Position numbers and translations under genes: made by a program. Shown here one piece after another: positions 1 to 42,664 of a stretch of DNA of 42,664 nt. A model generated the notes under the pieces. That model made no database searches. It was not told where the DNA came from and saw nothing but the letters and a program-made list of their open reading frames with translations. The DNA comes from a virus. How positions within the stretch are numbered: the first letter of the stretch is position 1; every line of letters starts with the position of its first letter. The stretch lies in the IMG/VR virus record IMGVR_UViG_3300046535_001655, positions 1 to 42,664 of that record. One strand, given 5' to 3'.

Positions 1-127
1 CGTCCTGAGATTTGCGTAATCGTCGCGCTCACGCCGCGCTGGCTCGCGAAGCTGGACCACGCGGCGCGGCGCTGGGGCCTCTCGCACGAGCAATCCGCGC
101 TCCGGCTGATCCAGGACGGTTTGCTCG
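1..127. repeat. Terminal direct repeat, left copy (assembly circularisation overlap)
   Basis: These 127 bases are identical to positions 42538-42664. The repeat lies inside a single open reading frame that continues without a break when the ends are joined. This indicates a circular or circularly permuted molecule of 42,537 bp rather than two independent copies. The length of 127 equals a common maximum k-mer of short-read assemblers, so it is most simply an assembly overlap and not a biological terminal redundancy. Confidence 0.93.
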
Positions 128-150
128 AGGACCCGGAGCCGGCTGTATGA
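1..150 (+). CDS. MerR/BldC-like HTH DNA-binding protein, 3' part (continues from 42343)
   Basis: This is the C-terminal part, ending at TGA 148-150, of the 114-residue protein that starts at 42343 and crosses the junction of the circular genome. The segment encodes residues from about 66 onward. It contains a second short helical region (ALTPRWLAKLDHAARRWGL, then SHEQSALRLIQDGLL) that resembles a small ribbon-helix-helix or dimerisation element rather than the HTH itself. The stop overlaps the next gene's start as ATGA at 147-150, which suggests translational coupling. See the 42343 entry for the DNA-binding part. Confidence 0.8.
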   Translation, partial: RPEICVIVALTPRWLAKLDHAARRWGLSHEQSALRLIQDGLLEDPEPAV

Positions 151-443
151 AAGACGGCCCGGCGCAACGCCTCTACGCCGTCGCGAACCTCGGCAAGGTG
201 CGCGCCGTGTGGGGCGGCTACGCGTCCGTGTTCATCACCGGCCTCGGTCTCCGCTGCGCCGAGGATGGCGAGCCGGGCCGTGTCATCGCCTCGCGCTTGC
301 TCGTCGGGCGGCTCGCGACGGTCGACTCGATGCTGCGTGACCCGCGGCTCGTCGAGCATGCGCCGAAGCTCCGCGCCGAGGCTGCGGCATACGTGCTCGC
401 GCTCGAGGCGCTCGATGGCGTGCAGGGGAAGGGGGCCGCATGA
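147..443 (+). CDS. Hypothetical protein, 98 aa
   Basis: I do not recognise this protein. The ATG at 147 overlaps the upstream stop (ATGA), which decides this start over an in-frame upstream ATG at 12 that would lie inside the preceding gene. The product begins MKDGPAQRLYAVANLGKVRA and is mostly helical, with an Ala/Leu/Arg-rich second half. There is no signal peptide, membrane segment or catalytic motif. It sits in a run of small, coupled genes between the HTH protein and the replicative helicase, so an early function is likely. Confidence 0.7.
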   Translation: MKDGPAQRLYAVANLGKVRAVWGGYASVFITGLGLRCAEDGEPGRVIASRLLVGRLATVDSMLRDPRLVEHAPKLRAEAAAYVLALEALDGVQGKGAA

Positions 444-547
444 CTCCGCACGAGGCCAGCATGCGCGAAACGCTCGGTTGCTTCGCGCTGATCGCATTCA
501 CCATGCTCTGTGTGACGGTCGTCGTCGTCGTTAGGTGGTTCCGATGA
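440..547 (+). CDS. Small single-pass membrane protein, 35 aa
   Basis: A short gene coupled at both ends: its ATG at 440 overlaps the previous stop (ATGA), and its TGA at 545-547 overlaps the next ATG at 544. The product starts MTPHEASMRETLGCFALIAF, continues with a run of Leu, Cys, Thr and Val, and ends RWFR. It therefore has one hydrophobic helix (about residues 13-31) and a basic tail, which would put the C-terminus in the cytoplasm. Its role is unknown. Small inner-membrane proteins among early phage genes are often host-takeover or superinfection factors, but nothing here shows that directly. Confidence 0.6.
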   Translation: MTPHEASMRETLGCFALIAFTMLCVTVVVVVRWFR

Positions 548-735
548 GGATCCCGTGGTTGGAAAAGGCTGGCCGCGTCCTCGGTGCCGTCGTCGGCGTC
601 GTCATGTCCGTTCGGTGCGACGCGCTCGGCCATCGGTGGTGGCGGATTCCCGAGTACCTCGGCGCGCCGCCGCGCACGTGGGAGTGCCGCGTCTGTGGGA
701 AGCGCGTGCTTTCGTCGGGGAGGCCGGAGCGATGA
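544..735 (+). CDS. Small protein with possible zinc-binding Cys/His residues, 63 aa
   Basis: The start at 544 (MRIPWLEKAG) is chosen because it overlaps the preceding stop; an in-frame ATG nine bases upstream is also possible. The first half has a short hydrophobic stretch (VLGAVVGVVM). The second half contains C...H (CDALGH) followed by a CRVCGKR knuckle, a spacing compatible with a small zinc ribbon. The stop overlaps the next ATG at 732. The function is not recognised; DNA or protein binding is an inference from the Cys/His pattern only. Confidence 0.6.
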   Translation: MRIPWLEKAGRVLGAVVGVVMSVRCDALGHRWWRIPEYLGAPPRTWECRVCGKRVLSSGRPER

Positions 736-965
736 CCACGAAGGAACTGATCGCCGATGCGCGGGCGTGGCTCGCCGCGCTCTCTACGCAAGGCCGCCTC
801 TCGTCCGGCGCTTGTTGGGCAGCGCGCCTCGCCGACGCGCTCGAGAAGGACGCGCCCGTGGCCGCTGCGGCGAGGGCGTACGTAGCGGCCGTCGGTCAGG
901 TCGGCCTTACACGCGAAGTCGTGATGTGGCAAGCGCTCCACGACACTGTGCGAGGTGAGCGATGA
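732..965 (+). CDS. Hypothetical protein with N-terminal KELIA motif, 77 aa
   Basis: This small helical protein starts MTTKELIADARAW. The motif recurs almost exactly at the start of the next gene (MTPKELIAEAR), and both also share a downstream 'LADALE' segment, so the two look like tandem paralogues. The start and stop both overlap the neighbours by ATGA. There are no catalytic or membrane features. The shared N-terminus suggests a common partner or a common origin by duplication. The role is unknown. Confidence 0.65.
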   Translation: MTTKELIADARAWLAALSTQGRLSSGACWAARLADALEKDAPVAAAARAYVAAVGQVGLTREVVMWQALHDTVRGER

Positions 966-1651
966 CCCCGAAGGAACTGATCGCCGAAGCGCGCCGAAGG
1001 TCCGGGCCCCGCGCGGCCCTCTTTCAGGACACCCGCGGGCTACTGGGCGATCTCGCCGACGCGCTCGAAGCCTCGGAGGTCGTGGCGGACGAATGCCGCG
1101 CGTTGTTCCGGGCGACGGGCTACGGAATCCCGCTTCGAAGCATGATCAGCGAGGCTCTCGCCCGGCTCGAAGCCTCGGAAGCCGCGCGGGAGAAGATGAT
1201 CCGCCCCGAGGTCGCCGACGCGCTGCTCGACGAAGCCAACGCCGCACGGGACAAGATGAGCGACACGGCCGAGAGGCTGTGTAATGCGTTGGAGGAGGCA
1301 CAGACCGCGCTGGAAGAAGAGCGCCAGCGGCGCTGCAACTCGGAGCGCGTAGGGATCGAACTCGAAGACGAGCTCGAAGAAGTCCGCGCCGAGCGCGACG
1401 CGGCCATCGCTCGCGCCGAGAAGGCCGAGGCCGGCTGGGCCGACAGTATCCGTCTGCGCGTGGCTGCTGACGTCCACTATGAAGAGCAGATCGACGCGGC
1501 CATCGCCTCGGCAGCGGCGATGCGGGCGGCGCTGGCCGTCGTGCGCAACGAAATCGCTCCGCTCGGGCAGTACTTTCCCGCTCCCGTCATCGAGCTAATC
1601 AATGCCGCCCTCCGCGACACGGCCGGCGCCGAGAAAGCGAAGCCACGATGA
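962..1651 (+). CDS. Coiled-coil protein with N-terminal KELIA motif, 229 aa
   Basis: The protein begins MTPKELIAEARRRSG, like its upstream neighbour. From about residue 70 to 165 it is an uninterrupted, highly charged Glu/Arg/Ala helix with heptad character, that is, a long coiled coil. The C-terminal 50 residues are less charged and end in AGAEKAKPR. It overlaps both neighbours by 4 bases (ATGA). There is no enzymatic motif. By position it belongs to the early or replication operon; a scaffolding or oligomerising role is possible but unproven. Confidence 0.65.
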   Translation: MTPKELIAEARRRSGPRAALFQDTRGLLGDLADALEASEVVADECRALFRATGYGIPLRSMISEALARLEASEAAREKMIRPEVADALLDEANAARDKMSDTAERLCNALEEAQTALEEERQRRCNSERVGIELEDELEEVRAERDAAIARAEKAEAGWADSIRLRVAADVHYEEQIDAAIASAAAMRAALAVVRNEIAPLGQYFPAPVIELINAALRDTAGAEKAKPR

Positions 1652-1974
1652 TGCACCCCGGCCTCTCCGCTCCCGCGCACGCCCTCTCCGAGCGCGCCAT
1701 CGCCGCAAAGACGCTCGACGATCTCGCGCGCATCGCCATGGCGCTCGACCGCGTCCCGCTGCCCGAGCGGGAGCAGCGCGAGGTCGCGCGCGTGATCCTG
1801 TCGAAGGCCCGGTGCTACGTGCTGGCCGAGCGGGCGGCTCAAGCGCAGGCCGATGCTGTCGCCGCTCAAGCGCAGGCCGATGCTGTCGCCGCGCTCATGG
1901 CCGATTGTGGCGCCGAGGTTTGGCCGAATGACCTAGCGCTTCCCGCCGACCATAGCCAGGCGCTCGCGTCATGA
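1648..1974 (+). CDS. Hypothetical helical protein with internal 9-residue duplication, 108 aa
   Basis: The ATG at 1648 overlaps the previous stop; a second Met follows immediately. The product is Ala-rich and helical. Residues 64-81 are two exact copies of AQAQADAVA, encoded by a perfect 27-bp tandem repeat. The stop overlaps the ATG of a 16-codon reading frame that leads into the helicase gene. The function is unknown. The exact DNA repeat indicates a recent slippage duplication. Confidence 0.6.
   Translation: MMHPGLSAPAHALSERAIAAKTLDDLARIAMALDRVPLPEREQREVARVILSKARCYVLAERAAQAQADAVAAQAQADAVAALMADCGAEVWPNDLALPADHSQALAS
1837..1890 (+). repeat. Two perfect 27-bp tandem copies
   Basis: Copies at 1837-1863 and 1864-1890 are identical and in frame, encoding AQAQADAVA twice within the 108-aa protein. 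No base differences separate the copies, so the duplication is recent or maintained by recombination. Copy-number variation between related phages would be expected. Confidence 0.92.
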
Positions 1975-2021
1975 AGTCGCGCCCCCTGTTCGACGACCCC
2001 GACCAGGCAAGGGCCACGTGA
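1971..2021 (+). CDS. Possible 16-aa coupling peptide upstream of the helicase gene
   Basis: This reading frame (MKSRPLFDDPDQARAT) starts in an ATGA overlap with the previous stop and ends in a TGATG overlap with the helicase ATG at 2021. It may be translated only to carry ribosomes from one gene to the next. No function can be assigned to so short a peptide, and it could be chance. Confidence 0.3.
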   Translation: MKSRPLFDDPDQARAT

Positions 2022-3949
2022 TGGCGCGCGACCGTCGTCGAGAACCGCCCCGCCGTCCCGAGCTGCGCGCCGTGGCGCCGCACGTCGCCGGTCGCGTACC
2101 GCCCCACAACCTCGACGCAGAGGCCGCCGTGCTCGGCGCCGTCATGCTCTCGGTCACCGCGCTCGAAGCGGCTCGCGGCATCCTCGCGCCCGAGCATTTC
2201 TATTCCCAGGACAACGGCCGGATCTTCTCGGCTGCGCTCGCCGTCGCCGATGAGGGCCGCCCCGTCGACCTCGTCACCGTCGCCGGCAAGCTTCGCGACC
2301 TCGGCCTCGTCGAGCGGGTCGGCGGCCTTGCCTACGTCGCGCAGTTCGTCGACGCGACCCCCGCCGTCGGCAACGTCGCCACGCACGCCGAGCTCGTTCT
2401 TTCGAAGTGGCGCTCAAGGAGCCTGATCGCGCTCGCCCACGCCTCGATCGCCGAGGCGTACGAGGCCGACCCCGTCGCGCTCGCGACCGCGCACGCCGCC
2501 GCTGTCGAGCGCCTCGCCACGGGGCGCGCCGCCGTCCCCGCCCTCGCCGATCAGGTGCGCGGCATGCTCGCGGCGCCACTCCCGCGCCTCTCCACGGGCG
2601 TCGCGGCGCTCGACCTGGCCACCCGCGGCGGCATCCCGACCGGGCGCGTTGTCGTGCTCGCTGGGGCGCCTGGCGCCGGCAAAACGACCTTCGCCGTGCA
2701 GTTCGCGCACGAGACCGCCTCGCGCGGCATCCCGGTCGCCATCCTGGCCGCCGACGAGCCGGGCGAGGGCATCCGGATCCGCCTCGGCCAGCTGTCCGGG
2801 CTCAACCGCGACGACCTCGAGGCGCGCGACCCGCTTGCTATCGACCATCTCGCCTCATGCTGCGAAGGCGAGCTCGCATCCCTCGCCCTCGTCGACCAGG
2901 AGGAGCACGGGCAGTTGCTCGAGGCCGTCGCCGCCGATCTCGCGCGACGTTGCCGCGTCCGCGTCGAGCTCCCCGATGGGACGCACGAGGATCGCCCTGG
3001 CCCCGGCTTGCTCGTCTGCGACTCGATCCAAAAGCTTCGCGTCGCAGGTTCCGACGAGGTCGACACGCCGCGCGCCAAAGTCGACCTCGTCGCCGATGCC
3101 ATCGTCCGCATCGCCAAGCGGCATCACATCCTCGTCGTCGCCACGTCCGAGGTTTCGCGCGCCTTCTACCGCGGCGGGGACGAGCGCGAGCCGAACGCCC
3201 TCGCCGCCGGCAAGGACAGCGGCGCCGTCGAGTACGGGGCCGATCTGCTCCTCGTCCTGCGCTCGATCCCGGAAGGGCAAGGCGACATCGACGTCGACGT
3301 TCCGAAGAACCGCCTCGGCCATGAAAAGCCCACGTTCCGGATGCGCATCGACCACGCGCGAGCTCGGATGACCCCGCTCCAAACCGCCCACCCCACACCC
3401 AAGGGCGACCGTCAAGCCGCTGTTGCCGCCCGAGAAGAGAGCCAGATCGAGCGTGTCAAGCACAACGTCCTCGAGGCGCTCGTGAAATCGCGCGTCCCCG
3501 TGCACACCCGGCAGGACCTCGCCCGCATGGTCGCCGGCAAGCGCACCCTGATCGAGACCGCTATTACCCGGCTCCTGGCCGAGGGCGGCATCGTCCGACT
3601 CCCTGACGCGTCGCGAAAACAAGGCGTCGTATTGTGTGTCTCTGGGACCACACTTCCCATCGCTTCCCACCCCACTTCCCACCCCACTTCCCAGGGGGAG
3701 GGCGCAGGAGCGGGACCGCGCTTCCCCTCGCGCGCGCACGCACACCCCGAAGGGGTGCGCGCGGCGGGAAGCGGGGTGCTGCTCGGTGATTTTGCAGGCT
3801 CCACCGCGCTTCCCAGCCTGAATCAAGAGGGAAGCGCGGTCGACACCTCCCTCGACACGGCCAAGAACGGGGCCGAGAATGGGACCCCGCTTCCCACCCC
3901 GCTTCCCACTGCGCTTCCCACCCCACTTCCCGATGGGGATGCGTCATGA
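2021..3949 (+). CDS. DnaB-type replicative DNA helicase
   Basis: This is the hexameric helicase that would unwind DNA ahead of the phage replication fork. The N-terminal DnaB domain covers about residues 25-135 (HNLDAEAAVLGAVMLS; the 'EAAVLGA' core is typical). A RecA-like ATPase follows from about 188, with Walker A GAPGAGKT (residues 215-222) and Walker B GLLVCDS (329-335). A helical segment at about 470-545 looks like a winged-helix domain. The last 100 residues are low-complexity and are encoded by the CTTCCC repeat cluster. ATG 2021 is preferred to GTG 2018 because of the TGATG overlap. At 642 aa it is longer than typical DnaB (about 450-470 aa), because of the C-terminal additions. No separate primase gene is recognisable in the window. 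Confidence 0.88.
   Translation: MARDRRREPPRRPELRAVAPHVAGRVPPHNLDAEAAVLGAVMLSVTALEAARGILAPEHFYSQDNGRIFSAALAVADEGRPVDLVTVAGKLRDLGLVERVGGLAYVAQFVDATPAVGNVATHAELVLSKWRSRSLIALAHASIAEAYEADPVALATAHAAAVERLATGRAAVPALADQVRGMLAAPLPRLSTGVAALDLATRGGIPTGRVVVLAGAPGAGKTTFAVQFAHETASRGIPVAILAADEPGEGIRIRLGQLSGLNRDDLEARDPLAIDHLASCCEGELASLALVDQEEHGQLLEAVAADLARRCRVRVELPDGTHEDRPGPGLLVCDSIQKLRVAGSDEVDTPRAKVDLVADAIVRIAKRHHILVVATSEVSRAFYRGGDEREPNALAAGKDSGAVEYGADLLLVLRSIPEGQGDIDVDVPKNRLGHEKPTFRMRIDHARARMTPLQTAHPTPKGDRQAAVAAREESQIERVKHNVLEALVKSRVPVHTRQDLARMVAGKRTLIETAITRLLAEGGIVRLPDASRKQGVVLCVSGTTLPIASHPTSHPTSQGEGAGAGPRFPSRAHAHPEGVRAAGSGVLLGDFAGSTALPSLNQEGSAVDTSLDTAKNGAENGTPLPTPLPTALPTPLPDGDAS
3653..3931 (+). repeat. 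CTTCCC(A) repeat cluster: candidate iteron origin or packaging site
   Basis: Twelve copies of CTTCCC occur in 279 bp. Direct copies start at 3653, 3663, 3675, 3687, 3721, 3809, 3890, 3902, 3914 and 3926; inverted copies (GGGAAG) are at 3766-3771 and 3829-3834. Two sub-arrays have an exact 12-bp step (3663-3687 and 3890-3926). The repeats are read in all three codon frames of the helicase gene, giving HPTSHPTS in one array and TPLPTPLP in the other. Conservation is therefore at DNA level. Initiator-bound iterons inside a replication gene are known (lambda O). Because terS follows, a terminase-binding site is the main alternative. Confidence 0.7.
3803..3840. repeat. Perfect 12-bp inverted repeat with 14-bp spacer
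   Basis: The arms at 3803-3814 (ACCGCGCTTCCC) and 3829-3840 are exact reverse complements separated by 14 bp. The inverted repeat lies in the middle of the CTTCCC cluster, with one repeat unit in each arm. It could form a cruciform or RNA hairpin, or place two protein-binding sites head to head. It is not followed by a T tract, so it is not a standard terminator. Confidence 0.85.
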
Positions 3950-3968
3950 CGCAGGGGCGACTTTTTTT
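3940..3968 (+). terminator. 14-bp palindrome over the helicase stop codon, followed by a T7 tract
   Basis: TGCGTCATGACGCA at 3940-3953 is a perfect palindrome containing the helicase TGA (3947-3949). Eight bases further on is a run of seven T (3962-3968). The palindrome has almost no loop and the T run is not adjacent, so a terminator is only a weak possibility. The T tract and the following less GC-rich 80 bp could instead be the easily melted part of an origin next to the repeat cluster. Confidence 0.35.
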
Positions 3969-4052
3969 GGCGCGTCAATCGATGCGGTCGGCGAACCGAT
4001 CAGACACACGAGGCAAATTCCTTGCAGTTCAGTGTAGTTGTAACGGTGTGAC

Positions 4053-4577
4053 TTGAGCGGCGACCCCATTTCGGACGAATTGCGAGCGGCGATCGTGGCT
4101 TTGAAGGCTGCGAAACCGGGCATGAACGCGGCGGCGGTGGGGAAGGCGCTGGGCGTCTCGGCGGGCTCGGTGGCGAACGTGCTGCGGGCGGCGCGGAAGG
4201 GGGCCATGGCGGCGCAGGAAGCGGCGGCGGCGATCCCCGAGGCGGAGGCCGCCCCGGCCGCTCCGGTGACGCTACAGGGCATCGTGGAGGGGTTGAGGGC
4301 GGAGGCGCCGAGGCTTGGGGCCCTGGCCGAGGCGGCGCGCAAGGCGGGTGACCTGAAGGGGTACGCGATGTACGTGCGGCAGCGGACGGACTTGCTCGAT
4401 AAGCTGGCGGAGCACGAGAGGCCGACGGGGCCGGACCCGGAGCTCGACCCGCTGAACGTGGAGGCGCGGGCGACGCTCGTGCGGAGGTTGCGGGAGATCG
4501 TGGAGCGGGAGGAAGCGGGCCAGCGGCAGGCGGCGAGCCTCCGCGGGATGGTGGCGAGCGGAGCGGCGCCGCGATGA
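4053..4577 (+). CDS. Terminase small subunit-like DNA-binding protein
   Basis: The product is expected to recognise the packaging site and recruit the large subunit. The N-terminus contains a helix-turn-helix (about residues 22-48, with MNAAAVGKALGVSAGSVANV). A helical, charged central region follows, with an ending typical of small-subunit oligomerisation domains. The start is a TTG at 4053: an in-frame TAA lies 12 bases upstream, and later starts would cut the HTH. No strong ribosome-binding site is visible. Identity rests on the HTH plus its place just before the large subunit. The 174-aa size fits the family. The adjacent repeat cluster may be its binding site. Confidence 0.65.
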   Translation: MSGDPISDELRAAIVALKAAKPGMNAAAVGKALGVSAGSVANVLRAARKGAMAAQEAAAAIPEAEAAPAAPVTLQGIVEGLRAEAPRLGALAEAARKAGDLKGYAMYVRQRTDLLDKLAEHERPTGPDPELDPLNVEARATLVRRLREIVEREEAGQRQAASLRGMVASGAAPR

Positions 4578-4795
4578 GTGGCTCACTTCTCGGAGGGCGG
4601 CTCGTGCTCGGCGAAGAGGTCGTCGACGTGCCAGAGGGAGCCACGGTCGACGAAGTAATCGGCGCGGTTCGTCAGCAATCATCATGGCGCGCCGAGCTTC
4701 GCGGTGGGTTGCTCGTGCTCATCCCGCCCGAGCGCGGGACGGCATCGACGGTGACGATCGGCCGCATCGCGAAGAAGATCGAGCGTCGCCGGTGA
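4574..4795 (+). CDS. Small protein between terminase subunits, 73 aa
   Basis: The ATG at 4574 overlaps the small-subunit stop, and its own TGA (4793-4795) overlaps the GTG of the large-subunit gene. The product has a beta-rich first half (SLLGGRLVLGEEVVDVPEGA) and a basic C-terminus ending KKIERRR. It is not recognised. Because it is locked between the two terminase genes, a role in packaging is plausible but not shown by any motif. Confidence 0.6.
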   Translation: MSGSLLGGRLVLGEEVVDVPEGATVDEVIGAVRQQSSWRAELRGGLLVLIPPERGTASTVTIGRIAKKIERRR

Positions 4796-6336
4796 CCGCC
4801 TCCCTGGCGCTCCGCCTCGGCCAGCTGGAGCCCGACGGCCGGCGCCGCGTCCTCGCCGGCCTCTCCCCGCTCGACGCGCGCCGTCTGCTCTACGCGTGGC
4901 GGTTCTGGGCGCGGCCGGAGCAGGTCGAGCCGCCGGGATCGTGGCGCACGTGGGTGATCGACGCGGGCCGCGGGTTCGGCAAGACGAGGTCGGGCGCCGA
5001 GTGGGTGCGCGAGCGCATCGAGAGCGGCGCGGCGAAGTCGATCGCGATGATCGCGGCGACGTATCAAGACCTTCGCGACACGATGCTCGGCGAGGGCACG
5101 AACGAGCCGGGCATGGGCTTCCTGAACGTGTGGCCCGAGGAGCAGCGGCCTCGGTGGCTCGAGCAGAAACACCGCGTCGAGATCCCCGGGCGCAAAGACG
5201 TGCACGTGATGGTCTGGAGCGCCGATAACCCCGAGTTCCGCGGGCCGAACGTCGACACGGTCTGGGGCGACGAGATCTGCAAGTGGCCGAATCCAGAGGC
5301 GCTCTGGAACAACATTCAGTTTGCACTGCGAAGGCCCGGGACGACGACGAAGACCGCGCTCACGACAACGCCGAGTGAAGAGATCCCGCTGCTCGACGAG
5401 ATCGAGGCGGAGTCAGACACGGTCGTGACGAGGGGCTCGACGTTCGATAACGCGGCGAACCTCGACCCGGCATTCATCGCGAAAATGGTCAAGAAGTACG
5501 GCGGGACGCGGCTCGGGCTACAGGAGCTCTTCGCGATCGTGCAGCGCGGCGCGCGCATGTTCCCGAAGGCGGTGATCGACAACAACCGCGCGAGGCCGCC
5601 GGGGAAGTTCAAGAGCGCGGCGGTCGGCGTCGACCCGGGCGTGTCGCAGAACCGCGGGAGTGACCAGACGGGGATCGTCGCGGGCGGCGAGATCGGCGGA
5701 CACCTGTACGTGACCGACGACCGCACGGCGCGGCACTCGGCGGAGTCGTGGGGCTTCGAGGTCCTCGAGGCGTTCTGGCAGCTCGAGCAGATGACGGAGC
5801 CGGGCGGGATGGTGTCGATCGTCGTCGAGCGGAACAAGGGCGGCGACCTCGTGCGGGCTAATCTCACGATGCTGATCACGGTGATCGAGGTCGACCCGCG
5901 GCACACGGGACTGCGACAGAAGTACGGCGCGACGCTGCAGCGTGCGCGACACGCGATCGTCGAGGTGCACGCCTTCGACGGGAAGAAGACGCGCGCGGAG
6001 CCGGTCGCCGCGGCGCACGATCAGGGGCGGATCCACCTCGCCGGATCGTTCCCCGTGCTCGAGCGGCAGCTCGCCGGGTTCAATCCGATGATCTCGAGCA
6101 TGGCGAACAAGGACGCCTTCGACGGCTTCGTGCATCTCGCGTGGCACCTGCTCCACCTCGAGCGGGACGCATACGACCCGCGGAGCTTCGGCGCCGAGGG
6201 CATCGCGTCGCCGGGCATGCGCCTCGACCCGCTCGCCGAGAGCGATCGGACGGGCCGGCGGCTCGAGCCGGGTGAGGCCGCGAGCGAGTACACCGCGGCG
6301 GACGGCTGGGCCGAGAACGACGGGCGCTTCCTCTAG
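4792..6336 (+). CDS. Terminase large subunit (packaging ATPase and nuclease)
   Basis: This is the motor that cuts and pumps DNA into the prohead through the portal. The ATPase domain shows the Walker A variant GRGFGKTR (residues 59-66) and Walker B VWGDE (157-161), followed by a TTTP coupling segment at about 191-194. The RNase H-like nuclease domain starts near residue 283 (VGVDPGVS) with further acidic residues (VVERNKGGD, and DAFDGFVH near the C-terminus). The GTG at 4792 is chosen because it overlaps the upstream stop; an ATG 108 bases earlier would add an Arg-rich stretch read out of the previous gene. The length of 514 aa is normal. It ends tail-to-tail with the portal gene, the two stops overlapping by 2 bases within one CTAG (6333-6336). 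Confidence 0.92.
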   Translation: MTASLALRLGQLEPDGRRRVLAGLSPLDARRLLYAWRFWARPEQVEPPGSWRTWVIDAGRGFGKTRSGAEWVRERIESGAAKSIAMIAATYQDLRDTMLGEGTNEPGMGFLNVWPEEQRPRWLEQKHRVEIPGRKDVHVMVWSADNPEFRGPNVDTVWGDEICKWPNPEALWNNIQFALRRPGTTTKTALTTTPSEEIPLLDEIEAESDTVVTRGSTFDNAANLDPAFIAKMVKKYGGTRLGLQELFAIVQRGARMFPKAVIDNNRARPPGKFKSAAVGVDPGVSQNRGSDQTGIVAGGEIGGHLYVTDDRTARHSAESWGFEVLEAFWQLEQMTEPGGMVSIVVERNKGGDLVRANLTMLITVIEVDPRHTGLRQKYGATLQRARHAIVEVHAFDGKKTRAEPVAAAHDQGRIHLAGSFPVLERQLAGFNPMISSMANKDAFDGFVHLAWHLLHLERDAYDPRSFGAEGIASPGMRLDPLAESDRTGRRLEPGEAASEYTAADGWAENDGRFL

Positions 6337-7721
6337 GCCGTCTGATCGGCGCCGGCCTCGACCTGCGCATCGTCGGCCGCGGAGCTCGTCGCGGCCGCGG
6401 CGGGCTTGGCAGGCGACGCGGCGGGCGCAGGGGGCGGCGTGGGCGCGAGCTTGGGTTCCTCGACGCCGAACTGCTGGGCCAGCCGCTCCACGAACGGCTG
6501 ATCGACGACGGTGCCGGCAGCGCGGTAGCCGTTGATCGCGCTCGTGAAGGCTGCGTGTTGGCGACCGAGCGCGTCGATGCGCTCTTGCTCGCGCGGGTCG
6601 GGCACGAGCCAACCGAGCTTCGGCACGACGCCCTCGTCGCCGAAATTGTAGAGCGCCCACGGTCGGAGTAGGCCCTGGTTGTACTGGGTCGTCGCGGCGC
6701 CGAGCTCAACGCGCACGAGGTCGTAGCGAACGCCGTCGATCTGGGAGATCGGCTTGTAGACCGTCTCGCCGTTGATGCCGTTCAACGCGAGCATGATGTC
6801 GGCGTTCGAGCTCTGGACGATCTGCGAGAAGATCTGCCACGCGAGCGTCTTCGCCTCGAGCGCGTCGAGGCCGCTGTCCGCGCCCTTCACGAGCCCGCCG
6901 CGCGAGCGCTGCAGGTTCATGATCGCGAATTTGTACTTCTGCCCTTCCGGGCTCTCGGGGGCGACGCCCTTGGGCAGCGTGCCGATCAAGTTCAGTGAGC
7001 CATGCGCCGCGGAGTGGTTGGACCGGTCGCGGATCGCGTACGAGCGATCGGCCCAGAGCAGCGCGAGCGGACGCAGGGCGCCGTCGAGGAACCCGCGCGG
7101 CCCGAGCTCGATCACGATCCATTTGCCGTCGTTCGGCTCGACGGTCCACGTCCCCTCGGTCGTGTAGAGCTGATAGCGCTTCTTGTACTCGTTCCAGAAC
7201 GAGAGCTGCATCGGCCAGGGCCGCACCTCCGGGTCGGTGCGAGAGCCGTCCGGCCGCGGGCGCCAGACGATTTGCATGATGCAAACGCCCATCATCGCGC
7301 GCGCCTTGAAGCCGGCCGCCATGGTGCCGACGGGGCACGCGCCGGACTCGGGGGCGAAGAGTGCCTCGGCCTCGACGCGCGCCTGCTCGGTCACGCCCTT
7401 GCCGTTCCAGCGCTCGCCGCCCTTCACCTCGCGCGGGATGCCGAGGAGCGGCCCGAGCCGTTGGAACATCCCGGCGAAGATCCGCGGGTCGGTCATGAGC
7501 GCGTCAGCGAGCAGGGCCGAGACGTTGAAGACGCCGAGGGCGTGATCGTCGCGCGCGGCGCGGATGCGCTCGACGGTCCACGCCGAGAGCGTCAGCGGCG
7601 GCGCGGCCTCGAAGGCGTGCTCGAGGTACTGAAAGTCGGTGGAGGGTCCGCCATCGGGCGTCTGCGGCGGCGTGACGTTGGGAAGAGCGTTGTTCCCGTT
7701 CAATCCGAGTTCTTGGGCCAC
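6333..7721 (-). CDS. Portal protein, DUF935 / Mu gp29-like
   Basis: The portal is the dodecameric ring at one capsid vertex through which DNA passes. The 462-aa product shows the layout of the DUF935 family: an N-terminal helical region, a central part with 'VWRPRPDGSRT' and 'PRGFLDG', a core around 'SLNLIGTLPKG' and 'KYKFAIMNLQRSRGG', and a Pro/Ala-rich tail. The start is GTG at 7721 with no strong ribosome-binding site. The gene lies on the opposite strand to the terminase and to all other head genes. It shares its promoter with a small HTH gene 12 bp upstream. I see no Mu gpF-like minor head gene next to it. Confidence 0.85.
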   Translation of the reverse strand: MAQELGLNGNNALPNVTPPQTPDGGPSTDFQYLEHAFEAAPPLTLSAWTVERIRAARDDHALGVFNVSALLADALMTDPRIFAGMFQRLGPLLGIPREVKGGERWNGKGVTEQARVEAEALFAPESGACPVGTMAAGFKARAMMGVCIMQIVWRPRPDGSRTDPEVRPWPMQLSFWNEYKKRYQLYTTEGTWTVEPNDGKWIVIELGPRGFLDGALRPLALLWADRSYAIRDRSNHSAAHGSLNLIGTLPKGVAPESPEGQKYKFAIMNLQRSRGGLVKGADSGLDALEAKTLAWQIFSQIVQSSNADIMLALNGINGETVYKPISQIDGVRYDLVRVELGAATTQYNQGLLRPWALYNFGDEGVVPKLGWLVPDPREQERIDALGRQHAAFTSAINGYRAAGTVVDQPFVERLAQQFGVEEPKLAPTPPPAPAASPAKPAAAATSSAADDAQVEAGADQTA

Positions 7722-7733
7722 GTGCCCAAGCTT

Positions 7734-7943
7734 TCACTTCGGATTCGTCGCGTCCAGCGCCCTGAGTCGCTCACGGAGGTAGCTCGCCGTGGTGCGCATG
7801 ACGCCGGCCCCGGCGGCCGCGGTGGCTAGCGTGGTCGGATGGATCTCGAGCGCCAAGGCGGCGCCTTGCTTTCCACGGGCTCGAATCAGGCTGCGAAGCG
7901 CTTCCGCTTCGGATTCAGCGAGCAGCACGACGGTGTCTGACAT
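7734..7943 (-). CDS. Small helix-turn-helix regulator-like protein, 69 aa
   Basis: The product starts MSDTVVLLAESEAEALRSLI. Its central region (GKQGAALALEIHPTTLATAA) looks like a helix-turn-helix, followed by a helix with TASYLRERL. The pattern fits small DNA-binding proteins of the XRE or excisionase type. There are two adjacent Met codons (7946 and 7943). The gene is first in a two-gene leftward unit with the portal. A promoter-like extended -10 lies immediately upstream, so it may autoregulate that promoter or regulate the rightward head genes that start 115 bp away. Its target is unknown. Confidence 0.65.
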   Translation of the reverse strand: MSDTVVLLAESEAEALRSLIRARGKQGAALALEIHPTTLATAAAGAGVMRTTASYLRERLRALDATNPK

Positions 7944-7946
7944 CAT

Positions 7947-8059
7947 GGATCGCCATTGTATCAGGCGTGAGACGTGCAAGCTTGTAAGAATCATCCCGCC
8001 GAGCGCGAGGCGGTGATCTGGGATTGAGCAACCGGCCGGCGCCGCGTAGCCGGTAGTTT
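7947..8059. promoter_or_regulatory. Divergent intergenic region between HTH-portal unit and head operon
   Basis: These 113 bp separate the leftward HTH gene from the rightward protease gene. The left half is clearly less GC-rich than its surroundings (7951-7995) and contains the minus-strand extended -10. The head operon must be transcribed from here or from upstream across the inverted portal gene. I could not identify a convincing plus-strand -35/-10 pair. Confidence 0.45.
7955..7963 (-). promoter_or_regulatory. Extended -10 promoter element for the HTH-portal unit
   Basis: On the minus strand the sequence reads TGATACAAT, a TGn-TACAAT extended -10. Initiation about 7 bases downstream would fall within 1-5 bases of the first ATG of the HTH gene (7946 or 7943), giving a leaderless or nearly leaderless transcript. 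No good -35 is visible at 16-18 bp, which extended -10 promoters can tolerate. Confidence 0.5.
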
Positions 8060-9412
8060 GTGCGGCCCGGTCGCAAAGTGACGTTCGAGCTCGACGCCAA
8101 GGCGCTCGCCGCGGCGCGGGCGAGCGATGTTCTGGCAATCGACACGCGGGCGCTCGGCTCGACCTTGGCTCTTCGGGCCGAGCGCCCCCCTTCCTACGGC
8201 TCGAGCGAGACGTACGGCGAGCAGCGGGTCGCGTGCGTCGAGGTGTTCGGGCCCATTGCGCAGCGCGGCGACACGCTCTGCGGGTTCTACGACGGCTATG
8301 ACACGATCGCCGAGCGGCTCGAGGGCGCGCTGGCCGATTCGAACATCGACGCTGTCGTCCTCGTGATCGATTCGCCGGGCGGCGACGTCGCCGGGCTCGT
8401 CGAGGGCGTGCGCCGGATGCAAGCCATGGTCGCCGAGGCGGGCAAGCCCTGCTTCGCGTACGCGGACGAGCTCGCGGCGAGCGCGGCCTACGGCGTGGCA
8501 ATGGTCGCCGACTCGGGCGTGTACCTCCCCGCGTCCGGGCAAGTCGGTTCGATCGGTACCGTGATGGTGCACATCGACGAGTCGGGCGCGCTCGAGGGCG
8601 CCGGCGTCAAGGCGACGATCGTCCGATCCGGCCCACAGAAGTTCACGGCGAGCTCGCTCGAGCCGCTCTCGGCCGAGGCGCGCGCGAAGATGCAGGCGCG
8701 CGTCGACATGACCGCGGCGCTCTGGGCCGGCGTCGTCGCCGAGCGCCGCGGCGGGACGGCGGCGTCGTGGCTCGCGCTCGAGGGCGCGGTGTTCAGCGGC
8801 GCCGAGGCGGTCAAGGTCGGTCTCGCCGATGGCGTGGCCTCGCTGGATCAGGTGATGGCGATGGCCGCGGCCGCCGCCGAGGAGAAGGGGCCGAGCATGG
8901 CTGCAGCAATCGACAAAAGCACCGTGGACGTCAACGCGCTCGAGGTCGGCAAGATCGCCATGGCCCTCACAGGCTCGGCCGACGCCGAGGGCGCCATCAA
9001 GACGCTCCGCGCGTGGCAGGCCGACTCGGTGCTCGCGCAGGAGCGCGCCGCCGCGGACGCGAAGGCCGCCGAGGAAGCCGAGGCGAAGGAACGCGTCGAG
9101 CTCGTTCGCGGCCTCGTGCTGCGCGGCATGGATCCCGCGAAGGCGTGGATCTCCGGCGAGAAGGGTCCGCAGCCCGAAAACGGCGTCCATCCGGACTGGG
9201 CGGGGATGAAGCTCAAGAACCTGCGCGCGTTCGCGGCCGCGATGCCGACGGCGCCGCGCCAGATCGAAGCGAAGGCGGATCCGACGGGCGGCGGGACGAT
9301 CGCCATGACGCCCGACATCGAGAAGCAGGCGAAGGCCCACGGCATCAAGGCCGAGCACATCGCGTCGTCGCGCGCCCTCGCGCTGAACGGCTCGGGGACG
9401 AAGGAGATCTGA
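8060..9412 (+). CDS. Head maturation protease, S49 (SppA-like), fused to scaffold
   Basis: The protease cleaves scaffold and other head proteins during capsid maturation. Residues about 55-275 form an S49/ClpP-like domain: DSPGGDVAG (104-112), the nucleophile in DELAASAAYG (Ser141) and GSIGTV after it. From about residue 280 (MAAAIDKSTVDVNALEV) the protein is a charged helical scaffold-like domain ending in ALNGSGTKEI. This matches the Mu I/Z and lambda C/Nu3 arrangement. The GTG at 8060 is the first possible start; a GTG at 8078 is an alternative, and neither has a clear ribosome-binding site. Confidence 0.87.
   Translation: MRPGRKVTFELDAKALAAARASDVLAIDTRALGSTLALRAERPPSYGSSETYGEQRVACVEVFGPIAQRGDTLCGFYDGYDTIAERLEGALADSNIDAVVLVIDSPGGDVAGLVEGVRRMQAMVAEAGKPCFAYADELAASAAYGVAMVADSGVYLPASGQVGSIGTVMVHIDESGALEGAGVKATIVRSGPQKFTASSLEPLSAEARAKMQARVDMTAALWAGVVAERRGGTAASWLALEGAVFSGAEAVKVGLADGVASLDQVMAMAAAAAEEKGPSMAAAIDKSTVDVNALEVGKIAMALTGSADAEGAIKTLRAWQADSVLAQERAAADAKAAEEAEAKERVELVRGLVLRGMDPAKAWISGEKGPQPENGVHPDWAGMKLKNLRAFAAAMPTAPRQIEAKADPTGGGTIAMTPDIEKQAKAHGIKAEHIASSRALALNGSGTKEI
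8897..9412 (+). CDS. Nested scaffold protein from internal start
   Basis: An in-frame ATG at 8897 (MAAAIDKST) is preceded by a purine-rich ribosome-binding site (GGAGAAGGGG at 8881-8890, about 6 bases before the start). It would produce the 171-residue scaffold domain alone. Nested scaffold starts inside protease genes are established for lambda (C/Nu3) and Mu (I/Z). The scaffold is expected to guide prohead assembly and then be removed by the protease. Confidence 0.65.
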   Translation: MAAAIDKSTVDVNALEVGKIAMALTGSADAEGAIKTLRAWQADSVLAQERAAADAKAAEEAEAKERVELVRGLVLRGMDPAKAWISGEKGPQPENGVHPDWAGMKLKNLRAFAAAMPTAPRQIEAKADPTGGGTIAMTPDIEKQAKAHGIKAEHIASSRALALNGSGTKEI

Positions 9413-9413
9413 C

Positions 9414-10553
9414 ATGACCGCATCGACGCTTCGCAGGGGCATCTCGCAGATCGGTGACGACGCCGTACCGATCACGGCGCGGTGTCCGCTCGCCGGAAGC
9501 CAGGTCATCAAGCGCGGCCACCATGTCGCGAAAAACTCGTCGGGTTACGGCGTGCAGTTCACGGCGCTGACGACGCTGACGAGCTTCGGCATCGCGCTCG
9601 AGGACGCCGACACGACCGGTCTCGCTGACGGCCTCGTCGTGATCGAAGTGCTGCAGGGCACCGTCGATCAGGACGTCGGCCTTTCCGGCGACGCGCTCGC
9701 CAACTCGGACATGCCGTGCGCTTGCTACGCGATCGACAATCACACCGTCGGCAAGACGGACGGATCGACGTCGCGCAGCGTGGCCGGTCTCTTCCTCGGC
9801 CTGAACGAGGAGAACGCGCAAGCGCACGTGCTCGTCGGCCCCGTCGGCTACGCGCTGGCCAAGGCGCTGCTCGCCGACACCGGCGGCGACGTCACGCAGG
9901 CGCAAGCCGACATGCTCGGCGTTCTCTCCGGCGTGCACATCCGCGGCATCGTCGATGCGAACGTCGCTTCGCTCGCAGCGTTCGCCGGCGTCGCCGGCGG
10001 GTCCCCGGTCAACGGCGTGACCTACGTCGCGGGCGACGTCGTCTTGCTCGTGAAGCAGACGACCGCCGCCCAAAACGGCCCCTACCTCGTCGGCACGGTC
10101 GGCGGCGGCGTCGCGGCGCTGACGCGGCCCGGATGGTGGGCCACGGCGGCAGCGATCCCCGAAGGCTTCACCTTCGAGGTCGGCATCGAGGACACGGCCT
10201 ATCCCGGCTCGAGCTGGAAGAGCCTGTGCGTGAGCGGGAAGGTCGTCGACACGGACGATCCGATCTTCTACCCGCGGATCGTCAAGGGCGTTGCCACGCT
10301 GATCACGGGCGTGAAGGCAGTGACGACCGCCGCCAAAGTCTGGCTCAAGTCGACGACGGTCAGCACGATCCTCGTGACGCGGAACACCGCGAACACGACC
10401 ACGGCGACCACGGGCGGCTATGCGACGCCGGTCAGCGCGCGCACCGCCGGCATCATCGGCACGGGCTCGTTCGAGATCCGCGCGCAGGCCGCCGACGGCA
10501 CCACGAACACGGCCGACATCTCGACGATCGACTGGGTCGTCACGAACTGGTGA
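9414..10553 (+). CDS. Head decoration/fibre-like protein with tail-fibre-type domain, 379 aa
   Basis: Residues 1-170 (GDDAVPITARCPLAGSQVI onward) resemble the small decoration-type proteins encoded between protease and capsid in Mu-like phages. Residues about 175-290 form a second domain: 'YVAGDVVLLVKQTTAAQNGP' followed by Y-x-V and a W-rich turn. The same type of domain is in the fibre gene at 23798 (AGDTVLLTGQTAKSENGP). The remaining 90 residues are Thr-rich beta. The product is probably displayed on the capsid, with the second domain outside. The identity of the first domain is from position and general look. It starts 1 bp after the protease stop. Confidence 0.6.
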   Translation: MTASTLRRGISQIGDDAVPITARCPLAGSQVIKRGHHVAKNSSGYGVQFTALTTLTSFGIALEDADTTGLADGLVVIEVLQGTVDQDVGLSGDALANSDMPCACYAIDNHTVGKTDGSTSRSVAGLFLGLNEENAQAHVLVGPVGYALAKALLADTGGDVTQAQADMLGVLSGVHIRGIVDANVASLAAFAGVAGGSPVNGVTYVAGDVVLLVKQTTAAQNGPYLVGTVGGGVAALTRPGWWATAAAIPEGFTFEVGIEDTAYPGSSWKSLCVSGKVVDTDDPIFYPRIVKGVATLITGVKAVTTAAKVWLKSTTVSTILVTRNTANTTTATTGGYATPVSARTAGIIGTGSFEIRAQAADGTTNTADISTIDWVVTNW

Positions 10554-10568
10554 CCGGAGAAAACGACC

Positions 10569-11525
10569 ATGGGATCTCTGCAATTCTTCGGCATCAACAG
10601 CCCGGCCGTGTCCGAGCTCTTCACGATCATGGTCGCGAAGTACAAGGACGTACTCGCGCAGCGGCCCGAGCCCTGGGCGCGCCGCGTCTCGGGCTGGACG
10701 AGCACGGCGGAGCTCAGGCAGAAGTTCCCGATCGACCTCACGGCCTTCGCGGGCTTCCGCGAATGGGCGGGGCCGCGCAACGTCAAGGACGCTGACCTCA
10801 CGTCGTTCTTCATCGATTCGAAGCCCTGGGAGCGGACGATCGACGTCCCGCTCGACGACATCTTCGCGCGCAACTTCGCGCCGTACGTCAACAAGATCCC
10901 GCAGCTCATGCGCGCGGCGACGGCGCACCCGAACATCCTGCTCGCGGCACTCCTGAAGGGCGGCAAGACGGCGCTCGGCTGGGACGGTCAGTTCTTCTTC
11001 GACACGGATCACCCCGTCGACTACCGCGCGATCAACACGACGGCCCAGTACGCGAACCTGTACCCGGCGACGCCCTTCACGCGGGCGAATTTCGCGCTCG
11101 CTCGGAAGTACTTCCGCCAGCTGAAGGCACCGGACGGCGTGACGCCGCTCGGCCTGCAGCTGACGCACGTGCTGGCCGGTACCGACATGGAAGAGACGTT
11201 CGATCAGCTCTTCCGCAAGCAGATCCTCGCGAACGACGGCGGGACCGCGGCGGACACCAACATCTACTACGGCGCGGCGCAGCCGATCATCGCGCCCGAG
11301 CTCGACGCGAACAACGAGGCGGGCGTCTGGTACGGCCTCGCGATGAACACGGACGCGATGCCGTTCGAGACGCAGATGAAGAACGACGGCGAGCCCGAGG
11401 TCCGGATCCTCGGCGACGGCACCGAGTTCGCGACCGAGACCAACAAGGCCCGCTTCGCCGGCAAGCTCTTCGGCAACAGCGGATACGCGATCCCTCACTG
11501 CATCATCCGCTTCGAGCCCTCCTGA
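10569..11525 (+). CDS. Major capsid protein, Mu gpT-like
   Basis: The 318-aa product matches the Mu-like major head subunit family (Mu gpT, about 305 aa) in length and motif pattern: 'RVSGWTSTAELRQKFPI' near residue 40, an AFAGFREWAGPRN segment, a conserved 'WDGQFFFDTDHP' near 145, 'YFRQLKAPDG' and a C-terminal beta region ending in RFEPS. It forms the icosahedral shell. GGAG lies about 10 bases before the ATG. It lies after the decoration gene and before the gp36-like gene, the Mu order. Confidence 0.9.
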   Translation: MGSLQFFGINSPAVSELFTIMVAKYKDVLAQRPEPWARRVSGWTSTAELRQKFPIDLTAFAGFREWAGPRNVKDADLTSFFIDSKPWERTIDVPLDDIFARNFAPYVNKIPQLMRAATAHPNILLAALLKGGKTALGWDGQFFFDTDHPVDYRAINTTAQYANLYPATPFTRANFALARKYFRQLKAPDGVTPLGLQLTHVLAGTDMEETFDQLFRKQILANDGGTAADTNIYYGAAQPIIAPELDANNEAGVWYGLAMNTDAMPFETQMKNDGEPEVRILGDGTEFATETNKARFAGKLFGNSGYAIPHCIIRFEPS

Positions 11526-11547
11526 CCGCGCGCGGGGACTTCGTGTC

Positions 11548-12231
11548 ATGGCGTACGCGACGCTCGCTCAATTCTTCCGGTTCGGCCTCCGGGCTGCGGC
11601 GCTCGTGCCGCAGCCGCGGACGGTCGCGGCGGTCGATGCGACGGGCGACACGCTCGCGCTTCCCATGCACGGGCTCACGACGGCCGACCTTGTCCGCGTG
11701 CAGGTGAGCCCCGGCGGCGCGCTGCCCGCGCCGCTCACGGCGTCCACCGACTACTACGCGATCGCGATCTCCGACGATCTATTCAAGCTCGCGACGTCGA
11801 GCGCGAATGCGCTCGCGAACATCTGGATCGACCTGACGACCGCCGGCACCGGAACGATCGGGCTGACGGCGTCGGTCAAGCAGCTGATCCTCGACCAGCT
11901 CGAGGTCGACGCCGCGACCATCAACGGCGCGCTCAAGTGCTACGGCACGCCGCTGCTCGCGCCGATCCCGCTCGAGGTCGTGAAGTGCAACGCGCACCTA
12001 TCGGCCTTCAACGTGGCGACGACGCTCGGGCTCCTGAACCCGTCGCAGCCGACGCAGGACATCGAGAACGTCAAGGCGCGCCACGACCTGGCGCAGGCCG
12101 CGCTCGAGCGCTGGCGCGCTGGCGAGAACCTCCCGGGGCCGCCCGTGGACTCGACGCCGGCGACGACCGAGGAGCCGGCGATCGGTTGGGGTGACCCGAT
12201 CCGTTGCTGGTCGCCGGGGGGCATCATCTGA
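11548..12231 (+). CDS. Mu gp36-like (DUF1320) head-tail protein with inserted beta-domain
   Basis: The outer parts fit DUF1320 proteins: an N-terminal 'MAYATLAQF' and a C-terminal 'LILDQLEVDAATINGALKCY ... HLSAFN' helical region. The family is usually about 140 aa, but here it is 227. The extra residues, about 25-105, are a beta-rich domain (VDATGDTLALPMHGLTTADL ... DYYAIAISDDLFKLAT). This resembles the small domain also found in the sheath, baseplate J and first fibre proteins. The role is probably at the head-tail connector. The gene is coupled to the next by TGATG. Confidence 0.65.
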   Translation: MAYATLAQFFRFGLRAAALVPQPRTVAAVDATGDTLALPMHGLTTADLVRVQVSPGGALPAPLTASTDYYAIAISDDLFKLATSSANALANIWIDLTTAGTGTIGLTASVKQLILDQLEVDAATINGALKCYGTPLLAPIPLEVVKCNAHLSAFNVATTLGLLNPSQPTQDIENVKARHDLAQAALERWRAGENLPGPPVDSTPATTEEPAIGWGDPIRCWSPGGII

Positions 12232-12635
12232 TGCGCCTCGTCGGCAACCCCTCCGATCTCGAGCAGGTCGCGACGAAGATCCGCGGCCTCGGCGGCGCGG
12301 CGTCGAAGATCGCCGCGAAGGCCGCGCCCGCGATTCGCCGCGTGCAGGTCTCGCAGATCGGCGGCTCGCAGACGCCCTATGGCGAACCGTGGGCGCCGCT
12401 CGTCGATGGCGGCTCGGCCGACCCTGCAATCGCGTCGCGCGTCGATGTGCACGCCGAGGGCGCTAGCGTCGTCGCCGAGACGGACGCCGTCGCCGGCTAT
12501 CACCACAGCGGCACGAGCCGCATGGTCGCGCGTCCCATCCTGCCGAGCGAGGCGCGCGGCATCCCCGACACGTGGCGCCGCGAGCTCGACACCGCGGCCG
12601 ACGCGGTCATGGGCGAGAAGGGCCGGCCGTCGTGA
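12231..12635 (+). CDS. Virion morphogenesis protein, Mu gpG-like
   Basis: The 134-aa product has a helical N-terminal part and the characteristic C-terminal segment 'YHHSGTSRMVARPILPSEA', close to the H.GT.RMPARP.L pattern of the gpG/HK97 gp10-type tail completion family. In Mu this protein takes part in joining head and tail. The ATG at 12231 overlaps the upstream stop and is preferred over an upstream in-frame TTG. Its stop overlaps the next GTG (GTGA). Confidence 0.75.
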   Translation: MRLVGNPSDLEQVATKIRGLGGAASKIAAKAAPAIRRVQVSQIGGSQTPYGEPWAPLVDGGSADPAIASRVDVHAEGASVVAETDAVAGYHHSGTSRMVARPILPSEARGIPDTWRRELDTAADAVMGEKGRPS

Positions 12636-13222
12636 TCGGCACCGTGCTGAAAGCGATCGGCGACAAGGTCATCGCGGCCCTGGCGACGCAAGGGCTCCCG
12701 GCGCTCGCCGACTGGCGCGTGCAGGTCGGCAAGCGTTACCTCGACGACCAGCCCAGCGGCCCGCGCATCGTTCTCGTCCCGCGCCGCGTTTCGCACGAAG
12801 GCGTGGCCGTGGTCGTCACTGCGGCGACGTACCCCTCGCAGAGCACGGACGTCGCGTATCGCGCGTGGCTCACGCAAAAGCCTCTCTTGAAGCGCCGCAC
12901 TGAGATCGACGTGCACGTGTTCGGCAACGCGAACACGCCCGACGAGCCGACCGAGCTCGACACGACCGAGGCGATCGCCGACACGGTCTATTGGGCCGCG
13001 CGCGAGATCCTCTCGGCGGGCAACGTCGAGGCGCTAGAGGGCCAGTGGGACGCCGAGGCCGCACCCGAGACGGCACCTCTGACGCATCACTTCGTCTTCG
13101 GCATGTCCGTCGCGACACCGGTGCTCGACATGCCGATCAAGGCGCTCAAGGCCTTCGTTCCCCCGGGCACCACGCTCGATCAAGACGTCCGCTATGCGGG
13201 CGCCACCCCAGAGGCCCCATGA
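12632..13222 (+). CDS. Tail terminator / Mu gp37-like protein
   Basis: The GTG at 12632 overlaps the preceding stop and gives a 196-aa product. It has an amphipathic N-terminal helix (IGTVLKAIGDKVIAAL) and alternating beta strands (RIVLVPRRVS, RRTEIDVHVFG), with conserved 'AADTVYWAAREIL'-type helical content. This pattern and the position before the sheath gene fit tail terminator proteins, which cap the growing tail tube. The assignment is by position and fold pattern. Confidence 0.55.
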   Translation: MIGTVLKAIGDKVIAALATQGLPALADWRVQVGKRYLDDQPSGPRIVLVPRRVSHEGVAVVVTAATYPSQSTDVAYRAWLTQKPLLKRRTEIDVHVFGNANTPDEPTELDTTEAIADTVYWAAREILSAGNVEALEGQWDAEAAPETAPLTHHFVFGMSVATPVLDMPIKALKAFVPPGTTLDQDVRYAGATPEAP

Positions 13223-14988
13223 GTTTGTCCGGCGACGTCATCATCTCCGTGGCGGACGGCGGCGGCTCGGCCGTTGTCGTTCCGGGCTCGAGCGTGCAGG
13301 TCAAGATCGGATGCGCCAACCAGGGCACCGACTACGCGATCGTCGCGACCCGCAGCCTGAAGACGTTGACCGACACCTTCGATGGTGGCCCGCTCGTCGA
13401 AGCCGCGGGCCTCGCGATCCTCGCCGGCGCCGTCTGCATCTGCATCAAGGTGCCGACGAATACCGCCGGCTACGTGCAGGGCTCGGCGAATCCGACGGTC
13501 GCGATCTCGACGGCCTCGACCGCGACGCCGATCGTCGTCACGACGGCCGCACCGCACCTCCTCGTGACGGGCGACGTGGTCACCGTCGCCGGCGTCACCG
13601 GCAACGCGGCCGCGAATGGCACCTTCGTCGCGACGGTGACCGGAGCGAGCACGTTCACGATCCCGCCGGCCGGCGTCGGCTCCGGAACGGGCGGCACCGT
13701 GCAGTTCGACGGCGTGATCCAATCGGGCACGGGGACCAGCGTCGTCACCGCGACGGGCGCCGCGCTCGATCGGTTCTTCATTCAGATCGACGTCGTCTCG
13801 GGCGCGACGATCGGAGTCGCCGGCGCGACCTTCACCGTCTCGCTCGACGCGGGGCGCACGAAGGGCCCGACGATCGCGCTCGGCACGCCGAACACGTACC
13901 TGATTCCCGGCACGGGCATCACGCTGCACTTCGCGGCGGGCACCCTCGTCGCGGGCGATCGCATTCGCCTCTCGACTGTCGGCCCGCTCTGGAACGAGGC
14001 GGGCATCGCCGCGGCCAAAAACGCTCTGAAGGCGAGCGGCTACGCGACCACGGGCTTCGGCGCGGGGATGCACATCGTCGGTTACTCGACGGCGGCGAAC
14101 GCGGCGACGTTCGAGGCGAACGACCTCGACGACCTCGCCACGGGCTACATCTTCACCCGCGCGATCCTCGACTTCCGCGACGCGCACGAGCCGCAGGCTT
14201 GGGGTGGCGCGGGCGAGACCGAGGCCGTGTGGACCGCGGCCCTCGCGGCCGACGTCGCGTCGACCAGCGCGAAACGGATCTGGCCCGCGGCGAGTGAGTG
14301 GAACATGCCGTCGGCCTTCACGAACGCCGTTGCGGGAGCTCCGCGCTATCGCCGGCCGCTCGCGTGGGCCTTCGCCGCGCGCCAGGCCGCGATCTCGCCG
14401 CAGCGGCACGCGGGCCGTCGCCGTCCCGACGCCGAGGGCGGGCCGCTCTCGCAGATCGTCGTCGATCCGACGAACGATCCGAACGACGGCTTCATTTACC
14501 ACGACGAGCGGGTCAATCCCGGGCTCGATCCGTTCGTGCCCGGCGGCGCGTCGCGCTTCACGACGGCGCGCACGGTCATCGGTCTGCCCGGCGTCTTCAT
14601 CACGAACCCGATCAGCCTGGCGCCGAATGGCTCCGATTATGTGCTCGCCCCGCGCGGGCGCGTGATGGATCTCGCCTGCTTCATCGTGCATCAGGTCGGG
14701 CAGAACGAGATCAACGACGACGTGCGCGTCAACGACGGCAGCCGGAACACGGTCGCCGGCACGATCGACGAGCGCGACGCGAAGCGCATCGAGGCGAGCT
14801 TCGCGCAGGCGCTCTCGGATCAGATGGTCTCGCCGGGCTACATGGTGAGCGCGACGGTGACCGTCGATCGCACGGTGAACATCAGCCTGACCTCGAAGGT
14901 GAAGGTCACGATTCGGATCACGGGCAAGGGCTACATCTTGGAGCTCGACCTCGACATCGGCTTCGCGAACGCGAACGCCGCGACGTAG
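13219..14988 (+). CDS. Contractile tail sheath protein, DUF2586-like, with inserted beta-domain
   Basis: This 589-aa protein forms the contractile outer tail layer. It begins MSLSGDVIISVADGGGSAVV, as in DUF2586 sheath proteins. The C-terminal third has the sheath signature of a two-helix/beta domain ending 'TVDRTVNISLTSKVKVTIRI' and 'GYILELDLDIGF'. Residues about 96-163 (TATPIVVTTAAPHLLVTGDV ... NGTFVATVTGAS) are an extra beta-domain of the type annotated in phages as FCCH-like. It is coupled to the previous gene (ATGA) and followed by 53 bp and the tube gene. The sheath establishes a myovirus morphology. Confidence 0.8.
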   Translation: MSLSGDVIISVADGGGSAVVVPGSSVQVKIGCANQGTDYAIVATRSLKTLTDTFDGGPLVEAAGLAILAGAVCICIKVPTNTAGYVQGSANPTVAISTASTATPIVVTTAAPHLLVTGDVVTVAGVTGNAAANGTFVATVTGASTFTIPPAGVGSGTGGTVQFDGVIQSGTGTSVVTATGAALDRFFIQIDVVSGATIGVAGATFTVSLDAGRTKGPTIALGTPNTYLIPGTGITLHFAAGTLVAGDRIRLSTVGPLWNEAGIAAAKNALKASGYATTGFGAGMHIVGYSTAANAATFEANDLDDLATGYIFTRAILDFRDAHEPQAWGGAGETEAVWTAALAADVASTSAKRIWPAASEWNMPSAFTNAVAGAPRYRRPLAWAFAARQAAISPQRHAGRRRPDAEGGPLSQIVVDPTNDPNDGFIYHDERVNPGLDPFVPGGASRFTTARTVIGLPGVFITNPISLAPNGSDYVLAPRGRVMDLACFIVHQVGQNEINDDVRVNDGSRNTVAGTIDERDAKRIEASFAQALSDQMVSPGYMVSATVTVDRTVNISLTSKVKVTIRITGKGYILELDLDIGFANANAAT

Positions 14989-15041
14989 AGCGCGCGCAGC
15001 TGGCGGCGGCCGGCTTCGCACGTTGAAGGGCAGACAGGACC

Positions 15042-15506
15042 ATGACGCTCGGTTTCCCGCTGACGCTCGGCGACATCCCGGACTTCACGTCCGTCGAAGC
15101 CAACTTCGGCGGCGGCATCAAGTTCGGCGGGCTCATGGAGCTGAACTACTCGCGCAAGCGCAACCGCAAGTACGAGTATGGCCCGCATCCCGACCCGGTC
15201 GGCGTGACCACGGGACAGAATCAGTACGCCGGTGACTGCTCGCTGCTTCTGATCGACTGGCGCACGTTCCTGCTCACGAGCGGCCCGGGCTACGGCGATC
15301 GCAAGTTCGTCGTGGTCGCGAACTACTCGCTGCCCGACTTCACGGTCATGACCGACCTGCTCCTCGGCTGCTCGATCAACACGACGGAAGCCTCTCAGAA
15401 GGCGGGCCCCGACGGGCTCGTTCGAAAGGTCGAGCTCTCGCCCGTCAAGATCCTGTTCGGCGGCTTCGACGACGCCGCGATCTCGCTCGCGCTGGCGAGC
15501 CTCTGA
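15042..15506 (+). CDS. Tail tube protein
   Basis: The 154-aa product follows the sheath directly, as in nearly all contractile tails. It is beta-rich, with 'GIKFGGLMELNYSRKRNRKY' near residue 25, a 'YAGDCSLLLIDWR' segment and 'LVRKVELSPVKILFGG' at the C-terminus, a pattern similar to the Mu gpM-like tube family. AGGAC sits just before the ATG. It builds the inner tube through which DNA is delivered. Confidence 0.72.
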   Translation: MTLGFPLTLGDIPDFTSVEANFGGGIKFGGLMELNYSRKRNRKYEYGPHPDPVGVTTGQNQYAGDCSLLLIDWRTFLLTSGPGYGDRKFVVVANYSLPDFTVMTDLLLGCSINTTEASQKAGPDGLVRKVELSPVKILFGGFDDAAISLALASL

Positions 15507-15577
15507 CCTGACCGCTCGAGCGACGCGACGGCGCCGCTCCGTTTCCGGTGCTGCCGAGCTGACGAGCAAGGCCAGCC

Positions 15578-15590
15578 CTCCAAAAAGGAG
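15578..15590 (+). promoter_or_regulatory. Ribosome-binding site paired in a small hairpin
   Basis: CTCC (15578-15581), a loop of five A and GGAG (15587-15590) form a short hairpin that covers the Shine-Dalgarno sequence of the tail chaperone gene (ATG 15595). This could moderate translation of the chaperone relative to the tube protein. With four base pairs it is weak and could be fortuitous. Confidence 0.35.
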
Positions 15591-15594
15591 AGAG

Positions 15595-15927
15595 ATGGCC
15601 ATCACGCAAGAGCAGCTCGACATCTGGGAGGCGCAGCACGGTCGGATCGCGCTTGTGCGCGGCGCCCTCGACCCGAAGACGCAAGAGCCAGAGTGGGAAG
15701 TGGTCTTCCGCAAGCCGACGCGCGCGGAGTTCACCATGTTCAAAAAGAACGGGCTCAACGCCGCGACGTCGTTTCAGGCGCAAGAGATCCTCGCGACGCA
15801 GATCGTCGTCAGTCACGAGAAGGCCGCATTCTCGAAGCTGCTCGACGAATTTCCGGGCATCCCCGAAGGCTGCGATCCGGCGATCAAGAGGTTGACCGGC
15901 CTCGCGCGGGACGAGACTGCAAAATGA
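15595..15927 (+). CDS. Tail assembly chaperone, upstream part (Mu gp41-like)
   Basis: The 110-aa protein lies between tube and tape measure, where tailed phages encode the chaperone that coats the tape measure during tail assembly. It begins with AITQEQLDIWEAQHGRI and contains 'PTRAEFTMFKKNG', typical of this small helical family. Its final codons are GCA AAA TGA, and the downstream 50-codon frame begins in the -1 frame at the same place, so part of the product may be extended by frameshifting. See the slippery-site entry. Confidence 0.75.
   Translation: MAITQEQLDIWEAQHGRIALVRGALDPKTQEPEWEVVFRKPTRAEFTMFKKNGLNAATSFQAQEILATQIVVSHEKAAFSKLLDEFPGIPEGCDPAIKRLTGLARDETAK
15921..15927 (+). promoter_or_regulatory. 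Candidate -1 frameshift site at the chaperone stop codon
   Basis: The sequence is A AAA TGA, with AAA (15922-15924) in the P site before TGA. Slipping one base back reads AAA again (15921-15923), and the next codon is then ATG 15924 in the frame of the downstream gene. This would produce a chaperone-extension fusion. Frameshift fusions at this genomic position are conserved in long-tailed phages, including Mu. ATGA-type reinitiation is the alternative and may also happen. Confidence 0.5.
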
Positions 15928-16076
15928 TCCGGTCGCTCTTCGCCGAGCAGAAGCGCGACTCGAATGCCTTTGGGCGCGGGCTCTTCGACCTCGCCTTCCA
16001 CAAGGACACGCTCGAGGCGGAGGTCGCCGCCATCGGCCTGGCCGAGGCGCTCAACGCGCTGAGGGGAAAGGAGTAG
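15924..16076 (+). CDS. Tail assembly chaperone extension (second frame), 50 aa
   Basis: This frame starts with MIRSLFAEQKRDSNAFGRGL and ends four bases before the tape measure GTG. It overlaps the upstream chaperone stop by four bases. In related phages the equivalent segment is made mainly as a frameshift fusion to the upstream chaperone and binds the tape measure protein. The phenylalanine- and arginine-containing start and helical end are compatible with that. It could also be translated alone from its own ATG. Confidence 0.65.
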   Translation: MIRSLFAEQKRDSNAFGRGLFDLAFHKDTLEAEVAAIGLAEALNALRGKE

Positions 16077-16080
16077 CCGC

Positions 16081-17862
16081 GTGGCCCGCTACGTCGTCGA
16101 GGTCGAGGACAAGGCATCGAAGCCGGCGGAAGCCGCGGCGTCGAGCGTGTCCCAGCTCGGCGCGACGCTCGGCGGGCTGAAAGGCCTTCTCGGCGCCATC
16201 GGCGGCCCGGTGAGCTCGGCGGCCTCCTCGCTCGAGGGTCTCGGGACGAGCCTCGCGGGCGCCGGCACGAGCGCGGCGAGCTTCGGGGCATCGGCCGGGC
16301 CGGCGGGCCTCGCCATCGCCGCTATCGTGACCGTGGCGGCCGCTGGCGCCCTCGCCGTCGCTGGCCTCACCGCGGCCCTCTGGGAGCTCGCAGGGGCCGC
16401 CCTGGCGGTCGCGGCGCGGCGCTCGGCGCTCTTCGCCACGTTCGACGCCCTGACCGAGGGCGCGGGCCGGAAGGCGGTCGGCGCGCTGGCCGAGCTCTCG
16501 GAACGGCTGCCCTTCTCGACGAGCGAGATCAACAAGTGGGGCAAGGGGCTCGCGCAGGCCGGGATCCAGGATGCCGGCGCCCTGCAGAAGGGCGCTCTCG
16601 CCGCCGCGTCCGCCGCCGCCCTCCTCGGCGACCAGACCGGCGAGGTCGCCGGCTCGGCCGTGTCGCTGATCGGGAAGCTGACGTCGCTCGCGCAGGTCGG
16701 CGCATCGGTGAAGCTCGACAACAAGCTCTTGCGCAGCCTGCGCGAGGTCGGCCTCTCGGCGAACGATCTCGCGGTGCAACTCGGCACGACGCCCGACAAG
16801 CTCCGGAACATCGGCGTCTCGGCCGAGAAGATGTCGACCGCGGTTCAGGACGCGTTGATCCGGAAGGGCAAGGCGCCGCTCGAGGAAATGGGCTTCACCT
16901 GGGACGCCATCAAAAAGAAGGTGTCCGAGGGCATCGGCATCGACGCGCTCGTCAAGGATCTCGCACCCGCGATCCGTCCGTTCATGGCCGAGCTCCGAAG
17001 CTTCGCCGAGGAGTTCTTCAAGGGTTCAATCGCGGCCAACGTCGCGAAGGGCGCCGTGACCGGCGTCATGACGGCGCTCTTTCAACTGGCCACGAAGGCC
17101 CTGGTCGAAGTGCACGTCGGCTTTCTGCAGCTCGAGAACTACGCGCTGCGGGCCGCAATCGCCGTCGCGCCCACCGTGCTCTGGCTCCGTCGCATGTGGG
17201 CCGAGCACGACGGCGCGGGGAAGATGATCACGGTCTTGAAGGGCGTAGGCGTCGCGCTCGCGGTGATCGCCGCCGGCGCCGCCGTCGCGTTCATTCCGAT
17301 CGCGATCGCCGTCGGCGCTTCGCTCGCGGCCTTCGCGGCGCTGTCGCTGGCGATTGGTTACGTCGTCGAGAACGTCGGCGCCGCAAAGGACGCCGTCGTC
17401 GGCTGGGCCTCGAGCGCGTACGATGCGGCTTCCCAATTCGTCGACGGCCTCGTCGCCGGCATCAAGAACGGCGTCGCCAGCGTAATCCAAGCCGCCAGCG
17501 ATCTCGCCTCCGGCGCCGTCGATGCGGTCAAGGGGATCCTGCAGATCCAATCGCCGTCGAGGGTGATGCTCGAGGTCGGGTCGAACACGGCGCGCGGCAT
17601 GGCGGCCGGCATCGACGAGGGCGCGCCCGACGTAGCGGACGCCTCGCGCGGGCTCGGCGTGGCGGCCGCGAGCGGTCCGGCGGCGATTCGGCGCGCCGGC
17701 GGCGCGGGGCGCGGGGGAACGAAGGCGCCGACGATCCAGATCACGATCAACGGCAACGTCGACGAGGGCGTTTTCAACGTGCTCGAAACGCGCCTCGCCG
17801 AGGTGGTCGAGCGCGTCGTCGGCCGGAGCGGTCTGCTCGAGCCGGAGCCGGCAGGGCCATGA
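16081..17862 (+). CDS. Tail tape measure protein
   Basis: This protein sets tail length and is ejected before the DNA. The GTG start at 16081 gives 593 aa with a helical, Ala/Gly-rich composition and hydrophobic segments at about residues 75-113 and 386-430, which may insert into the host membrane. The C-terminal region contains 'GILQIQSPSRVMLEVGSNTA', a signature common to tape measure proteins of many phages. At roughly 1.5 angstrom per helical residue, a short tail (of the order of 90 nm) is expected. Confidence 0.9.
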   Translation: MARYVVEVEDKASKPAEAAASSVSQLGATLGGLKGLLGAIGGPVSSAASSLEGLGTSLAGAGTSAASFGASAGPAGLAIAAIVTVAAAGALAVAGLTAALWELAGAALAVAARRSALFATFDALTEGAGRKAVGALAELSERLPFSTSEINKWGKGLAQAGIQDAGALQKGALAAASAAALLGDQTGEVAGSAVSLIGKLTSLAQVGASVKLDNKLLRSLREVGLSANDLAVQLGTTPDKLRNIGVSAEKMSTAVQDALIRKGKAPLEEMGFTWDAIKKKVSEGIGIDALVKDLAPAIRPFMAELRSFAEEFFKGSIAANVAKGAVTGVMTALFQLATKALVEVHVGFLQLENYALRAAIAVAPTVLWLRRMWAEHDGAGKMITVLKGVGVALAVIAAGAAVAFIPIAIAVGASLAAFAALSLAIGYVVENVGAAKDAVVGWASSAYDAASQFVDGLVAGIKNGVASVIQAASDLASGAVDAVKGILQIQSPSRVMLEVGSNTARGMAAGIDEGAPDVADASRGLGVAAASGPAAIRRAGGAGRGGTKAPTIQITINGNVDEGVFNVLETRLAEVVERVVGRSGLLEPEPAGP

Positions 17863-18410
17863 GCGATCCCTTTACGGATCCGGGCGGCTGGTCGCGCTGC
17901 GTGCTCGGCGGCATGACCACGCCGGGGCTCTGCGAGATCGACTGCCCGCGTGAAAACGGCTGGGACATCAAGACCGGCAAGGGCGCCGACGGCGGGATCT
18001 GCACGTTCGTCGGCCGGCCGCCGATCAAGGACATCAAGGCCACCTTCACCGCGTGGGAGATCGAGCATTTCGAAGCGTGGGATCTCCTTCTCCCGCTGCT
18101 CAAGTACGCGCCGACGAAGGGCCAGCCGGTCACGGCGCTGCCGATCTACCACCCGGCGCTCGCGAAGCTCGACGTGACCGCCGTCGTCGTCACGAAGCTG
18201 ACGAATTGGAAGCACGCCGGCGATGGGGAGTGGACCTTCGAGGTCACCTTCGTCGAGTACCGGCCGCCGCCGCCCGTCTCCGCCGTCGCGACACCCGGCC
18301 AGAGCACCGATCTCCCGAACGCGAATGGGTCGACGCCTGATCCGCGCGTCGTCGCCCTTCGCCAAGCCAACGCCGACCTGATGAAGCGAGCCCAGCAGGC
18401 CTATCAATGA
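17859..18410 (+). CDS. Baseplate/tail protein downstream of tape measure, 183 aa
   Basis: The ATG at 17859 overlaps the tape measure stop. The product has 'RCVLGGMTTPGLCEIDCPRE' and a beta-rich middle with 'VVTKLTNWKHAGDGEWTFEV', then a Pro-rich linker (YRPPPPVS) and a charged helix. In myoviruses this slot commonly holds a small protein that links the tape measure to the baseplate hub. I cannot name the family with certainty. It overlaps the following gene by four bases. Confidence 0.6.
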   Translation: MSDPFTDPGGWSRCVLGGMTTPGLCEIDCPRENGWDIKTGKGADGGICTFVGRPPIKDIKATFTAWEIEHFEAWDLLLPLLKYAPTKGQPVTALPIYHPALAKLDVTAVVVTKLTNWKHAGDGEWTFEVTFVEYRPPPPVSAVATPGQSTDLPNANGSTPDPRVVALRQANADLMKRAQQAYQ

Positions 18411-19609
18411 CGACCGCGGCTCCCGGCAATTACCTCGACCTGTCCGGTGCGCTCGTCACGTCGTGCCGGGTGACGATCGGTGCGTCCGGCACGTGGATCG
18501 CGGACGTGACCACTGCGACGGACGATCCGATCGTCGGCACTCCCACTGCCGCGGGCGCGGTCGGCGTGATGCTGCGCCTCGGCGATCTCGTCCTCGCCGG
18601 CGCCGTGATGCGCGATCAGGCCTTCGCGGCATCGCGCAGCGTGCTCGTCGTGGGGGGCGCCGGCGGTTGGGGCAAGACGCTCGCGCCGCAGGCCTACCAC
18701 AATGACGCCGGCATCCCGCGCGGCCTCCCGGTTGGCGATGTGGCGATTGCCGCGGGCGAGGTGATCGACCCGGCCGAGCTCGCCGCGGCGACCGACATCC
18801 TCGGCAATGACTTCGTGCGCGAGGGCGCTCCGGCGGCGCGCGTCCTCGAGCAGCTCGTCGGGCCCGGGTGGTGGGTGGATCCGATCGGCATCACGCACAT
18901 CGTCCCGCGGCCCGTTGGCGTGCCCATCGCGAGCACCTTCCTCATCGAGCATTACGAGCGCGCGACCGGGCGGCTGCTCGCGTCCACCGAGACCCTGTCA
19001 GACTGGATGCCAGGCGCCATCGTGGCGGGCCCGCAGATGCCGACGCCGCGGCAGCTCACGAGTGTCACGATCGACGCGCGCCCGGACGGCGAGCTCCGCG
19101 TCGAGGCGCTCACGGCGCCTGCGACGGGCGCGGTCGCCGACCGCCTCCTGACCGCCCTGCGAACCCTCGTCGCATCAGAGCTCGCGGCGCTTCGCTTCAT
19201 GCGCCTCGCCGAGTACTCGGTCGTCACCTGCTACACGGACGGCCTCGGCGGCGTGTTCGTCGACGCGATCCCGGTTGGCCTTGCGCTCGAACTGCCCGCG
19301 CTCGTGAAGTGCCCGGTTCGGCCGGCGCTCGGCGGCTCGGCCGTTGTGCTCTCGCCCGGCGCGTCGGTGGGCGTCATGTGGATCGACGGCAATCCGGCGC
19401 GGCCCGTGGTCATGCTCTGCGATGGCTCGCCCGCGCTGTCGGTGGCCCTCTCGGCCGTTCCCGACGTCGTGCCGCCCGGCGCCGAGCTCGGCCGGGTCGT
19501 GCGCTACGGCGACCAGGTGCAACTTGCCGTCGCGGGCGCGCTCGCGTCCGGGCCGCTCTTGCAGCAAGCGACGAGCGCGCCGAACCCGATCTCTAGGGTG
19601 TCCGCATGA
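18407..19609 (+). CDS. Baseplate hub-like protein, 400 aa
   Basis: The product is beta-rich throughout, with N-terminal 'NYLDLSGALVTSCRVTIGAS' and a central 'VLEQLVGPGWWVDPIGITHI' that resembles the hub-domain region of gp27-like or gpD-like proteins. A C-terminal OB-like segment follows (LGRVVRYGDQVQLAVAGALA). By position, between tape measure and gp25-like wedge, it is the central hub or spike-bearing protein. No lysozyme motif is visible. It is coupled to both neighbours by ATGA. Confidence 0.6.
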   Translation: MTTAAPGNYLDLSGALVTSCRVTIGASGTWIADVTTATDDPIVGTPTAAGAVGVMLRLGDLVLAGAVMRDQAFAASRSVLVVGGAGGWGKTLAPQAYHNDAGIPRGLPVGDVAIAAGEVIDPAELAAATDILGNDFVREGAPAARVLEQLVGPGWWVDPIGITHIVPRPVGVPIASTFLIEHYERATGRLLASTETLSDWMPGAIVAGPQMPTPRQLTSVTIDARPDGELRVEALTAPATGAVADRLLTALRTLVASELAALRFMRLAEYSVVTCYTDGLGGVFVDAIPVGLALELPALVKCPVRPALGGSAVVLSPGASVGVMWIDGNPARPVVMLCDGSPALSVALSAVPDVVPPGAELGRVVRYGDQVQLAVAGALASGPLLQQATSAPNPISRVSA

Positions 19610-20061
19610 GCGTCGACCCGCGCACGATCGACTACGGCACCGACCTCGCTTGGGGGCTCTTCACCGTCACGCTGCCCTTCGACGACGGTTCGCTGCGGAC
19701 CATGCAGGTCTACGACGTCGATCCGAACTGGGCCGAGGTCACCGGCCGGCTCGGACTCGCGCAAGCGCTCGCGCGCCGCCTGGTCACGACGCACGGCAGC
19801 CTGATCGATGATCCGGACTACGGGATCGACGTTCGCGAATGGATCAATGACGACGTGAGCATTGCCGACGTTCAGCGGCTCGCGCGCACCGTCGAAGCGG
19901 AGATGCTCAAAGACGAGCGCGTCCAGCGCTCGCAGGCGGTCGCCGTGTTCGTGGGCGACAAGCTCACCTTGACGATCAAGATCTGGGACGCGGCCGGGCC
20001 ATTCAAGCTCGTTCTGCAGGTCTCCGACGTCGGCATCGAGAAGCTCCAGGTGACGGCATGA
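19606..20061 (+). CDS. Baseplate wedge protein, gp25/gpW-like
   Basis: The 151-aa product has the features of the gp25 / P2 gpW lysozyme-like fold family: 'RLGLAQALARRLVTTHGSLI' followed by 'DDPDYGIDVREWIND' and 'EAEMLKDERVQRSQAVAVFV'. These proteins attach the wedge to the hub and nucleate sheath assembly. The gene lies immediately upstream of baseplate J, as in other contractile systems, and is coupled to both neighbours by ATGA. Confidence 0.82.
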   Translation: MSVDPRTIDYGTDLAWGLFTVTLPFDDGSLRTMQVYDVDPNWAEVTGRLGLAQALARRLVTTHGSLIDDPDYGIDVREWINDDVSIADVQRLARTVEAEMLKDERVQRSQAVAVFVGDKLTLTIKIWDAAGPFKLVLQVSDVGIEKLQVTA

Positions 20062-21596
20062 GCGGCGAGCTCTCATTCGACGACGTCGTGACGGCCGCGA
20101 CGGCGAAAGAGTGGCTCGCGAAGCTTCTCGACGACACCAAGACGCTGGGGATCCGCGCCACGTCGTGGCAGGCCGGCGCGATCCCTCGGACGATCTACGC
20201 GGTCGTCGCCGAAGCGCTGCGCGCTGGCGACACGAACGCCGCGATCCTCGGGATGGCCGGTTTCCTCGACTTCGCCGCGACTGAATCGGTCACGTACACG
20301 GACCCGAAGACGGGCGCGCAGGTCATCGCGCCGGTCACCCCCGAGGGCGGCCCGGGCGCGCTCGATGTGCTCGCCTCGAGCGTCTACAACGTCCAACGGA
20401 TTCTGCTCACCTTCGCCGGCGGCACGCTCGCGATCTGCAATACGAGCGGAAGCACCTACACCCTCGACGCGGGCACGTACCACGTCACGAATCCCAACAC
20501 GAAGCAGGGCTACACGAACACGACCGACATCGTGGTCACGCCCTCGTCGCTCGTCGGCGGGACCATCACGGCGATCGGGAGCTACTTCGGCGCCTGCGAG
20601 ATCACGACCAGCGGCGTCACCGGCCTTTTCACCGGCACGATCGTGACCATCCTCGGCGTCGCTGGAATCCCCGGGCTCGCGGGCGCGACGGCGTGGAAGG
20701 TGCGGCCCACGGGCACGCATTCCTTCGTGCTGCTCGGCTCGACGTTCTCGGGCTCCTACACGAGCGGCGGAACCGCTCGCCTGCCGACGCTCGCCGCCGT
20801 CAAGGCTGACGTCGGCGGCTCCGTCGGCAATTCGCTCGACGCGTCCGGCGTCGCCAACGTCCAGACCATCACGCAGCCGGTCACGTCGCTGATCGGCGTC
20901 TCGGTGACCAATCCGGTCGTCTACCTCGGCACCGATGTCGAGAGCAACGTCGCCCTCGCGGCGCGCTGCAGGCTGAAGCTGCAATCGCTCTCGAACGGCG
21001 GCCCGAAAGGCGCCTATGAGTTTTTCGCGCTCGCCTCGCAGCAATACGCGCCGAAGCTCAATCCGCCCGAGAGCGTCGGGGCGGCCATCACGCGCGCCCG
21101 CCCCATCCCCGACAAGTCCAATGGGTGGGTTTACGTCTTCCTCGCGAACCCGGCCGGGCCGCCCGCGCCCGAGGACGTGCAGGTTACGGACGACGTGCTG
21201 CAGGCCTACGCGGCGCCGCAGACGGACACCGCGATCGCAATCGCGGCGACGGTGGCGAGCGTTTCCTGCGCCGCGACCGTCTTCCTCCCCGCGCCCTATG
21301 CGACCGACGCGAACCGCATCATTTTCGAGGGCGCCGTACAGGCCTACTTCTCCACGCTGCCCATCGGCGGCGTGAGCGACCCGGGCGGCGCCTACACGAA
21401 CATCGTGCCGCTACAGGGCATCGCCGATGCGATCTTCGACGCCGCGCGCGACCACGGCCTGACGATTCAGAACATCGTTGTGCAGCTGAACGGCGCGCAA
21501 CTCGATGTGCAGCTCATCGTCAACACGTCGCTCCTGCGCGCCGACGTTGCCGTCCTCGTCCCGGCCGTGCCGGCGATCACCCTCGAGGGCGTGTGA
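20058..21596 (+). CDS. Baseplate J-like protein with inserted beta-domain
   Basis: The 512-aa wedge protein shows the J pattern: 'EWLAKLLDDTKTLGIRATSW' near the start, a 'GVSVTNPVVYLGTDVESNVA' segment around residue 280, and 'LQSLSNGGPKGAYEFFALAS' after it. A C-terminal domain ends in 'IQNIVVQLNGAQLDVQLIV'. Residues about 176-242 (YFGACEITTSGVTGLFTGTI ... WKVRPTGTHSFVLL) are an extra beta-domain not needed for the J fold and similar to inserts in three other virion proteins here. Confidence 0.82.
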   Translation: MSGELSFDDVVTAATAKEWLAKLLDDTKTLGIRATSWQAGAIPRTIYAVVAEALRAGDTNAAILGMAGFLDFAATESVTYTDPKTGAQVIAPVTPEGGPGALDVLASSVYNVQRILLTFAGGTLAICNTSGSTYTLDAGTYHVTNPNTKQGYTNTTDIVVTPSSLVGGTITAIGSYFGACEITTSGVTGLFTGTIVTILGVAGIPGLAGATAWKVRPTGTHSFVLLGSTFSGSYTSGGTARLPTLAAVKADVGGSVGNSLDASGVANVQTITQPVTSLIGVSVTNPVVYLGTDVESNVALAARCRLKLQSLSNGGPKGAYEFFALASQQYAPKLNPPESVGAAITRARPIPDKSNGWVYVFLANPAGPPAPEDVQVTDDVLQAYAAPQTDTAIAIAATVASVSCAATVFLPAPYATDANRIIFEGAVQAYFSTLPIGGVSDPGGAYTNIVPLQGIADAIFDAARDHGLTIQNIVVQLNGAQLDVQLIVNTSLLRADVAVLVPAVPAITLEGV

Positions 21597-22480
21597 TGCT
21601 CGTCGCCGACTACATCAAGCTGATTTCGCCGGGGTGGGCGCAGGACGGCCAGCTCGAGCGCTACCTTTTCGCGATCGGCGACAGCGTCGACGAGATCCTC
21701 GAGAAGATCGTTCAGGGCCAGAAAATGCACATGCCCGGCGTCGGCGCGCCGAGCGGCCTCGATCGCATTGGCGATGACCGGCTGATTGCGCGCGGCGGGA
21801 CCGAGTCGGATGAGAGCTTCGCGCTCACGCTGCAGGAGTCGCTCGACCTGTGGGCGCAGGCCGGGATCCCGTGGGCCGTGCTGCGGCAGACGTTGCGGCC
21901 ACTGCTCACGCTGCGGCCGGCCATCAAGCAGATCTCGAATTCGTACGACCCGAGCGTCTATCCCTGGGCGCTCAAGTCGACGACCTGGGACACGTACGAC
22001 GCGGGCGACACGCCGGAGACCACGCAGCCCGATCACCAGCTCGACCAGCCGGGTAATTTCGATTGGGACAGCGTCGTGACGTGCCCGGGCTCCTGGAACT
22101 GGAAACGCTTTTGGATCGTCATTGAATCGGTCGGCGCTGACGCATGGTGCAACCCGCGCAGCGACACCTGGGACGACCCGTCGCGGCTCACCTGGGATAC
22201 CGTGCCCGGTTGCTGGGACCTCGACGCGGATCCAGCGTTGCTCTCGGCCATCTGGGACAAGATCCAGCTGTGGAAGCGCGCGTGCGAGTGCGTGGCGCTG
22301 ATCATCAGCTTCGACGCGTCACACTTCGACAAAGACCAGCCGAGCGGCGGCGGGATCAACCCAGACGGCACGTGTGGCCGCTGGTCGACGTATGGCGCCG
22401 TGGTCGCGCACACGAGGCTCACGCAGATCCAGGGCCGCACCTCAATCACCGGGGCCGTGTTCGGCCACAGGGTCCAATAA
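21596..22480 (+). CDS. Tail protein I-like / baseplate-fibre connector, 294 aa
   Basis: The product follows baseplate J, the usual place of the P2 gpI or Mu gp48-type protein that links baseplate and fibres. It starts with MLVADYIKLISPGWAQDGQL and contains two Trp/Asp-rich segments (STTWDTYDAGD and SDTWDDPSRLTWDTVPGCWD), typical of surface-exposed connector domains in high-GC phages. ATG 21596 overlaps the upstream stop (TGATG). Its TAA overlaps the next ATG. Confidence 0.6.
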   Translation: MLVADYIKLISPGWAQDGQLERYLFAIGDSVDEILEKIVQGQKMHMPGVGAPSGLDRIGDDRLIARGGTESDESFALTLQESLDLWAQAGIPWAVLRQTLRPLLTLRPAIKQISNSYDPSVYPWALKSTTWDTYDAGDTPETTQPDHQLDQPGNFDWDSVVTCPGSWNWKRFWIVIESVGADAWCNPRSDTWDDPSRLTWDTVPGCWDLDADPALLSAIWDKIQLWKRACECVALIISFDASHFDKDQPSGGGINPDGTCGRWSTYGAVVAHTRLTQIQGRTSITGAVFGHRVQ

Positions 22481-23790
22481 TGCCCAGCGTCTACGACGGC
22501 ATCGCCACGGTTCTGCTGGCCTCGTTCCCGAGCTCGGTGAGCATCGCCTCGAGCACGAACGCGAGCCCGATCTCGGTCACGACCTCGGCGCCCCACGGCG
22601 TCGAGACCGGCGATACCGTCGTAATCCACAACCATCTGGTGAACACGAACGCCAATGGCGCGTGGCAGGCCATCAAGACGAGCGCGACCTCGATGCTTCT
22701 CGTCGGCTCGACCGGGAACGGCGTCGGCGGAGCGACCGGCCTCGCGCGTTCGGCCGCATTCGGGATCAGCTACCAGATCCCGAGCGGCACCGACGCGCCG
22801 ACGGCGGCCAGCGTGGACGTGGGGCTCGAGGCGCTCGGCGATCGCACCGCGGCCCTCGTCTATATGCTGCAGTACGCGCAGCAAGTGCATGGCGGCGGCA
22901 AGGTGCAATTCGACGCGGACGCCACGCTCGAGCTCAAGAGCGGGGCCGTCCTGCAGGCCGACGCGGGGTCCGAGTTGCTCGGCAACCTGGCCGTGGGCGA
23001 CGGCACGATCGGCAACGAAGGCGCGATCACCGTCTCGAACCATTCCGGCATCATCGTGCAGAGCGGCGGTGACGTTGCCCTGAACGCGGGCTCGACGGCG
23101 GAATTGAACGGCGCGGCGAGCGTGGGTAGCACGGGGATCGTCGACGTGCTCGGCAGCGGCATCGTCGCATTCGAGAGCACGGCGCTCCTGCACATGAAGG
23201 GCGGAGCCAATGCGACCTACGAGAGCGGCGCGCAGGAGGAATTCAAGGCGGGCGCGACGCTCAAGCTTGATGTGTCCTCCACGCTGGACTGCAACGGCAA
23301 TGCCTCGTTCAGCGCGCAGGCCGACCTGAGCGGCGCGGCTATCCAAGTCAGCGGCGGTACTACGGCCACGGGCACGTGGACCGATTCGCGCTACACGACG
23401 CGCGACCACGCCACGGTCTACGACACCGATAACGGCTACGTGGGCGAGCGCGCGCGCCTCGACCTCACGGATGCGACCGTCACGATCGACCCGTGGAAGT
23501 ACGAGGTCCTTTTCCTGACCTCGCCGCTTTCCGTCGATCGAGCGGTCACGTTGAACGACCCGCCGAACAATGAGCGGATCCGTCTGCATATCGAGGTCGG
23601 CGAGGGCCAGCTGAATGGCCACCATCTGTCGATCAAGGACAGCGGCGGCACGCCGATCATCGTCTTCGACGGCAGCGTGCTGGGCAGCGTGCATTTCGGA
23701 TGGGCGGCGCTCCGGTATGGCTCCGGCGGCAATTGGCTGATCATGCATGCCGGGCGCATCGACTTGAGCGGCTCGCCGCCGACGATCTGA
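22480..23790 (+). CDS. Fibre-like protein with N-terminal beta-domain and Gly-rich repeats, 436 aa
   Basis: The start is the ATG overlapping the upstream TAA (TAATG). Residues about 24-92 (NASPISVTTSAPHGVETGDT ... NGAWQAIKTSATSM) form the FCCH-like domain seen elsewhere in this genome. Residues about 135-300 are irregular repeats of short beta strands with Gly turns (AGSELLGNLAVGDGTIGNEG). This looks like an elongated trimeric shaft. The C-terminal 130 residues include 'YGSGGNWLIMHAGRIDL', a pattern found at fibre ends. It probably forms a tail fibre or its proximal shaft. Confidence 0.65.
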   Translation: MPSVYDGIATVLLASFPSSVSIASSTNASPISVTTSAPHGVETGDTVVIHNHLVNTNANGAWQAIKTSATSMLLVGSTGNGVGGATGLARSAAFGISYQIPSGTDAPTAASVDVGLEALGDRTAALVYMLQYAQQVHGGGKVQFDADATLELKSGAVLQADAGSELLGNLAVGDGTIGNEGAITVSNHSGIIVQSGGDVALNAGSTAELNGAASVGSTGIVDVLGSGIVAFESTALLHMKGGANATYESGAQEEFKAGATLKLDVSSTLDCNGNASFSAQADLSGAAIQVSGGTTATGTWTDSRYTTRDHATVYDTDNGYVGERARLDLTDATVTIDPWKYEVLFLTSPLSVDRAVTLNDPPNNERIRLHIEVGEGQLNGHHLSIKDSGGTPIIVFDGSVLGSVHFGWAALRYGSGGNWLIMHAGRIDLSGSPPTI

Positions 23791-23797
23791 GGTAGCA

Positions 23798-26700
23798 ATG
23801 TCCTGGCTCGACAAGCTCAAGAACGCCCTCAAGGTCCGCGAGTCTGGCTCGGACCTTACCCCGCGCCAGGTGCTCAACTTCACCGGCTCGGGCGTCTCTG
23901 TCGCTGACGATCCCGTCGCCCTTCAGAGCACGGTGACCATCACGGCCGGTTCGGGTGTGCCGAACACGCAGGTGACGGTAAAGGCCGCGGCCACGACGAA
24001 CATCGCAAAGACGGGCACGCAGACGATCGACGGCGTCGCGCTCGGCGCAGGTGACACGGTGCTGCTCACCGGTCAGACAGCGAAGAGCGAGAACGGTCCG
24101 TGGACGGTCGCGTCGGGCAGCTGGGCGCGAACCGCCGATGTACTCGTCTCCGGCCTCTTGATCTTCGTGCAGTTCGGGGCGGCGGGCGCGAAGACGCTCT
24201 ATCAGCTCGTCACGGGCGGCGCCATCGTGCCCGATTCCACGCCGCTGCAGTTCGAGCGACCGCACGAGATCAACGTGCGGTACCTCGGCGTGCGCGCGGA
24301 TGGCACCGATCAGGCCACCGCCTTCAACGCGGCAGCGGCCATCGCGGCGGCCGCCAAGGTCAAGCTGATCCTGCCGAGCGGAACCCACGTGCTCGGGGCG
24401 AAGTACTCGCACCCCAATGGCCTCAACCTCGAGGGCGTCGGCCCCGATTCGATCCTTTCGTTCACCGACCACACCGCGCACGGCGTCGAGCTCGACAACC
24501 TCACCGGGGGGTCGATCCGTAAGCTCAAGATCGCCGGTACAAGCAAGCGCGCGATCGCGCTCATGGGCTCGAGCAACGTGACGATCGAGAGCGTCGAGGC
24601 GACGGGCGGCGTCGGGACGACCAGCGTCGACACGCACTCGGCCGGGATTTGGATCCAAGGCTCGCTCGATTTCAAACTGCTCGACGTCTACTGCCACGAC
24701 AACGGCACGGCCGTTAGCCCGAGCGGCGGCCCGAGCGGCGCCGAGATCCTCCTCGAGGTCGGCACCGTGTTCGGCTCGGGCGCCACGGGGACCGGCTCGC
24801 AGACTATCGACGGCACCCGGACGCGCATCGCCCAGACGTTCACCCTGGCGTCGCCGGGCTACGTCTCCCAATGGTCCGCGCGGCTCGCGACGAATTCGGT
24901 GCTGGCGTGCACCGTGCGCATCGAGACGGACTCGGCCGGGTCGCCGAGCGGCGTCCTCGCGAATGCCAACCTCGCCACGTCGCACACCTTCACGGGCACC
25001 GGCGTAGAAGGCTCGTTCTTCACCGGGATCACGAAGCTCGCCGCTGGGACCTATTGGCTCGTGTTCAGCCGCACGAGCGGCTCCGGTACCTTCGACGGCG
25101 CCGCGTCGGGCACGGCGGATCAGGTCAAGAGTTACAATGGCGCGTGGGGACTCGAAGCCGACGACAACATCACGAGCACGGTAGGTTCGCCCAACCGTGG
25201 CGAGATCCGCGGGGCCAAGCTCCGATGCGTCACGTCTGATTTCGCCTTCTTAGGTTTCGATTGCCAGGGCGTACAGATCCACGGATTCGACATCGACCAA
25301 GGCAACATCCTCGGCGGCGGTGCCGACGTCGACTCGAGCGGCTATGGGATCGCGATGTACGACACCGATCTTCACGTCACGCAGAACGTGATCGGGCCTG
25401 GCATCGTGCGCAATTGCGCGGGCAGTGGCATCTATTACAACGGCCTCGGATCGACGACCGCGACCTTTTCGCCATCGCCTCAGGCCGTGATCACCGGATG
25501 TGTGGTCGTCAATGCTGCGCAACAAGAGTCCGACGGTCTCTTGCAGGTCGCGGGCATCGCGACAAACGCGCCCGGTTGCGTGATCTCGGACTTCGTGATC
25601 GACACGTGCGGGGCGCAGGGCGCGGGCGTGTCGTGGCAGGGCCGCGGGACGGTCATTTCCGGCGGCACGATCCGCAATGTACTGGGTCGCGCAGCGCTCC
25701 TCGCCCGCGTCGGCACGAGCGATCAGAATTGCGACGGCTCGGTCATCTCGGGCGTCGCCGTCGAGAATTGCATCGCCGGCCTCGATACCTACCCGAGCAC
25801 GCTGAACAATCTCGTTTGCACCGGCTTGCGTGTCGACTGTGAATCGGTCGCGGGAAGCTTCGGCATCCGTCTACAGAGCGCCACGAATTGCACGATCTCG
25901 GGCTTCGCGATCGAGAACTGCGGCGCGCAGGGCATCGTGATTGCGGCGGGCAGCGACAACATCGTCGGCCCCGGTGTCGTGCACGATTGCTCGAAGGACA
26001 CGGACAACACCGCCCAGGGCGTCGTGGTCGCCTCGACTCACACGCTCGTCATGGGCGTGCGCTCCTACGGGACGCGGCAGATCTACGGCATCCAATCGAC
26101 GGGGGCCGATTGCCAAGTGGTCGCCTGCGACGCGAAGGGGAACCACGGCGGCACGCGCGCCACGGCGATCATCATCTCCGGCTCGCGGTCGCACGCCGTC
26201 GGGTGTGTCGTCGACGAAACGGGCGTCTTCGCGAACCAACCCGGCAACCTGAACGCGGACGACCTCGCCCTCTACGACTCGACAGGGACGCAGCTATGGG
26301 GGCACCTGAGCTACACGGATCGGGCCCTCGAGATTGACTCGGCGATCTCGGGCGGCACCTTGTCCCTCATTGCGACTGGCACCGGGCAGCTGATCACGCT
26401 CACGGCCACCCTCGACGTGAAGCTTTTGAGCGCGTCGGGCGCGCTCGTGTTCGAGGCCGACGGTGGGTCTCATCAGAGCGTTTTCCGGAGCGCTTCGGGC
26501 TCGGGCGGCAATGCGATCATCGTGACGCACCCGCACGCGGGGGATTGCTCGCTAGACACGGACGCGGCCACGACGAAGATGACGATCGCGCACCATGGCG
26601 CGGAAAAGCTCGCGGCTACGGCGAGTCTGACCAGGCTCGTCAACGCCACCAAGAATCAGATCGAATCGGCGACCAACGCCTTCGCATTCCCCGCTTTCTC

Positions 26701-27007
26701 GGGTCTCGACGCCCTGACGATCACGCTCGACGGTTCGAACAACATCATCATCGCTACCGGCGCGAGCTACACCGGCGCTTTCATGAAGTTGTCCGGCCTG
26801 CCATCGACGGCAGGCGTGGTCATCGCCGACACCGCCGACAAACTGGGGTTCTTCGGCCACACCCCTGCATCCAAGTCGGCCGCGTACAGCGTTGCCAACC
26901 CGACGACGGACCGGGCGCTTGACGTCACGGGCGACAATTTGGCGCAAGGTCTCGCGGTCCTCGGCACCCTGATTGCTGACCTGCAGGCGTTGGGGCTGAT
27001 CGGATGA
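23798..27007 (+). CDS. Large tail fibre/tailspike with beta-helix, 1069 aa
   Basis: This is the likely receptor-binding protein. Residues about 48-145 hold the 'GTQTIDGVALGAGDTVLL ... SENGPW' domain common in phage fibres. Residues about 150-850 contain repeated short beta rungs with Gly/Asn/Ile/Val, for example 'NCTISGFAIENCGAQGIVI' and 'GSVISGVAVENCIAG'. This is the pattern of a right-handed parallel beta-helix as in pectate lyases and tailspikes. A C-terminal domain with 'STAGVVIADTADKLGFFG' follows. Polysaccharide binding or cleavage is possible, but no catalytic residues can be assigned. Confidence 0.72.
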   Translation: MSWLDKLKNALKVRESGSDLTPRQVLNFTGSGVSVADDPVALQSTVTITAGSGVPNTQVTVKAAATTNIAKTGTQTIDGVALGAGDTVLLTGQTAKSENGPWTVASGSWARTADVLVSGLLIFVQFGAAGAKTLYQLVTGGAIVPDSTPLQFERPHEINVRYLGVRADGTDQATAFNAAAAIAAAAKVKLILPSGTHVLGAKYSHPNGLNLEGVGPDSILSFTDHTAHGVELDNLTGGSIRKLKIAGTSKRAIALMGSSNVTIESVEATGGVGTTSVDTHSAGIWIQGSLDFKLLDVYCHDNGTAVSPSGGPSGAEILLEVGTVFGSGATGTGSQTIDGTRTRIAQTFTLASPGYVSQWSARLATNSVLACTVRIETDSAGSPSGVLANANLATSHTFTGTGVEGSFFTGITKLAAGTYWLVFSRTSGSGTFDGAASGTADQVKSYNGAWGLEADDNITSTVGSPNRGEIRGAKLRCVTSDFAFLGFDCQGVQIHGFDIDQGNILGGGADVDSSGYGIAMYDTDLHVTQNVIGPGIVRNCAGSGIYYNGLGSTTATFSPSPQAVITGCVVVNAAQQESDGLLQVAGIATNAPGCVISDFVIDTCGAQGAGVSWQGRGTVISGGTIRNVLGRAALLARVGTSDQNCDGSVISGVAVENCIAGLDTYPSTLNNLVCTGLRVDCESVAGSFGIRLQSATNCTISGFAIENCGAQGIVIAAGSDNIVGPGVVHDCSKDTDNTAQGVVVASTHTLVMGVRSYGTRQIYGIQSTGADCQVVACDAKGNHGGTRATAIIISGSRSHAVGCVVDETGVFANQPGNLNADDLALYDSTGTQLWGHLSYTDRALEIDSAISGGTLSLIATGTGQLITLTATLDVKLLSASGALVFEADGGSHQSVFRSASGSGGNAIIVTHPHAGDCSLDTDAATTKMTIAHHGAEKLAATASLTRLVNATKNQIESATNAFAFPAFSGLDALTITLDGSNNIIIATGASYTGAFMKLSGLPSTAGVVIADTADKLGFFGHTPASKSAAYSVANPTTDRALDVTGDNLAQGLAVLGTLIADLQALGLIG

Positions 27008-27591
27008 GGACCGGACTCGGACTCGGACTCGGGCGCATCGACGACGCGCACCCCCCGGAAGCGGCGAACCTCGTCGCGTCGTCGGGCGACTTCTCGTCTG
27101 CCTCTTGGACGACGTCGCTCATGACGGTGGCCGCGGCCGCAGCGGCGAACCCGGTCAACGGCGTCGTCGATGCGTGGTCCTTCGTCGAGGACAGTTCGGC
27201 GGCGTCGGTGCATCAGATGTTTCAGACGCTCGCCGGCGCGTCGCTCCTCGGTGTCATCTACACGTGGTCGCTCTTCGTGAAACCGGCGGGCCGCAACTTC
27301 GTGGCGCTCGGCGCGAGCGGCGGTGCGCAGGCCGCCTGGTTCGACGTGTCGGGCGGCTCGGTGGGCACGCAATCGGGGGGCACGGGCCAGATCGTGAACG
27401 CCGGCGGCGGATGGTTCCGGTGCGGCCTCACCGTCACGGGGACGGGCGGCGCGCCGAATGTGGTCATCGTCTACGGCGCGAACGCAAACGGGTCGGTCAC
27501 CTTCAACGGCGCGGGGACCGCTGCCGTGCGCATCTACGGGCCCCAAGTCGATCTCGGGTCGATTATGCGGCCCCCGAGGCCGTCGCAATGA
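27004..27591 (+). CDS. Carbohydrate-binding-like fibre accessory protein, 195 aa
   Basis: After an N-terminal GLGLGLG stretch, encoded by three tandem GGACTC units (27013-27030), comes a jelly-roll-like domain. It has 'NLVASSGDFSSASWTTS', 'YTWSLFVKPAGRNFVALG' and 'GGGWFRCGLTVTGTG', the arrangement of carbohydrate-binding-like domains in phage fibre and head-spike proteins. It overlaps the large fibre gene by four bases and is likely a fibre tip or fibre-bound protein. Exact binding is unknown. Confidence 0.65.
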   Translation: MRTGLGLGLGRIDDAHPPEAANLVASSGDFSSASWTTSLMTVAAAAAANPVNGVVDAWSFVEDSSAASVHQMFQTLAGASLLGVIYTWSLFVKPAGRNFVALGASGGAQAAWFDVSGGSVGTQSGGTGQIVNAGGGWFRCGLTVTGTGGAPNVVIVYGANANGSVTFNGAGTAAVRIYGPQVDLGSIMRPPRPSQ

Positions 27592-28046
27592 ACGAGATCG
27601 GTCCCATTCTCGGCCTCGTCGGCGCGGTCCTCTCCCTGTTCGGCCTCGGGTGGATGGCGCTCGTTCGCTACGCGGTCACGACCACGCTCGACGGTATCAA
27701 GGCGAAGCAGACCGAGCTCGAAGCGAAGGAGACCAAGTGCGAGGGGCAACTCGAGCGCATGGGGGAGCGCCTCCGGCTCGACGAGCTCGAAACACGCGAT
27801 ATCAAGGGCCGGCTGCCGACGGCCGAGGTGCGTCACGACAACCTGGCGCGCGACGTCGAGCAACTCCAGGCAACGCAGGTGCCGCGCCACGAGTTCGAAC
27901 GGCAGATGAACCACGTCTTCACGCGCCTCGACGAGATCTTGCGCCGGCTCGAGCGCGCCACGCCATCGCCCGGAGCATACGGGCAGCGGGGTTCCGGTGA
28001 GAGCGGCCCTTTCGTCCAGCCGGCGCCCGGGAAGACGCCGCGATGA
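27588..28046 (+). CDS. Membrane-anchored coiled-coil protein, i-spanin/DUF2730-like
   Basis: The ATG at 27588 overlaps the previous stop. The 152-aa product has one N-terminal membrane segment (residues 5-28, GPILGLVGAVLSLFGLGWMA), a long charged coiled coil (about 32-125) and a Pro/Gly-rich tail. This is the architecture of an inner-membrane spanin or of DUF2730-like proteins in lysis regions. Its neighbours are a holin-like gene and a protein with a lipobox, so it may be the inner half of a spanin pair. Confidence 0.55.
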   Translation: MNEIGPILGLVGAVLSLFGLGWMALVRYAVTTTLDGIKAKQTELEAKETKCEGQLERMGERLRLDELETRDIKGRLPTAEVRHDNLARDVEQLQATQVPRHEFERQMNHVFTRLDEILRRLERATPSPGAYGQRGSGESGPFVQPAPGKTPR

Positions 28047-28099
28047 CCATCGCCGGCCTCGTTGAGGCCGAATTGCAGCTAAGGAACGCCCGACCATGA
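28043..28099 (+). CDS. Possible 18-aa coupling peptide before the holin
   Basis: This 18-codon frame (MTIAGLVEAELQLRNARP) begins in an ATGA overlap with the spanin-like stop and ends in an ATGA overlap with the holin ATG at 28096. The exact coupling at both ends suggests that it is read, possibly only to pass ribosomes on and set holin dosage. Chance remains possible. Confidence 0.35.
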   Translation: MTIAGLVEAELQLRNARP

Positions 28100-28338
28100 C
28101 TACCCGACCCCTCCTGATGATCCTTCTCGCCGTGACGATTCTCGTCGCGGTCCTCGTCGGCGGAGCGATCGTGCTCAAGCTAACGGACACGCCGCTCGCC
28201 GCCGTCGCCGGACTCGCTTCGGTGCTCGGCGCCGCAGCCGTCGCGGTCGTCGGGCAGGGCCGCGTGTATGCGCCGGCCACCGTCGAGCAGATCAAAAAGG
28301 ATCTCATCGCAGCGACCGCAAAGGATGGTGCCCCGTGA
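28096..28338 (+). CDS. Holin-like protein with two membrane segments, 80 aa
   Basis: The product has hydrophobic helices at residues about 5-28 (LLMILLAVTILVAVLVGGAI) and 33-53 (PLAAVAGLASVLGAAAVAVV), and a polar tail ending in TAKDGAP. The size, two helices and lysis-region context fit a class II holin, which would permeabilise the inner membrane and release or activate the lysins. There is a second candidate at 30503. It is coupled by four-base overlaps on both sides. Confidence 0.6.
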   Translation: MTTRPLLMILLAVTILVAVLVGGAIVLKLTDTPLAAVAGLASVLGAAAVAVVGQGRVYAPATVEQIKKDLIAATAKDGAP

Positions 28339-28910
28339 CCGCTTCCGTGATGCCTCTCGACTCCGACGCGATCGGCCCGTCGCCGCGCTGGAAACAGTAC
28401 ACGACTAACGGCAGCACGGATCTCGATTTCGTGGCCGACGGCGGCGGCCCGTGTCGCGCGATCCAGCTTCTCAGTACGGGCAGCGGCGATCTGAAGCTCA
28501 ATCAGGCGACGCCGGCGGACCCTGCCACGCCTAACGCCCCGATCACCATCACGAACCTGCCGGCCGGCACGCCGCTGAATGTGCAGGCGCGCGGCATGAC
28601 GGGCTCCGGCTCCGTCAATGGCATCGTGATCCTGGTGCTCTGGTGCCTCGCCCTCATGCTCGCCGGCTGCACTGCGACGGAGGGGCGCCTCGTCGCCGCC
28701 GGGCTCGACGTCGCCTGTCAGGGGGGCGTCGTGGTGTTCGGCGATCCCGGCGCGGCGCCGCTCTGCGTAGCCCCCGAGCTCGTCGAGAAGTGGATCGAGG
28801 CGCTCAATCCTCCGACCGCGGTCATGGGCGCGCGCGCACCGATCACGCCCGCCGCGCGATACGCCGCCGCTCTCGCCGTCGGCGCCAAGCCGATTATGGT
28901 GAAGCCGTGA
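28335..28910 (+). CDS. Spike-base-like domain fused to a lipobox segment (o-spanin-like), 191 aa
   Basis: The GTG at 28335 overlaps the holin stop. Residues 1-103 form a small beta-domain (DLDFVADGGGPCRAIQLLST ... ITITNLPAGTPLNVQARGMT) resembling phage/GTA spike-base proteins, which usually end near the 'GIVILVLW' point. Here the frame continues through Cys104 into 'LALMLAGC', a lipobox with Cys112, and a further 79 residues without membrane segments. The second part could be an outer-membrane lipoprotein (o-spanin) made from internal GTG starts at 28626 or 28635. Whether it is one protein or two is unclear. Confidence 0.5.
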   Translation: MTASVMPLDSDAIGPSPRWKQYTTNGSTDLDFVADGGGPCRAIQLLSTGSGDLKLNQATPADPATPNAPITITNLPAGTPLNVQARGMTGSGSVNGIVILVLWCLALMLAGCTATEGRLVAAGLDVACQGGVVVFGDPGAAPLCVAPELVEKWIEALNPPTAVMGARAPITPAARYAAALAVGAKPIMVKP

Positions 28911-29743
28911 CCGCCGCAGCGCCGCTCTCGGCCGCGCCGCAGCCGCTCAAGCCGCTGGTCGCCATCATCAACGCGACCACTGTCCTCGAGGACGCCGCGT
29001 TTCCCGCCTACGTCGCCGCGCAGCAACGGCAGGTGTCGGGCGACTTCGCGCCGCTCTGGGGGAAAGACGCGGAGATCTTCTTTGTCGGGCGCGGCGGAAC
29101 GCCTCCGCCGGGCGCGTGGCATCTCGCATTCCTCGACGATGCCGACCAGGCCGGGGCGCTCGGCTACCACGACACGACGGCCGACGGGCATCCGCTCGGG
29201 AAGGTCTTCGTCAAGACCACGCAGACCTATGGCGGGATCTGGCAGGTCACCGGCTCGCACGAGTGCCTCGAGATGCTCGGTGACCCGGACATCGTCCGAT
29301 GCGTCTTCATCCCGCACCACACCTTCCCGGGCATCCTCTATGCGTACGAGGCGGCCGATGCGGTCGAGGCCGACCAGCTCGGCTACGAGATCGACGGCGT
29401 CACGCTCTCGGACTTCGTCACGCAGGAGTGGTTCGACCCGGGCCACTACGCGACGGCGTACAGCTTCCGTCGCAACGTCTCGGCGCCGCTGCAGCTCGCG
29501 CCGGGCGGCTACATCGGCTTTTACCGTGTCGGTCGCGGCTCGGGCTGGGAGCAGAAGACGGCACAGCTCGAGCATCACTCGCCCTCGCTCGCCTTCGGTG
29601 CCGAGTGGCACGGCGCGCGGGCGGTCGGTCACCAGCTCCCACACCCCGGCTCGAGGCGCGAACGGCGCGCGCGTGGCGGCCCGCAGTGGGCGCGAAGCAC
29701 GGTGTTCGAGTCGGCGGCGGCGCCCGGAGCTTCGGAGCGGTGA
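28907..29743 (+). CDS. Zincin-like protein with SHExxE...DP motif, 278 aa
   Basis: The GTG at 28907 overlaps the upstream stop. The most striking feature is 'VTGSHECLEMLGDPD' (residues 114-128): H118, E119, E122 and D126 are arranged like a metalloprotease active-site helix, but without the usual HExxH second His. Upstream is 'GYHDTTADGHPLGKVFV'. The C-terminal 60 residues are basic and low-complexity. There is no signal peptide. It could be a peptidase acting on the cell wall or on virion proteins. The family is one I have seen as an uncharacterised phage protein. Confidence 0.5.
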   Translation: MTAAAPLSAAPQPLKPLVAIINATTVLEDAAFPAYVAAQQRQVSGDFAPLWGKDAEIFFVGRGGTPPPGAWHLAFLDDADQAGALGYHDTTADGHPLGKVFVKTTQTYGGIWQVTGSHECLEMLGDPDIVRCVFIPHHTFPGILYAYEAADAVEADQLGYEIDGVTLSDFVTQEWFDPGHYATAYSFRRNVSAPLQLAPGGYIGFYRVGRGSGWEQKTAQLEHHSPSLAFGAEWHGARAVGHQLPHPGSRRERRARGGPQWARSTVFESAAAPGASER

Positions 29744-30207
29744 TGCTCGCCTGGCTCGTCGCCCTGATGATCGCCGCTGTCCCGCCGGGCAAGGTCCCCG
29801 CGCGCGAGACGGCGGAGGCCGGCCTCGAGCGGTACCAGGCGATCGCGGCTGACGTCGCCACCGTGACGAGGAGCCCGCGCACGGCGGCGCTCCTCGTGGC
29901 CGTCGCCGTGCACGAGAGCGGCTTGCGCCTCGACGTGGACACCGGCGCGACGCTCGGCGACGCGGGGCGCGCCCGGGGGCTCTGGCAGCTCCAGGGCGTC
30001 CCGGCCGACCTCACCCGCGCCCAGCAGGCCGCGGTCGCTCTCGAGCGGATCCAGAGGTCGCACAAGGCCTGCTCGGCGAACCTCGAGCGCTTCCGACTCG
30101 CCGCGTACGCGTCGGGCTCCTGCTCGAGGGGCTTCCCCGAGTCCGCCGCGATCGTCGATTCGTGGCACCGGCTCTTGGCCGGCCATCCGCCGCCGGTGAC
30201 GCCGTGA
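29743..30207 (+). CDS. Lytic transglycosylase-like lysin with signal sequence, 154 aa
   Basis: The first 20 residues (MLAWLVALMIAAVPPGKVPA) are a short signal or signal-anchor. Then 'LLVAVAVHESGLRLDV' provides the catalytic Glu (about E58) in the ES motif of soluble lytic transglycosylases, and 'RARGLWQLQG' (77-85) matches the second GLxQ motif. It would cleave peptidoglycan glycan strands. With a signal it could reach the periplasm without a holin. The start overlaps the previous stop (TGATG). Confidence 0.68.
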   Translation: MLAWLVALMIAAVPPGKVPARETAEAGLERYQAIAADVATVTRSPRTAALLVAVAVHESGLRLDVDTGATLGDAGRARGLWQLQGVPADLTRAQQAAVALERIQRSHKACSANLERFRLAAYASGSCSRGFPESAAIVDSWHRLLAGHPPPVTP

Positions 30208-30506
30208 GCGACGACACGCCGACCCCGCGCCTAACCGGACGATGGCAAGGCCTCGTGTCCGTCGCGCGCGAGCTCGGCCAGAAGCTTCGCGAGCGGGAAA
30301 TGGAGAAGAGCCGGATCGACACGAAGCTCGACCCGCACGGCGCAAGCCTGGCGCGACAACTTCGAATGGTCTGCGCCTGGTACGAGCAGGCCTTCTCGCG
30401 TTGGGCGACGGTGGACATCCACGTAATCGAAAAGCAGCGACAAATGGATCAGTTCTACGCGCTTCATGCGCTCGTAAAGCACGTGCTCGAGGAGGCTCCC
30501 ACATGA
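30204..30506 (+). CDS. Hypothetical helical protein in lysis region, 100 aa
   Basis: The GTG at 30204 (MSDDTPTPRLTGRWQGLVSV) is selected for its GTGA overlap with the previous stop; a GTG/ATG further upstream in frame would lie in the lysin gene. The product is all-helical and charged, with no membrane segment or known motif. It lies between a lytic transglycosylase and a second holin-like protein. The function is not recognised. Confidence 0.6.
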   Translation: MSDDTPTPRLTGRWQGLVSVARELGQKLREREMEKSRIDTKLDPHGASLARQLRMVCAWYEQAFSRWATVDIHVIEKQRQMDQFYALHALVKHVLEEAPT

Positions 30507-30694
30507 CGATTCTCGGTCTCGTAGTCGTCCTGATCATCGTCGGCTTGTTGCTCTACCTCGTGAGCACGCTCCCGATCGACAACACGATCAAGATCATCAT
30601 CCGGGCGGTCGTGATCGTCGCGGTCGTGCTCTGGCTCATCGAGGCGCTCGGCCTGCTCGGTGGCCTAGGCCTGCACACGAGGATCGGGCGCTGA
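30503..30694 (+). CDS. Small two-helix membrane protein, Thivi_2564-like / holin-like, 63 aa
   Basis: The product has two hydrophobic helices (ILGLVVVLIIVGLLLYLVST and IKIIIRAVVIVAVVLWLIEA) separated by 'LPIDNT'. This 'LPID..IK.II..VV' pattern is seen in a family of small membrane proteins of phages and proteobacteria. Together with the following GH25 lysozyme it may be the second holin. ATGA overlap with the previous gene; the lysozyme GTG follows after one base. Confidence 0.6.
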   Translation: MTILGLVVVLIIVGLLLYLVSTLPIDNTIKIIIRAVVIVAVVLWLIEALGLLGGLGLHTRIGR

Positions 30695-30695
30695 C

Positions 30696-31598
30696 GTGAA
30701 GGCGCTTCCGCCCGAGGCCCGGCCGCTCGAGCAGCACGAGGTCACGTCCGCGATCACCGCGTGGGCGCTCGAATGCCTGCACGACGCGTCGCTCGCGCTC
30801 GGCGACGTCGCGGGCCCGCGCCGCTTCGGAAGCATGACCCTCGTCGCCCACGTCGAGACGCACGACAACCCGACGGCTACGAACCCGCTCGCACACCCGC
30901 ACCGGGGGATCACCGTCTACCAGGTCCCCGACGATGCCGCGGCGCCCACCGACCCGGCGCCGGCGCCGCAGTCCACGGCGCGCGTGCTCGGCCTCGACGT
31001 GTCGGCGTTCCAGCCTTCGATCCACTGGCCCACCGTCGCCGCGGCCGGGCGCGCGTTCGCCATCGTGAAGGCGACCGAAGGGCTGACGGTTACGAATGCA
31101 CACTACATTGAGCAGATCGAGGGCGCGGCTGACGCTGGTCTCCTCGTGGGCGCCTACCACTTCTTTCGGACCACAAGCGACGCCGTCCAGCAGGCGCGCC
31201 GCTTCGCCGCGTTCGCGTCGGGCCTCGACGTGCCGCTCGCCCTCGACGTCGAGAATCAGAAGGCCGACGAGGCGCTCGGCGGCGTCGAGCCGGGCGACTT
31301 CGCCGACCGCGTCCGAACGTGCCTCGACGAGCTCGCCCAGCTCCGCGGGGTGCGGCCGCTGCTCTACATCTCGCCCGGCTTCGCGGCGCGGCTGCCCGAC
31401 CGGCGGTTCTACGACGTCGCCGACCTCTGGGTCGCCCACTACGGCGTCCGGGTGCCGACGCTCCCCGTCGGCTTCGAGCGCTGGACGCTCTGGCAGAGCG
31501 ACGGGCGCGCCGTGGTGCCGGGCGTCGAGGGCACCTGCGATGCGGACTATTTCGCGGGGTCGCTTGACGACCTCAAGAACTACGCGAAGGGAGCCTGA
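30696..31598 (+). CDS. Endolysin, GH25 lysozyme
   Basis: Residues about 95-300 form a GH25 muramidase: 'VLGLDVSAFQPSIHWPTVAA' (D101), 'AFAIVKATEGLT', 'VGAYHFFR', the catalytic DxE in 'LALDVENQ' (D184/E186), 'PLLYISPGFA' and 'WTLWQSDG'. The first 90 residues form a separate N-terminal domain with a His-rich stretch, and a Pro/Ala linker. The enzyme hydrolyses the glycan backbone of peptidoglycan. There is no signal peptide, so it needs a holin. The start is GTG at 30696. Confidence 0.88.
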   Translation: MKALPPEARPLEQHEVTSAITAWALECLHDASLALGDVAGPRRFGSMTLVAHVETHDNPTATNPLAHPHRGITVYQVPDDAAAPTDPAPAPQSTARVLGLDVSAFQPSIHWPTVAAAGRAFAIVKATEGLTVTNAHYIEQIEGAADAGLLVGAYHFFRTTSDAVQQARRFAAFASGLDVPLALDVENQKADEALGGVEPGDFADRVRTCLDELAQLRGVRPLLYISPGFAARLPDRRFYDVADLWVAHYGVRVPTLPVGFERWTLWQSDGRAVVPGVEGTCDADYFAGSLDDLKNYAKGA

Positions 31599-31601
31599 TA
31601 G

Positions 31602-31829
31602 ATGTCGATCCAACTTTCCACGACGGTACGAAATGCGCGCCTCGACCAGATCGAGACGACCGTCGGCACGAGCGCGATCATGAAGCTGCGCACCGGCGCG
31701 CAACCGGCCGATTGCGGGACCGCCGACGCGGGCACGGTGTGCGCGACGCTCAACCTGCCGAGCGATTGGATGGCCGCGGCCTCGCCGGACGTCGCTGGCA
31801 CGTCCGTCAACACCATCGTTCCGACATAG
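31602..31829 (+). CDS. Small virion-like protein, possibly truncated, 75 aa
   Basis: The product starts MSIQLSTTVRNARLDQIETT and continues 'SAIMKLRTGAQPADCGTADA' and 'PSDWMAAASPD'. This is the N-terminal half of a fibre- or virion-associated family in which I expect about 120-130 residues and a beta-rich second half. Here it stops after 'TSVNTIVPT'. It may be a natural short form or a truncated remnant. AGGGAG precedes the ATG by about 10 bases, so it is probably translated. Confidence 0.55.
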   Translation: MSIQLSTTVRNARLDQIETTVGTSAIMKLRTGAQPADCGTADAGTVCATLNLPSDWMAAASPDVAGTSVNTIVPT

Positions 31830-31832
31830 CCC

Positions 31833-33170
31833 ATGCGCGCGGTCACGCTGCGTCAGGGCGAGGCGGGGCCGACCGACGTTCGGCTCTACTCGCTTGACGC
31901 TGCCGCCATCGCGGCCATCGACATCCGCCTCTACGAGATCACCGGCGGCGCCGACGTCGCGCTCTACGCTCCGGGCGAGACGATCGCGGTCAGCATCCAC
32001 GGAGCGGCCGCGATTGCGCTCGGGGCGCTGACATGTGGCGCAACCGGCGCGGTCGACATCCAAGGGAGCGCGGCCGTCACCCTCGGCGCAGTCGTGCCGA
32101 GCGAGACGGGCACAGTTGCCGTTAGCGCGACCGGGGCCGGGCAGCTTGGGCCGCTGACGAGTTCCGCAGCGGGCGCAGTCGCGGTCGCGGGCTCGGGGTC
32201 CCTCGCCCTCGGTGCGCTTGCCCCGAGCGAGGCCGGCACCGTCGAGGTCCGTGGAACGACCGGCAGCACCCTCGGAGCGCTGACGTCCGCCGCGGCCGGC
32301 ACCTTGGCCATTGCCGGCGCGAGCGCGAAGACGCTCGGCGCCCTCTCCGCGTCGAGCGCTGGGACGGTCGCCGTTGCGGGCACCGCCGGCCTGACGCTCG
32401 GCGCGCTCTCTCGGACGGCCGCCGGCACTGTCGACGTCGCCGGCTCATCCACGGGCACCCTGGGCGCTCTGATGGGCACCGAGACCGGCACCGACGGCGT
32501 CGCGGGCGTGGCCGCTGTGGCCCTCGGAGAGCTCACCTTGGCCGCGGATGCCACCGTCGAGGGCGGCGGCGTCAGCGGTGGGGCGCACGTCACGCTCGGC
32601 ACCCTCGCCGCTTCCGGTATTGGTACCGCAGATGAGGCCGGCGCCGAGGCGGCCACGCTCGGGCCGCTCGTCGGCGTCGCGACGGGCTTCGCACGGGACC
32701 CGTTCAGCGGTGAACCCTTCGGCCTCGTCGATGTGAGCCCGACGGTTCGCGTTGTGGAGATCGAGACGCTGTCGGCGCAGGTCGTGATTCCGAGCCCGAT
32801 GATGTCGGCGCACGAGATCGGCTCGAGGACCTACAGCACGAACGGAGGCGACGTGGAGATCCGACAAGGTGACTTCGGCATGGCGGTCGACTGCTACATC
32901 ACGAGCTCGATCGGGGCCTTCTCGCTCGTCGACGGCTCGGTTGCGACGTTCCGCATGGTGGGCCAGAAAACCGGCACCGTCGTGACCGGCGCCGCGACGA
33001 TCGGCGACTACAGCACCGGGACGCGGAACCGGCTGACGTACCTGCTCGCCGAGGGCGACTCCGCGATCGCCGACGTCTACTCGGCCAGCTTCACGGCGGC
33101 CTCGAGCGGCGTGCAGGCGACGTTTCCGACGAAGGGCTCGATCATCGTCACCGTCTACGCGATGGCGTAG
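31833..33170 (+). CDS. Repeat-containing fibre protein with BppU-like C-terminal domain, 445 aa
   Basis: Residues 1-60 form an N-terminal domain (RAVTLRQGEAGPTDVRLYSL). Residues 63-275 are ten units of a 21-residue repeat with consensus LGALT..AAGTV.VAG.... Residues about 310-445 (NGGDVEIRQGDFGMAVDCYI ... TGTVVTGAATIGDY) resemble the N-terminal domain of baseplate upper protein (BppU). The repeat probably makes a beta-solenoid or trimeric stem. Its stop region overlaps the integrase gene on the other strand by 16 bases. It may be a second fibre. Confidence 0.65.
   Translation: MRAVTLRQGEAGPTDVRLYSLDAAAIAAIDIRLYEITGGADVALYAPGETIAVSIHGAAAIALGALTCGATGAVDIQGSAAVTLGAVVPSETGTVAVSATGAGQLGPLTSSAAGAVAVAGSGSLALGALAPSEAGTVEVRGTTGSTLGALTSAAAGTLAIAGASAKTLGALSASSAGTVAVAGTAGLTLGALSRTAAGTVDVAGSSTGTLGALMGTETGTDGVAGVAAVALGELTLAADATVEGGGVSGGAHVTLGTLAASGIGTADEAGAEAATLGPLVGVATGFARDPFSGEPFGLVDVSPTVRVVEIETLSAQVVIPSPMMSAHEIGSRTYSTNGGDVEIRQGDFGMAVDCYITSSIGAFSLVDGSVATFRMVGQKTGTVVTGAATIGDYSTGTRNRLTYLLAEGDSAIADVYSASFTAASSGVQATFPTKGSIIVTVYAMA
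32019..32657 (+). repeat. Ten tandem 63-bp (21-residue) coding repeats
   Basis: Leucine of each LG pair falls at residues 63, 84, 105, 126, 147, 168, 189, 210 and 231, an exact 21-residue step. One 24-residue unit follows (to 255) and then a last 21-residue unit. The units vary at DNA level, so they are old repeats maintained at protein level, not recent slippage. Confidence 0.85.
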
Positions 33171-34372
33171 ACGCTCGCGGCTGCTACGCCGGCGCTACAG
33201 CGGCGCCCGCGATCTGCGGTTTCCCGGCCGTAGGATCGCAAACTCGGCCGGATTGAAAATCCTCGTGTCGGCGGTTCGATTCCGTCCCTGGGCACCGAAT
33301 CCGCAGGGGTTTGCTGTGCACCGGGCGCACCGAGCGCACCCGAACGACGGGAGGCTGATACACCGGCGCTACAGCCGAGACGCTCGGCCAGGATGTTGCC
33401 GAGCGCGTCGGGGGCGAGCCGGCCATACACGCGCTCGACCATGCGCGAGTCGGCGTGGCGCAGGACGCCGGCGATGATCGAGGGCTCGACGCCCTGCGCC
33501 CGGAGCCATGTCGCCGTGGTCCGTCGCAGGTCGTTCGGGGTGAGCTCCTCGAGGCCGAGCGCGCGGCAGGCGGCGGGGAGCTCCCGGCCGACGTTCGTCC
33601 AGGGCCGGAAGAGCCGCCCGGGCTTGCCTCCGACGACCTCGAGGACGCTTTCGAGGAGGGGCCGCATCCACCCGACCACGGGCACGCCAGCGTCCGCGCT
33701 GGCCGTCTTCGTGCCCCGAAGCCGGACGAGACCGCGTCGGAGGTCGACGTCCGCGCGCGTCGCCCGGAGCGACTCACCCCAGCGGGCGCCGGTCGCGACG
33801 ATAAAGACGACGTGCGCCGCTCGGTCGGGCAGGAGCGCGTCGACGAGCCGCTGCAGGTCCGCGGCTCGCCGGAGTACACGAGCCCGGGGCAAGTAGCCGG
33901 CAGACCACGACACGGGCATGACGGCCTCGACGTCGAGGACGAGCTCGCCGCGGCGCTTCGCGAGCTTGAGCGCGGCCCGGAGCGTCGTCAGTTCCTTGCC
34001 GATCGTGGTGCGCGCGGCGCCCTCCTCGAGGCGGCGCGCGATGAAGTCGTCGACGGCGCGGGCGTCGAGCTCGGCGAGGCGGAGGTCGTCGCCGAGGACG
34101 CGGCGAAGGTGACCGGCCTTTGAGCGGTACATCGAGATCGTGCCGGCGGCGCGGCCCCGATCGCCGCGGTCGATCACGAGTCGTTCGAGGGCGTGACGGA
34201 GCGTGGTCGCGTGCGCGGCCGCGTGACGGGGATCAGCGCCTTCCCGCTCGAGTCGACGAGCGGCGAGCTCGGCGGCGCGGCGGTCCGTGCAGCGCGTCGA
34301 TGCGAGGACGCGGCGCCTCGCCGGATCGTAGTAGCTGCACCACCAAATGCGTCCGCGCTTGTACAGTCGCAT
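33155..34372 (-). CDS. Tyrosine-family integrase with attP inside its 3' end
   Basis: This recombinase would insert the phage genome at a host tRNA-Phe gene. The N-terminal arm and core-binding domain (GRIWWCSYYDPARRRVLAST; SMYRSKAGHLRRVLGDDLRL) precede a catalytic domain with R197 (TGARWGE), K222, R283 (TPNDLRRT), H306 (RHADSRMVERVYG) and Y316. The first His of the HxxR box is Asn280. After residue 340 comes a low-complexity tail that includes 'PRDGIEPPTRGFSI', which is the antisense translation of the tRNA-like attachment sequence. The length is 405 aa. Last gene of the leftward operon; convergent with the fibre gene. Confidence 0.9.
   Translation of the reverse strand: MRLYKRGRIWWCSYYDPARRRVLASTRCTDRRAAELAARRLEREGADPRHAAAHATTLRHALERLVIDRGDRGRAAGTISMYRSKAGHLRRVLGDDLRLAELDARAVDDFIARRLEEGAARTTIGKELTTLRAALKLAKRRGELVLDVEAVMPVSWSAGYLPRARVLRRAADLQRLVDALLPDRAAHVVFIVATGARWGESLRATRADVDLRRGLVRLRGTKTASADAGVPVVGWMRPLLESVLEVVGGKPGRLFRPWTNVGRELPAACRALGLEELTPNDLRRTTATWLRAQGVEPSIIAGVLRHADSRMVERVYGRLAPDALGNILAERLGCSAGVSASRRSGALGAPGAQQTPADSVPRDGIEPPTRGFSIRPSLRSYGRETADRGRRCSAGVAAASVYAIA
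33250..33296 (+). other. attP core: 3' portion of a tRNA-Phe gene
   Basis: The plus strand reads as the anticodon loop with anticodon GAA (GGATTGAAAATCC), variable loop, T arm (GGCGG-TTCGATT-CCGTC) and 3' acceptor strand CCTGGGC-A-CC of tRNA-Phe, 47 bp in all. The 5' half is absent, so it is not a functional tRNA. A fragment like this beside an integrase gene is the standard signature of an attachment site that restores the host tRNA on integration. It predicts a host tRNA-Phe with 5' acceptor strand GCCCAGG. Confidence 0.85.
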
Positions 34373-34545
34373 GCGGGCTCCTCGATCCGGCGAAGGTACG
34401 CGTCGAAGGCCTTGCGCGTCACGCGGATCAGGCGGCCCTCGACGAGGTGCGGAATCCGCCGCATCACGAGGTAGGCCTGGCGGCGCGAGATCTTGAGCTC
34501 GGCGGCGACGTCGTCGGCCGTCAGGATCTCGCGCGCCGCGATCAT
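34174..34545 (-). CDS. Excisionase-like HTH protein with long overlap into int, 123 aa
   Basis: The N-terminal 60 residues (MIAAREILTADDVAAELKIS, RRQAYLVMRRIP, then RLIRVTRKAFDAYLRR) form a compact winged or MerR-like HTH of the excisionase / AlpA type, expected to direct excision or repress the integrase promoter. The remaining 60 residues are Arg/Ser/Pro-rich, low-complexity and translated from DNA that also encodes the first 66 residues of integrase (199-bp overlap in another frame). The start overlaps the previous gene's stop (ATGA). Confidence 0.65.
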   Translation of the reverse strand: MIAAREILTADDVAAELKISRRQAYLVMRRIPHLVEGRLIRVTRKAFDAYLRRIEEPACDCTSADAFGGAATTIRRGAASSHRRAARTAAPPSSPLVDSSGKALIPVTRPRTRPRSVTPSNDS

Positions 34546-34736
34546 CGGGCCCCGAACAGGCTCGCTTGCGACGGCGCTGGAGCGTCGAGCTCGCGGAGCA
34601 ACATGTCGACGCGTCGCTCCGCCTTCTTCGCGGCGGCGAGCTGCTCGGGCGTGCGCTTGCCCGCGAACCATTCGCGCTGCAGCGCCCGCATCTCGCGCAC
34701 GGCGACGAGGACCTCGAGGTGACGCTGGTCGCTCAT
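34542..34736 (-). CDS. Hypothetical helical protein, 64 aa
   Basis: The product starts MSDQRHLEVLVAVREMRALQ and is a single amphipathic helical protein with a central 'AGKRTPEQLAAAKKAERRVD' and a C-terminal 'SLFGAR'. It may be a small partner of the exonuclease or the excisionase, between which it lies, but no known motif supports this. It overlaps both neighbours by four bases. Confidence 0.6.
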   Translation of the reverse strand: MSDQRHLEVLVAVREMRALQREWFAGKRTPEQLAAAKKAERRVDMLLRELDAPAPSQASLFGAR

Positions 34737-35536
34737 GCCGCTTCCACCGGCTCGTCCTCGTCGTCCTCTTCCTCGGCGGGCCCATCGGCGACGAGCCACG
34801 CCGGCAAGTCGAACGTCTCCGCGCGCTGCCGGTACGCCGGCCAGTGGTCCTCGGCGAGGCACACCCGGAGCCGCTCGAGCCAGAGCGCGATCGACTTGCG
34901 GGCCCACGCGAGCAGGTCGGGCGTCAGCGCGAGGACCGTGACCGCGTGGGGCGGCGTGACCTCGACGCCGATGATCGACACGAGCTGGACGTCGTGCCCC
35001 TTCTGAACGAGCGCACCGCGGTACCACTCCAGCTGCTGCGGGTAGAGCATCGTCATCGCCTGGCGCTGGAGCTTGCCGGGCTCGGTGTTCGTGGTCGTCT
35101 TCAGCTCGGCCACGTGCACGGCCATGCCGGCGAGCGGCTTGATGATGTCGATGCCGCGCGTCTCGGCACGGAGGCCGTCCTCGTTCCAGCCGAGCGGCGT
35201 CTCGAGGCGCGCGCCCTCGAGGAGCGCGGCCGCGGTCTCGTCGGCGCGGATGGCCGCCGCGATCCGCTTCGCCGCCGCGAAGTCCTTGGCCGTCACGATC
35301 ACGTCGGACGCGTGCGCCTCGACGAAGGCGTCCCACGTCTTGCCGAATCGGCGGCCCCCGGTCCAGACGGCGAGCTCGCCGTCGCCCTGACGCGGGCCGA
35401 GGACGAGGCGGTGCGCGATCGCCCCGAGATCCATTGCGGCGGTCGCGCGGCGCGGGTTCTCGATGGCGTCGCGAAAGTGGGCCGGGCTGCGGGCGAAGTA
35501 CTTCAGGTCGGAGAAGCGGATCGGTTCGATGTTCAC
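34733..35536 (-). CDS. RecE/ExoVIII-like PD-(D/E)XK exonuclease
   Basis: This 267-aa protein would resect double-stranded ends to 3' single strands for recombination or repair. The family motifs are visible: 'DLGAIAHRLVLG' (H42), 'RGIDII' (D130), 'HVAELKTT' (E144-x-K146), and 'RQAMTMLYPQQLEWYRGALV', the QxxxY-type helix. GTG at 35536 is chosen because it overlaps the stop of the preceding gene; a longer frame upstream is Arg-rich shadow sequence. The C-terminus is acidic (EEEDDEDEPVEAA). A RecT or Beta annealing partner is not evident next to it. Confidence 0.8.
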   Translation of the reverse strand: MNIEPIRFSDLKYFARSPAHFRDAIENPRRATAAMDLGAIAHRLVLGPRQGDGELAVWTGGRRFGKTWDAFVEAHASDVIVTAKDFAAAKRIAAAIRADETAAALLEGARLETPLGWNEDGLRAETRGIDIIKPLAGMAVHVAELKTTTNTEPGKLQRQAMTMLYPQQLEWYRGALVQKGHDVQLVSIIGVEVTPPHAVTVLALTPDLLAWARKSIALWLERLRVCLAEDHWPAYRQRAETFDLPAWLVADGPAEEEDDEDEPVEAA

Positions 35537-35769
35537 GGCAGCGCCCTCGCGCGGATCCGCTCGCAGATCATGCCCAAGGCCATTGCCTCGTGTGACGGAT
35601 CGACGGAGCGCCCGGCTTCCTCTACCAGCCGCGCACAGGCTTCGCGCTCCTCGAGGGCGGCTTCGCGGACGGCGGCGGCGATCAGCCGCTCGGGCAGCGA
35701 CTTGTCGTTCATCGGCTTGCCGTAGAGGCGGTCCAAGATGTCGGCCGCGCGTTGCTCGGGCGTCATCAT
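35533..35769 (-). CDS. Hypothetical helical protein, 78 aa
   Basis: The start has two consecutive Met codons (ATGATG), the first overlapping the previous stop. The product is helical and charged (MTPEQRAADILDRLYGKPMN, then ALEEREACARLVEEAG). No known domain is evident. It is immediately upstream of the exonuclease gene, with a GTGA overlap, so it is co-translated with it. Confidence 0.6.
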   Translation of the reverse strand: MMTPEQRAADILDRLYGKPMNDKSLPERLIAAAVREAALEEREACARLVEEAGRSVDPSHEAMALGMICERIRARALP

Positions 35770-36254
35770 TTGTCGTCGCTCCCGGGCTCGCGCCCCTCGT
35801 CCTGCCCGCGGCCGAAGGCCTTGTCATGCTGCTCGCGTGTCTCGTCGTTCGGCGGCGCCTCCTCGAAGCTCTTCTCCTCGGCGCCGAGCTGCGGCCTGCG
35901 CGACGAAATCCGGAGGCCCTTGACCTGGTCGCTGCCGACCCTGACGTCGGCGACGTAGACCTCGCACGCCTTGTCGATCCAGCCCTCGACGTCCGCGCCG
36001 TAGAGGCTCTCGAGAGTCTTCGCGTTGGTCGCGTTGCAGACCATCGCCTTCGGCACGGGCTTGCCGTCGGCCGTCTTGAACCAGAGCAAGAGGCACTTCT
36101 CGCCCTTCGGCTTCTCGGTGCTCTTGACCTTGTCGCTCGTGACCCCGGTGATCACGAAGACGACGCGGCGGTACTCGCCGAGCTTGCCGGGGATCTCGAA
36201 CGACCACGCGCCGAGGTAGGGCGGCGGCTCGCGGAGCTTCTTCCAGTGCGTCAC
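35766..36254 (-). CDS. Predicted OB-like phage recombination-associated protein, 162 aa
   Basis: The first 125 residues alternate beta strands with conserved-looking positions: 'PPYLGAWSFEIPGKLGEYRR', 'VVFVITGVTSDKV', 'VCNATNAKTLESLYGADVEG' and 'ACEVYVADVRVGSDQVKGLR'. The pattern fits small OB-fold proteins found beside phage exonucleases. The last 35 residues are acidic and disordered, as in single-strand-binding proteins. A role as phage SSB or annealing partner is my inference. The start is GTG at 36254, after a 4-bp gap. Confidence 0.5.
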   Translation of the reverse strand: MTHWKKLREPPPYLGAWSFEIPGKLGEYRRVVFVITGVTSDKVKSTEKPKGEKCLLLWFKTADGKPVPKAMVCNATNAKTLESLYGADVEGWIDKACEVYVADVRVGSDQVKGLRISSRRPQLGAEEKSFEEAPPNDETREQHDKAFGRGQDEGREPGSDDK

Positions 36255-36258
36255 GGGG

Positions 36259-36507
36259 TCAGTCCTCCTCGGCCGGGGCCGGCTCTTCGTTGGGCACGGC
36301 CTCGCCGATGATCAGCGTCAGGGCCGTGCGGAACGGGCCGCGGCCGACCTGATCGAACGGGACGAGCGTCGCCGCCTCGTCGCCGCGGGCGACGAGATGC
36401 TCGGCCGCCTCGCCGAGGGTCAACCCGTTGGGGGCCCGATCGAGGCGCCCGGCCCGATCGAGGAACCGGCTCCCGATCTGGACGGCATAGAGCCTGGTAT
36501 CGATCAC
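36259..36507 (-). CDS. Hypothetical protein, 82 aa
   Basis: The GTG at 36507 (MIDTRLYAVQIGSRFLDRAG) overlaps the stop of the Cys-rich gene, which decides this start over an upstream ATG at 36531 or 36546. The product is a mixed alpha/beta protein with an acidic tail (EEPAPAEED). It is not recognised. It is co-transcribed with the OB-like and exonuclease genes. Confidence 0.6.
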   Translation of the reverse strand: MIDTRLYAVQIGSRFLDRAGRLDRAPNGLTLGEAAEHLVARGDEAATLVPFDQVGRGPFRTALTLIIGEAVPNEEPAPAEED

Positions 36508-37166
36508 GGCGACACCGCGTCTTGATGACATCGCGGAGGCGGCCACCTCGGAGCGGCATCCTCATCGTCGGGGCGCATCCGCATGAGGACGAACACGCGC
36601 GAGCCGGCCCGCGCCGCAAGGAAGTCGTCGGGCTTGCCGTCGACCTTCGCGTTCGTCGAGACCGCGGCCTCGCCGTCGCCTAGCCATCGCAGCCCGGCGG
36701 CGACGAGCGACGCGTCGAGCGGCACGCCGAGAATCCAGACCATCTGCATCTTGCGACACTCGCACTTGGCGAGGCCGTCATAGTCGCAGTTATCGCACTC
36801 GCTGGTATGCATGTCGCCGCACGCCTCGCATTCGCACGTGACCCGCGCGTCGCCGTGGCATTCCTGGCACTTCATCCGCCCGACGTCGCCGCACGCCGCG
36901 CATTCGTCCGGTCGGCCCGCGAACGCGCGCAGTTCGGACAGCTGGACAACGGCCCCGGTCGGGTCCGCCGCGCGGATATAGTCGCCGATCGTCTTCGCGA
37001 TCGACGGCGAGGGCGGCGGTTCCACCACGAGCCCCGGGGTCGCTGCTTCCGCCGCGAGCATGTGGCCGTTCGTCGCGACAATCCATGCCGCGTCGTCGAC
37101 CTGGACGATCACCGGCTTGGCGGTCCAGCGCGCCTTGTCGGTGGCGCAGAAGTCTTCGAGCTTCAC
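36504..37166 (-). CDS. Cys-rich protein with clamp-like flanking segments, 220 aa
   Basis: The GTG at 37166 overlaps the previous stop. Residues about 25-50 (PVIVQVDDAAWIVATNGHML) resemble the 'ATDGHRLA' hairpin of DNA sliding clamps. The middle (about 93-144) contains some ten Cys residues in CxxC and CxC pairs (CAACGD, CQECHG, CECEACG, CDNCD, CECRK), like a DnaJ-type zinc domain. The C-terminal part (VSTNAKVDGKPDDFLAARAG ... VFVLMRMRP) again looks beta-rich. A zinc-bearing clamp-like or single-domain clamp relative is possible; the function is unproven. Confidence 0.55.
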   Translation of the reverse strand: MKLEDFCATDKARWTAKPVIVQVDDAAWIVATNGHMLAAEAATPGLVVEPPPSPSIAKTIGDYIRAADPTGAVVQLSELRAFAGRPDECAACGDVGRMKCQECHGDARVTCECEACGDMHTSECDNCDYDGLAKCECRKMQMVWILGVPLDASLVAAGLRWLGDGEAAVSTNAKVDGKPDDFLAARAGSRVFVLMRMRPDDEDAAPRWPPPRCHQDAVSP

Positions 37167-37540
37167 GGGCTCCACCCCGCTCCGAGGCGCTCCAGCAACG
37201 CCACCGCGCTCTTCGGCCCGAACCGCTTCGGCCGCTTCGTCCAATAGAGCGCCCGCGCCTGCTTCATCTTGTGCGCGTCGAGCAGGTCGATGTGCCGCTC
37301 GACGATCGCGTCGAAGTCACCGCCGAACGCGAACCGGTCGCAGGCGACGACCCGGCGCACTTCGGCCAGCGCCATCGTGAACGCCTGGCCGATGTGAAAA
37401 TACTTCGGCGGGGCCGGGAGCTCCGGCGCGTCGAGGATCGCTTCGACGAGGGCCAGCTTCGCCCGGTCCGTCGGGTGCGCCGGGTCGAGCTCGGCGGCGT
37501 CGTGGTGCTTCGGGACGGCGATCGCGGTGTGCGCCTTCAC
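37163..37540 (-). CDS. Hypothetical protein, 125 aa
   Basis: The GTG at 37540 (MKAHTAIAVPKHHDAAELDP) overlaps the upstream stop. The product contains 'KYFHIGQAFTMALAEVRRVV' and 'HKMKQARALYWTKRPKRFGP', the latter basic. It is helical, with no known motif. It is part of the leftward operon and overlaps the Cys-rich gene by GTGA. Confidence 0.6.
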   Translation of the reverse strand: MKAHTAIAVPKHHDAAELDPAHPTDRAKLALVEAILDAPELPAPPKYFHIGQAFTMALAEVRRVVACDRFAFGGDFDAIVERHIDLLDAHKMKQARALYWTKRPKRFGPKSAVALLERLGAGWSP

Positions 37541-37845
37541 GACTGCCCCTCGACGCCGAGCCACAGCCGCAACGCGGCGCGGAGCTCGGCGAACCGCGGC
37601 TGGTGTTTCGGGTCCTCGAGCGCCTTCGCGAGGATCCCGGGCATCACCTCGAGCCACTTGGGCCAGACGTCGGCGAGGAGCTCGCGCCCGTAGCGGAAGG
37701 CGCTGTGGAAGATGATGCTGTCCAGCATCTCCTTCGCTGCGACGTCGTAGTGGCCATCGTGAACGAGCACGAGCGTCGTGATGAGCTCCTGCATTTCGGC
37801 CTTCGAGTACCGGGGTGCGCTGCGCGGAACGGTCGGGGTCGTCAT
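37537..37845 (-). CDS. Hypothetical protein, 102 aa
   Basis: ATG at 37845 (MTTPTVPRSAPRYSKAEMQE) is selected by its overlap with the previous stop; an upstream in-frame start adds only a short basic segment. The product is helical with many aromatic residues (IIFHSAFRYGRELLADVWPK). Not recognised. Confidence 0.6.
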   Translation of the reverse strand: MTTPTVPRSAPRYSKAEMQELITTLVLVHDGHYDVAAKEMLDSIIFHSAFRYGRELLADVWPKWLEVMPGILAKALEDPKHQPRFAELRAALRLWLGVEGQS

Positions 37846-38192
37846 CGCGCACCCTTCCACGCGTCGACGCATGCCGACACGATCTTGACCCCCGTCGCGA
37901 AGCTGATCTGCTTCCAGCCAGTGTACGCGCCGGACCGCTCGAGCCGCCCCTGCACCACCGCGGCGATCACGTCCTCGATCAGACCGGGGTCATCTCCCGC
38001 CATGTGGGCGGTCTCGACCACCGCGCAGACCGTCGAGGCGAGCTCGGCCGCCCAGCGCGTGCCGATCCACGGCTCCGCGGCTTGGGTCATGGCGACGCGG
38101 CGGGAGACGCGAAGCTCGACCTCTGCGGCCGCGAGGGAGGCGCCGAGCGGGCCAGCCAGGTCGCCGCCGTTCTGGTTCGTCTGGGCGTTCAC
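37842..38192 (-). CDS. Hypothetical protein, 116 aa
   Basis: The product starts from GTG at 38192 (MNAQTNQNGGDLAGPLGASL) and overlaps both neighbours by four bases. It is helical, with one 'AAELASTVCAVVETAHMAGD' hydrophobic stretch too polar for a membrane segment. It ends 'SACVDAWKGAR'. No family is recognised. Confidence 0.6.
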   Translation of the reverse strand: MNAQTNQNGGDLAGPLGASLAAAEVELRVSRRVAMTQAAEPWIGTRWAAELASTVCAVVETAHMAGDDPGLIEDVIAAVVQGRLERSGAYTGWKQISFATGVKIVSACVDAWKGAR

Positions 38193-38413
38193 GCGTCACC
38201 GCCGATCGAATCGTTCAGCGCTTCCCACGCACCGATCTGGATCCTCAAGCAATCGAGCAGCGCGACCGGCACGACGACCGACACGAGCCGCTCCCCGTTC
38301 TCGCCGCGCTTCGGCTTCTCGACCTGCACCGCCTCGATCAGGTTCCGCGCCGCGTCGGCGATCCGCACGTCCAAGGCCATGCGCGCGCGATCGGTCCGAT
38401 CCGGCGCGGTCAC
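38189..38413 (-). CDS. Hypothetical protein, 74 aa
   Basis: The GTG at 38413 (MTAPDRTDRARMALDVRIAD) overlaps the upstream stop. The product has a helical first half and a 'RLVSVVVPVALLDCLRIQIG' segment. Not recognised; no catalytic motif. Confidence 0.55.
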   Translation of the reverse strand: MTAPDRTDRARMALDVRIADAARNLIEAVQVEKPKRGENGERLVSVVVPVALLDCLRIQIGAWEALNDSIGGDA

Positions 38414-38607
38414 TTGCGGCCCCCCTTCAACGCCCGCACGTGCGGCACCGTGGCGCAGGTCTTGTGCGCCGCGTACTTCTTCGAGAGCGGCGCCAGGTCC
38501 CGGCCGCCTTCCAATCGCGCGGCCTCCTGATCGAGCCTGGCGCGCATCTTCTCGAGCCACGCCTCGTCGTCGGCTCGGCCCTTCTTCTTCGTCGTCGTCG
38601 TCGTCAT
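38410..38607 (-). CDS. Basic helical protein, 65 aa
   Basis: The product starts with MTTTTTKKKGRADDEAWLEK, a Thr run followed by Lys, and ends with 'CATVPHVRALKGGRK'. The basic ends suggest nucleic-acid contact, but no fold is recognised. ATGA overlaps occur at both ends. Confidence 0.6.
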   Translation of the reverse strand: MTTTTTKKKGRADDEAWLEKMRARLDQEAARLEGGRDLAPLSKKYAAHKTCATVPHVRALKGGRK

Positions 38608-38741
38608 GAGCGGTTCTCCATCGTCCCAGCGATCGCGCGCAGGACATCAGCAAGGGGGGCGGAGCGGATCAGCCGGTAGACGAGGGCCGCCTCGTCCTGC
38701 TCCGTGGTGGCCATCGGCCCGGGGTGTCGCGTCGTCTTCAT
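38604..38741 (-). CDS. First gene of leftward operon, 45 aa
   Basis: This short frame (MKTTRHPGPMATTEQDEAAL ... DVLRAIAGTMENRS) starts at ATG 38741 and overlaps the next gene by ATGA at 38604-38607. It is the first gene after the divergent promoter region. It is not recognised. A second Met ten codons in could be the start. Confidence 0.5.
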   Translation of the reverse strand: MKTTRHPGPMATTEQDEAALVYRLIRSAPLADVLRAIAGTMENRS

Positions 38742-38861
38742 GTCCAGGTGAACGGCCCGGCGGCGCCGAGCTTGAGCGCTATCGCTACCACCGGCGCCTG
38801 TCTCCTGTCAAAGTAATTATCGCGCTTGCCTGACCGGCGAGACCCATGATAGGCCTCGACC
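38742..38861. promoter_or_regulatory. Divergent control region between leftward and rightward early operons
   Basis: This 120-bp region is the only clearly AT-containing patch nearby (TAATTA at 38814-38819). On the minus strand a perfect TTGACA -35 is at 38811-38806, followed at 18 bp by a poor -10 (TAGCGA, 38787-38782). A plus-strand promoter for the XRE gene must lie here too, but I could not fix its -10. The XRE protein probably binds here to choose between the leftward (integration/recombination) and rightward (replication) operons. Confidence 0.5.
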
Positions 38862-39167
38862 ATGCCTCAGCCGTCCGCCGTCGCCCTTCGGATCAAGATG
38901 ATCCGCGACTGGGCCGTGGTCCCGGCGTCCCATCTCAGCATCGCGGCCGGCGTCAGTCAGAGCTTGATCCGACAGATCGAGGCCGGCGAGATCCAGGATC
39001 CGGGCGTCAAGGTGCTCGCCGGAATCGCCGAGCAGCTCGACATCGACTTCCAGTGGCTCGCCACCGGCAACGGGGAAGAGCCCGTCAAGGAGCGCGTCCG
39101 CGACGCCGGCGAGCGCTTCCGCGCCATGTGGCCGGCGCAGAAGCGCACCGGCACCGACCCCGCCTGA
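38862..39167 (+). CDS. XRE-family regulator (Cro/CI-like), 101 aa
   Basis: Residues about 8-70 form an XRE helix-turn-helix: 'ASHLSIAAGVSQSLIRQIEA' (22-41) is the HTH, followed by 'LAGIAEQLDIDFQWLATG', the usual helical end of these domains. The remainder is a short charged tail, so there is no CI-type autoproteolysis domain. It lies first in the rightward early operon, with the divergent control region directly upstream. It could be the lysogeny repressor or a Cro analogue; no other candidate repressor is visible in this control region. Confidence 0.8.
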   Translation: MPQPSAVALRIKMIRDWAVVPASHLSIAAGVSQSLIRQIEAGEIQDPGVKVLAGIAEQLDIDFQWLATGNGEEPVKERVRDAGERFRAMWPAQKRTGTDPA

Positions 39168-39238
39168 TCACACTTCCGCTTCCGGCACCGGCGCCGAGGC
39201 GGCCTCACCAGCGCAGCATCGCATCGGGAGATCCACGA

Positions 39239-39820
39239 ATGGCACGCAAGAAGAAATCGGCGAAGGGGAGCAACGGCGCGGGGCTGAACGGGCATGCGGT
39301 GCACGACGAGGCCACCGATATCTTCGACGAGCTGCTCGACGAGCACGCCAAGGCCGATGCGGCTGCTCGGACGGAGCCGGCGACGTCCACCGAAGCGGAG
39401 AGCGTCTCGCCTCCCCCGGCCGCGCCCGCCCCGAAGCGGACCCGCTACCTCGAGTCGAAGCTCTCGGCGAAGGAGCGCGGCGAGCTCTCCGGCAAGATGA
39501 TGCGCGCGCTCTGCGAGATGAAGGAGCTCGACGCCAAGATCGACAGCTCGCAGAACGTCACGAAGGGCCTGAAAAAGGAGCGCGACATCATCGAGACGCG
39601 CGCGCTCGACTACGCACAGCAGCGCGCTCGTGGCTCGTCGTGGGGCGAGGTCGAAGTCTACGAGCTCGAGGGCACCGACGAGCGCGACCCGGGGCAGGAC
39701 GTGCTCGGCGTGGTCACGCGGCGCAGCGACACGCACGAGATCGTCGACTGGCGCCCGTTCAAGTTCAACGAGCGCCAAGGCGACCTGTTCGACGCGAAGC
39801 CGGTGGCCTCGGCCCCGTGA
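39239..39820 (+). CDS. Hypothetical helical protein upstream of helicase, 193 aa
   Basis: The ATG at 39239 follows a GGGAG ribosome-binding site; a 71-bp gap separates it from the XRE gene. The first 20 residues are Lys-rich, residues 20-75 are acidic and Pro-rich (disordered). A helical domain follows (YLESKLSAKERGELSGKMMR ... TKGLKKERDIIETRALDYAQ), and then a small beta-hairpin (WGEVEVYELEG) and 'FKFNERQGDLFDA'. It is not recognised by name. It is coupled to the SF2 helicase by GTGA, so a replication role is likely. Confidence 0.65.
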   Translation: MARKKKSAKGSNGAGLNGHAVHDEATDIFDELLDEHAKADAAARTEPATSTEAESVSPPPAAPAPKRTRYLESKLSAKERGELSGKMMRALCEMKELDAKIDSSQNVTKGLKKERDIIETRALDYAQQRARGSSWGEVEVYELEGTDERDPGQDVLGVVTRRSDTHEIVDWRPFKFNERQGDLFDAKPVASAP

Positions 39821-41208
39821 GCTTCCCGCTCGTCCCACGCGACTACCAGAGCAAGGCGCTCGACGACCTCGGCGCGGCGTGGATCCGCGTCAACGCGTCC
39901 GGTCGAGCGCCGCGCCTGCTCCTGGTCTCGAGGACGGGCACCGGCAAGACGGTGATCTCGGGCATGTTCCTGCAACGCGTGCTCGCCAAGGGGCGCCGCG
40001 CGGGGTTCATCGTGCGGGACCGGACGCTGCTCGATCAGACGAGCAAGCACCTCGACGCGATCGGCCTCTCTCAGCATGGCGTCATCGCGGCCGGCCATAA
40101 GCGGAGCCGGCCGGACCTCCCGCTGCAGGTTTGCATGGCCCAGACGCTCACCGCCCGCGGCGACGCGCCCGACTTTGACGTGCTCGTCTTCGATGAGGCC
40201 GAGTCGATCCTGTGCTCCACCTCGAAGGCGATCGCCGACGCCTACCCGCGCGCGACCTTCCTCGGCCTCACCGCGACGCCCGAGCGCTCGGACGGTCAGC
40301 CGATGGGCGACGTCTTCCACGAGCTCGTTCAGGTCGAGGCGACCTTCGAGCAGCTCGTCGCGCTCGGCGCCCTGGTCCCCTTCGACATCGTGGCCGGCCC
40401 GTCCGCGACCACGACCCTTTCGATGCACCCGCTCGAGGCGCTCAGGAAGCACGCGCCGCGGCTCGAGGGGCACAAGGCCGTCACCTTCGCCGTCAGCGTC
40501 AAGCGCGCGCTCGAGCTCGCCGAGCAGGCCGCGTCGTTCGGCTACCGGGCCGCCGCGGTGCACGGCAAGACGAAGGCGAAGGATCTCCGCGAGGCCTTCG
40601 AGCGGTTCGAGCTCCCCGAGCGGGACCCGCGCGCCATCGATGCGCTCTTCAACTGCGACCTGTTGATCCGCGGTTGGGACTGCCCTCCGGCCGACGTCGG
40701 CATCCTCGAGCAGGGCTGCACGGCTTGGGGTCCGTTCGTGCAGAAGGTCGGCCGCTTCCTCCGCCCGAGCCCGGCAACCGGGAAGCGTCGCGCGACGTTC
40801 GTCGACCTCCGCGGCTCGGTGTGGGTCTGCGGTCACCCCGCCGTCGACCGCGTCTTCAGCCTGACCGAGTCGGAGACGCAGCGGAACGCCAAGGCCGACG
40901 CCGCGCCGCTCTCGTCGTGCCGCTCCTGCGGCAACGTGTTCCTGTCCGGGCCGCAGCGCTGCCCCCGCTGCGGGCACGTCGCGCCGCCTCCGCCGGCGCC
41001 GCGCGTGAAGGCCGAGCCGATGGCGATCATCGGCAAGCAGATCCCGCGCGAGTCGATGTCGACGATGCACAAGGCCTGGCTCGCGATGGAGGCGGAGGGG
41101 CGCGCGAAGGGCCGCAAACCGATGGCTGCAGCGCTTCGCTTTCTCGGACGGTTCCGCTTCTTCCCGCCGTGGTTCAAGCACGGCGGCGGCGCGAGGAAGA
41201 GCGCGTGA
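39817..41208 (+). CDS. SF2 (DEAD/DEAH-type) DNA helicase with C-terminal zinc ribbon
   Basis: The 463-aa product has the SF2 motifs in order: Q-like 'PRDYQSKALDDL', motif I 'SRTGTGKT', motif II DEAE (FDEAES), motif III-like 'GLTATPERSD', and motif VI 'QKVGRFLRPS'. A CxxC-(11)-CxxC zinc ribbon follows (CRSCGNVFLSGPQRCPRCG) and then a basic tail. Similar helicases in phages act in replication restart or recombination. The start is GTG at 39817, overlapping the preceding stop. Confidence 0.88.
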   Translation: MSFPLVPRDYQSKALDDLGAAWIRVNASGRAPRLLLVSRTGTGKTVISGMFLQRVLAKGRRAGFIVRDRTLLDQTSKHLDAIGLSQHGVIAAGHKRSRPDLPLQVCMAQTLTARGDAPDFDVLVFDEAESILCSTSKAIADAYPRATFLGLTATPERSDGQPMGDVFHELVQVEATFEQLVALGALVPFDIVAGPSATTTLSMHPLEALRKHAPRLEGHKAVTFAVSVKRALELAEQAASFGYRAAAVHGKTKAKDLREAFERFELPERDPRAIDALFNCDLLIRGWDCPPADVGILEQGCTAWGPFVQKVGRFLRPSPATGKRRATFVDLRGSVWVCGHPAVDRVFSLTESETQRNAKADAAPLSSCRSCGNVFLSGPQRCPRCGHVAPPPPAPRVKAEPMAIIGKQIPRESMSTMHKAWLAMEAEGRAKGRKPMAAALRFLGRFRFFPPWFKHGGGARKSA

Positions 41209-41816
41209 ACGTCGCCGCCCTCTTCGTCGACGCGCGGGGCTCCTACGCCGGCTTGCCGGATGTCGACGTCTGGCCCGAGTCGCGCGACGCACGGCTCTAC
41301 GCCGGGCCGGCTCCGGTCGTGGCGCACCCGCCGTGCTCGCGCTGGTGCCGGCTCGCGGGCCTCGTCGAGGCGCGCTGGGGCCACCTTCGCGGCGAGGACG
41401 GCGGGTGCTTCGCCTCGGCACTCGCCTCCGTGCGGAAGTGGGGGGGGGTCTTGGAGCATCCGGCCTACTCCGACGCGTGGGCGGCCCACGGGCTCGCCGC
41501 GCCCCCAACCGGCTGCGAGGGCTGGGTGAACGCCGACTTCCAAGGCGGGTGGACCTGCTACGTCGAGCAGCGGCGCTACGGCCACGCCGCGAAGAAGGCG
41601 ACATGGCTCTACGCGCACGGCGTCGACCTGCCCGATCTGCGCTGGGGTGTGCAGCCGAACGGCTCCGGCGCGGCGCTGGTGTCTTGGTGCGGCAATCACG
41701 TTGCCACCGGCGAAGATCGCCCGCGCATCGGCAAGAAGGCCGCGGCCGCGACGCCGGACGCGTTCCGCGACGCGCTGCTCTCGATGGCGCGCTCGGCTCG
41801 GGCGAGGGCCGCGTGA
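41205..41816 (+). CDS. Compact C5-cytosine-methyltransferase-like protein, 203 aa
   Basis: The product contains 'VVAHPPCSRW' (PPC at 42-44), like the motif IV Cys loop of C5-cytosine methyltransferases, and 'GVLEHPAYSDAW' (81-92), like the ENP/ENV motif VI. An N-terminal 'ALFVDARGSYAGL' could be a degenerate motif I (normally LFAGxGG). Distances are much shorter than in classical enzymes. It may be a DNA base-modifying or base-recognising enzyme, or a catalytically altered relative. It lies between a helicase and a nuclease. The start is GTG 41205. Confidence 0.5.
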   Translation: MNVAALFVDARGSYAGLPDVDVWPESRDARLYAGPAPVVAHPPCSRWCRLAGLVEARWGHLRGEDGGCFASALASVRKWGGVLEHPAYSDAWAAHGLAAPPTGCEGWVNADFQGGWTCYVEQRRYGHAAKKATWLYAHGVDLPDLRWGVQPNGSGAALVSWCGNHVATGEDRPRIGKKAAAATPDAFRDALLSMARSARARAA

Positions 41817-42346
41817 TGCCCGCGAAGCTCCCCACGGTCTACACGCGCGCCGAGCTCGCGGACCCCGCGCCGCTCCTGCCCAAGCCGCGCCCGACCGACC
41901 CGCGTCAGCTCGCCCTGAAACCGATGAGCACCATGCCAGCGATCGTCCGCCCCCCGAAGCGCGAGCCGAGCCCCCACCTCGAGAAGAGCATCGAGCGGGC
42001 CATCCGGCTCGAGCTCGCGAAGGATCCCGACGTGCTGCTCTGGCGGCACTCGGCTGCGCGTCCGATGACAGACGAGCAGGGCAACTTCTTCCGAGCCGGG
42101 CTGCCACAGGGCGCGCCGGATCTGATTGGCATCCTGCGCATCACGGACGTGGTCGCGTTCGGTGCGATCGGTAGGTTCTTCGCGCTCGAGGTCCGCCAGG
42201 CGAAGCGGAAGAAGCGCGACCACCACGAACGCCAGTTCGAGTTCCACGCTTTGATCCGGCGTTTCAACGGATTCGTCGCCGTCGTGACCAGCGTCGAAGA
42301 GGCGCTCGCCGCGCTCGAGCGGGCCCGGGGAGGGGCGTGCGAATGA
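41816..42346 (+). CDS. VRR-NUC type nuclease, 176 aa
   Basis: After a Pro-rich 50-residue N-terminus comes a PD-(D/E)XK fold of the VRR-NUC type: 'LEKSIERAIRLELAKDPDVL' (motif with E), 'GLPQGAPDLIGILRI' (the PD motif), 'FFALEVRQAKRKKRD' (E-x-R/K), then 'HALIRRFNGFVAVVTSVEEA'. The Lys of the ExK motif is replaced by Arg or provided by a nearby residue. Such nucleases resolve branched DNA. It is coupled to the HTH gene at 42343 (ATGA) and to the previous gene (TGATG). Confidence 0.78.
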   Translation: MPAKLPTVYTRAELADPAPLLPKPRPTDPRQLALKPMSTMPAIVRPPKREPSPHLEKSIERAIRLELAKDPDVLLWRHSAARPMTDEQGNFFRAGLPQGAPDLIGILRITDVVAFGAIGRFFALEVRQAKRKKRDHHERQFEFHALIRRFNGFVAVVTSVEEALAALERARGGACE

Positions 42347-42664
42347 GCCTCATGCGAGCGCCCGAAGTCGCGCGCCTCTGCGGCGTCGATCTGAAGACGA
42401 TCCACAACTGGGTCAACTCGGGCCGCCTTCGAGCGTCCCGCACGCCGGGCCGACACCTTCGCTTTCAGCCGCCCGAGGTCCGCGCGTTCATGCTCGAGCA
42501 CGGCTTCGAGGTGCCGCCGGAACTGCACGCGGCGCCACGTCCTGAGATTTGCGTAATCGTCGCGCTCACGCCGCGCTGGCTCGCGAAGCTGGACCACGCG
42601 GCGCGGCGCTGGGGCCTCTCGCACGAGCAATCCGCGCTCCGGCTGATCCAGGACGGTTTGCTCG
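42343..42664 (+). CDS. MerR/BldC-like HTH DNA-binding protein, 5' part (continues at 1)
   Basis: The ATG at 42343 overlaps the nuclease stop (ATGA). The first 55 residues are a MerR/BldC-type winged HTH: 'MRAPEVARLCGVDLKTIHNW', 'NSGRLRASRTPGRHLRF' (wing), 'PEVRAFML'. The full protein is 114 aa and ends at 148-150 after crossing the circular junction. It may regulate the early operon or nucleate DNA structure. Only the piece up to 42664 is present at this end. Confidence 0.8.
   Translation, partial: MSLMRAPEVARLCGVDLKTIHNWVNSGRLRASRTPGRHLRFQPPEVRAFMLEHGFEVPPELHAAPRPEICVIVALTPRWLAKLDHAARRWGLSHEQSALRLIQDGLL
42538..42664. repeat. Terminal direct repeat, right copy
   Basis: Exact copy of positions 1-127. 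It lies within the HTH gene in the same reading frame, confirming that the genome closes on itself with a unique length of 42,537 bp. Confidence 0.93.

Follow-up and report, generated by a model that had tools for sequence, protein, structure and literature searches.

Short repeats within a protein-coding gene raise the question of whether they are kept for the protein that they encode or for the DNA itself and, if for the DNA, what reads them. The question is posed here by CTTCCC hexamers clustered in the last 100 codons of a helicase gene in the virus record IMGVR_UViG_3300046535_001655 (G000). The window is the whole of this record, 42,664 nt. Its ends form a 127-bp direct terminal repeat, so that the record closes into a circle of 42.5 kb. 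The genome has an overall GC content of 70%. Its products, which include an integrase, a repressor, an excisionase-like HTH protein, a terminase and head proteins, indicate a temperate tailed phage; the HTH protein, at 42343, matches excisionase/MerR-type regulators.

The hexamer cluster in the tail of a helicase gene

The gene was called DnaB-like in a first-pass annotation made from the sequence, and the assignment holds: the ORF matches phrog_19 at 5e-48, and both of its DnaB Pfam domains (Table 1) score above the gathering scores. A further domain is predicted towards the C-terminus, where AlphaFold2 models residues 452-544 (pLDDT 81) in the order H-H-H-E-E. MarR-type winged helices from the PDB match this stretch in Foldseek (E about 0.003-0.03), and no curated family matches it in sequence profiles. 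The predicted winged helix immediately precedes the repeats in the helicase ORF.

Twelve CTTCCC units, ten direct and two inverted, fall within 279 bp (3653-3931), exactly as first annotated; the genome as a whole contains 36. The extended form of the unit is roughly ACCNCRCTTCCC. Four direct units make up each of two arrays, with the remaining units between them (Table 1). The exact 12-bp step originally ascribed to both arrays is found throughout the second, and the first opens with a step of 10 bp. A perfect inverted repeat is likewise present between the arrays, with a length of 13 bp rather than the 12 bp first given (GACCGCGCTTCCC, 3714-3726 / 3829-3841). In order of position the units lie in frames 0,1,1,1,2,2,0,2,0,0,0,0, so that all three codon frames are used, as had also been noted.

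CTTCCC is the most locally clustered of all hexamers in the genome, with 12 occurrences in 285 bp against 0.24 expected. When the protein was held fixed and codons were redrawn from the gene body, a mean of 0.96 units and a maximum of 5 resulted (5,000 runs); shuffling synonymous codons within the tail gave a mean of 3.7 and a maximum of 8 (5,000 runs). The cluster is thus far beyond both chance and the demands of the protein.

Other repeats occur elsewhere in the genome. Another hexamer, CTGGGA/GTCCCA, is clustered more weakly (5 in 285 bp) at 21963-22260 within a tail-region ORF, and this cluster resembles tryptophan/aspartate-rich protein repeats. A 27-bp tandem duplication (96% identical, 1834-1887) is found near the end of a small ORF upstream of the helicase, and a 37-bp direct repeat (95%) at 727-763 / 957-993 surrounds the starts of two early ORFs (GAGCGATGACCNCGAAGGAACTGATCGCCGA).

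Table 1. Features of the helicase gene, the CTTCCC cluster and the adjoining DNA (positions in the window).
Feature	Position	Strand	Basis or remark
DnaB-like helicase gene, 643 aa	2018..3949	+	Pfam, phrog matches
DnaB N domain	about 2099-2398	+	Pfam 5e-26
DnaB_C/RecA-fold ATPase	about 2588-3322	+	Pfam 3e-13
Predicted C-terminal winged helix (residues 452-544), candidate iteron reader	3371..3650	+	AlphaFold2, Foldseek
First iteron array, four direct CTTCCC units (3653, 3663, 3675, 3687)	3653..3692	+	steps 10-12-12
Middle part, direct units 3721, 3809; inverted units 3766, 3829	3714..3841	.	
Second iteron array, four direct CTTCCC units (3890, 3902, 3914, 3926)	3890..3931	+	steps 12-12-12
Low-GC stretch, 51% GC, candidate unwinding region	3958..4057	.	
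CCGATCAGACACACGAGGC, non-coding 19-mer between helicase and terS	3996..4014	.	identical in G001
Likely terS, upstream of terL	4053..4577	+	N-terminal HTH_23 match

Conservation in a relative and parallel arrays elsewhere

A related phage, the 45,126-bp contig G001, was reached via its large terminase, which is 65% identical to that of the window. Its helicase is 57% identical to the window helicase over 586 residues, and 51% identical across the winged helix. In the tail of the G001 helicase gene there are 11 CTTCCC units: four direct units are followed by a single direct one, two inverted ones and a final four direct, so that order and orientations nearly match those in the window. The spacing differs (steps of 10-11-11 and 11-7-12 in the first and second arrays, respectively, or 7-12 bp overall vs. 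10-12 bp in the window), as do the frames (0,1,0,2,1,1,2,0,2,0,0) and the encoded peptides (LPIASHPTSHPTSQ in the window vs. LPIASRSLPDHFPDGG in G001). Codon shuffles of the G001 tail reach a maximum of 8 units, below the 11 present. About ten of the window units align onto G001 units, and in the tail alignment the unit bases of the window are 87% identical to G001 whereas non-unit bases are 54% identical; third positions across the helicase gene body are 55% identical. Alignment of homologous helicase genes had been proposed beforehand as a check on whether the units outlast changes in the amino acids, and they do so here. Because the units are kept while spacing, frame and peptide change, the comparison supports selection on the DNA rather than the protein, as the first-pass annotation had it, and the repeats appear to be conserved as DNA, independent of coding.

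The conservation rests on one relative, as only G001 carries the CTTCCC form in a helicase. A search with the helicase as a single protein gave no matches, and one with a two-row helicase alignment returned G001 again, one weak match and nothing else. Genome scanning yielded mostly cellular DnaB genes without the cluster, the best of them in Myxococcota, where a search for close relatives found none. The cluster is also missing from three other phage DnaB genes examined, and searches of phage and plasmid records for DNA similar to the segment turned up only short matches that are probably due to chance.

Comparable arrangements with other repeats were found among 30 AAA_25 (RecA-fold) loci from Myxococcota examined for arrays, three of which (L360, L364, and L365) carry strong arrays at or just past the 3′ end of the gene. 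All three encode a RecA-fold helicase with direct and inverted iterons at its 3′ end, as in the window, and by inspection have a winged-helix-like C-terminus; their iteron sequences differ from CTTCCC. L364 has 11 GGAACCA/TGGTTCC units in two frames inside the 3′ part of its AAA_25 gene (1813-2044). An integrase gene follows the L364 AAA_25 gene. In L360 (DnaB-N + AAA_25) and L365 (Prim-Pol + PriCT + AAA_25), CCGTGCC units lie just past the stop codon, at 2536-2700 and 2520-2660, respectively. Downstream of L360 come a major-head gene and, at a distance of more than 3 kb, a small-terminase gene. The L360 and L365 helicases are 72% identical only across a C-terminal stretch of 352 residues and have unrelated N-termini. 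Judged by sequence, the pair is a natural domain swap: the iteron goes with the C-terminal half of the helicase.

Arrays built on the same core hexamer are known from a different class of gene. GCTTCCC arrays, mostly with an 11-bp step, occur inside phrog_16167/1408 replication-initiator genes (MARIRTIKPEFF...) of at least nine viral contigs (L328, L315, L302, L288, L264, L261, L320, L306, and L310), where the repeats are read as ATGKQRGSNGEATGK. These resemble the window cluster in core hexamer, step of about 11 bp, intragenic position and use of several frames. Unlike the window gene, the initiators have no helicase domain, and their mid-gene array runs antisense, so that the coding strand reads GGGAAG. 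Since these initiators were found by motif search, the hexamer in common is no more than suggestive. Homology between them and the helicase winged helix was tested and none was detected, so the resemblance may reflect convergence or search bias. In most named phages with related initiators the repeats are of other kinds.

A candidate origin and its alternatives

The cluster consists of regular short repeats, kept as DNA and lying within the gene of a replication protein, which is the form that an iteron origin takes. The reading preferred here, with a probability of roughly two in three, is that a temperate phage carries here, at the 3′ end of its DnaB-like helicase gene, an intragenic iteron origin with the winged helix as reader. 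An iteron origin within a replication gene was among the original suggestions, and the G001 comparison lends it support. From the arrangement we infer origin function, the binding protein and the site of DNA opening. In this model the C-terminal winged helix would bind the iterons in the tail of its own gene, several helicase molecules would gather on them about one helical turn apart, the neighboring low-GC stretch would open, and the helicase ring would assemble there.

The DNA beyond the cluster has the properties first ascribed to it, a T7 tract (3962-3968) followed and surrounded by less GC-rich DNA. Only about 0.01% of 100-bp windows in the genome have a GC content as low as that of the 100 bp from about 3958; the stretch is at the same time ordinary intergenic DNA ahead of terS, and the matching ends of G001 have 53-58% GC. 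Detrended circular GC skew, another check suggested at the outset, has its minimum at 3931, exactly at the cluster, and the largest up-turn in the genome lies there (0.20 over 2 kb, the next being 0.07) and persists with the cluster masked. Most of the turn comes from the third codon positions of the helicase (-0.37) and terS (+0.50) genes, and G001 shows the same contrast. It may thus be a gene effect that argues only weakly for an origin, and the skew was dropped as proof of one.

The first-pass annotation had also entertained a terminase-binding site. On this account the cluster would serve in packaging, as a pac site or as the binding segment of cos, and be read by the small terminase encoded just downstream. 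The cluster does lie 120-400 bp upstream of terS (terL follows at 4684-6336), and known packaging sites also contain repeats. The G001 contig ends between the cluster and terS, starting exactly at the 19-mer CCGATCAGACACACGAGGC that both phages share (L129 1-19), with its other end aligning just left of it. This pattern, seen in a single contig, is as expected from a cohesive-end virion genome. A cohesive or packaging end near 3996 is therefore possible, a matter separate from the origin claim, but this end is beside the cluster and not inside it. G001 moreover has an extra ORF (MTRGRRSAYEPK..., several cysteines; L128 4837-5127) that parts the cluster from terS and the contig end, with the cluster staying in the helicase gene; its window counterpart is only a short matching start that overlaps the helicase stop codon. 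In the similar element L376, too, the helicase is followed by iterons, with terS more than 3 kb distant. A packaging role for the cluster is accordingly not favored and seems quite unlikely. Regulator operators or single-strand folding signals, such as a primase entry site, are less probable still. The cluster strand as DNA folds better than shuffles (z -5.0) and the inverted units could form hairpins, although the excess folding comes from the inverted units themselves; 10 of the 12 units recur in direct orientation about one helical turn apart, as for a protein array, and the segment contains no well-supported promoter. Finally, the DNA pattern could be a by-product of a low-complexity protein tail. 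An IMG/VR scan for 12-bp-step CTTCCC arrays did yield mostly one-frame protein repeats (PPHFPP, PGRFPGRF) in viruses and genes unrelated to the helicase. The units of the window, however, occupy three frames and both strands in numbers above all codon shuffles, and their persistence in G001 with changed frames contradicts this explanation, which is left with a negligible probability.

If the cluster is an iteron origin, its reader could still be another protein, whether a host factor or a phage initiator that escaped recognition. Separate initiators with intragenic iterons are used by many phages, those with GCTTCCC arrays included, and several early ORFs of the window have no assigned function. 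Against this, no initiator or loader family was recognized among the phage proteins scanned, there are no DnaA boxes near the cluster, and in L360 and L365 the iteron sequence tracks the C-terminal half of the helicase. A different reader is thus considered unlikely. Given a predicted winged helix beside the repeats and no recognized initiator or loader, we infer that the helicase is the most economical candidate, and that its winged helix probably recognizes the candidate origin. Placement of DnaB-type rings on DNA normally depends on a separate initiator, often together with a loader. A winged helix that reads iterons in the 3′ end of its own gene might make both unneeded. More tentatively, and at somewhat less than even odds, a DnaB-family helicase may act as its own origin-recognition protein, such that one gene gives helicase, initiator and origin, in a design that would recur in phages and mobile elements with iterons matched to the C-terminal half.

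Comparison with known replication systems

A DnaB-like helicase with this organization and its own origin reader would, if the model is true, make up a minimal, portable replicon and offer a simple system in which to study the self-loading of a RecA-fold ring at a defined site. A search rule would follow as well: multi-frame short repeats at the 3′ end of helicase genes with a winged helix, by which candidate origins could be located in many uncharacterized phages and integrated elements. A literature search, with most subscription journals outside its reach, found no paper on a DnaB-like helicase with intragenic iterons.

Several known systems share parts of the arrangement. The origin of phage lambda lies inside the initiator gene O, beside a region of lower GC (PMC7466680). 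In lambda as in the window, a replication-protein gene contains iterons next to a lower-GC region. Lambda O is an initiator rather than a helicase and has its iterons mid-gene, whereas those of the window are at the 3′ end of a DnaB-like helicase gene and in both orientations. In the SaPI Rep protein, the C-terminal domain of the helicase reads the origin, and iterons are found at or directly after the helicase gene (PMC7581432). The likeness of SaPI Rep and related self-loading initiator helicases to the window lies in the C-terminal reader, a candidate in the window, and in iterons at the helicase gene; they belong to other helicase families, while the window has a DnaB-like motor and iterons inside the coding sequence. 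The alpha protein of P4 reads origin repeats with a winged-helix domain on the same polypeptide as the helicase (PMC4234260). A winged helix fused to a helicase, predicted in the case of the window, is thus common to both, a likeness for which no sequence relation is claimed. P4 alpha also carries a primase, and its helicase type differs from that of the window. What would set the present locus apart from the lambda O, SaPI Rep, and P4 alpha precedents is that a DnaB-like helicase appears to host both the candidate reader and the origin.
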